From Crateriforma spongiae (GTDB lineage Bacteria; Planctomycetota; Planctomycetia; Pirellulales; Pirellulaceae), in assembly GCF_012290005.1 (NCBI RefSeq), contig NZ_JAAXMS010000007.1, positions 105,991 through 169,990 of the forward strand: a DNA stretch of 64,000 nucleotides. The letters run 5' to 3'. The notes beneath the pieces are model-generated. The model ran no database searches and was not told the DNA's origin. It worked only from the letters and a program-made list of their open reading frames with translations. Below are positions 1 through 64,000 of this stretch, one piece after another (positions within the stretch are counted from its first letter, which is position 1; each line of letters opens with the position of its first letter). The position numbers were made by a program, and so were the translations under genes.

Positions 1-193
1 TCGCGGGCAAGCGGACGCCTGGGGTGGGCCGAGGTCCCGCTATTTTGAGCCGACTTGGCCGATACGCCAGTCCGGGCCGAATGGTTCAACCGCAAAAAAA
101 CGACCCGATCCGCCCTCCGCGGGCTCGTAGGCGGTTCCCCAGCGGGTATCGAAAGTGCGAGCGGCGGATTGCCCTTGGCTAGGCGGCCCTTGT

Positions 194-1459
194 TTAGGCG
201 GCCCGGCGACCGAAAGCCGGCATTCGGCGTGATCGCTCCGTGACGCTGTCGACGGTACCCGCGGCATCGTCGAACTGGTGGGGCTGGTCACCGGACCGAA
301 GGTCGCTGGTGATCTGTTCCGACAAGAATTCGGCGGCCCTTTTCGTGGCACCCGGCAACGCGACCCGATTGCGAAGTTCTGCTAGATCGGCCTTCAGCCG
401 TCGGAAATAGAACTCGTCGCCCAGCATCGCATCGATCGACTCGGTCAAAAAGTCCACCGCTGGTTCGATGGGACCGACCGAGATCATCTCCGGATAAAGG
501 TTCCGATCGCTCATCAAATTGGGCAGTGTGATGCTGTTGATGTTCACGACACGCTTGCCGAATTCGTGAAGCAACCGGCCGATCCGGTAGGTGACGGCCG
601 CGGGGGTCTGGCGGGCCATCAGTTCTAGACTGACCGATCCGCTGACCATCATGGCACAGCGGCTGAACTGGATGATTTCGCTGGTCGCCCCGACGAAAAA
701 GTGGATGGGTAAGTCGCGGTCCGAATCGCTCAATTGGTCTCGGCACCACAAGCACTGGTCGTTGCGATAGGCGGCGACCATGAAGTGGGCGTCCGGGTGC
801 ATCTGGTGCAAACGGCGGATGGCGGCCAATTGAATGGGAAAGTTCCGATGGACTTCGTGCGATCGCGATCCGGGCAAAACCGCAACCGCGCCGCGGTCGT
901 CCTTGGCAATCCGCCGCAGTCCCGCCATGACCATCGGATCCAGTGGCTTTTCGGCGACGGCGTCGAAAAAGGGGTGTCCGACCAACGTCGTCGGTATCCC
1001 GGCGGTTTGAAAGTAGTCTTCTTCGATCGGCAGAACCGCCAGCACGTGGTCGACCAGGCGACGCATCTTGGCAACACGCCATCCGCCCCAGGCCCACAAT
1101 TGTGGCGGGCAGTAATAGTACACCGGGATCCCATAACGCTTGGCACGCTTGGCGATGTGCCAATTGAATCCAGGGAAATCGACCAGCACGACGGCGTCGA
1201 CGGATGAATCACGAAAGACTTGTTCGGCTTCGTCGGCGAACCGAAAGAAGTCACGCAGTTTGGGCAAGACTTCCAATAGCCCCACCACCGCGTGGCGAGT
1301 CAAATCCAAGTCCAGATGACAGCCGGCGGCCGCCATCGCCGGACCCCCAAATCCGCGCAGATGCACCGACGGATCAGCTTGGCGAAGCGCATCGGCCAGT
1401 CGGGCGGCGTGCTGGTCACCGCTTGGTTCACCGACGGAAAAGAAGATCGATCGGGACAT
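194..1459 (-). CDS. lpxB: Lipid-A-disaccharide synthase LpxB
   Basis: Joins UDP-2,3-diacylglucosamine and lipid X to form the lipid A disaccharide, at the inner face of the cytoplasmic membrane (GT19 family). Seen: an N-terminal FFSVGEPSGD motif, PQLWAWGGWR followed by VLAVLPIEEDYF, VGHPFFDAV, LPGSRSHEV (nucleotide-binding loop) and SGSVSLELM near the C-terminus, in the order expected for LpxB. About 421 residues, slightly longer than the E. coli enzyme (382), mostly from a C-terminal tail of some 40 polar residues. The start was set at MSRSIFF; ATGs 6 and 33 nt upstream are possible but add only Pro-rich residues, and no clear Shine-Dalgarno decides between them. No other lipid A gene is visible here; the gene reads away from the rest of the window. 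Confidence 0.95.
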   Translation of the reverse strand: MSRSIFFSVGEPSGDQHAARLADALRQADPSVHLRGFGGPAMAAAGCHLDLDLTRHAVVGLLEVLPKLRDFFRFADEAEQVFRDSSVDAVVLVDFPGFNWHIAKRAKRYGIPVYYYCPPQLWAWGGWRVAKMRRLVDHVLAVLPIEEDYFQTAGIPTTLVGHPFFDAVAEKPLDPMVMAGLRRIAKDDRGAVAVLPGSRSHEVHRNFPIQLAAIRRLHQMHPDAHFMVAAYRNDQCLWCRDQLSDSDRDLPIHFFVGATSEIIQFSRCAMMVSGSVSLELMARQTPAAVTYRIGRLLHEFGKRVVNINSITLPNLMSDRNLYPEMISVGPIEPAVDFLTESIDAMLGDEFYFRRLKADLAELRNRVALPGATKRAAEFLSEQITSDLRSGDQPHQFDDAAGTVDSVTERSRRMPAFGRRAA

Positions 1460-1492
1460 GTCCATGGGGGGTGGGCGGGGTGAAAAGTCCAA

Positions 1493-1856
1493 TCGGATTG
1501 ACCGACCGACTGTCCGATTCGCTGGTACCCCACCGCATCACGCCGCGTCAACGTCACTGTGGTCTTGGGCGATCCTCGCTGGCCCGGATCATGGCGGCTG
1601 TATGCATCCCCCCCCGGTGGTCGTGCGTATCGGACCGGTGCCGGGAAACGGTCTTATCGTGAAACACCAGGTGTCGTCAAAGTGATGTCTTCTGGTGGTC
1701 TGGGGCGTCGCAATGCGGCCAGGGATTTTCGCCGAACCCCCGGTTTTTGCGTGACAAAAGGCATTTGGCTTCGTTGCAGGCCGGTTTGGCACGCGGGACG
1801 CAACGGAAGTGCTCTGACAACTTCGTCGTTCGACTTTTTGGTTTAGGAGGACTTCT
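1493..1856. other. Intergenic region between lpxB and the small secreted protein gene
   Basis: About 360 nt of divergent spacer with no convincing gene. It ends in a strong Shine-Dalgarno sequence, taggagg at about 1845-1851, just before the ATG at 1857. A sigma-54-like element lies at 1787-1801 and is listed separately. The short ORFs here are Pro/Arg-rich and have no family features. Confidence 0.6.
1787..1801 (+). promoter_or_regulatory. Possible sigma-54-type -24/-12 promoter
   Basis: The sequence tggcacgcgggacgc keeps the TGGCACG-N4-NNGC frame of a sigma-54 promoter with GG and GC at the right spacing, but the two T residues before the -12 GC are A and C. It would start transcription about 45 nt upstream of the small secreted protein gene. 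One imperfect match found by eye, so weak evidence. Confidence 0.25.
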
Positions 1857-2243
1857 ATGAATCAATGGATCAAATGGACTTTGGCTCCCGTTGCTGCGTT
1901 GGCGTTCACGCTGGCGGGCGACGCCCCCAAAGCGGATGCGGGCGGTTTCAGCCTTAGCATCGGTACCGGTGGTTTGGGATACAGCAGTTTCGGATACAGC
2001 CGCTATGGGGCGTATCGTCCGTATTACGGCCCGTCGATCCGGCCCTACCCGACCGCGACGATCTATCGATCGCGTTCGATCGGTGTTCCGGTTCGGGCGC
2101 CGTCGTATTATCACCGCAGCTATCACGTGCGTCCGGCGCCGCGTGTCCATTATCGGCCTCCGGTCGTGATCGGGCACGGTCATCACTACGGCCGGTATCC
2201 GGGGCATTACGATTACCACCGTCACCGACACTATCATCACTAG
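1857..2243 (+). CDS. Small secreted Tyr/His/Gly/Arg-rich protein
   Basis: 128 residues. The first 28 or so form a clear signal peptide (Asn-Gln-Trp-Ile-Lys, then a hydrophobic run, cleavage likely after Ala-Asp-Ala). The mature part is low-complexity: a Gly/Ser/Tyr stretch (GGLGYSSFGYSRYGAYRPYY), a Pro/Arg/Tyr centre and a His-rich end finishing in HRHRHYHH. The His cluster could bind metal, and Tyr-rich secreted proteins of this sort are often wall or matrix components, but no catalytic motif is present and the function is unknown. The strong Shine-Dalgarno 6-7 nt upstream fixes the start. The low complexity makes homology hard to judge. Confidence 0.8.
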   Translation: MNQWIKWTLAPVAALAFTLAGDAPKADAGGFSLSIGTGGLGYSSFGYSRYGAYRPYYGPSIRPYPTATIYRSRSIGVPVRAPSYYHRSYHVRPAPRVHYRPPVVIGHGHHYGRYPGHYDYHRHRHYHH

Positions 2244-2254
2244 TCGGCACTGCA

Positions 2255-2289
2255 GCGGCCGCGCAGGCGCGAGGTGTCGGCGCGGCCGC
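2255..2289. repeat. Perfect 10-bp GC-rich inverted repeat between two genes
   Basis: gcggccgcgc at 2255-2264 pairs perfectly with gcgcggccgc at 2280-2289 around a 15-nt loop. It lies directly after the stop of the secreted protein gene and just upstream of the start chosen for the CinA-like gene. There is no T tract, so it is not a standard intrinsic terminator; it may still stabilise the 3' end of the upstream mRNA. Confidence 0.5.
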
Positions 2290-2303
2290 ATGAACGGATC
2301 CAG

Positions 2304-2834
2304 ATGACCCCCGAACTGACTCGAGATTGTCAAACGGTGGCCGATCGTCTTCGGGCGACCGGCCACCGTTTGGTTTTGGCCGAAAGCTGTACCTGTGGAT
2401 TGCTGGCCGCGTCCATCGCCGCCGTCCCCGGGGTATCCCAGCATTTTTGCGGTTCGGCCGTCACCTACCGCGAGCAGACCAAGGTGCAGTGGTTGGAAGT
2501 CGATCCAGACCTGCTGTCACGTCATTCCGCGGTCAGTGCACCGGTGACTGATCAGATGGCACGGGCGGTGATGCGAAGGACGGATGAGGCGACCGTGTCG
2601 TTGGCGGTCACGGGGCATTTGGGCCCTAACGCGCCGGCGGAATTGGATGGCAGGGTCTATTTGGCCGTGTGCGTTCGATCGGACGGTCCGGGGGCGTCGC
2701 GGGATGGTCGCGATCCTTACGTCGTGCACGCGCATGCGCTACGTCTGCACGAGCAATTGCGTGTGCAGCGTCAGATCGAAAGCGCCCGAGAGGCTTGGCA
2801 ATTTCTGGTCCGCGTCGCTTTGGCGGACATCTAG
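2304..2834 (+). CDS. CinA/PncC-family nicotinamide-nucleotide amidohydrolase
   Basis: About 176 residues, the size of a stand-alone CinA C-terminal domain (PncC), which deamidates NMN to nicotinic acid mononucleotide in pyridine nucleotide salvage. Seen: LAESCTCGLLAASIAAVPGVS near the N-terminus (family AESCTGG, here with the first Gly changed to Cys), then GSAVTYREQTKVQWLEV, and VSLAVTGHLGP at the place of the family VTGIAGP loop. The middle and C-terminal parts are shorter and less conserved than in E. coli PncC. The start was set at the ATG at 2304; a start at 2274 would include one arm of the hairpin. It is not clearly in an operon with the kinase 74 nt downstream. The family call is good; activity is less certain because two conserved loops are altered. 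Confidence 0.8.
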   Translation: MTPELTRDCQTVADRLRATGHRLVLAESCTCGLLAASIAAVPGVSQHFCGSAVTYREQTKVQWLEVDPDLLSRHSAVSAPVTDQMARAVMRRTDEATVSLAVTGHLGPNAPAELDGRVYLAVCVRSDGPGASRDGRDPYVVHAHALRLHEQLRVQRQIESAREAWQFLVRVALADI

Positions 2835-2908
2835 ACACCACGGGATGTCCCCTGGGCTGTTGATTCGCGTCGCCTGTTATCCGCCGATCGTTCAGTGATA
2901 ATGGGGCG

Positions 2909-5455
2909 ATGCGACAATTTCTTTCACGACAGTGGGTGTCCAGCGGTGGCGGCGACAAGCCGGCCGGGCCGGCGGTGGACCGCGCCACTTGGGGTGAGAC
3001 GTCGCAGACGCGTGCTTGGGCAGGACTTTGGCCTCGACGTTGGCCGGCCTGGATTGCCGTTGTCTTGGCGCTGCTGATCGGCTCGGCGGTATGGGCGGTT
3101 TATTCGGTGACCGAAAGGTCCACCCGTAAAATCGCCGAGAACAATGTTTCGTCGATGCTGTCGGCCGGCGTTTCGGCGCTCCAGTTGTGGTTGATGGACC
3201 AGCGGCAAATCACCGCGGGGCTGATTGAAGACTGCGAGGCCCAGTATCCGCTGGGGTCGGCATTGGCCGCCGCAACGGCTCCGGTGCAAAGCGATGATAC
3301 GCCGGCAGATGTTCTGCAGGCTGCACAGGATGTGACACAGTTCTTGAACGAACAGATCACGACGCGTGATGAAGATATCGATTGCACCGGGTGGCTGATT
3401 GTCGACGCGGACGCCACGATTCGCTTGTCATCCCGACCCGAATTGATCGGGCGTTCGTTTGCCCGTCTGCGTCCCGGCTTGGACACCTGTTTTCGTTACG
3501 ACAGCACCGTGACGCCCGCGTTGCCGTTGCCGATACACGACGGCGATCCATCGGCGGCGATCCATTCTCGGCGTGACTTGGCAATGATCGCGTTGTCGAC
3601 GATCCGAGACGGCGTCTTGCCGGTCGGGGCGTTCGGGTTGCTGTTGGACCCTGCCCATCGATTCACCGAAATCTTGTCGGTCGCCCGAATGGGCGAGACG
3701 GGGGAAACGTACGCGTTTGATAGTGATGGGGTGATGATCAGCCAAAGCCGGTTCGATCGTCAGCTTCACACCCTGGGCTTGGTTGATGAAGCTTCCGGGG
3801 CCAACAGCGTTTTGCGGGTCACCATCCGTGATCCAGGACTTGATCTGCTGCACGCTTCGCCATCAGACCGCCAGCGCATTGTGCAACAGTGGGACCAGTT
3901 GCCGCTGACGAAGATGGCCGCGAAGGCGATCGACGGACGCTCGGGGATCGACGTCAACGGGTACACCGATTACCGCGGCGTCAAAGTCATTGGCGCTTGG
4001 CAATGGTTGGACGAATACGGTTTCGGTGTGACGACCGAAATGGATCACGAAGAAGCTTACCAAGCGATCGATTTTCTGCGTTTGGCGACGTGGACCCTGC
4101 TGGCGGCTTTGGCGTTGACGGTGGTGTCGTTGGCCGCGGTGTCATTGGTGTTCAGCCGACTGTATGCCAGCACCGCGGCGATGCGTGGCGCGATCCGCCG
4201 TTTGGGCCAGTACGAATTGTTCGAAATCATCGGACGCGGTGGAATGGGGACGGTGTATCGGGGCCAGCATCAACTGCTGCGACGCGACGTGGCGATCAAA
4301 GTGCTGGAACGTGTCGATGAATCCGATGACATCATCCCGCTGGCCGACAGTCGAGCGGTCGAACGGTTTGAACGCGAGGTGCAGATGACGGCCAAGCTGG
4401 GGCACCCCAACACGGTGAACGTGTACGACTATGGCCGCACGGCCGAAGGCACGTTCTTCTATGTGATGGAACACGTCGGTGGGATGACCGTCCGCCAGTT
4501 GATCAAAGCCGACGGGCGACAATCACCGGGGCGTGTGATTCATTTGCTGGTTCAAGTTTGTGGGTCGATCCAGGAGGCTCATCATCACGGGCTGATTCAT
4601 CGCGATATCAAGCCGGGCAACATCGTCGTGGTGAACTTTGCCGGTCTGTATGACATGGTGAAAGTGCTGGACTTTGGATTGGTTCGTAACCTACAGCGGA
4701 CCGATCACACGCTGACCTCGCCGACCGCGCTGACCGGAACGCCGATGTACATGGCACCCGAGGTCATTCGCAATTCCAAGCATGCCGATCGCAGCAGTGA
4801 TCTTTATGCGATCGGGGCGGTGGGCTATCAGTTGTTGACCGGTGTGACACCCTATGACGCGACCGCCGTACCAGAGATCTGTGCGATGCGATTGGGCGGC
4901 GATCCCGAACGTCCGGCCGATCGAATCGGCTGTCCACTGCCCGATGACTTGCAAGATGTGCTGATGGACTGTCTGAGCCACGACATCGAACGACGGCCGG
5001 CAACGGCGGGTGACCTGGCGGACCGTTTGCGAGGTTGTGCTGATGTCGGATCGTGGACCGAAGACGATTCGCGGCAATGGTGGTCTCGTTTTGGCGACGC
5101 GTATGATTCGGCGTCGACACCCTCGGGGGAATCCGCCGTGGTGGCACAGCCCGGCCGACCGATCCGCCCGATGCGTGACGTATGGGATTCCCAAAGCGAT
5201 GCGGTTACCGATCCCGCGGCCAGTCTGATGTCGGGACAATGGGACGACGATGAGGGACGACCACCATCGGCATCCGAGCCGCCACGCGGGGGCGACAACA
5301 CCGCACCCACCGCAGACGATTCGCGGACGTTTTCCTACAATCCGGCCGAACACGGCTTGGTCGTCGATCGACAGCCGGACCCGGCGATTTCCCCCGACGC
5401 TGCCACGACCGAATCCACCCACGGCGAAGACGACCAGACCAAGGAATCAGGCTGA
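2909..5455 (+). CDS. Membrane Ser/Thr protein kinase with extracytoplasmic sensor domain
   Basis: 848 residues. A short cytoplasmic N-terminus leads to transmembrane segment 1 (about 45-66), an extracytoplasmic domain of some 320 residues (about 67-390) that resembles a double-Cache sensor in size and layout, transmembrane segment 2 (about 394-416), then a Hanks-type kinase domain (about 431-700). Key residues are all present: glycine loop GRGGMG, VAIK lysine 464, HRDIKPGN with catalytic Asp 566, DFG Asp 588 and a MAPE activation-segment end, so it should be active. The last 140 or so residues are Pro/Asp-rich and look disordered. Its TGA overlaps the ATG of the next gene by one base, so the two are probably translated together. 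The usual bacterial order is sensor after kinase (PknB-like); here the sensor is N-terminal. The ligand is unknown. Confidence 0.93.
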   Translation: MRQFLSRQWVSSGGGDKPAGPAVDRATWGETSQTRAWAGLWPRRWPAWIAVVLALLIGSAVWAVYSVTERSTRKIAENNVSSMLSAGVSALQLWLMDQRQITAGLIEDCEAQYPLGSALAAATAPVQSDDTPADVLQAAQDVTQFLNEQITTRDEDIDCTGWLIVDADATIRLSSRPELIGRSFARLRPGLDTCFRYDSTVTPALPLPIHDGDPSAAIHSRRDLAMIALSTIRDGVLPVGAFGLLLDPAHRFTEILSVARMGETGETYAFDSDGVMISQSRFDRQLHTLGLVDEASGANSVLRVTIRDPGLDLLHASPSDRQRIVQQWDQLPLTKMAAKAIDGRSGIDVNGYTDYRGVKVIGAWQWLDEYGFGVTTEMDHEEAYQAIDFLRLATWTLLAALALTVVSLAAVSLVFSRLYASTAAMRGAIRRLGQYELFEIIGRGGMGTVYRGQHQLLRRDVAIKVLERVDESDDIIPLADSRAVERFEREVQMTAKLGHPNTVNVYDYGRTAEGTFFYVMEHVGGMTVRQLIKADGRQSPGRVIHLLVQVCGSIQEAHHHGLIHRDIKPGNIVVVNFAGLYDMVKVLDFGLVRNLQRTDHTLTSPTALTGTPMYMAPEVIRNSKHADRSSDLYAIGAVGYQLLTGVTPYDATAVPEICAMRLGGDPERPADRIGCPLPDDLQDVLMDCLSHDIERRPATAGDLADRLRGCADVGSWTEDDSRQWWSRFGDAYDSASTPSGESAVVAQPGRPIRPMRDVWDSQSDAVTDPAASLMSGQWDDDEGRPPSASEPPRGGDNTAPTADDSRTFSYNPAEHGLVVDRQPDPAISPDAATTESTHGEDDQTKESG

Positions 5456-7551
5456 TGTTCGGTTGGAAACTGCGTGGCAAATCGGCGGCCGTGGATTGGC
5501 CGTCCTTGGCCGCTTTGCTGGACGACGACGACCGCCGGGCGGCGATCCAACACGATGCGCCGCAGCAGCATCGTGAAAGCTTCACGTCGGCACTGCGAAG
5601 CATCGACACATCGCTGGCCCAGCAGGTCCACGCGGCGGGCCGTCAATTGCATTCGGCGTCGGCATTGGTGGATCGTCCGACCATCGCCGTGGCGGGAATG
5701 TTGAACAGCGGAAAGACCAGTCTGGTGTCGACGTTTCTAAGCGATCAAGGCAAACGCCGGGCACTGCGTGGAATCGGCAACCACCAAGGAACGCACCGAT
5801 TTGTGCTGTGGTTGCCACAGTCCTGGCAAAAAGACCCCCAGCTTTGGCAACTGCTGTTGCAACGGATCGGCGACGCATTGGGGGCCGCGCCGGTGGATCT
5901 GGATCAAGATCCGGAAACCGCGTGGGCACAGTACAACAACACCGGCGGATCCGAAGCGGAGTTGCAAATCCCGTTGATCGCGACCGACCCGGGGTTGGAT
6001 GCGGCGGGCGTCGGACTGTTGGATTGCCCCGACATCGTCTCCGATGCATCGCTTGGTTTGGGTTCGCCCGAACAACGTCGTGATTTGTTGGGAAAGGCGG
6101 CGACGTTGTGTTCTGCATTTTTGGTCGTGACGTCGGCCGAATCGTCACGCGATTCACATCTGACCGAACTATTGAACGTTGCCGCTGATTTGATGCCCGG
6201 CGTTCCACGTGTGTTGGCGGTCAACCGTGTGCGTCCGCCTCAAACACCCGATCAAGTACACGAAGCGTTTGCTCGTGTCGCCGAGATGCACGGGGTCGAT
6301 ACGATCTATGCGGCCTATGATTTTGATGTCCCCAAAAGTCGTCCGTTCATTCCGGAAGATGCCACGGGCGAATTGACAACGATGGGCGATGACGGTGCTG
6401 CGGAGTTTCCCGTCTTCTATCGCGTCGACGCCGATCCGGACCAGAACCCGCCGGCCGCCATTGACCCGGATCGTTGGCTGGTCGCGTTGCCCGAGCAATT
6501 GGACCGTGGGGTCTTGTTCGATCGCTTCCAGGCGTCTCTGCAGTCGCGGTTGCAAGACTTGGTTTGCGACGACGCCATGACTTGCTTGGAAGCGTCGGCC
6601 GATGCATCGCGGAAAGCCTGTCACGATGCCCGACAGTGTTTGTTGCAAGCGGTGTTGGATTTCTTTGCACATCGCGATGTGACCGGTGAAGTCATCGATT
6701 TGCGATTGCATCAAAGCCAGCGCATCGTGCGTCAGTTGACCGAAGCCTTTGCCGATACGGCGCCCTGGTATGCCCGCTGGGGCGTTCGTTTGAACTCGAC
6801 GGTTCGGCGTGTCTTTGGCGGCGTGCGAGACGTTTTGCGTCATTTGGCTCCCACCGCCATGGCACAGAAGGCGGCTGATGATGTCGCCGACAAGTTCCGG
6901 CGTGGCGAGTTCGGTGGGCTGCTGACACCGGAAAAACTGCAAAAGTCCATTCAGCGTCACGGGGGGAACACCGCCCTGTCGCATTTCGGTGACCAGGCCG
7001 ATTGGAATGACGCGATCGAAACGGCGCTGCTGCGTTTTGAACAAGATGACTTCACGACATTGAATCCACGTCGACTGCATCAAGCGGCCGAAAAGATGTG
7101 GGCGGAGGTTCCGATGCGGCGCAAGCTGACATCCGGTTTGACCCCGTTGGTCGCGTTGTTCGCTGCCTTTGCCGGTGTCTTGATGATTCCGGTCGATTTC
7201 GGCGCCAACTTCATCGCCGCCGCATCGATTTCCGAATTGTTTGCCGCCGCTGGACTGACGGCACTCGCGGCACTGTGGGCGGGTGACAAAAGTCTTCGTG
7301 ACGTCGGGCACCAAGCGGCGCGACAACAAATCGCGGACTTTCACGCCGTCCTGTGCGATTGCTTTGGCGTACCCCGGACCGCCGGCGGTCCAGGCGAAGC
7401 GACCGACAATGATATGATTCTGATGGTCCGGCAAAAACGGTTGCCGATGATGAAACCAGACATCATTCGACGTGACAGTGAAGGCCCGGCGTTGCGTGTA
7501 TTCCATGTTCGCGATGAATTCCGCCAAGACCTGGTGCGACAGTTCCCTTGA
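5455..7551 (+). CDS. Membrane-anchored P-loop GTPase-like protein (first of two)
   Basis: 698 residues. A P-loop GMLNSGKTS lies at about 81-89, and a Walker B/G3-like segment LLDCPDI at about 189-194 (DxPG replaced by DCPD). A G4-like stretch AVNRV follows, but the NKxD signature is not intact. The C-terminal third has two hydrophobic segments (about 558-620), so the protein probably sits on the cytoplasmic membrane with both ends inside. The layout (N-terminal helical lead, G domain, long helical middle, paired membrane segments) recalls dynamin-like or YdcF/DUF697-type membrane GTPases, without a firm match. Its ATG overlaps the kinase stop, and the second GTPase-like gene starts 44 nt after its own stop. 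It could be a substrate or partner of the kinase (inference). Confidence 0.8.
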   Translation: MFGWKLRGKSAAVDWPSLAALLDDDDRRAAIQHDAPQQHRESFTSALRSIDTSLAQQVHAAGRQLHSASALVDRPTIAVAGMLNSGKTSLVSTFLSDQGKRRALRGIGNHQGTHRFVLWLPQSWQKDPQLWQLLLQRIGDALGAAPVDLDQDPETAWAQYNNTGGSEAELQIPLIATDPGLDAAGVGLLDCPDIVSDASLGLGSPEQRRDLLGKAATLCSAFLVVTSAESSRDSHLTELLNVAADLMPGVPRVLAVNRVRPPQTPDQVHEAFARVAEMHGVDTIYAAYDFDVPKSRPFIPEDATGELTTMGDDGAAEFPVFYRVDADPDQNPPAAIDPDRWLVALPEQLDRGVLFDRFQASLQSRLQDLVCDDAMTCLEASADASRKACHDARQCLLQAVLDFFAHRDVTGEVIDLRLHQSQRIVRQLTEAFADTAPWYARWGVRLNSTVRRVFGGVRDVLRHLAPTAMAQKAADDVADKFRRGEFGGLLTPEKLQKSIQRHGGNTALSHFGDQADWNDAIETALLRFEQDDFTTLNPRRLHQAAEKMWAEVPMRRKLTSGLTPLVALFAAFAGVLMIPVDFGANFIAAASISELFAAAGLTALAALWAGDKSLRDVGHQAARQQIADFHAVLCDCFGVPRTAGGPGEATDNDMILMVRQKRLPMMKPDIIRRDSEGPALRVFHVRDEFRQDLVRQFP

Positions 7552-7595
7552 TACTTTGGGCCATCTCTGCCTGATCCATCGATCCTTCATTCCAA

Positions 7596-9539
7596 GTGGT
7601 GCCCGTGTCGGCGTCTGAATCCCAGCATACTGAATGGTTGGCCTCGCCCTTGGCTGGTCCAGCGACCGACACCGCCCCTGGTGACTTGTTTTTACAACGT
7701 GTCCGACGGGCAACCCGCAATGTGTTGGGCAATACACCGCTGGGACAACAGGTCGTCGCCCTTTGCGAAGACCACGCACGGTCACGCGCCGCAATCTTGA
7801 ACGATCGTGCCGGCGGTGCCGCGGTGGTTGCGGTCGTGGGGGCCACCGGTCAAGGCAAATCGTGGCTGGTCCGCCAGATGATTCGGCGTTCGGGAACTCG
7901 TGAATTGATCGCCAGCGGGAATAACCTGGACCAAGCGACCGAAAAGCTTCGCTGGATCGGGCCAATGCCTCCCGCGGATCTGGACGCGTCAAGCGAGGAA
8001 TTCTTGATGTGCCCCGCCGATCAAATGGAACCGATCGGCACGCCCTACCTGATCGTTGATTCACCCGGGGCGACCGACGACCGACAAAGGATCGCTGATG
8101 TGGCGCGACGTGCGTTGGCAATGGCGACGGTGCTGGTGCTGGTCGTTCGACGCGATCAAATGCGTAGCCATTCGGTCACGGTTTTGAATCAAATCGGTGA
8201 AGGCACCATGGTCGTGCCCGTGATCAATGCCGTCCGCGACGGTGACGATTCCGTGGCCATCGACGCCGATGCTTTTCAGTCACGTTTGCGAAAGACCGCT
8301 CCCGCCAGTCTGATCGTGCGTCCGGTGATCGTGGCCGATTTCGACACGGTCGATCAGGGCGAAGACCAAGTCGGACACCAAGCGGCACAGCAGGTGGCTT
8401 CGGCGATTGAAAAGGCAATGGTCGAAAACGGGCAAGCCGGTCACCGTCAAGCGACACGCCTGAACGTGCTGGATACTCGTTTTCGATCCGCATTGCATTC
8501 CATTTTGCGGGACCGATTGCCCGGGCTTTCCAATGCGGTCCAGTCGTTGCATCGCGAGACGAAGCAGATCCCTTCGCACGTTGCCGAAAGCTTGTTGGGG
8601 TCGGGCGGTTCGTTACGCGCGGTCGTCCGTTCCCGTTTGCGATTGTCGCTGATGGAGAATACGTCGGCGATCTGGTTCCCTTATCGATCAATTTTGGGCG
8701 TGCTGAATTTAACCAGCGGTGCCTGGGATCGTTTGCTGCTTTCGCTGTCCGGTTCGCTGCCATCATTGATCGGGACGATCTGGGCGGGCACCCGCAACGT
8801 GATGGAAGGTCAAAACGCGGCGTCGGAGATACGCGAAGGACTGTTGCGACGCAGCAACGCCGCCATCGATGACCGGCTGCGCCCGTTAACGTTGCATTTT
8901 CGATCCGAACTTTCAAAGCTTCGCCAGGATGCGGAACCGGGCGATGGCGATCACAGTGATTCGGCCGTGGCTTCGCTCGCGGGGCTGGATACTTTGCAAG
9001 AAGAATCACAACGCATTGTCCAGCGTTGTACGGACGCCGCGTCATGGCCCGCCTGGGCATCGACCCTTGCCGGTTTGATCGGGACGACGGTCTTTTGGGC
9101 CTTGTTGGCGGGCCCGATCGTCGCACTGTATCGGGAATACCTTTCAGCCAGCTATGGCGTGGTGGGGCAAGGATCCGCAGTGCTGGAATCGTTCCCCCAT
9201 CCTAATTTTTCGATGATCCTGACCAGCGTCCTACTATCGCTGTTGCCCATGGCCGTTTTCGCGATGTGGGTGGTGGCGATGGTTCAGCGGCGTGGAAAAG
9301 TTCATGCCGTTGAAACACAGATTCGCGACGAACACCATCACGTGATCGGACGAATGCAAAGTGATGGCGTTCTGCGACTGCGCTGGGATGATCCGTTGCT
9401 GGCCGATGCAGAATTCCTGTTGTCGATCGGTTTGAATTCGATGCCCGGCGATCGGAGTGCAAACGATCTGGGGTCACACGATCAGGCGTCAAACCATCGC
9501 CCGAATGACCAATCGGCGACGGAGAATACCGAAGTATGA
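7596..9539 (+). CDS. Membrane-anchored P-loop GTPase-like protein (second of two)
   Basis: 647 residues. P-loop GATGQGKSW at about 82-90, G3 motif IVDSPGATD with Asp about 155, and a G4-like VINAVRD. The G3 motif is closer to a true GTPase DxPG than in the preceding gene, while the two proteins share little obvious sequence, so they are not a recent duplication. Two strong membrane segments lie near the C-terminus (about 487-510 and 537-560), with a further hydrophobic stretch at about 355-395. GTG was taken as start (GTG codons at 7596, 7599 and 7605 are all possible). The stop overlaps the next ATG by 4 nt (ATGA), which points to coupled translation with the ExbB-like gene. Function unknown; probably a membrane-remodelling or switch protein. 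Confidence 0.78.
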   Translation: MVPVSASESQHTEWLASPLAGPATDTAPGDLFLQRVRRATRNVLGNTPLGQQVVALCEDHARSRAAILNDRAGGAAVVAVVGATGQGKSWLVRQMIRRSGTRELIASGNNLDQATEKLRWIGPMPPADLDASSEEFLMCPADQMEPIGTPYLIVDSPGATDDRQRIADVARRALAMATVLVLVVRRDQMRSHSVTVLNQIGEGTMVVPVINAVRDGDDSVAIDADAFQSRLRKTAPASLIVRPVIVADFDTVDQGEDQVGHQAAQQVASAIEKAMVENGQAGHRQATRLNVLDTRFRSALHSILRDRLPGLSNAVQSLHRETKQIPSHVAESLLGSGGSLRAVVRSRLRLSLMENTSAIWFPYRSILGVLNLTSGAWDRLLLSLSGSLPSLIGTIWAGTRNVMEGQNAASEIREGLLRRSNAAIDDRLRPLTLHFRSELSKLRQDAEPGDGDHSDSAVASLAGLDTLQEESQRIVQRCTDAASWPAWASTLAGLIGTTVFWALLAGPIVALYREYLSASYGVVGQGSAVLESFPHPNFSMILTSVLLSLLPMAVFAMWVVAMVQRRGKVHAVETQIRDEHHHVIGRMQSDGVLRLRWDDPLLADAEFLLSIGLNSMPGDRSANDLGSHDQASNHRPNDQSATENTEV

Positions 9540-10357
9540 ACAGAGGTTTGGGTTTGTTTTGGCAATCATTGATGGGGCTGGCCCAGGCCACCAGTGACGC
9601 GGCACCGGACGACGACGGCGCCGGATTGTTCGAAATCGTCTTCAGTGGCGGATGGATCGGTCTGATCATCATCCTGGTGTTGTTCTGCCTCAGTGTGGCA
9701 GCGGCCTATCTCGTGTTCGATCAGTTCATGACGTTACGACGTGCGGAAATCTTGCCGCCTTCGGTCGCCGACAGCGTCCGACAATCGCTATTGACCGGTC
9801 GCCTCGCCGATGCCGATGCGGTGTGTCGCCGCACACCCAGTGTCATCAGTGTGGTCCTGTTAGCAGGTTTGGCGGAACGAGAGTTCGGCTGGTCCGAGGT
9901 TGAAAAAGCCGTGGAAGATACCTTGGCACAGCAGTCGGCCAGGTTGATGCGACGCATCGAATACTTGTCGGTGATCGGAAACATCGCGCCGATGGTCGGA
10001 TTGTTGGGCACGGTGACGGGGATGATTTTCGCCTTTCAACAAGTGGCGACCACTCGCGGAGCGGCCGGCGCGGGTGACTTGGCCGAAGGCATTTACCAAG
10101 CATTGGTGACGACGGTCGGCGGTTTGGTGGTCGCGATCCCGTCGCTGGCGGCGTATGCCATCTGTCGAAACCGCGTCGATTCGTTGATCGCCGAAGTGGC
10201 TCAGCAAACCGTGCACGCGTTAACCCCCATCAAGCGGCGGCCCGGCACGTCGCAGCGCACGGCCACCCGGAAGTCTCCCGCATCGCCGGCGTCTTCGTCA
10301 TCGACGCCCAAAGCGCCCGCTGCCGCACCGGACGATCGGCCTCCGAAACGGACTTGA
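9536..10357 (+). CDS. MotA/TolQ/ExbB proton-channel family protein
   Basis: 273 residues with three membrane segments (about 41-62, 144-170, 190-213) and the typical large cytoplasmic loop between the first and second. The third-segment region carries the family signature: SVIGNIAPMVGLLGTVTGM followed by EGIYQALVTTVGGLVVAIP. In known systems these proteins form a pentamer around an ExbD/TolR/MotB dimer and turn proton or sodium flow into work on the envelope. No ExbD/TolR partner lies beside it; downstream is a sulfatase. The last 45 or so residues are Thr/Ser/Pro/Ala-rich and probably disordered. Overlap with the upstream GTPase-like gene strongly suggests it acts with it. Confidence 0.92.
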   Translation: MNRGLGLFWQSLMGLAQATSDAAPDDDGAGLFEIVFSGGWIGLIIILVLFCLSVAAAYLVFDQFMTLRRAEILPPSVADSVRQSLLTGRLADADAVCRRTPSVISVVLLAGLAEREFGWSEVEKAVEDTLAQQSARLMRRIEYLSVIGNIAPMVGLLGTVTGMIFAFQQVATTRGAAGAGDLAEGIYQALVTTVGGLVVAIPSLAAYAICRNRVDSLIAEVAQQTVHALTPIKRRPGTSQRTATRKSPASPASSSSTPKAPAAAPDDRPPKRT

Positions 10358-10465
10358 TCATCCCAATCGCATCGCGGCGGCAGTTACACTGACGCTGAAA
10401 CTTTGGCGTCGCTTGCGCACCGTTTGGACGCCCCTCCCCTTCACGCTTCACAGCTTGTGAATCTT

Positions 10466-12064
10466 ATGTTTGCGAATCGATTGGATCCCCTTCGTGGCCT
10501 TTACGGTTTTTTGATCGTTGTATCGGCCTGCCTCGCTTTCACCTCGAATCATGTCGACGCCGCAGACGATCAGCGTCCCAACGTTTTGTTCATCTTGGTC
10601 GATGATTTGGGGCTTCACGACTTGGGGGTCGAGGGCAGCACGTTTTACGAAACCCCCAATCTTGATGCGTTGGCCAATTCGTCGATGCGTTTCACTCAAG
10701 GCTACGCCTCGTGTCGTGTTTGCAGTCCGTCGCGTGCCAGCATTCAACTCGGAAAGTTCACCGCGCGACATGGCATCACCCAGTGGATCGGCGCCGCATC
10801 GGGGATGGACTGGAAACGGGATGACAAGTTGTTGCCTGCGGAATACCTGCATGCGCTGCCGCATGACGATGTCACGATTGCCGAGGCCTTGTCCGAAGCC
10901 GGGTACATCACGTTCTTTGCGGGCAAATGGCACTTGGGTGGCGAAGGCAGCCTGCCAACCGATCATGGATATCAAATCAACAAAGGAGGACATCATCGCG
11001 GCAGTCCTCCCGGTGGATATTTTGCGCCCTATAAGAATCCCGAATTGGAAGACGGCCCCGATGGTGAATCGCTGACGATACGTTTAGCCAATGAAACGGT
11101 GGACTTCATCACCGCCAATCACGATCAGCCGTTTTTTGCGATGTTGTCATTCTATACCGTCCACGGTCCCGTGCAGACGGAACAATCACGATGGCAAAAG
11201 TATCAAACCAAGGCCCAGTCGTTGCCGCCACGTGACCATCGGTTCGAAGTCGACCGCACACTGCCGGTTCGAATCGTCCAAGACCATCCGATCTATGCGG
11301 GCATGATCGAAACGATGGATCAGGCGGTCGGCTTGGTCGTTGACGCATTGGCTGATGCCGGCTTGGATAAAAACACGATCGTCGTTTTCACCGGTGACAA
11401 TGGCGGCGTGTCCAGCGGTGACGCATACTCGACGTGCAACCTGCCGCTCCGGGGCGGCAAAGGCCGACAATGGGAAGGCGGCATCCGCGAACCGTTCTAT
11501 CTGCGTTATCCACCGTTGACCGGTGACGGAATGACCAGCGATGTTCCGGTGACGCATGCCGATTTTTATCCGACATTGTTGGACATCTGCGGTCTGGAAT
11601 CGCGTCCGGAACAACACGTCGACGGTGTCAGTTTGGTTCCATTGTTGCGGGGGCAATCCATTGCGGATCGCCCGCTGTATTGGCACTATCCGCACTATGA
11701 CAACCAGGGCGGTGAACCCAGTTCGTTGTACCGGGATGGTGATTACAAGCTGATCCACTACTACGAAGACGGCCGTAACGAACTGTACGATCTGTCCAAA
11801 GATCCCGCCGAACAGAATGACATTGCGGACCAGCATCCACAGCGAGTTCAGCAAATGTACAGCCAGTTGAAGTCATGGTTGGATTCGGTCGGTGCGCTCT
11901 ATCCCGAACCCGATCCTCGGTATGACCCTCAGCGGACGGCGGCGAAATGGAAGCGAATGCACACGACCAAGAAAGAGTCCTTGGAAAAGTCACACGCCCA
12001 GTTTTTAGATCCGAATTGGCAACCGGATCCCACATGGTGGGGAAGCCAAGTCGTCAAGGACTAG
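10466..12064 (+). CDS. Secreted sulfatase (formylglycine-dependent)
   Basis: About 532 residues. An N-terminal signal peptide ends near His-Val-Asp-Ala-Ala. NVLFILVDDLG supplies the first metal ligands (DD), and CSPSR (Cys 86 in this numbering) is the cysteine turned into formylglycine. Further metal-site motifs GKWHLG and FTGDNGG are present. It hydrolyses sulfate esters; the layout (LPHDDVTIAEAL, GGGYFAPYKNP-type insertion) is that of the large S1_16-like planctomycete sulfatase groups, but the substrate cannot be read from sequence. The ATG at 10466 was chosen because the longer frame starts with TTG and puts 21 extra residues before the signal peptide. The next gene starts 9 nt after its stop, so the two are probably one transcript. 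Confidence 0.93.
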   Translation: MFANRLDPLRGLYGFLIVVSACLAFTSNHVDAADDQRPNVLFILVDDLGLHDLGVEGSTFYETPNLDALANSSMRFTQGYASCRVCSPSRASIQLGKFTARHGITQWIGAASGMDWKRDDKLLPAEYLHALPHDDVTIAEALSEAGYITFFAGKWHLGGEGSLPTDHGYQINKGGHHRGSPPGGYFAPYKNPELEDGPDGESLTIRLANETVDFITANHDQPFFAMLSFYTVHGPVQTEQSRWQKYQTKAQSLPPRDHRFEVDRTLPVRIVQDHPIYAGMIETMDQAVGLVVDALADAGLDKNTIVVFTGDNGGVSSGDAYSTCNLPLRGGKGRQWEGGIREPFYLRYPPLTGDGMTSDVPVTHADFYPTLLDICGLESRPEQHVDGVSLVPLLRGQSIADRPLYWHYPHYDNQGGEPSSLYRDGDYKLIHYYEDGRNELYDLSKDPAEQNDIADQHPQRVQQMYSQLKSWLDSVGALYPEPDPRYDPQRTAAKWKRMHTTKKESLEKSHAQFLDPNWQPDPTWWGSQVVKD

Positions 12065-12073
12065 GTCCCGTCG

Positions 12074-13393
12074 GTGAGCAAGACAGCGACACGACATGCC
12101 TTGGTCTTTATCTGCGGCTGCATTACTGCGTTGATGGTATTTGGTGGCCACACGCTGATGACCGGCCAGTTGTCCGGGCCTCCGCCGATCACTGATGACC
12201 AACTGGCCTATGACAGTCTGGGTTGGGAAATTGCCAACAGCGGCATCTATCAAACGCACTATGCATCGCCGACGTTTTTGAACGCCTACGGTGGCGCGGC
12301 CGATGCCATCTTGGATCTGCACGGATCCGAGAATCCCAGACGGGTTGGCCCATGGCCGACCGCCATGCGGCCGCCGCTGTATCCGTATCTGCTGGCACTC
12401 GGCAATCGGCTGTTGGGACGCCAGTTCATGTTTGGTCGCCTCATCAACCTTGCGGCCGCTGCATTGACTTGTGGCATCTTGGCTTTACTTGCCGATCGCT
12501 TCGGCGGATGGCCCACGGCGGTCGTTGCGGTGGGCCAGTTTTGTTTAGTGGATGTCCGAACACGCATGTTTGCCAGGACTTTGCTGACCGAAAGCTTGGC
12601 GATGCTTGCGATCGCAGTTTTATTCTGGGTCTTGATTTCTGTGATGGATCGTCGCCGAACCCGGCCCTATCGCGGATGGATCATCGCTGGCGTCGTTCTT
12701 GGGGTATCCGCACTTCTTCGATCCATGTTTGTCCTGTGGATTCCCGTCATCGCAATCGGTCTGTGGCGTCGGAAACGCAAGAGCAGTGAAACGGGAACCG
12801 CGTCCGGCGAATGGATTCCAATCGCGGGCATGGTGTTGATCGCGACGTTGGTGCTTTCGCCTTGGATGGTGCGGAACTTAACGGTGTTGGATGGCTTTCA
12901 ACCGCTGGGCACCCAAGGCGCGAAGGACGCGGTCGCGGGGTATAGCGATCGGTCGCTTCGTGGAATGGGGCTTTGGTGGGATCCGCGTGCCGCCGGATTG
13001 TTCGATGACGTGGGGACGAACTTGGGTAGCCTTGAAACCGAAACGCAGTGGGGACGCACCAGCGTGGCCTTGGCGAAAAATTGGATCGTTTCCGATGGGT
13101 ACAAATTACCCGTGCTGGCCGCGGCAAAAGTCTTCAGTGCTTGGAGGCCTTGGAACTTGGGTGACCTGTATGTGTCCGCGTTTGCATTGTTGGGATGGAT
13201 TGCCTATCGGCAGACCGAGCATGCCCGTGTCGCGGGGATTTTGTGGTTGGCGTGTACGCTGGGCATCGCCGCCACTTGGTCAACGGCCGGGCGGTTCACG
13301 GTTCCCCTGTTGATGCCGATTCACTTGTTTGCGTCACTGGGCGTCGTCCATTGTTGGCGAAGCACACTGCACGATCCACCAGCGGATGTGTAG
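12074..13393 (+). CDS. GT-C (ArnT/PMT-like) membrane glycosyltransferase
   Basis: 439 residues with about ten hydrophobic segments. It has features of the PMT_2/GT39-GT83 group: an acidic pair in the first extracytoplasmic loop (PPITDDQLAYDSLG, Asp 41-42), a TAMRPPLYPYLLAL motif, and ARTLLTESLAMLAIA later. These enzymes transfer sugar from a polyprenyl-phosphate donor on the periplasmic side. GTG start at 12074, 9 nt after the sulfatase stop, so likely co-transcribed. A link between sugar transfer and sulfate removal on a surface glycan is inference only. Confidence 0.82.
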   Translation: MSKTATRHALVFICGCITALMVFGGHTLMTGQLSGPPPITDDQLAYDSLGWEIANSGIYQTHYASPTFLNAYGGAADAILDLHGSENPRRVGPWPTAMRPPLYPYLLALGNRLLGRQFMFGRLINLAAAALTCGILALLADRFGGWPTAVVAVGQFCLVDVRTRMFARTLLTESLAMLAIAVLFWVLISVMDRRRTRPYRGWIIAGVVLGVSALLRSMFVLWIPVIAIGLWRRKRKSSETGTASGEWIPIAGMVLIATLVLSPWMVRNLTVLDGFQPLGTQGAKDAVAGYSDRSLRGMGLWWDPRAAGLFDDVGTNLGSLETETQWGRTSVALAKNWIVSDGYKLPVLAAAKVFSAWRPWNLGDLYVSAFALLGWIAYRQTEHARVAGILWLACTLGIAATWSTAGRFTVPLLMPIHLFASLGVVHCWRSTLHDPPADV

Positions 13394-13460
13394 ATTGCCG
13401 ACTTCCAACGTTTTGTTTCAAAACATTTTCGAGATCACCCTTTTCAACCAAGCAATCGCC

Positions 13461-13769
13461 ATGTCACTGATTCAAAAGACTGTTGCCGCACTGATTCTTA
13501 CCGCGTGTCTTTCATCCGTCGGATGCCAACCGGCGAACAACCCGGGAACGTGGGACGAAGCCAAAGCGAGCGAGTACATCAAGGAACAGTTGTCGCTGGA
13601 ATCGGTGGAGTTGACCAAAACCAGTGACGGGTTCACCGGAACGGGCACCGATGCCGACGGTGAAACCTTTGAGTTGGTACTGACGCAACAGCCCGATCAA
13701 AATCGCTTGGAGTATGACGCGACCGGATCGCGTGGGACGATGGAAAACGGTTTCTATTCGACCAATTGA
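13461..13769 (+). CDS. Small putative lipoprotein
   Basis: 102 residues. MSLIQKTVAALILTACLSSVGC is a signal peptide ending in a lipobox-like SVGC, so the mature N-terminus is probably lipid-modified. The rest is acidic (DEAKASEYIKEQLSL, TGTGTDADGETFELVL) without cysteines or a known domain. The start was taken at the ATG at 13461; the longer frame upstream puts unrelated residues before the signal sequence. Function unknown; likely an outer- or inner-membrane lipoprotein of the envelope. The gene is 67 nt after the glycosyltransferase and ends inside a terminator-like hairpin. Confidence 0.75.
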   Translation: MSLIQKTVAALILTACLSSVGCQPANNPGTWDEAKASEYIKEQLSLESVELTKTSDGFTGTGTDADGETFELVLTQQPDQNRLEYDATGSRGTMENGFYSTN

Positions 13770-13779
13770 AAACCGTTTT
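13744..13779 (+). terminator. Probable terminator hairpin at the lipoprotein 3' end
   Basis: aaaacggttt at 13744-13753 pairs perfectly with aaaccgtttt at 13770-13779. The 10-bp stem ends in four T residues, but the loop is 16 nt and the stem is AT-rich, so it is a weak intrinsic terminator candidate. It overlaps the last codons of the lipoprotein gene. Confidence 0.45.
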
Positions 13780-14117
13780 GCCAGGAAGCAGGGCGAGCCG
13801 ATTGCCAGTGTCCGATAAGGCGTGCCACACGTGTGCTGGTCTTCAACGTCCCCCGGCAATTCACCGATCCGCGTTGTGGGGCGTCCGAAGATTTGACAGA
13901 TCGATGAATTTTCGATTTATTTTGATCGCTGGCTTTAAACCTGGATCGCACCCAACGCGACCAGGCACATGAGGGCGTAACAGGCAAAGATCAAGAGTTG
14001 TCGTTGTTGCATCGTTTGCTTCGCTTTCGTTTGTGTGGCGACTGTTTTAGGCGGTGCCATCAAGCACACCCTTGGTGACAGGGATTCAATGGGACCACGG
14101 CGATTGGTTGTGCCGTG
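13780..14117. other. Intergenic region after the lipoprotein gene
   Basis: About 340 nt. The only notable item is a minus-strand 25-codon frame at 13935-14012, listed separately. No tRNA, repeat or longer conserved-looking frame was seen. Confidence 0.5.
13935..14012 (-). CDS. Possible 25-residue single-span membrane peptide
   Basis: ATG then Gln-Gln-Arg-Gln followed by a run of about 19 hydrophobic residues (LLIFACYALMCLVALGAI) and stop. The composition fits a tiny transmembrane peptide of the kind common in intergenic regions. No clear Shine-Dalgarno is visible upstream, and the frame is short enough to arise by chance. Confidence 0.25.
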   Translation of the reverse strand: MQQRQLLIFACYALMCLVALGAIQV

Positions 14118-14804
14118 TTATTGGCGTTTGCGGATGTAGTCGACGACCGCTTCAGGATTCGGGATGTCATGAATGATGACTTCCATGTCGTCCTGCCCCG
14201 CGCTGGAAACGGCGATATCACCAAAGCGGAACAAACGCTCGAATAAGTTCTGGTCGACTTTCAAGTTGCGGACGTCTTCGTGACGAATTTCACTGGTACC
14301 GCGGTGAATGATTCCGTAACGATAAATCATTCGCTCGTTGGTCAGTTTCAGTGAGTGCATCCGGCTCTCGATCAGCCATTTCATCAGAAACACCAGCCCG
14401 ATACCCAGCAGCACGCCACCAGGGAGCATCAAAGTCAGTCCGGTGATTCCTTCAATGGATGATCCGGCGACTCCCAGGCCCAGAACCAGCCCGCCAATGA
14501 TCGCCGCTGCGACACAGACAATCGTTCCCAAAAGGTGCCTTCGAAAGACGACGGGATGGATGACCTTTTCGATCGCTTCGTCTTCGGCCAAGTCGTCGGC
14601 ACTCAGAATGGTCGACGGGTCGGTGTCACTGTCGTGTTTGGCGGGATAGGCTCGCGGCGGAACGACTTCAAAAGGACGATCGCAGTGGGGGCAGCTGATC
14701 GTTTCACCGATCAAGTGTTGTTCGATGCCGATGGTCGATTCGCAGATCGGGCAGGTGTAGACCAGTGCTCGATCTTGGGGCTTGGCTTCGGTGCTGGAAA
14801 TCAT
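14118..14804 (-). CDS. Membrane protein with zinc ribbon and bacterial PH (YdbS-like) domain
   Basis: 228 residues from the ATG at 14804, which follows a GAAGG-type Shine-Dalgarno. Four cysteines in two CPxC pairs (Cys 18/21 and 38/41) form a zinc ribbon, then an acidic linker, two membrane segments (about 91-115 and 121-145), and a C-terminal bacterial PH (bPH2) domain with LTNERMIYRYGIIHRGTSEI, DVRNLKVDQNLFERLFRFGDI and the closing DIPNPEAVVDYIRKR. Such proteins sit on the cytoplasmic membrane; the role of YdbS/YdbT-type proteins is not well settled. A zinc ribbon fused to this domain is seen in planctomycetes. Read in the same direction as the giant gene, with about 300 nt between the giant gene's stop and this ATG. 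Confidence 0.85.
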   Translation of the reverse strand: MISSTEAKPQDRALVYTCPICESTIGIEQHLIGETISCPHCDRPFEVVPPRAYPAKHDSDTDPSTILSADDLAEDEAIEKVIHPVVFRRHLLGTIVCVAAAIIGGLVLGLGVAGSSIEGITGLTLMLPGGVLLGIGLVFLMKWLIESRMHSLKLTNERMIYRYGIIHRGTSEIRHEDVRNLKVDQNLFERLFRFGDIAVSSAGQDDMEVIIHDIPNPEAVVDYIRKRQ

Positions 14805-15080
14805 GGGACCTTCGCCTGTGTGGGTGTGTGAAAGGAGGACCGGCCGTGAGCGATCCGTCCACCGGGACGCTTTGCGTGGCGCGGCCAAAGGCGTGCCGGT
14901 CGCCGGCGGCACCATGACATTGCAAGTGCCGAGCCAAACACTCGACCGTCACCGTTCACGCAATGCGGGCAGCGGGAAAAAGCAGAATGTCGCCGGCGAT
15001 CGTTCAATGATCGCGCGGCCTGATCGTCAACCGCGCAGCCGCGATTCACAGGGGCGGTCTCATCTCCTGGCTGATTGATC

Positions 15081-15115
15081 GATCAGCCAAGATCTAGATG
15101 GATCAGCCAAGATCT
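15081..15115. repeat. 20-bp-period direct repeat over the giant gene's stop codon
   Basis: gatcagccaagatct occurs at 15081-15095 and again at 15101-15115. The second copy encodes the last residues (Asp-Leu-Gly) and the stop of the giant protein, so the first copy repeats the end of the gene and its stop codon just outside it. Confidence 0.8.
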
Positions 15116-18100
15116 TCATCAAAGTCGGCGAACACTTGGTCAGCCGTTTCCGACCAAGCGGGATCTGAGGCGGTGGATTCGCCTTCACCGTCACCATGAC
15201 GATTCAGATGATTGATCACCAACAACGCATCGAACGCGGACACTTCGTCATTTCCGTCAACATCGACAAACGGTTTGGGATGAACCGAATCGTTGATGGG
15301 GGGGAGTTTTCCGGTGGCACGATCATGAATTCGGGCCGATGCCAGTTCATTGATAATTTGCAGCGCGTCGAACGCGGACACGTCACCGGAATCGTCAACA
15401 TCGTAGGCGTCGATGGGGTTCTGCCATGACTCGGGTAAATCCGAATTGGCTTGTCGGTTCAAACGGTTGATCACCTGCAAAGCGTCCAGCGCGGTCAGTT
15501 GTCCATCGCCGTTAACGTCATAGAACGGTGGTGGCCCTACATCGTCCGTGATTGCCGGCAGATCGCCTGTCACTTGGTCGTGGACTCGCGCGGCGTTCAG
15601 TTCATTGATGATCACCAGCGCGTCTCGTGCGGTCACGTCGTTGTCGTTCGTGACGTCGTATCGATCGATCGGGTTCTGCCAACCCGCGTCGAAGTTCATT
15701 TGGATGTCGCGAACATTAGCAGAGCTGGTGTCATCGCCGAATCCGATCAAGTCGAACATCAGTGTTGCGGTTTGACCGTAAGCCGATTCTGGGATCGGCA
15801 CGGTGACGTTGATCGGAGCGCTCAAGTCGGCCAACGCGTCACCACTTGCCTGCACACCCGATGCGGCCACTCCGTCACTGAAGAAGGCCTGTCCGCCTGC
15901 TTGGATATTCAGCAGGGCGTCACCACCGGTCATCCCGATCATCTCCGGCATGATCGATTCCGTCGTCGTCGCGTTCAGCAGCGAGACTTCGAATGCTTCC
16001 GGCGGATGAGCACCCTGCCCCACATCGAGATTCATTCCACCCAGCGTGAACGTGATCGACTGCACACCCTGCGGCACCACGAATGTCTGCGACAGATCCG
16101 AGATCATCCCGACGTCTTCACTGATTGTTGCGATGCCATCGGCAATCATCACATCACCGACAGTTTGCCATCGCAGTTCGATGGGTCCAGTTGGTGGCTC
16201 AAAACCACCATCTTGGATCCCTGTCGGCGGCGAGGCATTTAAGGCGTTCGTCAACTGTTCCGCCATTGGCACAAAACCGATTAGAGTGTGCTCAACAAAA
16301 TGAGTTCCACCGCCGCCCGCGAACTGGAATCCCTTTCGATGAACAGCAGTCACAATATCGATGTCAGACGGCGTCAGGGTTTTTCGCACCCCTGGGGCAA
16401 GTACAGCTGCCATGACTGCATCATTGTGCAATGTGGGGTCTAGTTCGCTGGTGGTATTCGCAAGAGAATACTTGTCGTTTGCCGTCTGTATTTCCCACGT
16501 CGATGTAGCGGAATCAAATGTTCGCAGTTCATCAAAACCGAAGACCGACGAAGAAAACCCAACTGCATGTCCGACCTCGTGAAGAGCGACTGTTGTTAGG
16601 TCATATCGATGGGCATGGCCTGAGTCCGCGATTCTCCATCCAAGTCCCGACGCATCATCATCGAAGGTGATCTCGGCCTGGATTTCCAACTGGGGTCCTG
16701 CGTATAGTTTCGTTTGAGCGAGGACGCCCGCAGGTAGGCTCTCAATCGAAACGTCGATCGATGGAAGACTAAAAATTTCATCATCGATCGACGCTTGCCA
16801 TTGCAACACTGCGTGTTCGATCGCTGTGTGAGCATGTTCTAGAGTGAAATCGCCAAAATCATGAACTCCGACATCAATTGTTCCAATCGCCTGTAGAAAC
16901 AGCGGATCGATGGGAAGGTTAGGGGCTCGCGAGGGTGCAAAGTCCAGCGGTTCGCCGGTAATTACTAATGTTGGAACGGCGTAGAAAGGACCCTGACCGA
17001 TGTCAGCTTTGTACTTCCGCAATTCCTGAGCACGGGCGAAAGACACTTCGGGTGCCAAGGAGCCACCTTGCGAGGTGTATTGAGCCGCCAAGCCTCCTGT
17101 CTGACTTTTGTCGATACCAAACTTTGCCGCGAGAAAGTCAGCCACCTCACGTGCAAGCACCACTTCATTTTTCGCTAATCGCACTTGTGCCTTTGAAAGA
17201 TCCAGGCGGCCATCGGACTTGTCTCGCATGACAGCAAGCGCAATATCCAACGAAGTCGGATTCTGGCCGGTGGTTGTCGCGACGCCGTCAAACTCACGGA
17301 GCAACCCGGGCCCGTAATGTCCGGATCCGTCATTGATCTCCAAAATGACGCCGTCTTTGATGGTGATTTGACCCGCGGCAACCACTTCCTTGCCGTTGGC
17401 CAGTGCGGAGTGTTTGATGTCATCGGCCTGCGAGCCCTCCTTTCGATACGCTACGAGTGTTTCACCGTCTTTTGTGGTAACAAAAATCGATTCACCATCG
17501 GCGGCATCAGGCGTTGAAATAGCTTGGCCGTTGCGATCGACGAGTCGTCCGTTGTCGTCGTAGCGAACCGTGAAACTGTCAATTTCATCCGGCGTCAATT
17601 GTCGGAACGTGCCCGCTTGGATTGCGGCGTTATCTTGCTTTTGTTTGCCGTTAAAGTGATCTTTGTAGAATCTTGCGATTTTCTGATCAATCGGCACTTT
17701 GACCTTGTTGACATAGTTTGCCGACTTGATTCCGGTCAGACTTCCTGGACCAAACGGATGTCGTCTCGCGTTGATCGTAGCACGTCGAGAAACCAAGTGA
17801 TAACGAATGCAATTTGCTCGATCGAGGATCACATTCTTAAGATTTGGAGACTGAATTCCGTAGTGTTGGTTGTATTTGTACTTCGCTCCAACACCTAAGC
17901 CGAACAGCATGGTAATTTGCTGCAACCCCGCTTCCAACCGATCCACGGTATAGGGTTGCGTGAACATCTCACGCGTCGCCTTGAGCGTCACAATGTCACC
18001 GGCGTGTTCATAAAGACTCGGAACGCTGATTGTGGGCGACATTGCAGCGCGTCCCATGACGGAATCATTGATCGAGAGAATCACCGCATCGCCTGCCCAA

Positions 18101-21100
18101 CGCATCCAGTTGCCGATGCTGTCGCGACCGTCGTTCTTGCTGGTGGCAAGATAGTTTTCACGGAACTTGACACGGGCTTCTTCCAAAAATAGGCCGGCCA
18201 TGTCGGTGCCCGGTGTCATTTTTGCTCGCGCCCGCATTTCGACGAATTCGCCATAAAGCTGTCGTTCGAAAACGCCTTCCGGCTGGGCATAAGCTTGTCG
18301 TGCCGCGGCATAGGCTCCCGCGTCGTTGGCTCGAGCCTTCACGCCCGCGTCCTTGTAGGCCCGAGCATACGACTGCGCGGTCAACCCGCGTACCGTCAAA
18401 CCGCTCGGATCGAACATGTTCGCGGGATCATTCCCCGCGTAACGATAAAGGTTCATGTCCCCCGCCGCGAAGCCCAACGGATCAGGCGATAGAAACCTCT
18501 GGAGTTGCGGATCGTAGTACCGCCGGTCCATCAAGTAGAGACCCGTTTCGACGTCGAACTCCTGGCCGGCATAAAGCAGATCAGGCAAATCTCCGCTTGA
18601 ATCAAGAATCAAGCCGAACGGATCGTAATCCACCTCCGCGACCGGCGCTCCTGAATCGTCAATGACCAGTCGTGTCGATCCTTTGTAATCGTTCAGAAGC
18701 CAATGAAGGTCGGTTGAAGTTGCGACGACCAGCGGGATCTCACTACCCGGTGCGTACGTCCGCCAGTCAACCAGTTCGTAATCATCGCCGTTCAATTCGA
18801 AAGTCCCGACCACATGGTTGCCGTCATGGACTCGGCTCTCCGTGGTCGCCCCAAGTGGCCCATCACCGTCTTGATCGACGATGATGCCAATGCGGCGGTC
18901 GGTCGCGTCGTAGATGAATTCGACACGCTCGATGATCACGTCATCCTGATTGCGGGTCGTTACATGAATCAGACGATTTCGATGATCCCAATCGAACGTT
19001 TCGCGAATCTGCGTGTCGCGATTCACCCTCGTGATCAGATTGCCGTGCGGGTCGTACGCGTAGGTAAATTCTGCGGTCTGAACGATCTGGTTCCGGTCTT
19101 CCGTAACATCCTGATCACTGGTCGGATTACCCGCTGCATCGAACTGAATGCTTATCGGATCGCTGTCATCTATCTGGTAGCCGTTGAGCTGATCCTGCGT
19201 GTCGTAGGCGAGTCGCGTCGTTGTTCCGTTCTCGATCAACTCCACGATTCGACTGTTGGCGTCGTATCCGTAGGCATATTCCGCCAACGTCGTATTGCCG
19301 ATCGAGTGGACGATCTGTTCAATTCGTCCGGCCGAGTCATACGCGCGAGATGTCGATGGACCGGATTCGCTACCGGCAACGCGAGCGACGCTGAGGATGC
19401 GACCGGTATCGTCGAATGTCAGATCGACTTGATGATCGACCAAGTTCGCACCGGTGACACTAATCGACGTCGGTCTAAGTCTGTCATCGATCGTGTAGGA
19501 TTGCGTTGCAAGCTCAGATCCGTTCGCGTCATGGACGGATCGAATTAGTGTTCCCGCCGCGTCGTAGCTGTGTTCGACGTTCCAAGGAACGCCGACGCCC
19601 GAACGACTTTCCGAAAGCATGCGACCCGACGGGTCGTATGAGAATGTGAGCGTCGCGTCGTCCACGATGCGGGTCACTCGATCGAGTCGGTCGTACTCCG
19701 TCACAATCGTCTTGTCGATCACATCGCCGGTCCGCCAATGTTCAGATGTCATACGATCAGCGGCGTCGTAGTCAAACTCGATGACACGCCCTCGTTTGTC
19801 GACAACCCGCAACAAGTTGCCGACCGCGTCGTACGAATGCGTCATGACTTCACCGGCGGCGTCCGTTTCGGAGATGACTCGGTTCAAAACATCGTACGCG
19901 TACGTGGTCTGGTTACCGGCCGCATCCGTTTCGGATATCACACGCCCATTCAGGTCATAGAGGGTAGATCGAACCCGAACCCCGTCACGCGATGTGGTCA
20001 GTGGTCGACCCACGCGATCGAACGTATGCCGGTCAACAATCCCGATGGGGTCAGTCACCTGAATCAGTTGACTTGCCGCGTCATATCGATTGAGCGTCAC
20101 GCCACCGGAGGCGTCGATGGACCGCGTGACGCGACCAAGGAGGTCACGTTCGAATTGCTGCGTATGGCCTTCCGGATTCGTGGTTCGAACGAGGTTGTTG
20201 GACTCGTCGTAGACCATCACGGTCGCCTCGCCGGCCGGATCGATCTGTTGGACCTCGCGACCAAGAGCATCAAACACGAACGAATGCGATCGTCCCAGGG
20301 CGTCTGTTGACGTAGTCAGCCTTCCTTCGGCGTCGTACGCGAATGTTCGAGAAACTCCCGACGCATCGGTGAACTTCGTTCGGCGTTCCAGGGCGTCGAA
20401 TTCGACTTCTGTCACACCACCCAACGCATCGACCGTACGAATTCGATTTCCACCAGCGTCGTATGCAAATTGAGTGACACGCTGGAGAGGTCGTGTTTCA
20501 ACGGTCAGACGATCCATCGCGTCATATTCGAACGTCGTGATGCGACCGAGGGCGTCGGTCTTGCTGATTCGATTCCCGATCGCGTCGTAAGCATTCTGAA
20601 CGGTTTGTCCCAAAGGATCGGTGATTGTGATCGGACGATCCAGGGCGTCGAAGGTGTATTGCCAGCGATTCCCCACCGGATTGATCGTGGCAGTCAGGTT
20701 GCCGTATGCGTCGTATTCATAACGCGTCACCCCTCCGTCGGCTTCGGTGACTGAAGACACCCGATCCAGCGAGTCGAATGTTGTTCGCGTTATTCGTCCG
20801 AGCGGATCGATCGTCGCAATCAAGTTGCCATTGGCGTCGAACTGAAATTGTGTAGTGTTACCAAGGGCGTCGATGATCGAAGTCAACCGAGATGCGGCGT
20901 CATACTCGTACCTTGTTACCGCACCTCGCGGGTCAATCTCTCGAATCAGATTTCCACGAGAGTCGTATTCCTGGCGGTATTGATGACCAAGTGCGTTGAC
21001 GACTTCCGTCTGCCGATGGAGGGCATCAACGGTCGTCGAAGTTGTATTTCCGAGTCGGTCTGTCAACTCGATCAGGTTTCCGACCGCGTCGTACGTGAAC

Positions 21101-24100
21101 TGCGTCGTGTTGCCCACGGGGTCAGTCTGTTCAATGACGCGACCGAGTAGGTCGTATTCATTGTTGACGACACTTCCCCGTTCATCGGTGACACGGACTA
21201 CATTGCCTACGGAGTCATATTCGAACTTCATGGTGTGACCGAGCGGATCAAACTTTTCGATCGGCCGTCCTCGCGCATCGCGAATTGTACGACGCACACG
21301 TCCCAGCGAATCGGTCGTCGACGTGATCCGTGATTCACCGTCGTAAGTGGTTGAGAACTGGCCACCCAACGCATCGGTTGTTAGTATCTCGCGGTCCATC
21401 GCATCGTACGCGTAGGTCGTCGTGCGACCGAGTTCATCCGTTTCTGAAATCAGATTGTCATTCGCGTCGTAACTGTACGTTTCGCGATTGCCTTCAGGGT
21501 CGATCACCGCAGACAGACGGCTGAGCGAATCGTATTCGTAGCGATAAACGTTCCCATTGGCATCGGTCTGCGAGATCTTTCGATCACCGACATCGTACGA
21601 ATAGCGTGTCGTGTTCCCCAGCGGATCAATGACGGCAATCAGACGCGAACGCGCGTCATAACGGTAGCTCGTGGTACCTCCGGCCGGGTCGATTTCTGCA
21701 ACGATGTTATTGGCTGAATCATAGACGGTGCGCCAAACGTTACCTTCCGCATCGGTCATCGAGGTTTGGCGACCGCGTGAATCATAGGTATAGCGTGTGA
21801 CTCCGCCGTTTTCGTCCGTGGATGAAACAAGATTGTCTTCCGCATCGTATGCAAACGTCTGGACACCACCCTCGGGGTCGGTTTGCCGGATCAGCCGATC
21901 ACGGGAATCGTAGACGTAAGAACTAACGCCTCCACGTGGGTCCGTCATGGCGACGAGGTTACCGACGCCGTCGTATTCGTAGGATGTTGTGTTTCCCAGT
22001 GGATCTGTCTGCGAGGTTTGGCGACCCCGCGCGTCATAGGTCATCGTTGTGACCGAACCGACGCCATCAGTCCGCGTCAACAGATTTCCGGCGACATCGT
22101 AGGTGTAGCTCAATTCGACGCCGTCGCGTCGGGTCTCGGTGATCAAACGGCCAAGATCGTCGTACTCGAATGACGCGGAATTGCCATTGGCATCGGTTGT
22201 TGTGGCGACACGTCCGAAATCGGTGTAGGTGTAGCTATGTTGCCGCTGTCCGTTTCGGCGAATTGCCAGAATTCTGCCCTGTTCGTCACGCTCGATTTCG
22301 CGCAGGACTCCGGTTCCGTCCAGTTTCGTCACTTCGAAACCGTTTGCGTAGGTCACTTGCTGAACAAGACCGATCGCATCGTTGAGCGATGAAACTTGAC
22401 CATTGTCGGTGTAGCCAAACTCCAACGTGTTGATACTTGAAGCAGACGAGGCGACGCGTCCATCAGGGTTGTACCGTGATCGATCCACCAAGCCGACGCT
22501 GTCTTCGACATACGTCGCATTGCCGTCGCCGTTGAGTTCGGTGGTGGACTCGAACCCGCGATAGTCCACCATTTCGAAGACAGGTTCACCCAAATTGCCC
22601 GCCTGCGGCAAGGGATCCAAGGGGTTGTCAGTTGTCTCGGGTGGAAACAGTGCGGTGCGTTGTGCGGGGCGGAAAGCCGATCGACTGCCGTCAGGTTTTT
22701 CCGTTGCCGTCACGCGACCAGCAAAATCGTATTCGTGTCGAGTCGTTCTGCCGTTTTCGTCGCTGACATCCAGCAATCGGCCTTCGTCGTCGTACGTATA
22801 CGATCGACTCGCACCATCGGGCCGAACGACGCCGACGAGTTCGTTACCGGAAAATTGTAGTTGAGTGGCCCGTCCAGCCGGATCCGTGATCGAGGTGATC
22901 CGCGAGCCGCTGTAACCGAACGTGAATCGCCCTCCCGCGGGATCTACCATCGCGACCAAGCGGTCCCCCGAATATTCGTAGGAAATCGTTTGTCCGATCC
23001 AAAGTTCATTCGCCACCAAACGATTCAACGCATCAAAACGTTGGGTCGTACCATCGGTGAACTCGCGAACGAATACACCTCCGATGCGTCGAATCACACT
23101 GTTGTCGGCTGGTGGTCCGAAATAGGTATCGGGCTGCTCACTCGGCCGGAATATTGATTCGCTGCCATCGCCATCGATCATCAGTAACGAACCGTCGGAT
23201 TCCTCGATGATGCGTTTCCATCCCACCAATCCCCAGCCAGATCCGAAGGGACTTTCGCTTTCATTCACGATCGTTACCGACTCGGTCACTTGCGTGTAGT
23301 CGCCCACATAGGCGACACCGGAATCGGCGAAGATCCCTTGACGGATATCCACGCTGTAAATTCCGCTGGGGGCTTCGCGAAGGTCAAGCTGCACGCCCGC
23401 TTCGACACGACCGCCACTGGATGGGACGGCAAAGAAGTTTTCGCCACCACCAAACGGTGGGATCGGTCCGGTTTCCGCAGGTGTGAATCCGTCCGAGGTG
23501 ATCTCGATCTCGCCTCGACTCGCGGTCAGTCGACCCGCCAAGACTCTCGGTTGGGCGGACGAGGGTGCATCTTCAAATCCGAAGTACACGATCGGCTCTG
23601 GTGCTGCACGCTCGGAGTCGTAGACGAGAATCGGTGAAATCAAATTGCCGGCAACCGAATACGGTGTTGTCCGAATCGATTCGGTGAGTGCTCCAGTGTG
23701 CGCGTTGACTTCCGATGCAACGATCAGCTTATCCTGCCAAGTCACACAGTCGCAGAGGTTGTTCTTGATGTTGAAGGGACTCGAAGTAATCGGTGTCAGC
23801 CCCGGTGAAAGTTGCGTACTCAAACCCTGTGGCATTCCGGCGATACCGATGGGCGACTGGGGAAGCTCGGTTGAAGGCAGGTTTTCTGCGACGACGCTGA
23901 CGGTATCGATCGGCGGCAGTGCGGGAAGCGGACCATAGGTCAATGTCAGTGGCGTCGACCGCTTGACGGGGTCAACACCCACGGGCTGACCGCTGATCAA
24001 ATCAAGTACGCGTGTCGGATTGCGGGGATCGACCAAAGCTGTAAACCCGCCAACGTACTGCGCAAACTGGATCGAACGAACATCGACGCCCCGGTTCAGA

Positions 24101-27100
24101 TCATTAACGCCAAATTGCTGAAGATCCTCAAAGGTGATGTCGACTAAGCGATCGTCATAGAAGGCTTGCTGTTGCTCCGCCGATCGAATGATCTCGGGGA
24201 CGTCAAAAACCTGAATTGCTCGCGACCCGCGAAACGCGACGTAAGCGTTATTGCCAGATACCACGACATTATCAGGAAATCCCAACGGCGTGCCTCGCGT
24301 CGCAGCGACAATCTGTGGCTGTAGTCCAAGCGGGTCACGAATGATCGCGACATTGCTTCCGGCCGCGACTGCAAAACCCGGCAAACGGTCGGGAATGGTT
24401 GGCGCTAGAAACGAAGGCTCGACGAGAATGTTCCCCAGATCATTGCGAACCAGCAGCGGTGGACCGTTGTGATCCTTCCGTGGATCGGCGGCATAGCTCT
24501 GGTCAAAAGCGTTGAATACCGGGAATCCATTACTGCGAGCATCAACAACGACCTCGTTTCGGTTGTACGCCGTTACCAACGCGTACCCATCGTGAGGGCC
24601 GACCTGAGCGACGTAGGTGTTCGCGGGCACGTAGGCGATGGCAAGTGCGTTCGACACACCGAATCGTTGCTGGCCGCGTCCAATGATGCCGCTTGCGAAG
24701 TCGCTGAGATTGACCTCCTCAATGATGACTTGTTCGAAATCGAGACCAACGAACCGAACCACTTGAAATCCGAGACTGTCGTCGTATTGGTCGGTAACGA
24801 GCACGGTGTTGGCTTCCTCGGTCGTCGCCAGCCCGTGAGCGTTTAGATCATCGACGACTTTGAACAGCGTCGGCGATTCCGGATTATCCAACTTCAAGAC
24901 ATGCAAAACGCCCGATCCCGGACGACCGCTGCGGAAGATCTGTTGCCCCGGTGCGGCAACGAACAGATTGCCGCCGGCCCGGTCGATTGCGATATCGTGC
25001 AAACCGCCTTCGGAGTTCGGCAACGAAAAAGTAGAAACCAGTTCGTTGTAACGATCCGATTCCGGGTCGATGTCGATGACATACACCGTTGGTCGAAAGC
25101 GGTCAGTCACATAAGCGTAACCCGCTCCGGCGGTCGGTTCGTAGGTAACGATCCGTTTGGGATAAGCACCCACGGGCAGCTCAATTAGATCCGTCATCGG
25201 ATCCTGATCCGGTGCCTCGGCAACAACATCGATCTGCCGCAGCGTCAACGCGTCATAGACAGCAACGCCACGTGTCGTTGCGACATAGACCCGTCCGTTG
25301 TCATCGGTCGTCGCTGTATCCACGGCTGAACCAACATCCTGTCGTCCACTGACTGGAATGACAGCGACCAACTCGTTGTGCAATGCATTGGGGACTTCGG
25401 AGCCATCGATAATCACGGTCGGACGCGCGTCAATGACGGACAAAGCCGCGGGGGATGCCGATGCGGAGAAGACGTATCGAGGTTCGCCACGGACCGAGAA
25501 AACACCGCGGTTTGCCGGGCGGCTCGTCTCAAGCTCCGCGTTCGTCGTCGCTCTCAGGCGAATTTCTGCGGAACCAAGCGTCACCCCCATGGGGATATTG
25601 AACAACACATACATGTCGTCCTCAGAAACTTCTTCCACTGAGCCGATGAACTCATCTTCACCGACTTGATAAACCGCTTCGAGTCGTTCGTTGGTCGCGA
25701 TGTCCAGACGATCAAAATTGAATTGCAATGAAGGCGATTCGCCTGGCAATACCGCTAAACCGGTAACCTCGATCAGGTTGCGGTCGATCGTCGGCGGCGT
25801 TGCGAGTGCTACGTTCTCTACAATTTCTTGCCCGGGTGTGAACTCGAGATTCCGAACAACATTGTCGGCCTGTCCTTCGGAATTCGCGCTTCGATAGCTC
25901 GCTTTGACCGGTTGGTTGCTGGGAACTGGCAAGAAGTACGATGTGACCGCAAAGTTGTTATCGATGCCGACCATCGTGTAGTAGGGTCGCCCCGGCGCAC
26001 CAGCAAAAGGTGAGTCCACCGTGACGGTCGTTCCCTGCAATGCCCGAATGGTTCCCAAAAGGAGGCCCGGGACGAATGCGGCGGTTGCTACCAATTGCGG
26101 TCCACCGAGAAGGATTGTCGGGTGCGGTGGACTTGTCGTACGGATTCTTCCGTCGTCACCGACTCGCATCCGATCGGCTAGCAACCATCCTTCCTGGGTC
26201 ACGCCATTCTCATCGACATACTCACCCGCGGTGAACAACCAGGCGTCATCACCGGCCGCGAGTCCACTCGGAGCCGGTACCGATAGACTGATACCGCCAC
26301 CACCAGCCGTTGCACCCGAGAAATCGAGACTGAAAATCTGCTGAGCGTCGAACCCGTGCGGCCCCGGGAACGGAAGTTCGGTCTCTGAGAGCGACTTGAT
26401 GCTCACCTCGGTGCCGGGATCGAAGCTACCCGCCGGAATGCCGATCTGGAGATCTTCGGGGCTGCGAAGGATGACGCTTTGATCGCCGATCGTCACTGGT
26501 TCGTCCGACACGGTGACCGCAGCCACTTCGAAGGAAACCACCTGGCTGCGTCCACCATAAATCATGGTGACATCGGTTGTGCCAACTTGCAGACCCCGGA
26601 ATACACCATCAACCACTTCGCCAACGCTGGGATCGCCCACGACAAAAGTCGCCATCTCACTGCGATCGAACACTTGGGCATCGATTTGTTCTCTCACGAT
26701 CAATGGACGACCAGGTCCGCCAACCTCGACCGTGTAGAGGTCCGGAAAGAAGTCGATCCGCTCATTCGGTGTTGTGGATACTGAGATTGAAACGGCGGCA
26801 CGGAGCCCGAAAGCATCGATCTCGATCGCGGCAAATCCAGGCGTTCGAGCCAGAATCTGCCCCTGGTCCGTCACGATCGCGATATCAGCATCATTGGAGG
26901 TATAGCTAACAAGCTCGCGTGGAATGAGGACCTCGTCGCCGCCGTCGAGTACTCCCAATACTTCAATCGAATCACCCTCGCCGAGGTTTAGATTGATGTC
27001 TCGTTCGGCTAGCCGAAGCCCGATGAATTGCGTTGCCGGCGAGTCAATTCGGACGTCGTTGATGCGAGAATCTAGCAGTCCGTCGCTCGCTTCCAAACTA

Positions 27101-30100
27101 AAGGTTGCACTGGTGTTGTCTTGTGGTGCCTGGACACTGAACAACCCAGCGCCGAGATACGAAACTTCGGAAGCGCCCGAACCTACTTGATAGCTAAGCC
27201 GGTCGCCTTCACCGGAGGAAAAGAATAAGTCGCCGACGACGACAATCGCCTGATCCGGGAACAATTTGATCGGTTCGGTGTTGCCTGTCGCCATCGGAGT
27301 TTGGTTTGCAACGAAGCCGAACATGGCGGTCAGCCCGGCGGTGTCGACGTTGTCGATGTCACCGTCGCGGTCAAAGTCGCCGCCGGCGGCGCTGTCGTCG
27401 GCGTCGACGTCGTGATCGCCGTCGACGTCTCCGACCAGGAAGATGTCGGCGGTGAAGTCGCCGTCGCCGCCACCAATGGTTAGGACGTAGGTCCCCGGTG
27501 AGTCGATTGATATCTGTGAAACGCTGCGTCCCGATTCGGTGAAACCGTAACCGAGTGGCAGCCCTTCGACGCCGGCAGCATCGGGATCAAAGTCATCTGA
27601 TGTGACTTCCACGCCGATCGTGATCTCGCCCGTTGGGCTGCTGCGCAGTTCGCCTTCGGTGATCGTGAACTCGTAGCGCTCGGGTGCACCGGAGACTGTG
27701 CCGTCCACGTCGGCGGCGAGGAACTGCCGTGTTCCGCCCAGGTGTGGTGCGTCGTCACGCAGGAGTCCCTCGGCGTCGTAACTGAAGAAGCCGCGGTCGC
27801 TGGACCCGGCATCCAGTACGGATGCCAATCGTCCGGCATCGTCGTATCGGTAGAAGACTTGTTCCCCAGCGGGACCGACCAGTTCCTGAATTCGGCCGGC
27901 GGTATCGCGGACGATCGTCAGTCGATCACCGGTGGGCGCGATGATGGCAGTGTCGGTGACGCGTAGTGAAGTCGAACCATTGGCGGCAACGATGCGGGAG
28001 AGTCGAAAAGAGCCCTCCCCGGCCGCCACCGCGTCCGACCCCACGGGGCGGGAGGGTGAATATTCATTCTTCACGCCCTCTGGCGACACCAACGTGAACG
28101 CGATGTCCTCAAAGATTGCCTGCGAGTAAGGAAGTCCCGTACCAACGACGAAGTACTCGTTGCCCGCTTTTCGCAGCGGCGCGTTGAACGGGGTTGCAAG
28201 CGTCCAGTCCACACCGTCGTCGGAAACCCAGCTGGGCGCGTGGGTCACGACGCCACTGTCCGAGTCGGTCAGCAGAGTTGGGGCAAACGTGAACCCGACT
28301 CTCTGTCCCGTTGGCAAGGTGGCGTAGACTCGGGTGCCATCGGCAAACGCGGCGAACTCGTCTTCGGCAATACCGCCGATCGCGATGCGTGGATCCAGCA
28401 GCGGCAGTGTCCAGGCCGATCCAAAATCGGAGTCCGCGTCGGACGTGACCAACGAGTTGTAATGACGCGTGATCGCGACCGGAATTCCCGACAGAGTGAT
28501 GTCAATGTCGGTCGCAGATTCGAGGACGGCACCGGTCTTGTCCGCCGAATTGATTTCGATGTCGAACGTCTCAGATGACGAGAGCCCACCCAGGTCGCTG
28601 GCGCTGACGCGAATGGTGTAGAAGCCATTCTCAAAGTCACCGGGGTCAAGGGTGACCATCTGCACGATGCTCGTGGAGCCAGAACCGATGACCGTCGACT
28701 GGCCTCCGCCACGAGGCACAACCTCGACCGCATACTCCGCCAGCGTGTCATCGAAGATGTCGAACATCAACTCGCGGGTGCCTGTCACGACGGGCGGTGC
28801 GAATTCGGTGATCTCAATGCGCGGTGCCGTTCGATCATTCGGGTCACGAATGAACAGCGGCTGAGTGATCGTGCTGATGCGGCCCTCTTCATCGCTGACC
28901 GTCGCGGTGACCTCGTAGCGACCGGGTGTATCCGTCACGAACGTCGCTCGACCCAGTTCATCAAGTGCGAACGACTGTCCATCGATGCTGATCGTTGCAG
29001 CGGAGACAGTCACATCGCTATCGGCGATGGGCTCAATCAAAACGGATTGACCCGGGATCGCCGGGAACGAAGGCGTGACGACAAGCCTTAAATCTGGCGC
29101 GGCGGGTTCAAATGAAGCGACAAGCGTGATGGGCCGTATGGTCTGAATCGCTCCGTCGTCGGCCGTCAGGCGAACCGTGAAGGTCCCCGACTGGAATGCC
29201 TGCGGTGTCCACCGCAGCACGTTGCCCGAATCGAGAATCGCACCAGCCGGAAGGTCGGTCGCCGCCAAGGTTACCGCGTCACCATCGGGGTCTTCGGCCA
29301 GGATGTCGATCGCAAGCGGTTGTCCGATCTCGGCGTTTCGAAGTGTTGGTGCCGTAATCGAAGGGGCACGGTTGGTTGGCAAGACGCGGACTTCGACATC
29401 GATCGTATCCGTTGCTCCACTGGGATCAGTGACCGTGAACGGCAGGCTGTAATCGCCTGCGGAGTCAAAGTCGATGTCCCAAATGACCGTCCGCTGAACC
29501 GAATCAAACTCGAATCCAGCCGGCGGATCACCGTCAAAGCGATACACCAGTGTTTCGCCGTCTGGATCACCAGCGGTCACGGCAAAGACAAGCGGTTCCC
29601 CCTCCCGGCCGAACAGACGTGGCAGCGTGCTGAACACCGGAGGCTGATTGACGTTGGCGACGGTGATCTCAACGTCTTCGCTTCGGGATCCCGCACCATC
29701 GGTCGCGGTGACCCGAACGCGATAAGTGCCTGCTTGGCTCGAGTTCGGCGTCCAGGTCAGCCGTCCGGTTGCCCGGTCAAACTGCATGCCGGCCGGAAGC
29801 GGACCGATCGCGGATCCCTGAACGAGTCCGGCGCTAAAACTCACCGAGTCGCCATCGGCGTCCGTGGCGACCGCGGTGATGTCAAGCGTTTCACCTTCGC
29901 GGATCTGTTGGCTGCCGACTGGCTGCAAGTCGGGACGGACGTTCGTATCTCGAACCGAAAGCTTGATCGTTCGAGAATCGGACAGCTCGCGTGAGGCGTC
30001 TCCGTTGCCACTGTCAGTCACGCTGAACGTGATCGTGACATCACCAATTGTTGTGGGCGTCCATTGGAAGTTCGCTTCGCCATAAACCGATGACGGCGTA

Positions 30101-33100
30101 AAGACGGCGCCATCCGGTAGGCCGTCAGCAGCGAAGGTCAGCGGGTCTTGATCGGCATCGGTGACGAATAGGTCCAGCGAGATCGGTTGGCCTACCACAG
30201 CAACCGAGTCGAACAGCGGTGAGAGGATTGGCGGTTCGTTGTCACTGTTCACGCTCAGGATGAACTGTGATTCCCCTTGAAGTGGAAACTCGCCCGTTGT
30301 CTCGCGTGCTGTGACGGTCACCAGGTAATCGTCGCGGTCGCCCGGTTGTGGTGTGATGACAAGCTGACCGGTGCCGTCGCCGTTGTCGGTCAAAATGGCA
30401 AAGTCTGGAAGCACGGTTGCCTGACCAAGCCGAACATCCAACTCAATGGGCAATCCTTCCGGGTCGGTCGCGATGATCGGAATCGTCAGCGTGCCGCCAA
30501 CGTCAACGGTCTGGTTCGAAACGGTGGTGACTTCGGGAGCACCATTGGCATTCAGCACGTTGAGCGAAAGCGTCACCGAATCGCTTGTTGGTGTTCCCGT
30601 GCCATCACCGTCGTCGCTGGCGTTGAACGTCAGTTGATAATTGCCACTGGAATCAAAGTCGGGCGTCCACGTGAATAGCTGACGGTCCATGTCATAAGTG
30701 GCACCGTCAGGAAGTACGTCATGGGTGTAGGTCAGCTCGGGCAAGAAAGCCTCGAAGTCGACGAAGAAGTCTTCACTGACAGACGTGGGGCTCACGGGCG
30801 CGACGGGGAACTCAGGGTCAAACGCCGCGATGCGCAGTGTGATCGTTTGACCTTCGAAGATCTCGAATTCACCCAACTCGGGGAACTGAACGGGACCATT
30901 GATGTTGTTGACGGTCAATGTTGTGGAGACTTGTGAGACGGCGGTTCCGTCGTCCGCCAAAAAAGTCAAATCAAACACGCCGTGTTGATCAAAACCTGGG
31001 GTCCATTCAAAGACGCCCGTGTTGGGGTCGAGGAACGCGCCAGGCGGAAGTACAGCCGACCGATAGGTGAGCGTGTCCCCATCCTCATCTTCACCGAACA
31101 CCGTGAACGCGACCGAATCACCTTCGTTGATCGTGCGGTCTGCGATTGGTGCAATCGTCGGAGCTACGTTGTTGTTTGCGACCACGATGTCGAACGTCAC
31201 ACTCGTTTCGACAAAACCATCGCTGACGATCAGCTTGACGTCCTTATACTCACCGGCCTGATCTCCACCAGGGCGCCAACGCAGCGTTTGTCCGATGTGA
31301 TCAAAAACAGCGCCCGGTGGCAAAGCGTCCGCGAAGTAGAACAGATCGTCTCCATCGGGATCGAAGGCCGACACCGGGACCTCGATTAAGTTACCCTCGA
31401 TCGCAAATACATCACTAATGGGGGCAAGCGTGGGGGCACGGTTGGCTCCACTGACATCGACAGTCCAAGTTTGCCGCTCGAACGCGCCCCGGGCATCGTA
31501 GGCACGGACTTCGAACGATTCGCGCGGATCGGATCCACGACCGGGTGACCAGCTGACTTCACCGGTATTCGGATCGATGGAGGCTCCCTCAGGCGCATCG
31601 GCGAGTACATAGGTGATTCGGTTGCCATCGGGATCGTCCGCGATGGCCGTGTAGCTGTATTCGCCTTCAGCCGCGATGGCTGTCAGTGGGCTGCTCGTGA
31701 ACGCGGGCAACTGGTTGGGCGGAAGCGTTGCCAGAACTCGTGGGTCAAAGTTGAGATCGAGCAAGTTCGGGTTGGCAATGACGATCGTCTGGGGTGCGGA
31801 GGAAGTACCCGCCGCCAGTGTCGTGCCATCGGCTAGCACTTGGAAACCATCTTCGTCGGCTGGTGCTCCATCGTTTCCGAAGAACACCACGCTTTCATCA
31901 CCGAGTTGATTGAACGTCACATTGATGGGGCCGGCGATGTCAAAGTCCGCCGTATTGGTCACGATGACGTCGAACAACAGTGTCCCGTCGGCACGATTGA
32001 CTCGTGTGTTGGAGAACGACACACCCGTCGACACAGAGACGTCTTCGAAGACACGGAATGTTGTTGTAAAGCCTTCACCGCCAATCGGAATGCCCTGTTC
32101 GGACTCAACCGTTGGTGAGACAAACAGCTCGTACTCGGCTGGTGTCAACGATTCAAACAAAAGGTCGCTTGTGCGCGACTCCGCGTCGTATCGAACGGCG
32201 CCGAGCGTCACGTCTTGTCCGGTATCGCGGTTCGTGATGCGGTAGTTGGCAGGACGCGTCGCGCTGCCACTGGATTCGGTGCTCTGTGCGTTCAACCCGA
32301 CATCGAAGAGCAGTTGCGCCCGATTCTGTCCGTCGGCGATGATGGTTTCGATGACTCGCGGGGCAGCGACGGTAAAGAACACATCCACCTGTTCGCCTTG
32401 CGTGGCCACGAATCGACCATCGGGCAGCACCTCGATACCTTCGACTCTGCCGGATCCACTGGATGCGAGCACGGTTTGGCGAAGCGAGAGTGGGTCCACA
32501 ACGGTGATTCGGCCGCTGCCCTCGTGACCGACTAGCAAGGCACCGGCAAGGAGAGAATCGGGGGCGCCGATGGCCAGCGATTCGGCACCGTCATCGAGCG
32601 TCGCGATGGTCTCGGTGCGTCCACGAAAGTCAAATCGAACGACCGTCGCACCGCCCTGTGCCGTCGTGGTCGGCCAGGTCGTTCCGTACAACACTCCGTC
32701 GGCGTCGACGGCGATGGCATCGACTCGCTGACGTGAGAAGGCGGTGAAGGTTCGCTGTGAAGTGTCGAACCTTTGGACGCCGGACACGGTGGCAATGTAG
32801 ATCGCGTTTTCATTGGGAATCGCGGCGAGTCCGAGCGAGACTCCGTCGCCAAACGATTCGAGGATGGCTCCACTGGTCGGATCAAGCTGAAGCAGACCTT
32901 GTCCACCGGAGCTTGCCCAGAGCTGACCCGCTGAATCAAACACCATCTCGTAGATCGGTGTATCAAGCTGTCCTAGAAGCACCGGATCCGAGCCGGTTGT
33001 GATGCGATAAAGCTCGTTTCGACCCGATCCACCCGAAACGAGTAGGCTGCCGTCGGGAGCGACCGCCATCGCAAGCGAACCAATGCTCGCACCGGAGTCA

Positions 33101-36100
33101 CCCGGGATCGTGGCCAAACGCTCGGCCGCATAAGGACGGATGACCCGCGCGAACGCGCTGGGGCTGGTGGCGCTTGTGCGGGCTGGGATTCCGAACGCGG
33201 CTTCGTCAAAGAATCGATCGGCGACCGTCTGGTCGGCGGTCGGCTGTGCATCAGGAATCACGATCGGCTGGACGACTGCGACGCGAGCCGACCCGCCGAG
33301 GTTGATCTCTGGGACCAGTCGTGGGACGCGGATACCGTCGGCAACCGATTCGACGTTCCCGGCCGCGTCAATCGCGCGGACCAGAAAGACTGGTGACTGT
33401 CCCGGGCTGGCTTGGTAGACGAACGAAGTTTCACCCGTACGGTACAGAACGCTGCGATATCGATTGCCGCCGTCAAAAGAGACCAGTAGCGAGTAGGCGG
33501 CGACACCACTACCGCCCGTGTCGTCCTCGGCTGACCAATTGATCTCATACCGGTCGTCGCCAAGCGGAGTGGTCGTCCACTGACTGGTTGGTGCCGATGC
33601 ATCGAGCGTCGCCGATGAAACGACGCTGTCGATGGGCTCTCCTCCGTCGATCAGGACTCGAGCCGTGATCTCGATCAGGTCACCCGTTGCCAGCCGACCT
33701 TCGGTGCCGAATGCGGCCACGTTGTCCGCGTTGACGAAGAACTCTGCAGAGACTGATTCGCCGGGCTGCAGCAAACCGATTGCCGAATCCACGGGAGGCA
33801 AGCCATCGCGGGGATCAACGGCACGAAGCAGGTAGGACGCGACGCGAGTATTGGCGTCCACGCCAGCGGTGATCTGCAGGACGTAACCTTCCTCTTCAAA
33901 CAGATCAAACTCACCGACGAAGTTGGGACGTCCAGGCGGCAAGCTGATCGTGCGGTCACCCAGTTGGAGATCACCCAGGACAAACGAACGTTCATCAAGT
34001 GTATCGTCCAGCGGGATCACCAAACGGACTTCGCGAGCCGGAATGTTGGCCGCATCGTCATAAGTGACGCCAACGTTGTACGGCAGTGGCGTTGCAATCG
34101 GGACGAAGTTTTCTTCGCCGATTCCAGTAGGACCCGTGATGGAAACGGAATCACCCAGATTGGTGCCAAGATCGTCGACATCAAAGACAATGTCCTCGAC
34201 CGTCTCGAACACTTCAAACAGCGGTGGTGGGCCTGCTCGCAGTTCAAAGGCGACGAACGACGTTGGGTTCGACGCCCCCAGATCGTAATCGGCAAAGTCT
34301 GGGATGTTCCCACCCGAGGTAACATTGGGAGTGTGACCGGCGTACTGCTTGAGTGCTTCGATCAGCTGGCTGAGCCGTGTTTCGGTTTCGACGATTGTTT
34401 GCGTCGGATCGTTGATGATCCCCGAGCCGGTCTCGCCGCCAAGCAAGCCGCCGACAAGACTGAAGAACAGATTGATGTTTTCGGCTCGCGCGTCGGCGGT
34501 GGGCGCGACATCTTCGGGGCGAAGCAATCCGCTTCCGACCAGCGATTCCAGGAACAACGTGCCGAATGCGTCTTGATCTCCCGCGATGGAAATCAGGCTA
34601 GGTTCTGCATCGGTGTCAGCGAGGATCGCTTGGCGAAGTTGTTCGGCTTCGTCTCGTTGGAAATCGAGATATTCCGCCGTGGTCATTGGCGTCGCCGCCG
34701 CCGCGACGTAGAAGTCAAAGGCCAAGTCGTCGAGATCAAACGGCGATAGGTTCTTTAGAAAGTCCGGGTCTTCTTCGAGCTTTTGTCGCAGACCCGGATA
34801 GATCGTTACGGCACTGCCGATCTCAGTCACGCCGCCGGCGGGCAGATCAATGGCGACCCCGCGCGCGGTCAACACGCCATCCAGATTCAGCTCAGGTTCG
34901 ATGTTGGCGAAATCAAAAGTGCTGACCGAATCGAACAACGGTGCGACGGTTGTCTGGTCACCACGCAGACCGGCGGAAAAGGACACTGCAGGGCCGTCGA
35001 TCCCCAGATCGCTGCGGTTCTCGATGTTTGGGAAGGCAAGTTCAAAGACGGTGTAGGGAGTGTCGATATTCGAGAGGCTTTGAATTGCCAACGAATAGGC
35101 ACCTGTCGCACCAAGGTCAATCTGGCTTGGACCTGCAACGCCCGCGTTGGATAGCAGTGAATCGGCGGATTCCACTTGGAACCGATACGGATCAATGGCA
35201 ACGCGACCGTCGGGATGCAGGACTTGGACATCGTAAAGACCGTGAGGTGCATCACGCAGGTCGAACACGGCGACGATTTGTGTGGCGTCGATTCGCTCAA
35301 CCGACACCGGCGCGAACTCAGCGATGGTTGGACGAACCAGTCGGACGGCGGCTTGTTCGGGGAACTCAGCGCCTTCGACGGTGACGGTCACGTATCGATC
35401 GTCGCCTCCCGCGTCCGGTGTGATACCAGTGATTCCGAACGGAATTCGTGTGGCGCTGAGCTGAACCGGGTATTCGGCACGTTGGTTGACATCAAAGCCT
35501 TCGTCACCGGGTTCTTCGGTTCTCAGGCCGGCCCTTGCGAGCACGAAGTACCGTCCGCCCAGTGTTTCGGGAATGATCAGCGACTGATCGGGACGAAGGT
35601 ATCCTTCGTAGGCTGCATCAAAGTCGAACGGCGTCGGCAAACGTTCATAGGCAACATAAAGCTCGTGTGATCCCTTGTCCTCTAAGGAGTCGAGATCGAT
35701 GCGGATCGTTTCGCCTGGATCTGCGTTGAACTCGTAAAGGCGTGTGACGCCCTGTGCCAGGGTGTCATCCAGTGGGATGTCTTCACGCAACAGCGGCACG
35801 GTGACACTGAGCGTGTCGGCAGAGAATCCCGTGTTGTTGCGATTGTTTTCGCCTTCGATGACATCATCGAAGATGTCGGTGCGGACGATGATTCGATAGT
35901 CACTGGGCAGCGCAAGCGGAATCTCAAAATCAAGGGACGCCGTGTAGGTCTCACCCGGCGCGACGGTTCGCACCGAAGGTGGATCGACCGTGCCGATACG
36001 GGGATCACCCAAATCCCAGACGGAATCAGACGACAGATACACCGCGTCACCGAACCGGGCGCGTGCCGGTTCATCACCACGGTTTTGTACCGTCCACGAA

Positions 36101-39100
36101 ACCGTCGCGATGTCACCCACCGTTGCCGCGGTCGGCGCTGTGATGTCGATGACTTGCAGGTCACTGGGCGGCGGGACCTCGATGATCATCGGCACGTCGG
36201 AGACCCGAATGTTGTCTTCTTCGTTGGACTCGATGACTTCGCCGTGGGGCCGAATGCCCGGACGTGTCGGGATGTCCGTCGCCACGATGACGTAATAGTC
36301 GCCCACCAAACCACGCGGAAGCCGAATCGTTCGGTCGAAGGTTAGCGTTTCACCCGCAGCCATCGGGTCATCACGACGGATCTGAGTGACGTAGTGATCG
36401 CTGCTGACGTCTAGCAACCGGTCGCGGGAAAGGTAGATGCGATCGTAGAAGGGTACCTGCGAGCCTGGAATCGCCCCGCCATCATTGCTGGTCGTATAGC
36501 TGAACGTGAACTCGTCGCCCACGTTGACACGCTGTTGGGATGTCACGCGGTCGATCGTCAATTCAGGCGTCGGCACAAACTGAACGTCGAGCGATGCGAT
36601 CGCTTGGTTGTCACCTTCGTCGGCAAACTCGAGGACTCGGTCGAGTGTGGCGATCGTCCGTGCGTAGCCCGATGCCTGGGGATACGGAAGTGTGTAGGAC
36701 TGAGGCCCGGAGAAAACCGTGTCCGTTTGGGCGATGACAAAGAAAGGACCGCCGATGTTGTCAGCCAAACGAACTTGCAGTTCGACATCATAGGATTCGC
36801 CGATTCCCAGCGATCCCAAATGGTTCTGTGATCCCAGGACAAAGTCGTAGGAGTCAGCCGCCGTATCGGTGGACAGAAACAGCCGATCCGTCCATGAGTC
36901 GACTCGTGTCGCTCGAGTGCCTTCGTTGGTGACTTTGAATGAGACATCAAACACCGACCCGGAATCCGGATTGGTTGGGACGGCCGAAAGATCACTGATG
37001 ACCAGGTTGGCTTCCGCGTAGGTGACGTCGATGACGTTGGACCGAGCCATGTTGTTGGCTCGCATGCCGTCTTCGTAGACGCGTGATTGAAAGTACGTGG
37101 GCCAATTGGGGAATGCACTGTTGCCCCAGCCGCCGGCGACACCCGGCACACCACGCCGGACACTGATATTCACAAACACGTGCGCGTACCATTCGCCCTC
37201 GCTACCCGGCGGTGTCGCGACGGTCATCTTGTCGGTGTAAGTTCCACCGGCCTCGATGGGCTCGTTCAGGACAGCTGTCTTTTGTCCGATGTAGACCGCT
37301 CGACTGGCGTCAAAGACCTGGTCCTTGCTTAAAAACACGTGTTGTTGAAAGTTGGTCGTGTCGTCGGCGGTCGCAAAGTCACCGATGTTCTCCACGGTCC
37401 AGCGAACCAGGAACTGCTCTCCTGAGTCACTCGCCGGATCCGCGACAACGTCCGTGACCGCAAGGTCGGCCGGGACGTCGGTGATGACACTTTCCGCTGC
37501 CCCGACGTTGTTGTCGGTGAAGGGACCTTCATACACCGTCGTCAGCGTTCCCACGCTGCCGGCGAGAATGCTGATCAGCTCGCTTCGCGAAAACTGATTC
37601 AGATCACTGACGTTGATCTCACCGATCGGTTTTCCGGTGGCTTCTTCGATACGCGATAAGACACCTTTGACTTCATCCAGAAACTTCTGTTCCTCGGTCA
37701 GTGCGATCCTCGGATCGACGTTGGTGCGGACCAGGATGTGCGACCCTTCGGCCGTTGGTGGCAAGGTGAACTCGGCCGTTGTTTCGTAGGACTGGCCGAT
37801 CTGCAGCACGCCGTTATGCGGTACGGCAAAGACGAGCTGATCGCTGGAATCCCACACGTTGTCATCGCTGACATAGATCGCGTCCGCCCAAGCGTCGCGA
37901 TCGGTTGCCGCGGTCCCGTTGTTGGTGACTTCCCAAGTGACGGTGTACTTGGAATCACCCTGGCCCGTTGCGTCCGCAATGACGTTTGTGACTTGAAGAT
38001 CCGCCGGTGGGGTCAGCAGAACATTGATGGGCGTGCTGCCGTAATTGCTGCCATCAAAGTCATTGGGAGCGTCAGGATTGATGTTCGCTTCGAAAGCGGA
38101 TTCGTAAACACTTCCGTAACCATCGGCGTAGACCGTTAAGAAGTATTGACCGGTCAAGCCGACCGGTATGTTGACCGTGGCTTCCGCTTCGTAGCCTTCG
38201 CCGACGTCCAGAACGCCGTTATGCCGATAGGTCCCGACCAGTCGATCGCCGCGCGCAGGAATCGGTCCGTCCTTGCCCAACGTCAGCCAAATCTGATCGG
38301 TCCAACTGCCTGGATCGGTCACACCGGCGCCGCGGTTTTCGACGCTGTAACGCATGGTGAACGATGAATCATCGAACGCATCGCCCGGCCCTGTGATCGA
38401 GGTCACCACCAAGTCCGGTGGAGGCACCGGGTTGGCGTCAATCGCGATGGCGGACGCACCAAAGTTGTTGCCTTCGAAGGGAAACTCATCAACCTGATTG
38501 GCGCGGTCCGTTTGAACCAGAACAAACCAGTTGCCCGGAGCGTTTCGGGGAATCAAGAACGATGCCGTGGTGCGATACTCACTGACGTTGCCGGATTCAC
38601 TTCCGATGTGGGCCAAGGCCGAGCCGTTGTCCAATTCACCCAGCAGGATGCCGCTGGTGATGCTGTTGGCCGACGACGAAAGCCAAACGCGGTCCTTCCA
38701 CCTCGAGCCGGCGGACGGCGTGTCCGCGGTTCCAACGTTTGAGACCGTGAACGCGACATCCAGAATGGTTCCCGCGGTGATCACCTCCGGCGCGGTGACA
38801 TCGGTCACTCGCAAGTCAGGACGCGCGAGAAGATTGATCTGCAGCGTGTCGGAAAACGTGATGTTATCCAGTTCGCCGTCGCCCGATTCGATGACTTCGC
38901 CGGCGTCGTCGGTCTGGACGAAGAAACGAAACAGCCCACTGGTGCGGGGAAGCGTGACGACTTCCGTTCTGGTAATCGTCTGACCCGCCGCGAGCGTTTG
39001 GTCGTTGGTGAAGCGACCGTAATTGATCACCTCGTTGCCGTCGGTCGACTGCAAATAAAGCCGATCCCGCCAGCCGGTTTCGGTTTCTTCGGGGCCGTTG

Positions 39101-42100
39101 TTGCGGACCGTCCACGTGACTTCGACTCGCGTACCGTCGTCGACTTCCGTCAAACCGCCCAGGCTGACTTCTGCGACGCGCAGGTTCACATCGGCCGGTG
39201 GGATGAACTCCACATCGATCGGCTGGCTGATCCCTTGGTTGCCGCCCAGTGCATCGTTGGTGTTGTAAAGAAACTCATCGGGGCCGCCCGTCCGAACGAT
39301 GATGTAGTGCTCCCCGTCCAAGGAGCGAGGCAGAACGAACGTGTCCGTCCGTGTGTAAGCACCGTCGACGGAAAGTGCGCCACCATGAACGCTGCTGCCA
39401 AGCAATCGCAGACCGCTGGCACCGGTTGGGTCATCGGTCACGTAGACGTAATCGGTCCACGCGGTTCGATCGGTCGTCGCGATCCCGCGATTCGCGATCG
39501 TCCAACTGATCTCCAGCGGCTGACCGGACTGTGGAGTGCCGGTGGTGGAGACGTCCTCCACACGCAGGTCGCTGTAGGGCTCTGTCGTGACATCGACCGG
39601 ATAATCCGGAGACCCGACGTTCGATGCTCCGTCGGCCGTTTCGTAGACGACGTCGTTCAGGTCGGTCTGGACAAACAGCGTGAAGCGACCGCGGAGAGCA
39701 TTGGGAAGCTGGAAGATCTCCGTGCGCTCGTACGTGGCGTCAACGGGAACAAATCCGTTGTGCTGGAAATCGCCGAGAATGATGTCGTCCGCATCGCCAA
39801 GGATGTCGTCCCGTGAAAGCACGATACGATCGGTCCAATGATCCACTCGGCCCGGCCCATCACCGACATTCTGCACGGTCCACGAAACGGTCAAGTCCAC
39901 CGGGTCGCCAATGATGATCTCCGGTGCAGAGACCTGTGTGACGGTGAGGTCGGCATACGGAAAAAGTGCGATGTCGACAGAATCACTTGCGAATTCGGAA
40001 GGTGATTCACCGTCACCTTCGTTAACATCATTGCCGGCGTCCGGTTGGACGATGAAGAAGTATTCGCCAGAGATTTCATCCGGAAGGGTGACGTCGAGTG
40101 TTTGGGTGGCGGACGCGTTGACGTCCAAGCTTAAGTCGACCTCCAGTTCCCCCAACAAAACGTCATCGCCGGACAGCGTGTTGTCGGTCGACAAGTAGAC
40201 TCGGTCCGTCCAGGCTGACTCGGCAGTCGCATCGCCATCATTCCGTGTCGTCCACGAGATGCTGTAGGACTCGCCGGATGTCGGTGTGGTATTCGGGTCC
40301 GGCGTGATCGCTGTCACGACCAGGTCGGGCAGTGGTGTCGGCGTCAGACTGATCGTGGTCGACGAGATGGAAAAGTTGTTGTCTTCCGCGGTCGGTTCAT
40401 CGACACGATTGGTTGCGTCGGTTCGGACCACGACGTAATAGTCGCCCGGGGGCACGGATGCCGGAACCACGAGTGATGACGGCATGGTGTACGAGGCGTT
40501 GGAATCAAGTGCCCCGGTGTGCGTCAGGTTTCCCACTAGGATGTCACCGCCGATGGCGTCATCGGACGACAGATAGACCTGATCAGTCCAAGAATCGACG
40601 ACCGTTCTTGCCGTTCCATCATTGCGGACGCGATAGTTCAGGCCAAAGGAATCGCCGATGAAGCCGCTAGGGTCGACGGTGATTGCATCAACGATCAAAT
40701 CGGCTGGTGGGGGTGCCGCCGCGACGTTGATCGGCTTGACCGCAGAGTTGTTCGCGTTGGTCGCCTCGAACAGTTGATCGCGGAAATCCGTGCGAACGAT
40801 CAGGAAGTGATCGCCTTCCAGACCAAACGGCACCGTCACTTGTGTCGACGCGGTGTACGTGGTTCCTGTGGCCAAAGTCTCGTTGCGAATGACGTCGGCA
40901 AGAAAACGGTCGTCACCATTGCCAAATATCTCGTCGGATGAAAGGACCAGTCGGTCGGTCCAGGGGGGCACCGCATCCGCACTGTCGGTGTTCTCCACCG
41001 TCCAGGACACTGTGATCAATTCACCGTTGTCTGCCATCTCCGGTGCGACGATTGGATCGTCGACGAATTCTAAGTCGGGGACTTGGAAGCTGACCGTTGC
41101 GATGAAGCGGTCGTCTTCAATTTCACCGAAGATTCCGTCGCCGTCGGTATCCATCGCGTTGCCGGTCGGATCACTGATGTTTGGACCGATCGTGAACGTG
41201 TAGTCGCCCACGGTGGATTGAGTCGGGAACGAGACGCGAACTCTTTTCGTGTCCATGCCGACGACTTGGCTGACGTTGACGACGCCACCTGGCGTGATCA
41301 AAGAAACGTCGTCCGGTGTGAACGTGGTCAGGTCGATTTCTTCGTTGAACGTGACATCGATGAAAAAGTATGGCTTCGAGACAAAGTCGGGGGTATAGCC
41401 AACAATGACCGGTCCACCGGAATCAACCGTAAACGAACTGGTGAAGATGTCGTCCGGATCTTCACCGACTTGGCCGTCGAAATCGAGGTCCATCGCTGTG
41501 CCAGCGGTGTCCAAAAGATTCGGACCGATCTCGATCGTGTAGTCGCCCGCAGTCGTGATTGCTGGGAAGACGAGTTCGTATCGAAGTGGGGCGATTTGGT
41601 TGAAGGATGACAGCGTCACCGCACCGTCCGGACCAACGAGTCGGATGTTTTGATCGTTCAGCGTTGCTTCGTCGATCGCTTCGCTAAAGGCGACTTCGAA
41701 TGTTGTCAAAGGTGCAGGGACAGTGCCAGTTGGGTTAACGTCCGTCACGAACGGGCCGGCATTGGCGACGAAAAGCTCTGACTCGTACCGGTCACTAATT
41801 TCACCAGCGATTGCGTCGCCATCGCTGTCCATGGCGGTGCCACCTAGGTCAAGAATTCCAGGACCGATGATGATGTCATAGCGACCATCGGCGGTGGCTC
41901 GCTCGGTGTTGACACGGTAAACCGTTTCGCTGATCCGCTCGATCGACGTCGCGCCCACCACTCCGGCAGGGCCCTCGATACGAACATCGTTTGTCGAAAA
42001 GCTGCCTTGGTCGACGGGCACGTTGAACGTGATTTCAAAGGACTCCAGGCCGCCGAAGACATTGCCTGTAGGATTCTGTCCAACAACCCGCAGGGGCTTT

Positions 42101-45100
42101 CGTTCGACGGTGAAGGTGCCCAGGTAAACATCGCCTTGCTCACCACCGACGCCATTTGCGTCTTGATCGTGAACGTTGCCAGACAAGTCTCGCGCGACCG
42201 GTTGGACTTCGATTTCATACAGTCCATCGAAGGGTTGCGGTGGAACGGTGATCCGGAAGGACGTGTTGGTATCGTCAACCGGTTCGACGCCAAGCGTTGG
42301 AACGTCATCTTTGAATTCGGTATCACCGACCAGTTGAAAGTCGCTGTCGAACGCTGTTTTGGTTCCCTGAGCGGCTGACAGTTCAAATCCATTGCCACCG
42401 TTTAGCTCGAAGAAAACAAACCGAATCGGATAATCACCGGCGGCCGGAAAGTCGAAGGTTGCAAGATCGGTTGCAAAGCCTCGACCGGTTGTGAACTCTG
42501 CGCTGAAGTCAGCGATCTCCAATCGGTATCCATCGTCAGAGCCGATCGCAAAAGTCCAAGGTCCTGGACTGGGGATGCTGATCGTTCCTGTGGCTTCAAA
42601 GGCGAGGTAGTCGCCCGGGCCGGAAGCCTCAAGCGGGTTTGTGAAATCATCACCAAAGTTGGCTCCCGACGGTCCGTAGTTGATCCACGGTCGTGTCTCG
42701 ACTAGCTCTTCGCTACGCAGGTTCTCGTCGGAAAGCACCGCGAGCGCCCCGGTAAGGTCGTTGAAGGGATCGATGGCACGAGCGGCACGAACGGCAAAGC
42801 CACCATCAACACGCACCGGAGTGAAAACGTCACGAGCTGCACGTGTCGATGGACTGATGAGCTTGACGTCATCTGTGGTCAGCGAATTGGGGTCGATCGG
42901 TTCGTTGAATTCGATCACAACGTTTTGCAGCACCGACGAGATCGTCGTGGCAGGTATCTGTGAAACGATCTGCGGACCGGCTTTATCAACCGTGAAGACG
43001 CCGACGAATACATCTTCGACGGATTCGCCAATAGTCCCGTCTTGATCCTGATCCATCGGAGTTCCCGCCGGACCAAGAATGTTTGGCCCGACCGAGAGCG
43101 TGTACGCACCCGCATTGGGGATCGACTCACTGAGTGTGAGCTCGACGACTCGGTCACCCAGTAACATGACCGACGCGATCGACGTGGATGACGGGCCACT
43201 GAGTGCAAAGTCATCCAGCGAAATCGAATCAGCCAATACCGGTTGATCAAACCGGACGATCAAGCGATCCGCAGTGTCACCGATGATGCGTTGAAAGCTT
43301 TCGACCGCACTTCCCAAAGGTCTCGGTGGAACCGAAAGGAAACTGTCGTAGTTGACGTAGTCACTGACCCTTGACCCGAACGAGTTTTCGTTCACACGTC
43401 CGTCAGCCGCGGAAATGTCGTGGGGGCCACCCGGGTGCCCCCAATAGTTCTGTGCGAAATTGGCTGCGGCGAAATCCGTCCCACCATGTACGACCGCCGC
43501 GTCGCTTTGCCCGACGAAGCTACTGTTCTGGACCGATGCGGTTGATCCACTTGCGATCGAAAAGCCCCTTGCCCCACCAAAAATGTCCATGTCGGTTGCC
43601 GACACGACTGAGCTTCCAAAGACGTTGACACCGTATTGACCAATGCCAAGCAAGCGGATGTCATCGAGGGTCGCATGCCCGCTTCCGACAACAATGGAAT
43701 CTCCAGTGCTGGATGAAACAATAACGTTGCCAAGTTGAACCGTGTCATCGGGTGCGTTTGACGGGTTGCGTATGTCGACCGCGGCATACCTCGTGTCTCC
43801 ACCGCCGTACCGGACTTCGGCGTGCTCCAGAACGGAGCCACTGTTCCAAAGTGATAGCTCGTACCAATCACCCGGCGATGGAGTGGAATCGGTTCCGTCG
43901 GCATTGGAATCACCACCGACGGTGTCGTCGCGGGTGCTTGTGAAAACGATCGGTTGGTCAGCCGTACCTTCGGCCGACAGTCGACCACCGCTGGTCCGAA
44001 TCCTCCCGAACTGACCAAACTTGACCACGCTGCCCGGGACAATCGTCAGCGTGGCATCATCGGCAATCGTCGTCGTGTTAAAGGAATGAACTGGCAAGCC
44101 AGAAAAGTCCCAGGTGCGGTCGGATCGGATCGTTCCTGTGCCAAGCGAAACATGGTCACCGCCAAGGTTGCCGCGTGCGGTGACATCGTCGTAGGTGACG
44201 TCGGCTGCAAATGCTTGGTTGATTGCCACGCCACCGGAATCTTGGACCACCACACCGGATAGATTGACTTCGCTGTTGCTCAGTTCCAAACCGGTTCCGA
44301 CCGAGTCGATGATTTTGAGATCAGACAACTCGATGGGGTCTGTGAGATCGCCGCCGCCGCTGCTGTTTGTGCTGACGGCTCCGTAACGCGTGTCGCCACC
44401 ACCGTAGCGGACCTCGGCGTGTTCCAAAACCGATCCGGCATTCCAAAGTGAAAGCTCGTACCAGCTTCCTGGTGATGGACTGGATTGGTCACCATCGGCG
44501 TTGGAATCACCGCCGACGCTGTCATCGGTGGTGCTGGTGAAGACGATCGGCTGATCTTCGGTGCCTTGAGCCAACAGGCGACCGCCAGCGGTTCGGATCC
44601 GACCGAACTGGCCAAACTTGACAACGCTACCCGGCGCGACGGTGAGGGTCGCATTGTCCTCAATCGTTGTCGTGCCGAAGCTATGAACGGGAAGGCCACC
44701 GAAATCCCAGGTGCGATCTGACCGAATGGTTCCGGTACCGAGCGAAACATGGTCACCGCCCAAGTTGCCGCGTGCCGTGACGCCGTTGTAGGTCGCGTCA
44801 ACTGCGAAGGCTTGGGTAATTGCCACGCCTCCGGAATCTAAAATGACGACCTCGGACAGGCTTGATTCACCGCTACCGAGTTCCAAAGCGGTGCGCTCGG
44901 AATCGGAAATACGCACGTTCGATAAGGCCACCGCATCGGTGAAACTGCCGGCGTTTGATTCGAAAACGCTGACCGCGCCGTATCGGGTGTCTCCTCCGCC
45001 GTATCGGACTTCGGCGTGCTCCAGAACGGAGCCACTGTTCCAAAGTGATAGCTCGTACCAGTCACCCGGCGATGGGGTGGAATCGGTTCCGTCGGCATTG

Positions 45101-47247
45101 GAGTCACCGCCGACCGTGTCGTCCTTGATGCTGGTGAACACGATTGGTTGGTCAGCGGTGCCTTCAGCCAGCAGCCGACCACCGCTGGTCCGTATTCTTC
45201 CGAACTGACCAAACTTGACCACGCTGCCCGGGGCAATCGTCAGCGTGGCATCATCGGCAATCGTCGTCGTGTTAAAGGAATGAACTGGCAAGCCAGAAAA
45301 GTCCCAGGTGCGGTCGGAGCGGATCGTTCCGGTGCCAAGCGAAACATGGTCACCGCCAAGGTTGCCGCGTGCGGTGACATCGTCGTAGGTGACGTCGGCT
45401 GCAAACGCTTGGTTGATTGCCACGCCACCGGAATCTTGGACCACCACGCCGGATAGATTGACTTCGCTGTTGCTCAGTTCCAAACCGGTTCCGACTGAGT
45501 CGATGATTTTGAGATCAGACAACTCGATGGGTTCGGTGAGATCCCCGCCGCCGCTGCTGTTTGTGCTGACGGCTCCGTAACGCGTGTCGCCACCACCGTA
45601 GCGGACCTCGGCGTGTTCCAAAACCGATCCGGCATTCCAAAGTGAAAGCTCGTACCAGCTTCCTGGTGATGGACTGGATTGGTCACCATCGGCGTTGGAA
45701 TCACCGCCGACGCTGTCATCGGTGGTGCTGGTGAAGACGATCGGCTGATCTTCGGTGCCTTGAGCCAACAGGCGACCGCCAGCGGTTCGGATCCGACCAA
45801 ACTGGCCAAACTTGACAACGCTACCCGGCGCGACGGTGAGGGTCGCATTGTCCTCAATCGTCGTGGTGCCGAAGCTATGAACCGGCAGGCCACCGAAATC
45901 CCAGGTGCGATCGGTTCGAATGGTTCCGGAACCGAGAGAAACATGGTCGCCGCCCAAGTTGCCCGTTGCAGTGACGTCGTCGTAGGAGGCATTAGTGACG
46001 AAAGCTTGCCCAATCGCGACACCACCCGAGTCGGCGACGTTCACGCTGGACAAGGTCACATCGCCGCTGGTCAGTTCAAGACCGGTGGTATTTGCATGAA
46101 TGATTTGGACGTCGGATAGCTCGACGGGATCGGTGAAGGTTCCGCCATTGCCGCCCCGAACGCTGAGTGCTCCGTACCGGGTGTCGCGTCCACCAAATCG
46201 AACCTCCGCATTCTCAATGATCGAACTGCCGTTCCACAGATAAAGACTGTTCCAATCGCCCCTCGTCGGTGTAGTAGCATCACCATCGGCATTGGAGTCT
46301 CCTCCGATCGTATCGTCCTGCGTGCTGGTGAATACGATCGGTTGTTCCGCAGTACCCTGAGCCACTACGCGGCCGGTGTTGGCATACAGACTTCCACTCG
46401 TACCAAACTTGATCACGCTACCGGGGGTGACTGTCAGCGTTGCGTTGTTGTTGATGGTGGTCTGACCGGTGGTATGCAGTGTCAAACCACCAAAATCCCA
46501 GGTGCGATCCGATGTAAGGGTGCCGCTCGGAACGGAAACATGATCCCCGCCGGCGTTACCGCTGGCAGTGATGTTGGCGTACGTCGGCTCCGATGCAAAC
46601 GTTTGTCCTATCGCTACGTTGGCACTGCCAACAACCGACACCCCGCTAAAATCTGGGTTCCCCGACTGTACATAGATCCCACGCGCCGCACTCGCTTCGA
46701 TTTGCATTGATGAAAAGGAGGCGGTCGAATCGCTATCAGTCGGAATTGCGAAGTCCGCCACGACCGCTGCTGTCGCCTGGCCCCCGGCGAAGCGAACCCC
46801 GGTGTGAGCTGAATTCCAATTGGGTGAGCCCACATACAAGGCTTCCCAGTCACCCGGTGCCGGTACACCATCGCCCTCGGGCGTTAAGTCTTCACCAACC
46901 GTGTCGTCATTGACACTTGTAAAAACGATCGGGCTAGTCGCCGTGCCGACCGCATTGATCGTGCCCGTTCCCGAAAGCCATTTTCCTTGTTCAAACTTGA
47001 TGACTGTGCCAGGATCGATATCCAGCGTGACGCCGTCCGGGACTTGGACATCGCCGGTCACCCGGATGGTGCCCGACCAGTTGGCGTCTTCGGTGAGTGC
47101 ACCGGCAACGTCCTGGGCCAACAAGCGTCGGTCCTCCAGGCGTTCCATCAGGCTGGTTCGGCGGCGTTTCTGGAGAGCTTCTTTGCGACGCTGTTTTCGG
47201 CTTTGCTGCGCGCGAGAAAGCCGAGACCAATTCCGGCGGCCTAGCAT
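15103..47247 (-). CDS. Giant multidomain RHS/CARDB/beta-helix surface protein with protease and dockerin modules
   Basis: About 10,714 residues in one uninterrupted frame, over 1 MDa. The start was set at ATG 47247 (MLGRRNWSRL); a 40-residue-longer frame exists. There is no ordinary signal peptide: a basic stretch is followed by MERLEDRRLLA, the planctomycete LEPR-type N-terminal motif linked with export of giant proteins. Domain order: beta-helix array (six 199-residue units), Big_5-like repeats with one PA14-like domain, 13 CARDB repeats, a PPC/TIG/Ig/propeller region, nine cadherin or He_PIG repeats, an RHS start, a dockerin-like and propeller insert, a long YD-repeat array, an RHS core ending in DPSGL, an unassigned effector-like segment, a metalloprotease-like module and four dockerin half-repeats. 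Probably a surface or released adhesion/processing protein. The repeats are detailed in separate entries. Confidence 0.95.
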   Translation of the reverse strand: MLGRRNWSRLSRAQQSRKQRRKEALQKRRRTSLMERLEDRRLLAQDVAGALTEDANWSGTIRVTGDVQVPDGVTLDIDPGTVIKFEQGKWLSGTGTINAVGTATSPIVFTSVNDDTVGEDLTPEGDGVPAPGDWEALYVGSPNWNSAHTGVRFAGGQATAAVVADFAIPTDSDSTASFSSMQIEASAARGIYVQSGNPDFSGVSVVGSANVAIGQTFASEPTYANITASGNAGGDHVSVPSGTLTSDRTWDFGGLTLHTTGQTTINNNATLTVTPGSVIKFGTSGSLYANTGRVVAQGTAEQPIVFTSTQDDTIGGDSNADGDATTPTRGDWNSLYLWNGSSIIENAEVRFGGRDTRYGALSVRGGNGGTFTDPVELSDVQIIHANTTGLELTSGDVTLSSVNVADSGGVAIGQAFVTNASYDDVTATGNLGGDHVSLGSGTIRTDRTWDFGGLPVHSFGTTTIEDNATLTVAPGSVVKFGQFGRIRTAGGRLLAQGTEDQPIVFTSTTDDSVGGDSNADGDQSSPSPGSWYELSLWNAGSVLEHAEVRYGGGDTRYGAVSTNSSGGGDLTEPIELSDLKIIDSVGTGLELSNSEVNLSGVVVQDSGGVAINQAFAADVTYDDVTARGNLGGDHVSLGTGTIRSDRTWDFSGLPVHSFNTTTIADDATLTIAPGSVVKFGQFGRIRTSGGRLLAEGTADQPIVFTSIKDDTVGGDSNADGTDSTPSPGDWYELSLWNSGSVLEHAEVRYGGGDTRYGAVSVFESNAGSFTDAVALSNVRISDSERTALELGSGESSLSEVVILDSGGVAITQAFAVDATYNGVTARGNLGGDHVSLGTGTIRSDRTWDFGGLPVHSFGTTTIEDNATLTVAPGSVVKFGQFGRIRTAGGRLLAQGTEDQPIVFTSTTDDSVGGDSNADGDQSSPSPGSWYELSLWNAGSVLEHAEVRYGGGDTRYGAVSTNSSGGGDLTDPIELSDLKIIDSVGTGLELSNSEVNLSGVVVQDSGGVAINQAFAADVTYDDVTARGNLGGDHVSLGTGTIRSDRTWDFSGLPVHSFNTTTIADDATLTIVPGSVVKFGQFGRIRTSGGRLSAEGTADQPIVFTSTRDDTVGGDSNADGTDSTPSPGDWYELSLWNSGSVLEHAEVRYGGGDTRYAAVDIRNPSNAPDDTVQLGNVIVSSSTGDSIVVGSGHATLDDIRLLGIGQYGVNVFGSSVVSATDMDIFGGARGFSIASGSTASVQNSSFVGQSDAAVVHGGTDFAAANFAQNYWGHPGGPHDISAADGRVNENSFGSRVSDYVNYDSFLSVPPRPLGSAVESFQRIIGDTADRLIVRFDQPVLADSISLDDFALSGPSSTSIASVMLLGDRVVELTLSESIPNAGAYTLSVGPNILGPAGTPMDQDQDGTIGESVEDVFVGVFTVDKAGPQIVSQIPATTISSVLQNVVIEFNEPIDPNSLTTDDVKLISPSTRAARDVFTPVRVDGGFAVRAARAIDPFNDLTGALAVLSDENLRSEELVETRPWINYGPSGANFGDDFTNPLEASGPGDYLAFEATGTISIPSPGPWTFAIGSDDGYRLEIADFSAEFTTGRGFATDLATFDFPAAGDYPIRFVFFELNGGNGFELSAAQGTKTAFDSDFQLVGDTEFKDDVPTLGVEPVDDTNTSFRITVPPQPFDGLYEIEVQPVARDLSGNVHDQDANGVGGEQGDVYLGTFTVERKPLRVVGQNPTGNVFGGLESFEITFNVPVDQGSFSTNDVRIEGPAGVVGATSIERISETVYRVNTERATADGRYDIIIGPGILDLGGTAMDSDGDAIAGEISDRYESELFVANAGPFVTDVNPTGTVPAPLTTFEVAFSEAIDEATLNDQNIRLVGPDGAVTLSSFNQIAPLRYELVFPAITTAGDYTIEIGPNLLDTAGTAMDLDFDGQVGEDPDDIFTSSFTVDSGGPVIVGYTPDFVSKPYFFIDVTFNEEIDLTTFTPDDVSLITPGGVVNVSQVVGMDTKRVRVSFPTQSTVGDYTFTIGPNISDPTGNAMDTDGDGIFGEIEDDRFIATVSFQVPDLEFVDDPIVAPEMADNGELITVSWTVENTDSADAVPPWTDRLVLSSDEIFGNGDDRFLADVIRNETLATGTTYTASTQVTVPFGLEGDHFLIVRTDFRDQLFEATNANNSAVKPINVAAAPPPADLIVDAITVDPSGFIGDSFGLNYRVRNDGTARTVVDSWTDQVYLSSDDAIGGDILVGNLTHTGALDSNASYTMPSSLVVPASVPPGDYYVVVRTDATNRVDEPTAEDNNFSISSTTISLTPTPLPDLVVTAITPDPNTTPTSGESYSISWTTRNDGDATAESAWTDRVYLSTDNTLSGDDVLLGELEVDLSLDVNASATQTLDVTLPDEISGEYFFIVQPDAGNDVNEGDGESPSEFASDSVDIALFPYADLTVTQVSAPEIIIGDPVDLTVSWTVQNVGDGPGRVDHWTDRIVLSRDDILGDADDIILGDFQHNGFVPVDATYERTEIFQLPNALRGRFTLFVQTDLNDVVYETADGASNVGSPDYPVDVTTEPYSDLRVEDVSTTGTPQSGQPLEISWTIANRGIATTDRTAWTDYVYVTDDPTGASGLRLLGSSVHGGALSVDGAYTRTDTFVLPRSLDGEHYIIVRTGGPDEFLYNTNDALGGNQGISQPIDVEFIPPADVNLRVAEVSLGGLTEVDDGTRVEVTWTVRNNGPEETETGWRDRLYLQSTDGNEVINYGRFTNDQTLAAGQTITRTEVVTLPRTSGLFRFFVQTDDAGEVIESGDGELDNITFSDTLQINLLARPDLRVTDVTAPEVITAGTILDVAFTVSNVGTADTPSAGSRWKDRVWLSSSANSITSGILLGELDNGSALAHIGSESGNVSEYRTTASFLIPRNAPGNWFVLVQTDRANQVDEFPFEGNNFGASAIAIDANPVPPPDLVVTSITGPGDAFDDSSFTMRYSVENRGAGVTDPGSWTDQIWLTLGKDGPIPARGDRLVGTYRHNGVLDVGEGYEAEATVNIPVGLTGQYFLTVYADGYGSVYESAFEANINPDAPNDFDGSNYGSTPINVLLTPPADLQVTNVIADATGQGDSKYTVTWEVTNNGTAATDRDAWADAIYVSDDNVWDSSDQLVFAVPHNGVLQIGQSYETTAEFTLPPTAEGSHILVRTNVDPRIALTEEQKFLDEVKGVLSRIEEATGKPIGEINVSDLNQFSRSELISILAGSVGTLTTVYEGPFTDNNVGAAESVITDVPADLAVTDVVADPASDSGEQFLVRWTVENIGDFATADDTTNFQQHVFLSKDQVFDASRAVYIGQKTAVLNEPIEAGGTYTDKMTVATPPGSEGEWYAHVFVNISVRRGVPGVAGGWGNSAFPNWPTYFQSRVYEDGMRANNMARSNVIDVTYAEANLVISDLSAVPTNPDSGSVFDVSFKVTNEGTRATRVDSWTDRLFLSTDTAADSYDFVLGSQNHLGSLGIGESYDVELQVRLADNIGGPFFVIAQTDTVFSGPQSYTLPYPQASGYARTIATLDRVLEFADEGDNQAIASLDVQFVPTPELTIDRVTSQQRVNVGDEFTFSYTTSNDGGAIPGSQVPFYDRIYLSRDRLLDVSSDHYVTQIRRDDPMAAGETLTFDRTIRLPRGLVGDYYVIVATDIPTRPGIRPHGEVIESNEEDNIRVSDVPMIIEVPPPSDLQVIDITAPTAATVGDIATVSWTVQNRGDEPARARFGDAVYLSSDSVWDLGDPRIGTVDPPSVRTVAPGETYTASLDFEIPLALPSDYRIIVRTDIFDDVIEGENNRNNTGFSADTLSVTVPLLREDIPLDDTLAQGVTRLYEFNADPGETIRIDLDSLEDKGSHELYVAYERLPTPFDFDAAYEGYLRPDQSLIIPETLGGRYFVLARAGLRTEEPGDEGFDVNQRAEYPVQLSATRIPFGITGITPDAGGDDRYVTVTVEGAEFPEQAAVRLVRPTIAEFAPVSVERIDATQIVAVFDLRDAPHGLYDVQVLHPDGRVAIDPYRFQVESADSLLSNAGVAGPSQIDLGATGAYSLAIQSLSNIDTPYTVFELAFPNIENRSDLGIDGPAVSFSAGLRGDQTTVAPLFDSVSTFDFANIEPELNLDGVLTARGVAIDLPAGGVTEIGSAVTIYPGLRQKLEEDPDFLKNLSPFDLDDLAFDFYVAAAATPMTTAEYLDFQRDEAEQLRQAILADTDAEPSLISIAGDQDAFGTLFLESLVGSGLLRPEDVAPTADARAENINLFFSLVGGLLGGETGSGIINDPTQTIVETETRLSQLIEALKQYAGHTPNVTSGGNIPDFADYDLGASNPTSFVAFELRAGPPPLFEVFETVEDIVFDVDDLGTNLGDSVSITGPTGIGEENFVPIATPLPYNVGVTYDDAANIPAREVRLVIPLDDTLDERSFVLGDLQLGDRTISLPPGRPNFVGEFDLFEEEGYVLQITAGVDANTRVASYLLRAVDPRDGLPPVDSAIGLLQPGESVSAEFFVNADNVAAFGTEGRLATGDLIEITARVLIDGGEPIDSVVSSATLDASAPTSQWTTTPLGDDRYEINWSAEDDTGGSGVAAYSLLVSFDGGNRYRSVLYRTGETSFVYQASPGQSPVFLVRAIDAAGNVESVADGIRVPRLVPEINLGGSARVAVVQPIVIPDAQPTADQTVADRFFDEAAFGIPARTSATSPSAFARVIRPYAAERLATIPGDSGASIGSLAMAVAPDGSLLVSGGSGRNELYRITTGSDPVLLGQLDTPIYEMVFDSAGQLWASSGGQGLLQLDPTSGAILESFGDGVSLGLAAIPNENAIYIATVSGVQRFDTSQRTFTAFSRQRVDAIAVDADGVLYGTTWPTTTAQGGATVVRFDFRGRTETIATLDDGAESLAIGAPDSLLAGALLVGHEGSGRITVVDPLSLRQTVLASSGSGRVEGIEVLPDGRFVATQGEQVDVFFTVAAPRVIETIIADGQNRAQLLFDVGLNAQSTESSGSATRPANYRITNRDTGQDVTLGAVRYDAESRTSDLLFESLTPAEYELFVSPTVESEQGIPIGGEGFTTTFRVFEDVSVSTGVSFSNTRVNRADGTLLFDVIVTNTADFDIAGPINVTFNQLGDESVVFFGNDGAPADEDGFQVLADGTTLAAGTSSAPQTIVIANPNLLDLNFDPRVLATLPPNQLPAFTSSPLTAIAAEGEYSYTAIADDPDGNRITYVLADAPEGASIDPNTGEVSWSPGRGSDPRESFEVRAYDARGAFERQTWTVDVSGANRAPTLAPISDVFAIEGNLIEVPVSAFDPDGDDLFYFADALPPGAVFDHIGQTLRWRPGGDQAGEYKDVKLIVSDGFVETSVTFDIVVANNNVAPTIAPIADRTINEGDSVAFTVFGEDEDGDTLTYRSAVLPPGAFLDPNTGVFEWTPGFDQHGVFDLTFLADDGTAVSQVSTTLTVNNINGPVQFPELGEFEIFEGQTITLRIAAFDPEFPVAPVSPTSVSEDFFVDFEAFLPELTYTHDVLPDGATYDMDRQLFTWTPDFDSSGNYQLTFNASDDGDGTGTPTSDSVTLSLNVLNANGAPEVTTVSNQTVDVGGTLTIPIIATDPEGLPIELDVRLGQATVLPDFAILTDNGDGTGQLVITPQPGDRDDYLVTVTARETTGEFPLQGESQFILSVNSDNEPPILSPLFDSVAVVGQPISLDLFVTDADQDPLTFAADGLPDGAVFTPSSVYGEANFQWTPTTIGDVTITFSVTDSGNGDASRELSDSRTIKLSVRDTNVRPDLQPVGSQQIREGETLDITAVATDADGDSVSFSAGLVQGSAIGPLPAGMQFDRATGRLTWTPNSSQAGTYRVRVTATDGAGSRSEDVEITVANVNQPPVFSTLPRLFGREGEPLVFAVTAGDPDGETLVYRFDGDPPAGFEFDSVQRTVIWDIDFDSAGDYSLPFTVTDPSGATDTIDVEVRVLPTNRAPSITAPTLRNAEIGQPLAIDILAEDPDGDAVTLAATDLPAGAILDSGNVLRWTPQAFQSGTFTVRLTADDGAIQTIRPITLVASFEPAAPDLRLVVTPSFPAIPGQSVLIEPIADSDVTVSAATISIDGQSFALDELGRATFVTDTPGRYEVTATVSDEEGRISTITQPLFIRDPNDRTAPRIEITEFAPPVVTGTRELMFDIFDDTLAEYAVEVVPRGGGQSTVIGSGSTSIVQMVTLDPGDFENGFYTIRVSASDLGGLSSSETFDIEINSADKTGAVLESATDIDITLSGIPVAITRHYNSLVTSDADSDFGSAWTLPLLDPRIAIGGIAEDEFAAFADGTRVYATLPTGQRVGFTFAPTLLTDSDSGVVTHAPSWVSDDGVDWTLATPFNAPLRKAGNEYFVVGTGLPYSQAIFEDIAFTLVSPEGVKNEYSPSRPVGSDAVAAGEGSFRLSRIVAANGSTSLRVTDTAIIAPTGDRLTIVRDTAGRIQELVGPAGEQVFYRYDDAGRLASVLDAGSSDRGFFSYDAEGLLRDDAPHLGGTRQFLAADVDGTVSGAPERYEFTITEGELRSSPTGEITIGVEVTSDDFDPDAAGVEGLPLGYGFTESGRSVSQISIDSPGTYVLTIGGGDGDFTADIFLVGDVDGDHDVDADDSAAGGDFDRDGDIDNVDTAGLTAMFGFVANQTPMATGNTEPIKLFPDQAIVVVGDLFFSSGEGDRLSYQVGSGASEVSYLGAGLFSVQAPQDNTSATFSLEASDGLLDSRINDVRIDSPATQFIGLRLAERDINLNLGEGDSIEVLGVLDGGDEVLIPRELVSYTSNDADIAIVTDQGQILARTPGFAAIEIDAFGLRAAVSISVSTTPNERIDFFPDLYTVEVGGPGRPLIVREQIDAQVFDRSEMATFVVGDPSVGEVVDGVFRGLQVGTTDVTMIYGGRSQVVSFEVAAVTVSDEPVTIGDQSVILRSPEDLQIGIPAGSFDPGTEVSIKSLSETELPFPGPHGFDAQQIFSLDFSGATAGGGGISLSVPAPSGLAAGDDAWLFTAGEYVDENGVTQEGWLLADRMRVGDDGRIRTTSPPHPTILLGGPQLVATAAFVPGLLLGTIRALQGTTVTVDSPFAGAPGRPYYTMVGIDNNFAVTSYFLPVPSNQPVKASYRSANSEGQADNVVRNLEFTPGQEIVENVALATPPTIDRNLIEVTGLAVLPGESPSLQFNFDRLDIATNERLEAVYQVGEDEFIGSVEEVSEDDMYVLFNIPMGVTLGSAEIRLRATTNAELETSRPANRGVFSVRGEPRYVFSASASPAALSVIDARPTVIIDGSEVPNALHNELVAVIPVSGRQDVGSAVDTATTDDNGRVYVATTRGVAVYDALTLRQIDVVAEAPDQDPMTDLIELPVGAYPKRIVTYEPTAGAGYAYVTDRFRPTVYVIDIDPESDRYNELVSTFSLPNSEGGLHDIAIDRAGGNLFVAAPGQQIFRSGRPGSGVLHVLKLDNPESPTLFKVVDDLNAHGLATTEEANTVLVTDQYDDSLGFQVVRFVGLDFEQVIIEEVNLSDFASGIIGRGQQRFGVSNALAIAYVPANTYVAQVGPHDGYALVTAYNRNEVVVDARSNGFPVFNAFDQSYAADPRKDHNGPPLLVRNDLGNILVEPSFLAPTIPDRLPGFAVAAGSNVAIIRDPLGLQPQIVAATRGTPLGFPDNVVVSGNNAYVAFRGSRAIQVFDVPEIIRSAEQQQAFYDDRLVDITFEDLQQFGVNDLNRGVDVRSIQFAQYVGGFTALVDPRNPTRVLDLISGQPVGVDPVKRSTPLTLTYGPLPALPPIDTVSVVAENLPSTELPQSPIGIAGMPQGLSTQLSPGLTPITSSPFNIKNNLCDCVTWQDKLIVASEVNAHTGALTESIRTTPYSVAGNLISPILVYDSERAAPEPIVYFGFEDAPSSAQPRVLAGRLTASRGEIEITSDGFTPAETGPIPPFGGGENFFAVPSSGGRVEAGVQLDLREAPSGIYSVDIRQGIFADSGVAYVGDYTQVTESVTIVNESESPFGSGWGLVGWKRIIEESDGSLLMIDGDGSESIFRPSEQPDTYFGPPADNSVIRRIGGVFVREFTDGTTQRFDALNRLVANELWIGQTISYEYSGDRLVAMVDPAGGRFTFGYSGSRITSITDPAGRATQLQFSGNELVGVVRPDGASRSYTYDDEGRLLDVSDENGRTTRHEYDFAGRVTATEKPDGSRSAFRPAQRTALFPPETTDNPLDPLPQAGNLGEPVFEMVDYRGFESTTELNGDGNATYVEDSVGLVDRSRYNPDGRVASSASSINTLEFGYTDNGQVSSLNDAIGLVQQVTYANGFEVTKLDGTGVLREIERDEQGRILAIRRNGQRQHSYTYTDFGRVATTTDANGNSASFEYDDLGRLITETRRDGVELSYTYDVAGNLLTRTDGVGSVTTMTYDARGRQTSQTDPLGNTTSYEYDGVGNLVAMTDPRGGVSSYVYDSRDRLIRQTDPEGGVQTFAYDAEDNLVSSTDENGGVTRYTYDSRGRQTSMTDAEGNVWRTVYDSANNIVAEIDPAGGTTSYRYDARSRLIAVIDPLGNTTRYSYDVGDRKISQTDANGNVYRYEYDSLSRLSAVIDPEGNRETYSYDANDNLISETDELGRTTTYAYDAMDREILTTDALGGQFSTTYDGESRITSTTDSLGRVRRTIRDARGRPIEKFDPLGHTMKFEYDSVGNVVRVTDERGSVVNNEYDLLGRVIEQTDPVGNTTQFTYDAVGNLIELTDRLGNTTSTTVDALHRQTEVVNALGHQYRQEYDSRGNLIREIDPRGAVTRYEYDAASRLTSIIDALGNTTQFQFDANGNLIATIDPLGRITRTTFDSLDRVSSVTEADGGVTRYEYDAYGNLTATINPVGNRWQYTFDALDRPITITDPLGQTVQNAYDAIGNRISKTDALGRITTFEYDAMDRLTVETRPLQRVTQFAYDAGGNRIRTVDALGGVTEVEFDALERRTKFTDASGVSRTFAYDAEGRLTTSTDALGRSHSFVFDALGREVQQIDPAGEATVMVYDESNNLVRTTNPEGHTQQFERDLLGRVTRSIDASGGVTLNRYDAASQLIQVTDPIGIVDRHTFDRVGRPLTTSRDGVRVRSTLYDLNGRVISETDAAGNQTTYAYDVLNRVISETDAAGEVMTHSYDAVGNLLRVVDKRGRVIEFDYDAADRMTSEHWRTGDVIDKTIVTEYDRLDRVTRIVDDATLTFSYDPSGRMLSESRSGVGVPWNVEHSYDAAGTLIRSVHDANGSELATQSYTIDDRLRPTSISVTGANLVDHQVDLTFDDTGRILSVARVAGSESGPSTSRAYDSAGRIEQIVHSIGNTTLAEYAYGYDANSRIVELIENGTTTRLAYDTQDQLNGYQIDDSDPISIQFDAAGNPTSDQDVTEDRNQIVQTAEFTYAYDPHGNLITRVNRDTQIRETFDWDHRNRLIHVTTRNQDDVIIERVEFIYDATDRRIGIIVDQDGDGPLGATTESRVHDGNHVVGTFELNGDDYELVDWRTYAPGSEIPLVVATSTDLHWLLNDYKGSTRLVIDDSGAPVAEVDYDPFGLILDSSGDLPDLLYAGQEFDVETGLYLMDRRYYDPQLQRFLSPDPLGFAAGDMNLYRYAGNDPANMFDPSGLTVRGLTAQSYARAYKDAGVKARANDAGAYAAARQAYAQPEGVFERQLYGEFVEMRARAKMTPGTDMAGLFLEEARVKFRENYLATSKNDGRDSIGNWMRWAGDAVILSINDSVMGRAAMSPTISVPSLYEHAGDIVTLKATREMFTQPYTVDRLEAGLQQITMLFGLGVGAKYKYNQHYGIQSPNLKNVILDRANCIRYHLVSRRATINARRHPFGPGSLTGIKSANYVNKVKVPIDQKIARFYKDHFNGKQKQDNAAIQAGTFRQLTPDEIDSFTVRYDDNGRLVDRNGQAISTPDAADGESIFVTTKDGETLVAYRKEGSQADDIKHSALANGKEVVAAGQITIKDGVILEINDGSGHYGPGLLREFDGVATTTGQNPTSLDIALAVMRDKSDGRLDLSKAQVRLAKNEVVLAREVADFLAAKFGIDKSQTGGLAAQYTSQGGSLAPEVSFARAQELRKYKADIGQGPFYAVPTLVITGEPLDFAPSRAPNLPIDPLFLQAIGTIDVGVHDFGDFTLEHAHTAIEHAVLQWQASIDDEIFSLPSIDVSIESLPAGVLAQTKLYAGPQLEIQAEITFDDDASGLGWRIADSGHAHRYDLTTVALHEVGHAVGFSSSVFGFDELRTFDSATSTWEIQTANDKYSLANTTSELDPTLHNDAVMAAVLAPGVRKTLTPSDIDIVTAVHRKGFQFAGGGGTHFVEHTLIGFVPMAEQLTNALNASPPTGIQDGGFEPPTGPIELRWQTVGDVMIADGIATISEDVGMISDLSQTFVVPQGVQSITFTLGGMNLDVGQGAHPPEAFEVSLLNATTTESIMPEMIGMTGGDALLNIQAGGQAFFSDGVAASGVQASGDALADLSAPINVTVPIPESAYGQTATLMFDLIGFGDDTSSANVRDIQMNFDAGWQNPIDRYDVTNDNDVTARDALVIINELNAARVHDQVTGDLPAITDDVGPPPFYDVNGDGQLTALDALQVINRLNRQANSDLPESWQNPIDAYDVDDSGDVSAFDALQIINELASARIHDRATGKLPPINDSVHPKPFVDVDGNDEVSAFDALLVINHLNRHGDGEGESTASDPAWSETADQVFADFDEDLG
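15110..15680 (-). repeat. Four dockerin-type half-repeats
   Basis: Two WQNPIDxYDVxxDxxVxAxDAL(V/Q)IINEL units and two DVxGxxxxxAxDAL(Q/L)VIN(R/H)LNR units alternate, giving two full dockerin-like domains. The Asp pattern matches calcium-binding dockerin loops, in the planctomycete WQNP style. Spacers carry HDRATGKLPPI and similar. Confidence 0.88.
15700..18396 (-). other. Post-core effector-like segment and metalloprotease-like module
   Basis: After the core, about 900 residues. The first part has an Ala-rich helical lead, a DSVMGRAAMSPTISVPSLYEH stretch typical of pre-toxin linkers, and a polar domain of unknown type (KHSALANGKEVVAAGQI, NDGSGHYGPGL). The second carries HEVGHAVGFSSS at 16552-16581, a zinc metalloprotease (metzincin-like) motif. 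The third zinc ligand expected at motif position 11 is Ser here, so the ligand must lie elsewhere or the protease is inactive. A beta-sandwich-like stretch follows before the dockerins. Two 60-base lines checked by hand (17641 and 17821) each have 22 G+C, well below the usual level of the gene. Confidence 0.6.
18397..23260 (-). repeat. RHS YD-repeat array and RHS core
   Basis: Tens of copies of a 21-residue (63-bp) YD repeat of the form YDxxGRxxxxTDxxGxxTxx, as in the beta-barrel shell of RHS/YD proteins. It closes with the RHS core: YDPFGLILDSSG, YAGQEFDVETGLYLMDRRYY, RFLSPDPLGFAAGDMNLYRY and finally NMFDPSGL at about 18397-18420. In RHS toxins, cleavage after DPSGL releases the C-terminal effector. 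Confidence 0.92.
23290..28570 (-). other. RHS start, dockerin-like segment, Big_2 and a propeller interrupting the RHS array
   Basis: At about 28,570-27,750 the RHS shell starts (ITRHYNSLVTSDADSDFGSAW, then a YD repeat). It is then interrupted: a dockerin-like acidic stretch (VDGDHDVDADD, DFDRDGDIDNVD) at about 27,320-27,440, a Big_2-like domain near 26,900-26,500, and a YVTN-like beta-propeller at about 25,400-24,100. The long YD-repeat array resumes near 23,260. Confidence 0.55.
29110..31720 (-). repeat. Nine cadherin-like / He_PIG repeats
   Basis: Nine units of about 95-100 residues that begin with an APxIxP-type strand (for example NRAPTLAPI), keep a DPDGDxxxY/F turn and end in a WTPxxxxxGxYxxxxxxxD strand. 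These are Ig-like calcium-binding folds common in large secreted proteins. Confidence 0.85.
32350..35790 (-). other. PPC/TIG/Ig-like and beta-propeller region
   Basis: After the last CARDB unit comes a PPC-like segment (TRLYEFNADPGETIRIDL), a TIG-like domain (ITGITPDAGGDDRYVTVTVEG), an alpha/beta stretch of unclear type, an Ig-like domain with an ELRA...WTTTPLGDDRYEINWSAEDD fibronectin-like motif, and then an NHL/propeller-like run with VAVAPDGSLLVSGG and IYEMVFDSAGQLWASSG. Assignments are by pattern and approximate. Confidence 0.5.
35790..41086 (-). repeat. Thirteen tandem CARDB repeats
   Basis: Thirteen units of roughly 105-150 residues, each starting with a (A/P)DL.V..I-like strand and carrying a central (S/T)WTVxNxG and a WTDR(I/V)(Y/V)LS signature, for example SWTVQNVGDG then HWTDRIVLSRDD. 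This is the CARDB (cell-adhesion related domain in bacteria) pattern, an Ig-like adhesion module. Units differ in sequence, so the array is old, unlike the beta-helix units. Confidence 0.85.
41090..43330 (-). other. Big_5-like repeats with a PA14-like domain
   Basis: Several copies of a pattern that ends in GPNILGPAGTPMDQDQDG or GPNLLDTAGTAMDLDFDG, each closing in an acidic loop of the form MDxDxDGxxGE that could bind calcium. In the middle lies a PA14-like carbohydrate-binding stretch, with IPSPGPWTFAIGSDDGYRLE and FFELNGGNGFEL. Position is right after the beta-helix. Confidence 0.7.
43567..46551 (-). repeat. Beta-helix array: five 597-bp (199-residue) tandem units
   Basis: Coding repeats of exactly 597 bp, each starting at GGDHVS and running through TWDFGG, PGSVVKFG, QPIVFTS, GGDSNADG, LEHAEVRYGG and ITQAFA-type segments. 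Units by coordinate: 45955-46551, 45358-45954, 44761-45357, 44164-44760, and a diverged last unit from 44163 down. One further, more divergent unit precedes them at about 46560-47120. The pattern of GSV-IKF and PIVFTS strands with the loop at GGDT fits a right-handed parallel beta-helix, as in surface adhesins. Units 3 and 5 are nearly identical, as are units 4 and 6 in their first halves (see findings). Confidence 0.9.
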
Positions 47248-47510
47248 GGGCGGTATTTCCAAGGTGTGGCTACGTTGTCGTCTTGCCCCGCTGCCGCCGA
47301 AATGGATCCGAATGACCCACTCGGCTGTCTGGTGTATGGTGCAAGCGGGGGGCTGCTGCAGCAACAAATTGTCGCATCAAAAACGGCAATTCGTTCGAAT
47401 CTGCGGGCTAGAACCGGCCAATTAGGGGGAATTAGTGGCTTGGCTGGTTCTTTCGGGTGGCTGGGTGGCTCGTTTTCAGCGAGTTTACGCACCGGTAGCA
47501 ATTGCCCTTT

Positions 47511-48239
47511 GTGAAGATTCTGATTGCTCAGGCCGATGCTGATCCGGACCGTTTCGAGGTGAATTTGAGTCCCAAGATCTACTGCTGCGAAGACGTGCGA
47601 GGCGTCCGACGTTTGTACGCCGACCTGCTGGATCTGCCCCACGGACGTCTGTCGATTGCCGGCCTGCTGCGGCGGCAAGCCGAATTGCTGTTGCAGGCAC
47701 ATCGATCGGCCGACAGTGCGGTCGCGCCGATCATCCGGTCATGGCATCCACGTCTGGTGGGATGTTCAGTCGATCAAGTCTTTGCATCGGAGTTGTCACT
47801 GCAAGACATGCTGGAAACCGTCGCGCGTGAACACGGTTTTTCACAGTGGGCACAAGTCGATGCGTTGGGCGATGATCGAACCGATTCGATTTTCGAATCC
47901 GCCGTGGACGCGGTTTTGGCGGGTGATACTGAAACGCTCGGGGGGCTCATTCGCCAGTCCCCGGCCTTGGCTGCACAGCGTTCTTCGTACGGTCATCGTT
48001 CAACACTGTTGCACTACGTTGCGGCCAACGGAGTCGAAACGTATCGTCAAGTGGTGCCGATGAACCTGCACGAAATTACCAGCGTTTTACTTCGGGCCGG
48101 CGCCGACCCTGTCGCAACAGCCGACATGTATGGTGGCGGTTGCACAGCGTTGATGCTGTTGCGATCCAGCGCTCATCCGAAGCAGGCCGGTCTGGTCGAT
48201 CGGGTGGCCGAGCTACTTGAAGATGCCTCGCTGGCTTAG
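47511..48239 (+). CDS. Ankyrin-repeat protein
   Basis: About 242 residues from GTG 47511; a TTG at 47502 is the alternative. The middle is mixed helical (DMLETVAREHGFSQWAQVDAL), and the second half has ankyrin-type helices: ESAVDAVLAGDTETLGGLI, then STLLHYVAANGVETYRQV, EITSVLLRAGADPVATAD and CTALMLLRSS. Such repeats bind other proteins; the partner is unknown. Divergent from the giant gene across a spacer of about 260 bp. Confidence 0.75.
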   Translation: MKILIAQADADPDRFEVNLSPKIYCCEDVRGVRRLYADLLDLPHGRLSIAGLLRRQAELLLQAHRSADSAVAPIIRSWHPRLVGCSVDQVFASELSLQDMLETVAREHGFSQWAQVDALGDDRTDSIFESAVDAVLAGDTETLGGLIRQSPALAAQRSSYGHRSTLLHYVAANGVETYRQVVPMNLHEITSVLLRAGADPVATADMYGGGCTALMLLRSSAHPKQAGLVDRVAELLEDASLA

Positions 48240-48282
48240 CAGCGGGGACCGAAGGCAGGTCGTTGCATCGGAGTCGATCGAG

Positions 48283-48738
48283 TCAATCAAACCACCACTG
48301 AATGACCTGGTCAGGATCGGAGCGAAGCGTGTGAATGACCGTCGTTCCGATGCTGATGTACAAAGCCAGCAGCAACGTTCCCCAAATGCACCGTGTCTTT
48401 CGCTTCACGTTGAACGGGAAAAGGAAAGAGGAAGCCAAGCCGATCGGAGCCAGAATGGGCATCAAGACCAGCAGGATGCCGGGAACGTAGTACAAGAAGT
48501 CCAGAACTCCTCCGATGGATTTGGGGTCGTCCAAGCTGGGGCGTGGGCGATGTCCCAACAGACGCCACGCGATCCACCAAGTCATGTAGAACGAACCGAT
48601 CAGCCAGAGCGGATACAGGTACACCGACAGCCACACCCCGAAACTGCCTCGGGGCAACCGAAGGCTCGGTCGTGACGCGGCGGCGGCCGACGGCGAGTCG
48701 ATCGTCGCGTCTGCGGGGGCCTGATACGGGTTGGTCAT
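48283..48738 (-). CDS. Small membrane protein of the NPYQAP type
   Basis: 151 residues. MTNPYQAP at the N-terminus is a motif common in planctomycete small membrane proteins, followed by a Ser/Ala-rich linker and three or four hydrophobic segments (SFGVWLSVYLYPLWLIG, LLVLMPILAPIGL and others). No function is known for this group. Stop is 43 nt from that of the ankyrin gene, so the two are convergent. Confidence 0.78.
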   Translation of the reverse strand: MTNPYQAPADATIDSPSAAAASRPSLRLPRGSFGVWLSVYLYPLWLIGSFYMTWWIAWRLLGHRPRPSLDDPKSIGGVLDFLYYVPGILLVLMPILAPIGLASSFLFPFNVKRKTRCIWGTLLLALYISIGTTVIHTLRSDPDQVIQWWFD

Positions 48739-48921
48739 CGTGGTCGTCTTGGACTCAGATCCCCGGGGGGCGAACCATTGGCGTCGACGTTTTTGCGGCA
48801 GCAGTATGGCTTCGTCAGACGGATGTGCCAGTGATTTCCTGACGATACACCGTCGGCGGCATCAGGGCAGCGGATCACACGACAAACCGCTGAAATCGTC
48901 AAGAGAGACGATTCGGCAAAG

Positions 48922-48949
48922 AAAAACGGGGACGTCATTCACGTCCCCG
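48922..48949 (-). terminator. Intrinsic terminator of tRNA-Val
   Basis: Read on the minus strand: a perfect 9-bp stem (CGGGGACGT / ACGTCCCCG) with a 5-nt loop, followed directly by TTTTTC. It lies 4 nt after the tRNA end. Confidence 0.92.
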
Positions 48950-48953
48950 CGAG

Positions 48954-49027
48954 TGGGCGATAGAGAACTCGAATCTCTGACCTCCACGATGTCAACGTGG
49001 CGCTCTAACCAACTGAGCTAATCGCCC
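48954..49027 (-). tRNA. tRNA-Val(GAC)
   Basis: 74 nt including discriminator A. Acceptor GGGCGAT/ATCGCCC, D arm GCTC-GAGC, anticodon stem CCACG/CGTGG with loop TTGACAT (anticodon GAC) and T arm AGAGA-TTCGAGT-TCTCT. CCA is not encoded. Confidence 0.96.
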
Positions 49028-49388
49028 GATATTCGGGTCGCACGGTGTAGGATCGGCCGCTCGGTGAGGACGCCTGAATCCGCTGCGGTGCGAATCAAGC
49101 GGGTAGTTTGCCCAGAGGCCTGCTGACCGTCAAGAGCGTCAAACCTTGACCTTTGCAAAACGATTATCGCGATTTTCGGGATTCGCTGTTGACGCTGTCC
49201 GCAATCGGGCGGGATACTTTCTGCGGATTTGGTCTTGACGAAACCGAACGTTTTGGCCTGCCGCGGTCCGTCGATTGCACTACGCATCGACGCACGCGTT
49301 TTCCTTACTTCGCCAATGCGGCTCGGTCTGACGTTAGGACTGGCCCGGGCGGGTTACCTTCCCTGATGAGCCGGTCTGCCCACCGGCC
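49028..49388. other. Divergent spacer between tRNA-Val and infC
   Basis: About 360 nt without a convincing gene. It should hold the promoters of both. For infC there is a fair sigma-70-like candidate at 49189-49218, listed separately. Confidence 0.5.
49189..49218 (+). promoter_or_regulatory. Possible sigma-70 promoter of infC
   Basis: ttgacg at 49189-49194 and gatact at 49213-49218, 18 nt apart. It would give a leader of about 170-180 nt before infC. A match found by eye; other promoters are possible. Confidence 0.35.
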
Positions 49389-49402
49389 GGAGATGATTTA
49401 TT
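49389..49402 (+). promoter_or_regulatory. Shine-Dalgarno and AUU start of infC
   Basis: ggag at 49389-49392, then 7 nt, then ATT at 49400-49402, in frame with infC. The TTG at 49406 would have 13 nt spacing, and no in-frame ATG lies nearby. E. coli infC also starts at AUU, which lets IF3 repress its own translation. Confidence 0.65.
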
Positions 49403-49936
49403 CAGTTGGCACTGGCACGAAAAAATATTCAACCTGAAAATCGAGACACCGTTCGCATCAACAACAGTATTCGCATCAGCCCGATTCGCGTGGTCAGCGA
49501 AGACGGCGAACAGCTGGGGATCATCCCCACTGAAGATGCGTTGAGTCGCGCTCGCGACGCGGGCCTGGACCTTGTCGAGGTCGCCCCTAACGAGCGGCCG
49601 CCTGTTTGCCGGATCATGGATTACGGCAAATACAAGTACGACAAGAACAAGAAGAAGAACAGCGGACAGTCCCACACGAAGACCAAAGAAATCCGTCTGC
49701 GTCCCAAAACTGGTGACGAAGACGTGCGGACCAAGATCCGCCAGGCCGAAAAGTTCTTGAAGCATAAGGACAAGGTCCAGGTCAGTGTTCTATTCCGCGG
49801 ACGCGAGATGGCACACATCGAAGAAGGCCGTAAGGTCATGGAGATGGTCATCGAATTGCTGGAACCCGTCGGTAAAGTCGAAACCACGCCGCAACAGCAC
49901 GGACGACGGATGATCTGTATGATCGCACCGAAGTGA
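49400..49936 (+). CDS. infC: Translation initiation factor IF-3
   Basis: About 178 residues, the usual size. IF3 binds the 30S subunit and proofreads the start codon. N-domain: [23 protein letters not shown] and [19 protein letters not shown]; linker of Lys-rich residues; C-domain: [45 protein letters not shown] and a final MICMIAPK. The start is probably ATT 49400 (separate entry); the TTG at 49406 is the alternative. The usual partners rpmI and rplT do not follow; a Nif3-family gene does, some 280 nt later. Confidence 0.97.
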
Positions 49937-50219
49937 CTTGCATTCGCTGCTTAGCGATGTGCGTCGGTCACTCTGGTGATCGTGTTGAGATTCCGGCGCC
50001 GGTTTTCTATCGGCGATTCGGCTTCGAATCCGTTCGGCGTAAAGCGGCACCGTCTTTCAAGTCCATTTCTGGATCCATCTCCGCAGGTACGTCCCTGGCC
50101 GTGTTCGTTTTGACCGACGGTGTGTTGGCGGCGCATCGTTCCGCGACAGCGATCTCTTTTGCGGCGGGTGCCAAATCGATGGGGCTCCACCCTGCTCTGT
50201 TCTTTTGTGGGCCAACCGG

Positions 50220-51104
50220 ATGACGATGAAGCCGAGTAAGCCGAATCATGCGGGTGCATCGGAGAACGCCGATGTTGCGATGCAAGATTTGCTGGACTGT
50301 CTGGGCAGGATTGCGCCGCTGCGATTGGCCGAAGACTGGGACAATGTTGGACTGTTGGTCGGTGATTCCTCATCACGGATCCGATCGGTGATGACGTGCC
50401 TGACGATCGACGAAGATGTCGTGGCCGAAGCGATCCGGCATCAAGCCGATTTGATCGTGACTCATCACCCGATTCCTTTTCGTCCAGTGGATCGGATCAG
50501 CGACGACCATCGCACGGGCAAATTGGTTTGGCAGCTGGCGTCCCATGGAATCGCCGTGTACAGCGCCCATACCGCGTTTGATTCATCGGCCGATGGGATC
50601 AATCAGCGTTGGGCATTGCGGTTGGAGTGTCAGGGGATTAGCGCCTTGATGGGCGATTCTTCGACGGGGGATCAAGCCCAAGGCGAATCCGGTGCGTCGG
50701 CGGGCACGTGTGAGGGCGGCGGGCGTTTCGGTACGCTGGCGACGAAAGTTTCATTGCAAGACTTGGCCATCCGTGCCGCGACGTTGGTGCATGGCGAATC
50801 GGTCCGCATCGTCGGCGATCCAGCGATGGAGATCCGCGTGGTCGGGTTCGCCTGTGGAAGTGGCGGCAGTTTCCTGGAGGCCGCCGATCGGCAAGGCTGT
50901 CACGCCCTGGTGACGGGCGAAGCGACCTTTCACACCTGCTTGGAAGCCCGGGCGATGGGTATCGGCATGGTCTTGTTGGGGCATTATTGGAGCGAACGCT
51001 TTGCGATGGAGCAGCTGGCCGACCAGTTGGCCCAGTCGCACCCGTCACTGAATGTGTGGGCCAGCCGGGCGGAACGGGATCCCATTCGCTCATTGCAGCT
51101 GTAG
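50220..51104 (+). CDS. Nif3-like dinuclear metal centre protein
   Basis: About 294 residues from the ATG at 50220 (a further ATG at 50226 is as likely). Nif3/YbgI proteins form a hexamer with a dinuclear metal site and are annotated as GTP cyclohydrolase I type 2 homologues, though the reaction is uncertain. Seen: PLRLAEDWDNVGLLVGD, IVTHHPIPF (metal His pair), VYSAHTAFD, then a middle insertion, VVGFACGSGGSFLEAADRQG, LVTGEATFHTCLEARAMG and GHYWSERF, all in family order. A Gly/Ser-rich insertion of about 25 residues sits between the two halves. Confidence 0.9.
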   Translation: MTMKPSKPNHAGASENADVAMQDLLDCLGRIAPLRLAEDWDNVGLLVGDSSSRIRSVMTCLTIDEDVVAEAIRHQADLIVTHHPIPFRPVDRISDDHRTGKLVWQLASHGIAVYSAHTAFDSSADGINQRWALRLECQGISALMGDSSTGDQAQGESGASAGTCEGGGRFGTLATKVSLQDLAIRAATLVHGESVRIVGDPAMEIRVVGFACGSGGSFLEAADRQGCHALVTGEATFHTCLEARAMGIGMVLLGHYWSERFAMEQLADQLAQSHPSLNVWASRAERDPIRSLQL

Positions 51105-51531
51105 CCTTCCTGGTGGCGTCGGCCGACCGTCGACGCTGTTCATGGCCGAATGGGCGCCGCATGGCTGGTCGATTGCCCGAAATCGCACAGCTCCGATGGT
51201 CCATGACGCCGCGTCGCGCGGATGATCGGTGACCGTGCCACTGCGCGATCGCAACGCGCGTTGTACGCGTGATTTGGGCAAAAACACGGTCCGCTGCCGG
51301 TGGGGCTGCTTGGTGACGGCGTTTGACCGGGTTGATTTCAGTCCTAGAATGCGCTGTCCGGAACGGCGGTTGCACACGTGGGGACTCTCGTGGGCGGCGG
51401 TGTCAGGGCGACCGAGATGCTGGCCGCTCGGACACGGGCTGCTTGGTTTTGGCCACTTGGTTTGGCCACTCGGACGCGGGCGACGAATCCCATTCAACAT
51501 TCAACGAAACGATCAAACAGGGAACTGCCTC
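51105..51531. other. Spacer with imperfect direct repeats upstream of the GT2 gene
   Basis: About 430 nt. No gene is convincing, although one frame stays open through it into the glycosyltransferase. Between 51,420 and 51,485 an imperfect repeat (ctcggacacgggc and ctcggacgcgggc, with ttggttttggccactt nearby) is visible. It may reflect slippage. Confidence 0.4.
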
Positions 51532-52308
51532 TTGAAGATTGCGACTCGAAATCAACGTGGCGAACGCTGGCTGGCCGCTCTGCCGGTCTATAACGAGGTC
51601 AAATACGTCGATGGAGTGCTGGATGAAGTTGCCCAGTACGCCGATCACGTTCTGTGCGTCGACGACGGCTCCAGCGACGGTACTTCCGAAGTTCTGGCTC
51701 GCCGCAGCGATGTTGATGTCGTGACGCACGAATCCAACCAGGGCTACGGGGCCGCGCTGCGAAGCATTTTCCAGTACACAATCGAGCACGGTTTCGATGG
51801 TGTGGTCACCTTGGACTGTGATGGCCAGCACCAGCCGAAGCGGATCCCGCGTTTCGTCGAAGCTGCCTCCGCCGCCGATATCGTTTCGGGCAGCCGGTAC
51901 CTGAAGCAATACGAAGGCGACGACGCGCCGCCGCCGGAACGGATGTTTATCAATCGTCGGATCACGAACGAATTGAATCGACGATTGGGTTTCAATCTGA
52001 CCGACGCGTTTTGCGGGTTCAAGGCGTATCGCGCTGAGGCGTTGCAACAGATGGACATCACTGATAACGGTTACGCCATGCCGCTGCAGTTGTGGGTGGA
52101 AGCCGCCGCAGCAGATTTGCGAGTCGTTGAAGTTCCGGTGCCGTTGATCTATCTGGATCTCAGTCGATCCTTCGGCGGCTCGTTGGATCACGCCGAAACT
52201 CGATTGAACTATTACAACGACGTATTGAATCAGGCGATCGATAAGGTATGCCGCGAAGGCAAGCCTTTGAACGAACGCAAGCGTCTGTGCAATCAAAGCA
52301 TCGGGTGA
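51532..52308 (+). CDS. GT2-family glycosyltransferase
   Basis: About 258 residues from the TTG at 51532, which follows an aggga-type Shine-Dalgarno about 10 nt upstream; the frame stays open further upstream but that part is low-quality (Arg/Trp/Gly-rich). Seen: LAALPVYNEVKYVDGVL, CVDDGSSDGTSEVL, GYGAALRSIF, VTLDCDGQHQP (DxD-type metal site) and VSGSRYL. This is the dolichol-phosphate-sugar-synthase-like subgroup, which loads a lipid or glycan with sugar. Its TGA overlaps the ATG of the next gene by one base, so the two are coupled. Confidence 0.88.
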   Translation: MKIATRNQRGERWLAALPVYNEVKYVDGVLDEVAQYADHVLCVDDGSSDGTSEVLARRSDVDVVTHESNQGYGAALRSIFQYTIEHGFDGVVTLDCDGQHQPKRIPRFVEAASAADIVSGSRYLKQYEGDDAPPPERMFINRRITNELNRRLGFNLTDAFCGFKAYRAEALQQMDITDNGYAMPLQLWVEAAAADLRVVEVPVPLIYLDLSRSFGGSLDHAETRLNYYNDVLNQAIDKVCREGKPLNERKRLCNQSIG

Positions 52309-53918
52309 TGCCAGCGTTTCGGGCCTATCGTGCACCGTCGGCCAACGGTGCCGGGTTGATCGACCCGCCATTGATTCAAGCGGACGCCGTTGCACAAGCC
52401 AACCGGGCGTTGGCGGAGAGCTATCCGGGTTCGCTGCGCGATCTGCGGCGATTGGGACGCGACGAAGTCGTTCGTGCTGCTTTGGCGTACACGTCGGCCT
52501 ACCGTGATGTCCACTGGACCGAAGGCCGCGATCCGGGCCGGATCATCATGGCCGGTCACCAGCCCACGCTGTTTCATCCCGGCGTTTGGTTCAAAAACTT
52601 CGCGCTGTCTCATTTAGCTGCCTGTCAAAACAGTTTGGCGATCAACTTGGTCGTCGATAATGACGTCGCCGGCGATGCGTCGGTGCGGGTCCCTGTGTAC
52701 GACGATCTTTCACGTCGCGTGGGCATGCAATCCGTGGCCTTCGACCGTGCCGCATCGGGCGTGCCCTACGAACAATGGCGGATCGCCGACCGTGCGTTGT
52801 TCGATTCATTCAGCCAGCGATTGGCCGCTCAGGTGCAGCCTTTGGTCACCAATCCGTCTGTGACCCTGTTGTGGAGGCACGCCAAGAGCGCGATCCAGCG
52901 GTGTGATTTCGCCGGATGTGTCATGGCACAGGCGCGACACGCATTGGAAGCCGATCTGGGGGCCCGGACGCTGGAGTTGCCTGTCAGCGTGGTCAGTCGC
53001 ACCGAAGCCTTCGCTCGTTTCATCGTCCGGATCTTTGATCGCGCGGCCGCATTCGCCAAAGCTTACAACGACTCGCTGGCCGTCTATCGAGCGGCACAAG
53101 GGATACGAAGCCGATCGCACCCCGTGCCACCGTTGGGCCATGAAGACGGATGGCAGGAAACACCACTGTGGATCTACGGCAACGATTTGCCGGTCAGGCG
53201 GGCTGTTTGGGTTCGGCGTCAAGGCGATCGACTTGAAATCAGCGATCGCGCCGGTGTCGCCTTCGACGTTGATATGTCGAATCTGGATCAAGCGGCCGAC
53301 CAACTGCGCAGTCAATGCAACGATGACGTCAAGCTTCGGCCGCGAGCGTTGTTGACGACCATGTTCGCACGGCTGGTTCTCAGCGACCTGTTCTTGCACG
53401 GGATCGGCGGCGGCAAATACGACCAACTGGGTGACATGGTCGCCGCTGAATTCTTCGCTCTGACGCCCCCTCAATTCATGGTGCTGTCGGCGACGATTCG
53501 GTTGCCGATCGCGGAAGAACAGGCTTCGGCCGGTGTCGACGGTGAAGCTGTGCGGCCGCAGGATTCGAGCGAGGACTCGATCGCGTTTCTTCAACGACAA
53601 CTACGCCAAACGGTGTACCAGCCCGAACGATTTGCCGGCCAAGCCGATCTGTCGCCCGAGTTGCTGCATCGCAAGGCGTCGCTGTTGGAATCGATTCCGC
53701 CCCGAGGCCAGAAACTGGATTGGCATCGACAGGTCACCGACGTCAATCAGCGTTTGTCAGACGAATTGGCCGGAGTGCGGCATGATTTGAATCGCCGCAT
53801 CGCGGATGCCAAGCGGATTCAGGCCAATCAGTCGATTTTGCGAAGTCGCGAGCACTCGTTGGCTTTGCATCCGGTCGAAACGATGCTGGCCGCGTACCGG
53901 CGACTGCTGCAGGCCTAG
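52308..53918 (+). CDS. BshC-like protein (putative bacillithiol cysteine-adding enzyme family)
   Basis: 536 residues from ATG 52308, overlapping the GT2 stop. A GHQPTLFHPGVWFKNFAL stretch and a later LRPRALLTTMFARLVLSDLFLHGIGGGKYDQLGD stretch sit where BshC has its GHQP and LLRP/GGPGE motifs, and the C-terminal part is helical as in that family. BshC adds cysteine to glucosamine-malate in bacillithiol synthesis. Whether planctomycetes make bacillithiol is not something this sequence settles, and no bshA or bshB is in the window. So: BshC-family fold, function uncertain. Coupling to a GT2 gene is unusual for bshC. Confidence 0.6.
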   Translation: MPAFRAYRAPSANGAGLIDPPLIQADAVAQANRALAESYPGSLRDLRRLGRDEVVRAALAYTSAYRDVHWTEGRDPGRIIMAGHQPTLFHPGVWFKNFALSHLAACQNSLAINLVVDNDVAGDASVRVPVYDDLSRRVGMQSVAFDRAASGVPYEQWRIADRALFDSFSQRLAAQVQPLVTNPSVTLLWRHAKSAIQRCDFAGCVMAQARHALEADLGARTLELPVSVVSRTEAFARFIVRIFDRAAAFAKAYNDSLAVYRAAQGIRSRSHPVPPLGHEDGWQETPLWIYGNDLPVRRAVWVRRQGDRLEISDRAGVAFDVDMSNLDQAADQLRSQCNDDVKLRPRALLTTMFARLVLSDLFLHGIGGGKYDQLGDMVAAEFFALTPPQFMVLSATIRLPIAEEQASAGVDGEAVRPQDSSEDSIAFLQRQLRQTVYQPERFAGQADLSPELLHRKASLLESIPPRGQKLDWHRQVTDVNQRLSDELAGVRHDLNRRIADAKRIQANQSILRSREHSLALHPVETMLAAYRRLLQA

Positions 53919-54055
53919 CGGCTGCCGACAATGATTTGACCGACCATCAGCCAGACGAAGGTGAAGGTCAAACCGAGCGCTGCGTGGAAAGCATCGGGAT
54001 TCATCAGCATTGGCCGTGCTAGAGGTGGAACGGGGGTGGTCTTGGCCCGTTCCAT
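53915..54055 (-). CDS. Possible small membrane protein
   Basis: 46 residues from the ATG at 54055, with a Pro-rich lead and one membrane segment (FHAALGLTFTFVWLMVGQIIVG). Its last bases overlap the end of the BshC-like gene on the other strand. A longer frame starts at 54136. The Shine-Dalgarno is unclear. Confidence 0.35.
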   Translation of the reverse strand: MERAKTTPVPPLARPMLMNPDAFHAALGLTFTFVWLMVGQIIVGSR

Positions 54056-54311
54056 GGCCAATTCGTCATTTTTTGAAGGCCGCATTGCAAGCAACGCGGC
54101 GAGCAGCACGCCGATCCCACGGCGTATAGGAAACATCGGCGAATCGCTGCGGCAAATTGAGCGAAAATCTTCGGACGCGGCAAAGTCGCCTCAGGTGTCA
54201 AAACCCGATCGCGGATCGCGATCACCGGCGGGCCCCCGAAATCCGCCCCCTCGGGCGTCTTGCCAAGACCACGCCGCCGCTTACAATCCGTGGTTCACGC
54301 TTTGCAGCAAA

Positions 54312-54395
54312 GCCGAAGTGGCGGAATTGGCAGACGCGCCGGATTCAAAATCCGGTGAGGGCAACCTCATGTGGGTTCGAGTCCCACCTTCGGTA
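54312..54395 (+). tRNA. tRNA-Leu(CAA)
   Basis: 84 nt with discriminator A. Acceptor GCCGAAG pairs with CTTCGGT (a G-T first pair), anticodon stem CCGGA/TCCGG with loop TTCAAAA (anticodon CAA), a long variable arm (ggtgagggcaacctcatg region) typical of class II tRNA-Leu, and T loop GGTTCGAGTC. CCA is not encoded. Confidence 0.95.
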
Positions 54396-54747
54396 CTTCC
54401 CGGTCACCCGTGGTCAGCAACGGCCACGCGTGTTCCTGGGATGTCTTTGATCGGCCTCGACATCCTTAGTGTTGCGTTCATCGGCCGACAGATTTGTGCC
54501 CGCACACAGATTTGATTGCATTCCAAGTGACTTGAGCAAAGTGTTCTCGATCAAGATGGCCCCCTCGCTCAGTCCTTCTTTGGCTTTGGCAAATCCCTCG
54601 GCGCCCGTTATCAGAATGGGTGCTCTGTGGCTGAAGGTTGCCCGCTAGCGGAGTGGCCTCTTTCGTGGCGCCACCGCCACCAGTTGCATTCCGGCCGCAC
54701 GAAGCAGACAGATGCCCGTATCGCGAGATTCCTGCGGCGTCACTGGG
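54396..54747. other. Spacer after tRNA-Leu
   Basis: About 350 nt with nothing recognised. The frames here are short and lack family features. Confidence 0.5.
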
Positions 54748-57240
54748 CTACTGCGCCGTGCCGCTCCATTTCCAGCGGCATTCGTAACGAAAGTGATCCC
54801 TGGGATTGATCAATTGGAATGTTGCAATGGAACCAATGGGAAGCTCGACCTTCGTGGTGGGATCGATGGGCTCTGCCAGCTCGGGTGCATCAATTGGCCA
54901 CCCGCTGATTTCAAAGTTTTCGTAGTTTCGATTTTCTGGCATCAGCATCCAGATCTGTGCCAGCCCCGTGTCGGCCGGAAGGCTGAATTGAAAACGCCCT
55001 TCGTCAGCGTACTGCTCACTTGATTCACTGATCAATAAACCCTCAAGAACCAGTTCGGCGTCATCTCCGAGTGGAACGCTGCTGAAGTCAAGGTCCAGTT
55101 CCCAAAGGTATCTTCCATCTGCCAGTTTCATCCGCCGATGCCGCGGTCTCAGACTCTTGGTCTTGCAGAAGTAATTCAGCGTTTCGTCGTTCGACGGTAT
55201 TTGGAATCGCAAGTGTGGGTTTTCGTCCGTGACCTTGGTCCGCCGGACTCGGAGCCGACTATGCACGTAGGGCTTTGATTCTTGCCCGGACGAATTGGGC
55301 ACCAAAGCCCGCAGGTCGAAAATTCTGTCATCCGACAGGACTTCGAAGCCGTCGAAGTTGAGGTCTTCCATCGAAGTCACTTCTTCAAAGTCCACGGCTT
55401 CCACCGTGCGGATCGGCCCCGCCTGGATCAGATCCAGTATTTTTCGATAAAGCGGGCTCGTTTCCGCGACTGCTGCCAGCACGTACCCTCGTTGGGTCGC
55501 GGTCCTGTTTGACTTGTAAAGCAGGTAAGGCAGTGTGAGCATCAACAGTGTGACGATGGGCACCCACACATAGGTCGGCCAATCGCGAAAGCTCAGCAGC
55601 GTGCTCAGGATTCGGCGTGATGACGATTGCTGAAGCCGACGGGCAAACTGCAAGGCCGTGCCGGGATCGCTCAGCAAAGCGACCGAGCCGGCCGTGGTGC
55701 CTTTCCGTATTGCCCTGGCAGCGACTGGATTCCAAGGCGGACCACTTGGGATTTCGGCCGGCGGCAACAACGCTCGTTCGCGACAGGCTTGTCGGGCCAC
55801 GCAGTACCCGTGTTGCACAAGAGCCGACACCTCCAAGTCCGAGAAGGCATCCATGTCCGTGCGGATCAGCGACGCATGATGTTGGATTTCCGGATGCGGT
55901 GCGTGCGAATCCTCCGTTTGCTGGACGACCTGCGTGATCGGGAAGAACAGGACGCCGGGCGTATAGCGGAATGATTCAAGTTCCAACTGGTTGACCCGGT
56001 CCATCAAGATGTCGGAGGATCGCATGGCCGTACTGAAAAGGCCGCCTGCTTTGCCGTCTCCACGAACCTTGAACGAAGCGCCCGCATCGCTGACCAATAT
56101 GCCATCGAAGCCATCGCCGCCTGAACGCAAACATGGTTTGCCGGTGAATCGCTCCAACGCCGCAGCGATCAACTGGCGATTCAACCAGACTTGGTCGCTC
56201 GATTCCAACCGATCGAAGGACGTGTTGATGTCATCGAGCAACGCGCGTGCCCGCGGATTGGATAATTGGATCTCATGGAAGACCGGGTCGCGATAGAGCT
56301 CGTCGTTGCGGACGATCGTCCCCAGGTTGTCGATCAAAATCCGTTGATACTGTTGAGCCTCCCGTTTGGATTTCGCGACAGTGATGTCTGGATCCAGCGC
56401 CGTCAGTTTTTCCCATAACCGTCGCATGGCAGTATTCTCGGGCATCTCTGCTCCCGAAGATAATGCCGCCGCCATCGCGTCAGGATCAAGCACATCAGTC
56501 GCGTCGGGCGCCCCCGCATCGCTTAGTGACGTTTGTTGGATGTGGTGGAACATCCGCAATCCAATATTGTCATAGATGCCTCCATCGGTGAATGACAGAC
56601 GGCTGAATTCCCCCTCCTTGGCACCGACCTCCCAGTTCCTCAATTCCAATGGGGGAAAGAATCCCGGGAACGCCGACGAAGCCGCGACCGCCATGGGGAC
56701 CGTTGCCAGCCCCATCCGTACTTTTTCAAAGCGGTCGTATCGTCCCGGGGTCCGTCGCAGCAGTAGCAAGCCGTCCCGGTAGAACGCGCAAAGTGAACCC
56801 TCGCTCAGGTTGGTAGCCAGGATGTATAGCTGCGGTCGCTGGGGAAGATTGAAAAGGCTGGTGTCGCCGTACAAGCACTTTTCGTAGTGTTGCTCCAGCA
56901 GTCCGGCGCGTGTGTACTGACGGCGCGTCGACATTCGCAGAGTCCGTCTGCCGATGTTCGCCATCGATGCCAATGGGAACCGGCGAACAATGCGATTGCG
57001 TACATCCAGCTGCACCAATTGCAGAATCTCTTCAGCGACTTGTTGCCATTCCTCATCGCTCCCGCAGTAGCGGTCCCAGTTCAGCACCAGATGGGCGGCT
57101 AGGACGCTGCCACCGGAGACCGAAGTGATGTGCGTGACCTGTGACAGCAGACCCGCGTCACGGAGAAAACGCACGACGCCGAGATGATAGAGAACCGCGC
57201 GAAAGCCGCCGCCAGATAGTGCCAGTCCAAGTCGTTGCAT
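54748..57240 (-). CDS. Patatin-like phospholipase with membrane segment and beta-rich C-terminus
   Basis: About 830 residues from ATG 57240. The patatin domain fills the N-terminal part: LALSGGGFRAVLYHLGVV (oxyanion loop, Gly 10-12), SVSGGS with nucleophile Ser 42 (GxSxG form with the first Gly replaced by Ser), and FTDGGIYDN with the dyad Asp 219. It should hydrolyse phospholipid acyl chains. A helical middle follows, then one or two membrane segments (about 555-585, WPTYVWVPIVTLLMLTLPYLLY), then a beta-rich C-terminal region of about 230 residues (LRVRRTKVTDENPHLRFQI, LWELDLDFSSVPLGDDAELV) of unknown type. A membrane-tethered patatin with an outer or sensor-like tail is unusual. Confidence 0.85.
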   Translation of the reverse strand: MQRLGLALSGGGFRAVLYHLGVVRFLRDAGLLSQVTHITSVSGGSVLAAHLVLNWDRYCGSDEEWQQVAEEILQLVQLDVRNRIVRRFPLASMANIGRRTLRMSTRRQYTRAGLLEQHYEKCLYGDTSLFNLPQRPQLYILATNLSEGSLCAFYRDGLLLLRRTPGRYDRFEKVRMGLATVPMAVAASSAFPGFFPPLELRNWEVGAKEGEFSRLSFTDGGIYDNIGLRMFHHIQQTSLSDAGAPDATDVLDPDAMAAALSSGAEMPENTAMRRLWEKLTALDPDITVAKSKREAQQYQRILIDNLGTIVRNDELYRDPVFHEIQLSNPRARALLDDINTSFDRLESSDQVWLNRQLIAAALERFTGKPCLRSGGDGFDGILVSDAGASFKVRGDGKAGGLFSTAMRSSDILMDRVNQLELESFRYTPGVLFFPITQVVQQTEDSHAPHPEIQHHASLIRTDMDAFSDLEVSALVQHGYCVARQACRERALLPPAEIPSGPPWNPVAARAIRKGTTAGSVALLSDPGTALQFARRLQQSSSRRILSTLLSFRDWPTYVWVPIVTLLMLTLPYLLYKSNRTATQRGYVLAAVAETSPLYRKILDLIQAGPIRTVEAVDFEEVTSMEDLNFDGFEVLSDDRIFDLRALVPNSSGQESKPYVHSRLRVRRTKVTDENPHLRFQIPSNDETLNYFCKTKSLRPRHRRMKLADGRYLWELDLDFSSVPLGDDAELVLEGLLISESSEQYADEGRFQFSLPADTGLAQIWMLMPENRNYENFEISGWPIDAPELAEPIDPTTKVELPIGSIATFQLINPRDHFRYECRWKWSGTAQ

Positions 57241-58179
57241 CAGAGGGGTCCCCGACAAGCTGGATGTTAGTGGCCCAAACACAAGACCGTGGAAATGCCG
57301 TCACCACACTATTCAACGGTCATGCAAACGTACACCGGAATCGGTGCTGCAGACGGCAAATCGCAATAACCTTTGCATACCGTATCGGAGCCACTGGGCT
57401 TCGCACGGGGGGAATCCGATGAATGAAAGCGTTGTCTTCAAAGGTCGCGTTCAAGGGTGATGGACGAACGCCGATACGCGTTTTCGTTGACGGACCTGGT
57501 TCATCAAGCCACCGCCGATCCGTGATCGCCGACGAAAGCCCGCTTACGGCACTCTTAAGCAGGCGGACAGGCGTCTCGTGAAAGATGGCAACCCGACGCG
57601 TCAGCGAGGGACCGCGTTCTTCACCGGTTCGTTCCTCGTTTACGCGTTTTGAAGTTGCGCATTTCTGGTAACTCGACGCGTGAGCGGGGATAAATGATGC
57701 TGACATCGCCTCGCTCACGCTTCCGGTTACCAAAAACCAATGCCCCGGGTAAAAGCGCAACTTCAAAACTTGCGCATCGGGGCAATAAGTCTGAAAAGAT
57801 CTGTCCGCCTACTTAGAAAGCATTAGATCTTAGGGACGCAGCGATCGCGATGGCATCGCGTACGTTCCTGTCGCCAATGAAATCGTGTTCTTGGACTGTC
57901 GGTGTACGCATCGTTGTGCTGCAGTTCTTGACCATCATTCGATTCGGATCCGCCTCTCGGAGATGTTGGCGCCCGCCTACCTTGCAACGATGCGCAGAGC
58001 CTAGAAGCCATTCGGCGTTTTGAAAGTGAGTCTTCCCGGTTGGTTTTCCAAAGATGGCTTGGGGCCTTTTGTCCCGTTCGCGGCGCAACCGCCCGACGAT
58101 TGTTGACGCTTGGTGTCGGCTGAACGAAGATGCGGGATTCTCGATCGACCGCCCCGCATTCATCACCAAGGTTTTTCTG
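57241..58179. other. Intergenic region with a palindromic element
   Basis: About 940 nt without a convincing gene. A palindromic element lies at about 57,595-57,770 (listed separately). Frames here translate to Arg/Ser-rich text and are treated as non-coding. Confidence 0.5.
57647..57768. repeat. Palindromic intergenic element
   Basis: Outer arms ttttgaagttgcgc (57647-57660) and gcgcaacttcaaaa (57755-57768) are a perfect 14-bp inverted repeat. Inside, ggtaac...gcgtgagcg and its reverse complement form an imperfect second stem. A related string, acgcgtcagcgaggga, lies just outside at about 57,597. This has the shape of a REP/MITE-type dispersed element. Confidence 0.6.
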
Positions 58180-60087
58180 ATGCCCGATTCAAGGTGTTTC
58201 TTGTTCTCTTTTTGGGCGGCGTTGTGCATCGCGGGCAGCGGCCACGTTTCCCCGGCGATGGCTCAGGCCGAAAATGGCCGATCCGAAACCGCAACGACCG
58301 CTGGGGCTGACCGACCGAACATTTTGTGGATCACCAGTGAGGACAACGGGGTTTCCTGGGTCAGTTGTTACGGCGGAACCAACGCAAATACACCGGCGAT
58401 CGACGGGTTGGCCGAGGAAGGTTTTCGCTACACGCACTGTTTTGACAACGCGGCTGTTTGTGCGCCGACACGATCGTGTTGGATCACCGGGATGTATGGC
58501 ATTTCCAACGGAACGCAGCCGATGCGGAGCCGCAATCCGATCCCGCATGACCAGATCAAATACTATCCCGATCTGTTGCGTGAGGCCGGCTACCACACAT
58601 CGAATCCTGGAAAGACGGATTACAACATCGGCGGACGCGAAGACAAAGCGTGCTGGGACTTCAAAGGCGAGAAGGGAAAATCGCCTTACGGCTGGAAATA
58701 TCGAAAGCCGGGACAACCGTTTTTTGCCGTCGTGAACATCCAAGACAGTCACGAAAGTCGTGCCCACGGGAGCGTGGACAATGTGACCAAGGACCCGGCA
58801 AAAATGAAGTTGTATTCCTATCATCCTGATCTGCCGGTGGTTCGAAAGAACTATGCGAAATACGCAGAGGCGGTCGAACGGATGGACGCCAAGGTTGGGG
58901 CGACGATCGAGGCGCTGAAGCAGGATGGTTTGTACGACGACACGATCATTGTCTACAACTCCGACCACGGTGGAGTGATGGCGCGAAGCAAGCGATTCCT
59001 GTATGCCAGCGGTGTGCACTGTCCTCTGGTTATCCGAATTCCCGCGAAGTGGAAGCACTTGTATCCGGCCGCCGAACCCGGAACGACGGTGGATCGCATC
59101 GTCAGTTTTGTCGACATGCCGAAAACTTGGTTGGCCTTGGCCGATGCGGACATTCCCGAGCAGTTTCAAGGCACGGTTTTTCTGGGAGATCAGATGGAAC
59201 CGGCGCCGAAGTATCATCTTGGGTTCCGTGAACGTGCCGACGAACGACTGGACAACGTTCGCATGATTCGTGACGAACGATACGCCTATCACAAAAACTA
59301 CATGCCCTATGCCCCAGCCGGACAGCACTTGGCCTATCTTTGGAAAGCACCTTTGACGGCGGCTTGGGAGCAACACCATCGCGAAGGCAAAACCAATGAA
59401 ATCACCGGTCGGTTCTTTCGTCCGCGTGTTTCGGAAGAGTTCTACGACAATCAGACAGATTTCGACAATGTGCACAATCTGATCGATGCACCGGAGCATC
59501 AGGCCAAGATCAGCGAACTGAAGAAGGCGCTTCGCGAAAAACAGTTGGAGTTGCGTGACTCGGGATTAATGCCCGAGAAAATGCGGGAACGACGTGCGGC
59601 CACCAACGGAATCACTATCTACGAGATGGTGCGGGACGAGAATCTGTATCCGTTGGAACGGTACCTGGATGTCGCCGACCTTGCGTTGGAGAGGGACCCT
59701 GCCCATTTGGATACGTTCGTCCGCGGAATGTCCGACAGCGATGAAGTCATTCGCTGGTGGTCCGCTGTCGGGCTTCACCTGCTGGATCAGCACGCGATGC
59801 CGGCAAAGGATGTCCTGCGAAACGGTCTTTCCGATGAATCGCACGAGGTCCGTATGATGTCGGCCTGGACGCTGGTCGAATTGGGAGATTCCAAACAGGC
59901 GTTGGCGTGTTTGGAGGAGATGTTATTCGAAGGAACCGAAAACGAGCCGATGCTGCACAATGTGATCGATTGGATGGGTGAACCCGCGTTGCCGCTGGTC
60001 AAACGTTATGTCGACCAAGGTAAGACTCGTGAAGGACGATATGGCATCAGCATTTTCGGCCGCATCGCCCAATTGAACGGTTGGTGA
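58180..60087 (+). CDS. Secreted sulfatase with C-terminal HEAT-like region
   Basis: About 635 residues from ATG 58180, after an aagg Shine-Dalgarno. Signal peptide ends near PAMAQA. NILWITSEDNGVSWVSCYGG is the metal-binding N-terminus and CAPTR (Cys 94) the formylglycine site. VYNSDHGGVM provides the later metal ligands. The layout is that of the S1_8-like group, which includes heparan N-sulfatase relatives. The last 120 or so residues form HEAT-like helical repeats (SDEVIRWWSAVGLHLLDQ, SHEVRMMSAWTLVELGDSKQA), which are not part of the core enzyme. Substrate unknown. Separate from the first sulfatase and not related to it by recent duplication. Confidence 0.92.
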   Translation: MPDSRCFLFSFWAALCIAGSGHVSPAMAQAENGRSETATTAGADRPNILWITSEDNGVSWVSCYGGTNANTPAIDGLAEEGFRYTHCFDNAAVCAPTRSCWITGMYGISNGTQPMRSRNPIPHDQIKYYPDLLREAGYHTSNPGKTDYNIGGREDKACWDFKGEKGKSPYGWKYRKPGQPFFAVVNIQDSHESRAHGSVDNVTKDPAKMKLYSYHPDLPVVRKNYAKYAEAVERMDAKVGATIEALKQDGLYDDTIIVYNSDHGGVMARSKRFLYASGVHCPLVIRIPAKWKHLYPAAEPGTTVDRIVSFVDMPKTWLALADADIPEQFQGTVFLGDQMEPAPKYHLGFRERADERLDNVRMIRDERYAYHKNYMPYAPAGQHLAYLWKAPLTAAWEQHHREGKTNEITGRFFRPRVSEEFYDNQTDFDNVHNLIDAPEHQAKISELKKALREKQLELRDSGLMPEKMRERRAATNGITIYEMVRDENLYPLERYLDVADLALERDPAHLDTFVRGMSDSDEVIRWWSAVGLHLLDQHAMPAKDVLRNGLSDESHEVRMMSAWTLVELGDSKQALACLEEMLFEGTENEPMLHNVIDWMGEPALPLVKRYVDQGKTREGRYGISIFGRIAQLNGW

Positions 60088-60204
60088 TCGCCTGTTTCGT
60101 TGCCTTCGGATCAGTTCACATCCAAGTCCGTCAGGATCAAGAGTCACCCGAAGAGAGTGCGAGCCGATGCTGGCGACCGATTCGACGTGAACACAGTTCG
60201 CGGT

Positions 60205-61416
60205 TCAGCCCGCGAACGAAGCGTTCATCGATTGAATGATCGGTGAGGTTAGACGAGGGAAGGCGCACGCGGTTTTCATCGCCACGTCGATCCCGCGAGG
60301 ACGTCGCAGTAGCCAAGCCAAGCGTCGACACCACCGTTGCCTGGATGCAATCTGTTGGTCCCAGTGTTGTTGCCAGCGTGTTTCGGCCAGCCGGACTGAT
60401 ACCGAGTCGGAAAGCGATTGTCGAATCACAGGGGCTACGCTCAGACCGCCGGCGAATGCCCAGGCCATGCCTTCGCCGGTGAAGGGCTCGACGTATCCGG
60501 CCGCGTCGCCGACGACGAACACACGATCCGAAGCCACGCGATTGGTTCGTCGGGTCAATTCTCGGGTGCCGGTCAACCGCAGACCATCGATGGGCAGCGG
60601 ACCATACCCGGCGGTTTCAATGATGTCGGAAAGCAGTGTTTGTGGGGCGTTTGCGGATCGATAGCCGGATCGATCCACCGCGGCGGCAAAGTTCAAATGG
60701 CCGTTTTCGACTCGGACCATGCCGACGTATCCCTGCGCGCCGGTCGCCATGTAGATGACACCGCGCTTGAGGTGTTCAAACGACCGATGCCCCGCGTTGT
60801 CTCGCAGGATGCCGCCCAATCCGATGCGCGACTTCGCTGAAATCGAGTCGGTGAACTCGTTCAGTTTTCGCAGGCTGGGATGTCCCAAGCCGTCGGCGGC
60901 CAGAACCGTTTTTCCGCGGACGACTGTCTTGGTGCTTGAGGATGAATTGGCGAGGGTCAACTGGATTTCGCGATGGGCCGCGTCGTTTTCGCGAGGCAAG
61001 ACGCTGGCGTTAACTTGCGATAGGGTGAACGCGCCGGCATCGCGGGCCGCATCAAGGAGTACGGCATCCAGTTTGTGTCGCGACACTGCCAGACCGCCGG
61101 GCAAATTGAGTCGCACATGCTTGCCGCCGGCTCGCAAGTCGAAGTGGCTGAGGCGGATTCCGCCACAGCTGCTGACGACGTCCTGTAGATCGGCGGCTGC
61201 AAGGGCCGTCAGTGCGCGGTGATTCACGCATGCGCCACAGACTTTGTCACGAGGAAACGACTTGCGGTCCACCAGCAGTGTCCGCAATCCGTCTTTGGCC
61301 AACTGCCGTGCGGCAAGGCTGCCTGCAGGGCCCGCACCGATGATGATGCAGTCCCAAAGGGTTTGTCCCGCGGATTGGAGGTTACTGGACACGTCGATGG
61401 ACGCTACGCGTTTCAT
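60205..61416 (-). CDS. FAD-dependent oxidoreductase (geranylgeranyl-reductase type)
   Basis: 403 residues from ATG 61416. The Rossmann dinucleotide fold is at DCIIIGAGPAGSLAARQLA (Gly 27-32), followed by FPRDKVCGACVN as in geranylgeranyl reductases and squalene-epoxidase-like enzymes. The second FAD motif DRVFVVGDAAGYVEPFTGEG is present near residue 300. It probably reduces or oxidises an isoprenoid or a similar lipophilic substrate. The ATG overlaps the stop of the upstream methyltransferase by 4 nt, so they form an operon. Confidence 0.88.
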   Translation of the reverse strand: MKRVASIDVSSNLQSAGQTLWDCIIIGAGPAGSLAARQLAKDGLRTLLVDRKSFPRDKVCGACVNHRALTALAAADLQDVVSSCGGIRLSHFDLRAGGKHVRLNLPGGLAVSRHKLDAVLLDAARDAGAFTLSQVNASVLPRENDAAHREIQLTLANSSSSTKTVVRGKTVLAADGLGHPSLRKLNEFTDSISAKSRIGLGGILRDNAGHRSFEHLKRGVIYMATGAQGYVGMVRVENGHLNFAAAVDRSGYRSANAPQTLLSDIIETAGYGPLPIDGLRLTGTRELTRRTNRVASDRVFVVGDAAGYVEPFTGEGMAWAFAGGLSVAPVIRQSLSDSVSVRLAETRWQQHWDQQIASRQRWCRRLAWLLRRPRGIDVAMKTACAFPRLTSPIIQSMNASFAG

Positions 61417-62192
61417 GGCTTGCACCACTTCAGAAAGAAGCGTTGCGGCCAATGGAACGTCAATTCACTATCACCGAGCCCGGCTTCTTGAGTGATCGCA
61501 TGGAATTCTGTGTCCGACCAAGCGGCACGCACGGATTGTGCACCGTCGAGGTGTACGATCGGGCTGCGTGTGATCAGACGTGACCCCGCTGTCGCCAAGA
61601 AGTATCCCCACCTGGTACGGCGAAGGTCACTGATCAGGACGGCGCGGCGACAGGATGCAGCCATATTGGCCAACACGCGAACCGTTTCGCATCGTGTCAG
61701 GTGGTGAAGGAACAACGAGTTCAGGATCACGTCGTAGTCGTCTGGCAATGACTCATTCAAAACATCGATTGCGAAGAATCGACAGTCCTTCATGCCCGTT
61801 GTTTCGGCATGCTGGCGAGCGTACTGCAAGGCCCGTCGGCTGATGTCGCAGCCGTCGATCTGCATTGGCGTTCCACTGCGTTGAGCCATTCGCGACAGCG
61901 AAGCCACCACGTCACCACCACCAGTGGCAACATCCAAAACACGCAGCGGTCGATCCATCGTGGTCGCCAATCGTTTCAGCGTGGGCCAAAACCGTTCACT
62001 GCATCGGCTGATTCGGTTGATGCGTCGCAGGCCGTCCAGCGCCTGATAATGAAGTTGGTCATCCAGCCGTGGGTCGTCCATCAATTCCGGCAACAGACAA
62101 CGTTCTTGCAGGCGATGACCTGCTGGAAGCGTCTGCGGAAAGTCCTCGATGGCAAATCCAGAACGGTCGATCAATTGGGTTTCATGTTCCAT
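61413..62192 (-). CDS. SAM-dependent methyltransferase
   Basis: 259 residues, start at MEHETQL. Motif I VLDVATGGGDVV, then DISRRALQYA and LNSLFLHHL with the later motifs of class I methyltransferases (UbiE/COQ5-like group). A longer frame upstream (to 62321) is not preferred: the extra residues are Arg/Pro-rich. In several bacteria such a methyltransferase and a GGR-type oxidoreductase sit beside a type III polyketide synthase; none is visible here. Confidence 0.85.
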   Translation of the reverse strand: MEHETQLIDRSGFAIEDFPQTLPAGHRLQERCLLPELMDDPRLDDQLHYQALDGLRRINRISRCSERFWPTLKRLATTMDRPLRVLDVATGGGDVVASLSRMAQRSGTPMQIDGCDISRRALQYARQHAETTGMKDCRFFAIDVLNESLPDDYDVILNSLFLHHLTRCETVRVLANMAASCRRAVLISDLRRTRWGYFLATAGSRLITRSPIVHLDGAQSVRAAWSDTEFHAITQEAGLGDSELTFHWPQRFFLKWCKP

Positions 62193-62612
62193 AAAAAGGC
62201 CAAGTGGAATTCGGGCGCTACGATCGCGGACGATCTTCGGTCGGAATAGATTGGGGACGCCGAAGGGCGTTCCGACCGGGCGACGCAGTGCAGCTGGCGT
62301 GCCGCGGACCGACGCGCACACTGTAGGGATACGACTACCGCACGCTGATCAGTGTCGCGGATCAGATGGTGTCGACTTTTGTTTAGTGTCGACGACATCC
62401 TCGACGTGCCTTTTGTCGCACCCGCTGTCGGTCAGCATGAAGCCGGTGAAACGACGGTTACATTCAGGGATAGGCGGAAATTTTGAGTCGAAGAGCCGCC
62501 GCGTCCTGAAATGCACGGTCGCCGAATTACAGTGAGACCAAGCGGGATGACGGTGCCCTGTATTCCCGCCAAACCCACCCACCAATCCTTCCCCCACAAT
62601 CCCGCCGATACG
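62193..62612. other. Divergent spacer before the coiled-coil gene
   Basis: About 420 nt between the methyltransferase (minus) and the coiled-coil protein (plus). No gene, RNA or repeat was recognised. It probably holds both promoters. Confidence 0.5.
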
Positions 62613-63320
62613 ATGAACACCTTGATTGCATCATCAATCACAGCTGCCGCGCTGATCGTTTCCTGTTCGACTTCCGCTTACGGTGAAAACCTGCTGTCGT
62701 CACCGTGTGGCTGTGCGGTCGAACCCGTATGTGCCCCTGCCACCATTGCGATTCCATCGACCGCTTGCGGCGACGTTGTTTCTGTCAGCGATATGGGAAC
62801 CTTGGATCACCCGAGTCAGCTGAACATTTTATTGACCGAAGAATTGGTCGCCCTACGGCAACAGGTGGAAGAATTGACGGCATCGGGCGAGCAAACCGCC
62901 AAGGCGTTGAGCGAAGCAAAGCAGACGATTGCCGAGATGCAAAAACAAACGGATCAGCTGAAGCAGCAGCTTGCGAAGGAAAAGAAACGTTCGCAGCAAG
63001 CGGAAGATCAGTTAGCGGCCTCCAAAAAGGTGGCTGCGGAGGCGATGGCACAGGCAATCCAAGCACGTGATGAAGCTCAAAAACAAATCCGCCAGCTCAC
63101 TCGTCAGAATGGCAATTTGAAAAAGAATTTGAACCAGACCAAATCGGCGCTCCAAACCGCGAACCAGACGTTGAAGGAAGAACGCGAAAAAGAGATTCCC
63201 GAAAAGAAGGAAAAGGGAATCGAAACCTCACCGGCCAGCATCCGAGACGAACAGGCCGGCAATGGTGACGAGGCAACCGGTGACGAGGCAACCGGTGACG
63301 ACGCACCGCTGGAAGGCTAG
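62613..63320 (+). CDS. Secreted coiled-coil protein
   Basis: 235 residues from ATG 62613. Signal peptide MNTLIASSITAAALIVSCS ends near Ala-Tyr-Gly, a cysteine pair follows (PCGCAVEPVCAP), then a long coiled coil of about 120 residues (LLTEELVALRQQVEELTA through KKNLNQTKSALQTANQTL), and an acidic tail with two near-identical GDEATGDEATGDD-type units. Probably a periplasmic or exported scaffold; function unknown. Confidence 0.7.
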   Translation: MNTLIASSITAAALIVSCSTSAYGENLLSSPCGCAVEPVCAPATIAIPSTACGDVVSVSDMGTLDHPSQLNILLTEELVALRQQVEELTASGEQTAKALSEAKQTIAEMQKQTDQLKQQLAKEKKRSQQAEDQLAASKKVAAEAMAQAIQARDEAQKQIRQLTRQNGNLKKNLNQTKSALQTANQTLKEEREKEIPEKKEKGIETSPASIRDEQAGNGDEATGDEATGDDAPLEG

Positions 63321-63420
63321 TCGTATCGACGGGCGAGTTACGCGGATCGTTCGATCCTGGCTTTGCCTGGCTTTCATTCGTATCGACGCGCCGCTGGGTA
63401 TCGCCAGCGGCAGGTCGAAC

Positions 63421-64000
63421 TTAGAAAGGCGGTTGGTCGACGACCTGGAAATTTGATTCGACGCTGCCTGAAAGGTGGATGTCGTTGGGGTCCAGCGTTT
63501 TTGTTTCGCCGCCTTCACGAAGATCAAACGCGTTTAGGTCGATCCAGATGACATTGGGGCTGGTGGTCAGTTCAAAGAAATAGCGTCGGGCCGCCAGATC
63601 TGCGACGGTGCGATATTCCGTGTCATAGATCGTTCCCGGCGTCTTGTAAGGTGCATTGAACGGCACCGAAGCGTTGCGTGCGATCGACAGGACCGAAGCG
63701 ATTGCTTCGCGTTCGCTGCGTGGTTTGCGAAGCGATTCCAGGAAATAGTTCGCGCGCACGAACCGGGCGATGGGGTTCACGTTGCCCGGCAACGGTGTTT
63801 CGCGGGTCGCATCGCTAAAGTCCCACTTGGCCAGTTCTTTGAGCTGTTGGTCGTATGGCGGGTCGTTGGTCATCACACGGTGTTGGGATCCGTGGTAGAT
63901 CTTGGCTTTTCCGCCGACGTATTCGACGATGGCCGAATCGCCCGATGAATCTTCGATGGCCAGATGCAGCGTGGATTTGAAACCGCCGTGTTCGACCATC
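63421..64000 (-). CDS. Choloylglycine-hydrolase-family protein, 3' part (gene runs off the window)
   Basis: 193 codons at the right edge; the 5' end and the catalytic N-terminal Cys are outside the window. Seen: TLHLAIEDSSGDSAIVEYV, then the conserved HRVMTNDPPYDQQLKELA with the family Asn. This is the Ntn-hydrolase group that includes bile-salt hydrolases and penicillin V acylases, acting on linear amide bonds. The substrate in this organism is unknown. Near its end it carries a DLREGGETKTLDPNDIHLSG-type tail. Confidence 0.75.
   Translation of the reverse strand, partial: MVEHGGFKSTLHLAIEDSSGDSAIVEYVGGKAKIYHGSQHRVMTNDPPYDQQLKELAKWDFSDATRETPLPGNVNPIARFVRANYFLESLRKPRSEREAIASVLSIARNASVPFNAPYKTPGTIYDTEYRTVADLAARRYFFELTTSPNVIWIDLNAFDLREGGETKTLDPNDIHLSGSVESNFQVVDQPPF

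Follow-up and report, generated by a model that had tools for sequence, protein, structure and literature searches.

A kinase, two P-loop proteins and an ExbB-type subunit encoded in a row

The window, a 64,000-nucleotide stretch of DNA, carries four consecutive open reading frames, all on the + strand (Table 1). They encode a membrane sensor Ser/Thr kinase, two P-loop proteins referred to here as GTP1 and GTP2, and an ExbB/TolQ-like subunit. The sequence bears out the tight packing reported in the preliminary description: the kinase stop codon overlaps the GTP1 start codon by 1 nt (TGATG at 5455), and the GTP2 stop codon overlaps the ExbB start codon by 4 nt (ATGA at 9536-9539). GTP1 and GTP2 are separated by a 44 nt spacer. 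A hydropathy scan predicts TM-like segments in each of the four products, in line with their description as membrane proteins. Around the locus, Pfam identifies lpxB, cinA and a sulfatase gene as the neighbours.

Table 1 Genes and features of the four-gene locus, with positions in the window
Feature	Position	Strand	Basis
Membrane sensor Ser/Thr protein kinase, 848 aa	2909..5455	+	ORF call, Pfam, hydropathy, motifs; orthologues upstream of GTP1
Pkinase domain, kinase aa 435-698	4211..5002	+	PF00069, E 2.2e-43
GTP1, predicted dynamin-like P-loop protein A, 698 aa	5455..7551	+	Predicted model, Foldseek, Fzo1 alignment, PADLOC LeoA
GTP1 P-loop GMLNSGKT, aa 81-88	5695..5718	+	Invariant positions in alignment A3
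Hydrophobic stretch of GTP1, aa 562-607, a candidate for a membrane paddle or a TM hairpin	7138..7275	+	Hydropathy; pLDDT lower there
GTP2, predicted dynamin-like P-loop protein B, 647 aa, GTG start	7596..9539	+	Predicted model, Foldseek, Dynamin_N
GTP2 P-loop GATGQGKS, aa 82-89	7839..7862	+	Invariant positions in alignment A4
Pair of TM-like helices in GTP2, aa 491-509 and aa 545-563	9066..9284	+	Hydropathy; model helices H486-525 and H538-563
ExbB/TolQ-like motor subunit, 273 aa	9536..10357	+	PF01618, E 1.4e-27; trees (ExbB-ExbD1-ExbD2-TPR group)

The kinase is intact, as had been stated: in addition to the Pkinase match, the VAIK, HRDIKPGN, DFG and APE motifs are all present. The kinase domain is preceded by a TM segment at aa 49-67, a dCache-like sensor region (dCache_1 match weak, E 0.012, below the Pfam cut-off) and a second TM segment at about aa 397-415, and is followed by a poorly conserved tail.

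GTP1 and GTP2 behave as an obligate pair, with the kinase as an optional addition

Within the order, GTP1 and GTP2 are held by the same 8 of 118 genomes, and are adjacent in 6 of these 8 (the exceptions are G113 and G051). GTP2 was found in all 16 further GTP1 genomes searched, including 14 in which the two genes are not adjacent. GTP2 adjoins GTP1 in 60 of the 74 loci with downstream sequence, and the genomes of the other 14 loci encode GTP2 elsewhere. The genome (G) and locus (L) samples share records (for example, L042=G461, L045=G101, L071=G051, L074=G109, L079=G105 and L110=G113, matched by the length of the contig and the position on it), and hence are not independent. We conclude that GTP1 and GTP2 behave as an obligate pair, since no genome checked for both holds one without the other. 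A single-sequence search of the phylum with GTP1 gave 3 of 292, a search too insensitive for remote relatives; a single-sequence scan of genome contigs with GTP2 and a viral-contig scan with alignment A1 each gave no relative.

Of the 80 loci fetched, 12 carry all four genes consecutively, as does the same-genus genome L231, so the arrangement does recur in relatives, with the kinase as its optional member. Among the 73 loci with upstream sequence, 15 have a kinase orthologue immediately before GTP1, and the other 58 have none at that position. The first set of relatives had suggested that the kinase is found only in the window; the 80-locus set, in which other loci carry it too, overturned this. 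On the GTP1 tree, of which only the crown clade was used because long branches meet at the base, linkage to the kinase changed state five times; the kinase was probably ancestral in the clade and then lost repeatedly. Sensor homologues occur in 14 of 17 GTP1-positive versus 3 of 14 GTP1-negative genomes, counts that include paralogues. Two split genomes (L039/L264 and L043/L265) have the kinase with GTP1 in one module and GTP2 with ExbB in another, apart from the first.

Other genes also recur near GTP1. Obg-like and pantothenate-kinase-like genes lie upstream of it in distant loci, in clusters of 8 and 9 loci (identities assigned on L077 only), and a DUF58-BatA-vWA block, identified in part and on L045, lies upstream in six loci. 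We judged all of these to be neighbourhood rather than parts of the system.

The ExbB has its partners in trans

The window's ExbB belongs to the MotA_ExbB family (PF01618, 96.4 bits against a gathering cut-off of 22.9), but it scores only 79.5 of the 221 bits required by the TolQ equivalog TIGR02796, and likewise falls short of the ExbB equivalog cut-off. Among the window ORFs examined with Pfam, no ExbD-type gene sits beside the four genes, as the preliminary description had noted. However, an ExbB without ExbD is ruled out as a reading, since the partners are found in trans in the same genome. Eight ExbD matches lie away from the locus, two of which form a pair without an ExbB. An ExbD1-ExbD2-TPR-like set lacking ExbB is present elsewhere, so that ExbB and this set are split between contigs C7 and C3; the TPR-like protein stays below the TPR thresholds of Pfam. 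A vWA homologue stands apart at C3:125288-126289 and carries the TonB/TolA-like S-x3-H of its TM helix as SLALH. In the vWA proteins of alignment A5, the two residues of this predicted motor-binding motif, S54 and H58, are invariant in all 5 rows. An ExbD lying elsewhere is one of the findings that the preliminary description had named as telling against its interpretation.

Eighteen GTP1-negative genomes of the family have a TPR match, and ExbB, ExbD1, ExbD2 and TPR lie together in 12 of them; 3 others are truncated where a contig ends, and for the remaining 3 the fetched stretch has the TPR gene but no ExbDs. Given that the ExbBs of L209 and L219 fall outside the main ExbB clade, and may represent a paralogous operon, 10 rather than 12 of these loci are secure. 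L196 is the only one of the loci compared to show a homologue of DUF58 (29% identity, 120 bits), located some 2 kb ahead of the TPR-like gene. From gene order and trees, we conclude that the window's ExbB has been displaced from an ExbB-ExbD1-ExbD2-TPR operon, which is vWA-linked in some genomes.

exbB appears to have moved behind gtp2 once

In a first ExbB tree, the GTP2-adjacent ExbBs (28 rows) formed one clade, with support of 97/91, inside the ExbD-linked ExbBs. This tree left out 4 of 28 loci and several split genomes. When these were added, 38 GTP2-adjacent rows fell in a 39-row group (SH-aLRT 92) with 2 changes; the G441 ExbB, which lies with ExbD1 and away from GTP2, falls inside the group and is the only such member, so that one clade with one change became two changes with lower support. 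The rows of both trees were picked by gene position, and hence do not count how often adjacency was kept. Most simply, the trees suggest that exbB moved behind gtp2 once and then stayed in nearly all of the group. We therefore regard the linkage as one event that was kept, rather than as repeated convergence. In L260, GTP2, ExbB, ExbD1 and ExbD2 are encoded in a row. ExbB is not beside GTP2 in 8 of 17 GTP1-positive family genomes, and it is likewise missing from that place in 27 of the 55 loci whose sequence extends past GTP2, indicating that the GTP1-GTP2 pair does not need this linkage.

An essentially single relocation could mean that GTP1 and GTP2 work as a dynamin-like pair (see below) while ExbB, together with the kinase, is a co-transcribed passenger; the exbB gene would have been rearranged, with its product still working solely with ExbD1 and ExbD2 in trans. 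The ExbB-ExbD-ExbD-TPR sets of genomes without GTP1, the 8 of 17 genomes just described, and the five changes in kinase linkage are all consistent with this, and we regard it as a real possibility that nonetheless falls short of even odds. It accounts less readily for the persistence of ExbB behind GTP2 across diverged genera in which the genes for ExbD1, ExbD2, the TPR-like protein and the kinase are scattered, for the single ExbB away from GTP2 in the 39-row group (rows, again, picked for adjacency), or for the CA13 genome, where ExbB stays behind GTP2 even though GTP1 lies megabases away.

GTP1 and GTP2 have predicted dynamin-like folds

The predicted model of GTP1 (pLDDT 84.2) matched Fzo1 with a Z score of 19.6 (rmsd 5.1, 303 aligned positions, residues 6-698). 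The match covers the whole chain, including the N- and C-terminal helices, and compares with a Z score of 13.5 for small GTPases; the best Foldseek matches were SynDLP and IniA. For GTP2 (pLDDT 80.6), the best Foldseek match was the bacterial dynamin BDLP (2j68, E 2.0e-8), with Z scores of 16.8 against mitofusin (5yew_C), tied with small GTPases, and 15.5 against Fzo1 (9kfd_A) over residues 27..615. Query-normalised TM-scores are low over the whole chain, at about 0.2-0.3. Both models combine a dynamin-type G domain with a helical stalk to which the N- and C-terminal portions contribute, and the hydrophobic region of GTP1 and the TM-like helices of GTP2 are predicted where a paddle or TM hairpin would be plausible. 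The two proteins also share a weak profile match across the G domain; hence, contrary to what had been supposed, they are not unrelated. Sequence searches gave little: Pfam returned no match for GTP1 and only P-loop matches below cut-off for GTP2, PDB sequence-profile searches gave no significant match for either, and Dynamin_N (E up to 0.1) was detected in 2 of 36 GTP1 and 12 of 30 GTP2 sequences. These models suggest that GTP1 and GTP2 are a dynamin-like pair at the level of the fold, with nucleotide-driven assembly and membrane remodelling as putative activities.

The nucleotide-binding motifs are unusual. P-loop residues G81, L83, N84, G86 and K87 of GTP1 are conserved in 36/36 rows of A3, and G82, G87 and K88 of GTP2 in 30/30 rows of A4. 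At G3, GTP2 has DxPG in 30/30 rows, whereas all 36 GTP1 rows have CPD (DCPD for DxPG), without the glycine. The G4 motif [NT]KxD, which includes NKxD, is absent from the aligned columns of both families (36 GTP1 and 30 GTP2 rows). Hence, neither protein was classed as a canonical GTPase, and GTP binding is only putative. These departures, the loss of the P-loop from two distant GTP2s (L035 and L036, both outside A4), and the G domain of GTP2, against which mitofusin scores no higher than small GTPases and EF-Tu, would suit signalling switches or ATP-binding scaffolds that pass on the signal of the kinase and so gate the ExbB channel, rather than remodelling dynamins. We consider this improbable, given the whole-chain preference of GTP1 for Fzo1 over small GTPases, and given that paired genes and TM-like segments are in keeping with bacterial dynamin-like proteins.

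A stress or phage-defence system of membrane surveillance, in which the pair would repair or seal the inner membrane and the motor would stabilise the envelope, with the kinase signalling damage, seems less probable still. In its favour, GTP1 is patchy (17 of 60 family genomes), PADLOC gave a weak LeoA match for GTP1 (E 5.3e-4, aa 36-96) and defence-kinase matches for the kinase, and a Bacillus dynamin-like protein confers phage resistance according to PMC8844932. Against it, the kinase matches are generic and cover the kinase domain, PADLOC returned nothing for GTP2 or ExbB, GTP2 had no plasmid match and GTP1 no phage match, and the Pfam neighbours are those named above.

A candidate link between membrane remodelling and an envelope motor

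The reading that we prefer, at a probability of about 0.45, is that a sensor-kinase-linked dynamin-like pair has been brought together with the channel subunit of a trans-envelope motor powered by protons, with physical coupling and phosphorylation as putative steps. The co-occurrence of GTP1 and GTP2, their dynamin-family matches, the ExbB-less ExbD1-ExbD2-TPR-like set and the vWA homologue of this genome, the ExbD-linked ExbB tree, the L260 gene order, the kinase linkage and the two modules of the split genomes all support it, and most bacterial dynamin-like genes are operon pairs, according to PMC6104087. Against it weigh the essentially single origin of the ExbB linkage, the many loci that lack this linkage or an adjacent kinase, the altered G3 and G4 motifs, and the two GTP2s that have lost the P-loop. 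GTP1 and GTP2 would assemble into a hetero-oligomer at the cytoplasmic side of the inner membrane and bend, tether or constrict this membrane. GTP2 may bind or position the ExbB pentamer, such that inner-membrane remodelling and the force exerted by ExbBD-vWA on the outer envelope would act at one place. The kinase might sense an extracytoplasmic ligand and phosphorylate one of the dynamin-like proteins, switching assembly on or off. The signal-to-envelope chain of the preliminary description, from kinase through P-loop proteins to channel, is kept as a hypothesis. A stronger version, a pmf-coupled dynamin machine in which the kinase-switched heteropair docks on the ExbB-ExbD motor, making inner-membrane constriction or invagination and outer-envelope pulling a single process, strikes us as rather unlikely.

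Relation to known systems

A literature search found no paper combining 'dynamin-like' and 'ExbB'. The papers that it gave for 'dynamin' and 'TolQ' all concern vesicles, to judge by their titles, and those for 'Rhodopirellula' or 'Pirellulaceae' and 'dynamin' describe no such system in their titles or the opening of their abstracts. Planctomycetes are reported to lack FtsZ, and a 2014 review called their budding mode unknown (PMC4164004). A dynamin-like pair genetically tied to a pmf-driven envelope motor and a sensor kinase offers concrete candidates for planctomycete membrane shaping; the locus suggests, short of proof, that inner-membrane shaping is coupled to an envelope-spanning motor in these bacteria. 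The displaced ExbB, seemingly partnerless, also warns against inferring function from missing neighbours.

GTP1 and GTP2 share their dynamin-like models, P-loops and TM-like segments with bacterial dynamin-like proteins, both single (BDLP, SynDLP, IniA, LeoA) and paired (Campylobacter Cj-DLP1/2), and their genes are adjacent, as are those of Cj-DLP1/2. They differ in being barely recognised by Pfam, in their altered G3/G4 motifs, and in their linkage to ExbB and a sensor kinase. The ExbB, two different ExbDs, TPR-like gene and vWA protein with S-x3-H (putative binding) correspond to the PVC TolQ-TolR-TolR-TPR-vWA motor described in PMC12204202, although here the operon is broken up and the ExbB gene lies behind the dynamin-like pair. 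The Tol-Pal and Ton energisers belong to the same ExbB/TolQ proton-channel family as the window's ExbB, which is set apart from these energisers by its sub-cut-off equivalog scores and its two ExbDs. Lastly, E. coli DgcE has a GTPase partner (PMC6510439), and so likewise ties a GTPase to a signalling enzyme; in the four-gene locus, the place of the diguanylate cyclase is taken by a Ser/Thr kinase together with a motor subunit.

Gene order at the locus and in relatives

The window lies at C7:105991-169990 of a 6.87-Mb genome in 48 contigs. As claimed in the preliminary description, four ORFs (sensor kinase, GTP1, GTP2 and ExbB) are present with overlaps of 1 nt and 4 nt; the remaining gap is 44 nt. 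The GTP1 alignment served as a pattern for finding related loci in genome_contigs, and the best 80 of 100 stretches were used; 77 of these 80 are labelled planctomycete, the exceptions being L083 ('bacterium'), L116 (Thiobius) and L117 (Rubritalea). The view of the four genes as one system holds in part: all four stand in a row in 12/80 loci (L038, L040, L041, L042, L054, L064, L065, L068, L070, L072, L073 and L114), but a kinase orthologue directly precedes GTP1 in only 15 of the 73 loci with upstream sequence. At two split loci (L039/L264 and L043/L265), the kinase is with GTP1 and ExbB with GTP2.

GTP1 and GTP2 as a probable dynamin-like pair

GTP1 is covered by no Pfam family, GTP2 has only sub-threshold Pfam P-loop matches, and BLASTP detects no similarity between them. 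AlphaFold models built from 36 (GTP1) and 30 (GTP2) related sequences were of good quality (pLDDT 84.2 and 80.6). Against truncated Fzo1 the GTP1 model (6..698) scored Z 19.6, with 303 residues aligned at rmsd 5.1, a wide margin over the highest-scoring small GTPase (Z 13.5); SynDLP, IniA and DRP1 held its top Foldseek ranks. Top Foldseek matches for GTP2 include BDLP (2.0e-8), Fzo1, mitofusin and LeoA; when only the G domain of GTP2 is compared, EF-Tu and Era do as well as mitofusin. The PADLOC LeoA model matches a short stretch of GTP1 (E 5.3e-4), and Dynamin_N matches 12/30 GTP2s (E up to 0.1). Whole-chain, query-normalised TM-scores are low for both proteins (about 0.2-0.3), and we therefore claim a dynamin-like fold and not close kinship. 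The two had been described as unrelated GTPases, a view that dynamin-like models for both, together with a weak profile alignment of their G domains (34.6% probability, E 4e-4), lead us to abandon. We put the probability that GTP1 and GTP2 are a dynamin-like pair at roughly 0.85.

The P-loop is conserved in 36/36 GTP1 and 30/30 GTP2 rows of the two alignments. We leave the bound nucleotide putative because GTP1 has CPD at the expected DxPG position, NKxD was found in neither protein in these alignments, and two distant GTP2s outside the GTP2 alignment (L035, L036) lack the P-loop. A conserved protein of ~290-360 aa precedes both distant pairs; Pfam gave no match for that of L036.

Searches with GTP1 and with GTP2 match the same 8 of 118 genomes of the order, with the genes adjacent in six and on separate contigs in two (G051, G113). 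GTP2 adjoins GTP1 in 60/74 loci with downstream sequence. A genome search for GTP2, covering 14 genomes with non-adjacent loci and two with adjacent copies, found it in 16/16 GTP1 genomes; in CA13 the genes are ~5.4 Mb apart in contig coordinates. Judged by this joint occurrence, GTP1 and GTP2 appear to be an obligate pair. They would form a hetero-oligomer on the inner membrane, a proposal supported by PMC6104087, according to which the majority of bacterial dynamin-like genes are operon-paired and a Campylobacter pair assembles as a 2:2 tetramer.

One genome (G434) has two tandem copies of a divergent GTP1-GTP2 pair that share 99.97% identity across 3,848 bases; its ExbB, ExbD1 and ExbD2 are still together. 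GTP2 is apparently in two pieces in two draft genomes.

Origin of the window ExbB

The window's genome has 8 ExbB/MotA and 8 ExbD matches. That no ExbD stands beside the window ExbB, as first described, is correct for the locus, but contig C3 carries an ExbD pair heading an overlapping ExbD1-ExbD2-TPR-like gene set, with no ExbB match nearby. In a 60-genome family sample, we considered all 18 GTP1-negative genomes with a TPR-query match (the remaining 25 GTP1-negative genomes had none and lie outside this comparison). ExbB, ExbD1, ExbD2 and TPR genes are together in 12/18; three are cut by contig ends, and in the other three the fetched stretch contains the TPR gene but no ExbDs. Among the 17 GTP1-positive genomes, ExbB is with both ExbDs in five, with ExbD1 only in one and apart from ExbDs in 11, directly behind GTP2 in nine of those 11.

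A vWA gene precedes ExbB in L205, L200, L213, L225 and L210, with a second gene of ~370 aa listed between them in four of the five. Pfam VWA is confirmed on the L205 protein, with which the other four align at 35-41%; all five, and the homologue in the window's genome, have S-x3-H in a TM helix. This is the same set as that described for the PVC group in PMC12204202 (a TPR gene, a tolQ-like gene, two tolR-like genes and a vWA transducer).

A tree of 54 ExbB-family proteins unites the 28 rows picked for their position behind GTP2 in a single clade (97/91), which nests among ExbD-linked ExbBs and lies far from the other ExbBs of the window's genome. A second, quick tree of 59 rows, including rows missing from the first, places all 38 GTP2-adjacent ExbBs within a 39-row group (SH-aLRT 92, not starred), whose sole other member (G441) is beside ExbD1. 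The position behind GTP2 thus changes twice on this tree, most simply by one gain and one later separation. The 9.5-kb contig L260, partly masked within ExbD2, carries GTP2, ExbB, ExbD1 and ExbD2 consecutively, an arrangement that is the expected intermediate; in the second tree its ExbB joins two further ExbBs close to the base of the 39-row group. From the ExbD sets, the trees and L260, we therefore conclude that the missing ExbD is located elsewhere, and the window ExbB is very probably a displaced motor subunit.

In G448, ExbB, the TPR-like gene and two ExbDs of putative ExbD1/ExbD2 identity are dispersed over four separate places, the ExbDs without a neighbouring ExbB. A single 349-aa open frame in G109 holds two ExbD matches, perhaps a fused ExbD1-ExbD2.

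The sensor kinase

Sensor and kinase domain are common to all 15 aligned kinases. On the GTP1 tree, kinase linkage occurs in two separate branches and requires five changes, or no fewer than three if starred branches alone are counted, which makes an ancestral kinase beside GTP1, later lost, likely but not proven. Sensor-domain homologues, paralogues counted in, occur in 14/17 GTP1-positive vs 3/14 GTP1-negative genomes searched (Fisher p 0.0011, relatedness uncorrected). One paralogue so counted is a second member of this family in the window's genome (sensor 33% identity).

Proposed model and neighbouring genes

The analysis establishes how the locus is built, the pairing of GTP1 with GTP2, their dynamin-like models, where the ExbB comes from and, at the level of the clade, the linkage. 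GTP2 may contact ExbB, and the kinase may control the system; we advance both couplings tentatively. More boldly, the locus could encode a proton-coupled dynamin machine, which we rate as less likely. The components are of known kinds; their combination (dynamin-like pair, ExbB and sensor kinase) was not found in the literature searched.

By eye, the translation of one long window ORF contains long YD/RHS-like repeats as well as other repetitive stretches. In L045, L048, L050, L051, L058 and L079, a block of DUF58 and BatA-like genes, represented in L045 by ORFs of 812 and 915 aa, is situated upstream of GTP1.

Coordinates of features in the window's genome (own) and in relatives
Feature	Location	Position	Strand
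vWA homologue	own, C3	125288-126289	
Second sensor-kinase family member	own, C7	293659-294726	
10,754-aa ORF	window	15103-47367	-
Tandem pair, one copy	L239 (G434:C2)	5307-9154	
Tandem pair, other copy	L239 (G434:C2)	12162-16009	
GTP2 in two pieces	L041	4145-5989	
GTP2 in two pieces	G404:C142	10317-12111	
Distant pair	L035	13560-18386	
Distant pair	L036	8957-14013	
ExbB	G448:C3	193700	
Lone ExbD	G448:C3	322158	
Lone ExbD	G448:C8	263133	
TPR-like gene	G448:C7	178832	
Two ExbD matches, one frame	G109:C1	3539351-3540226
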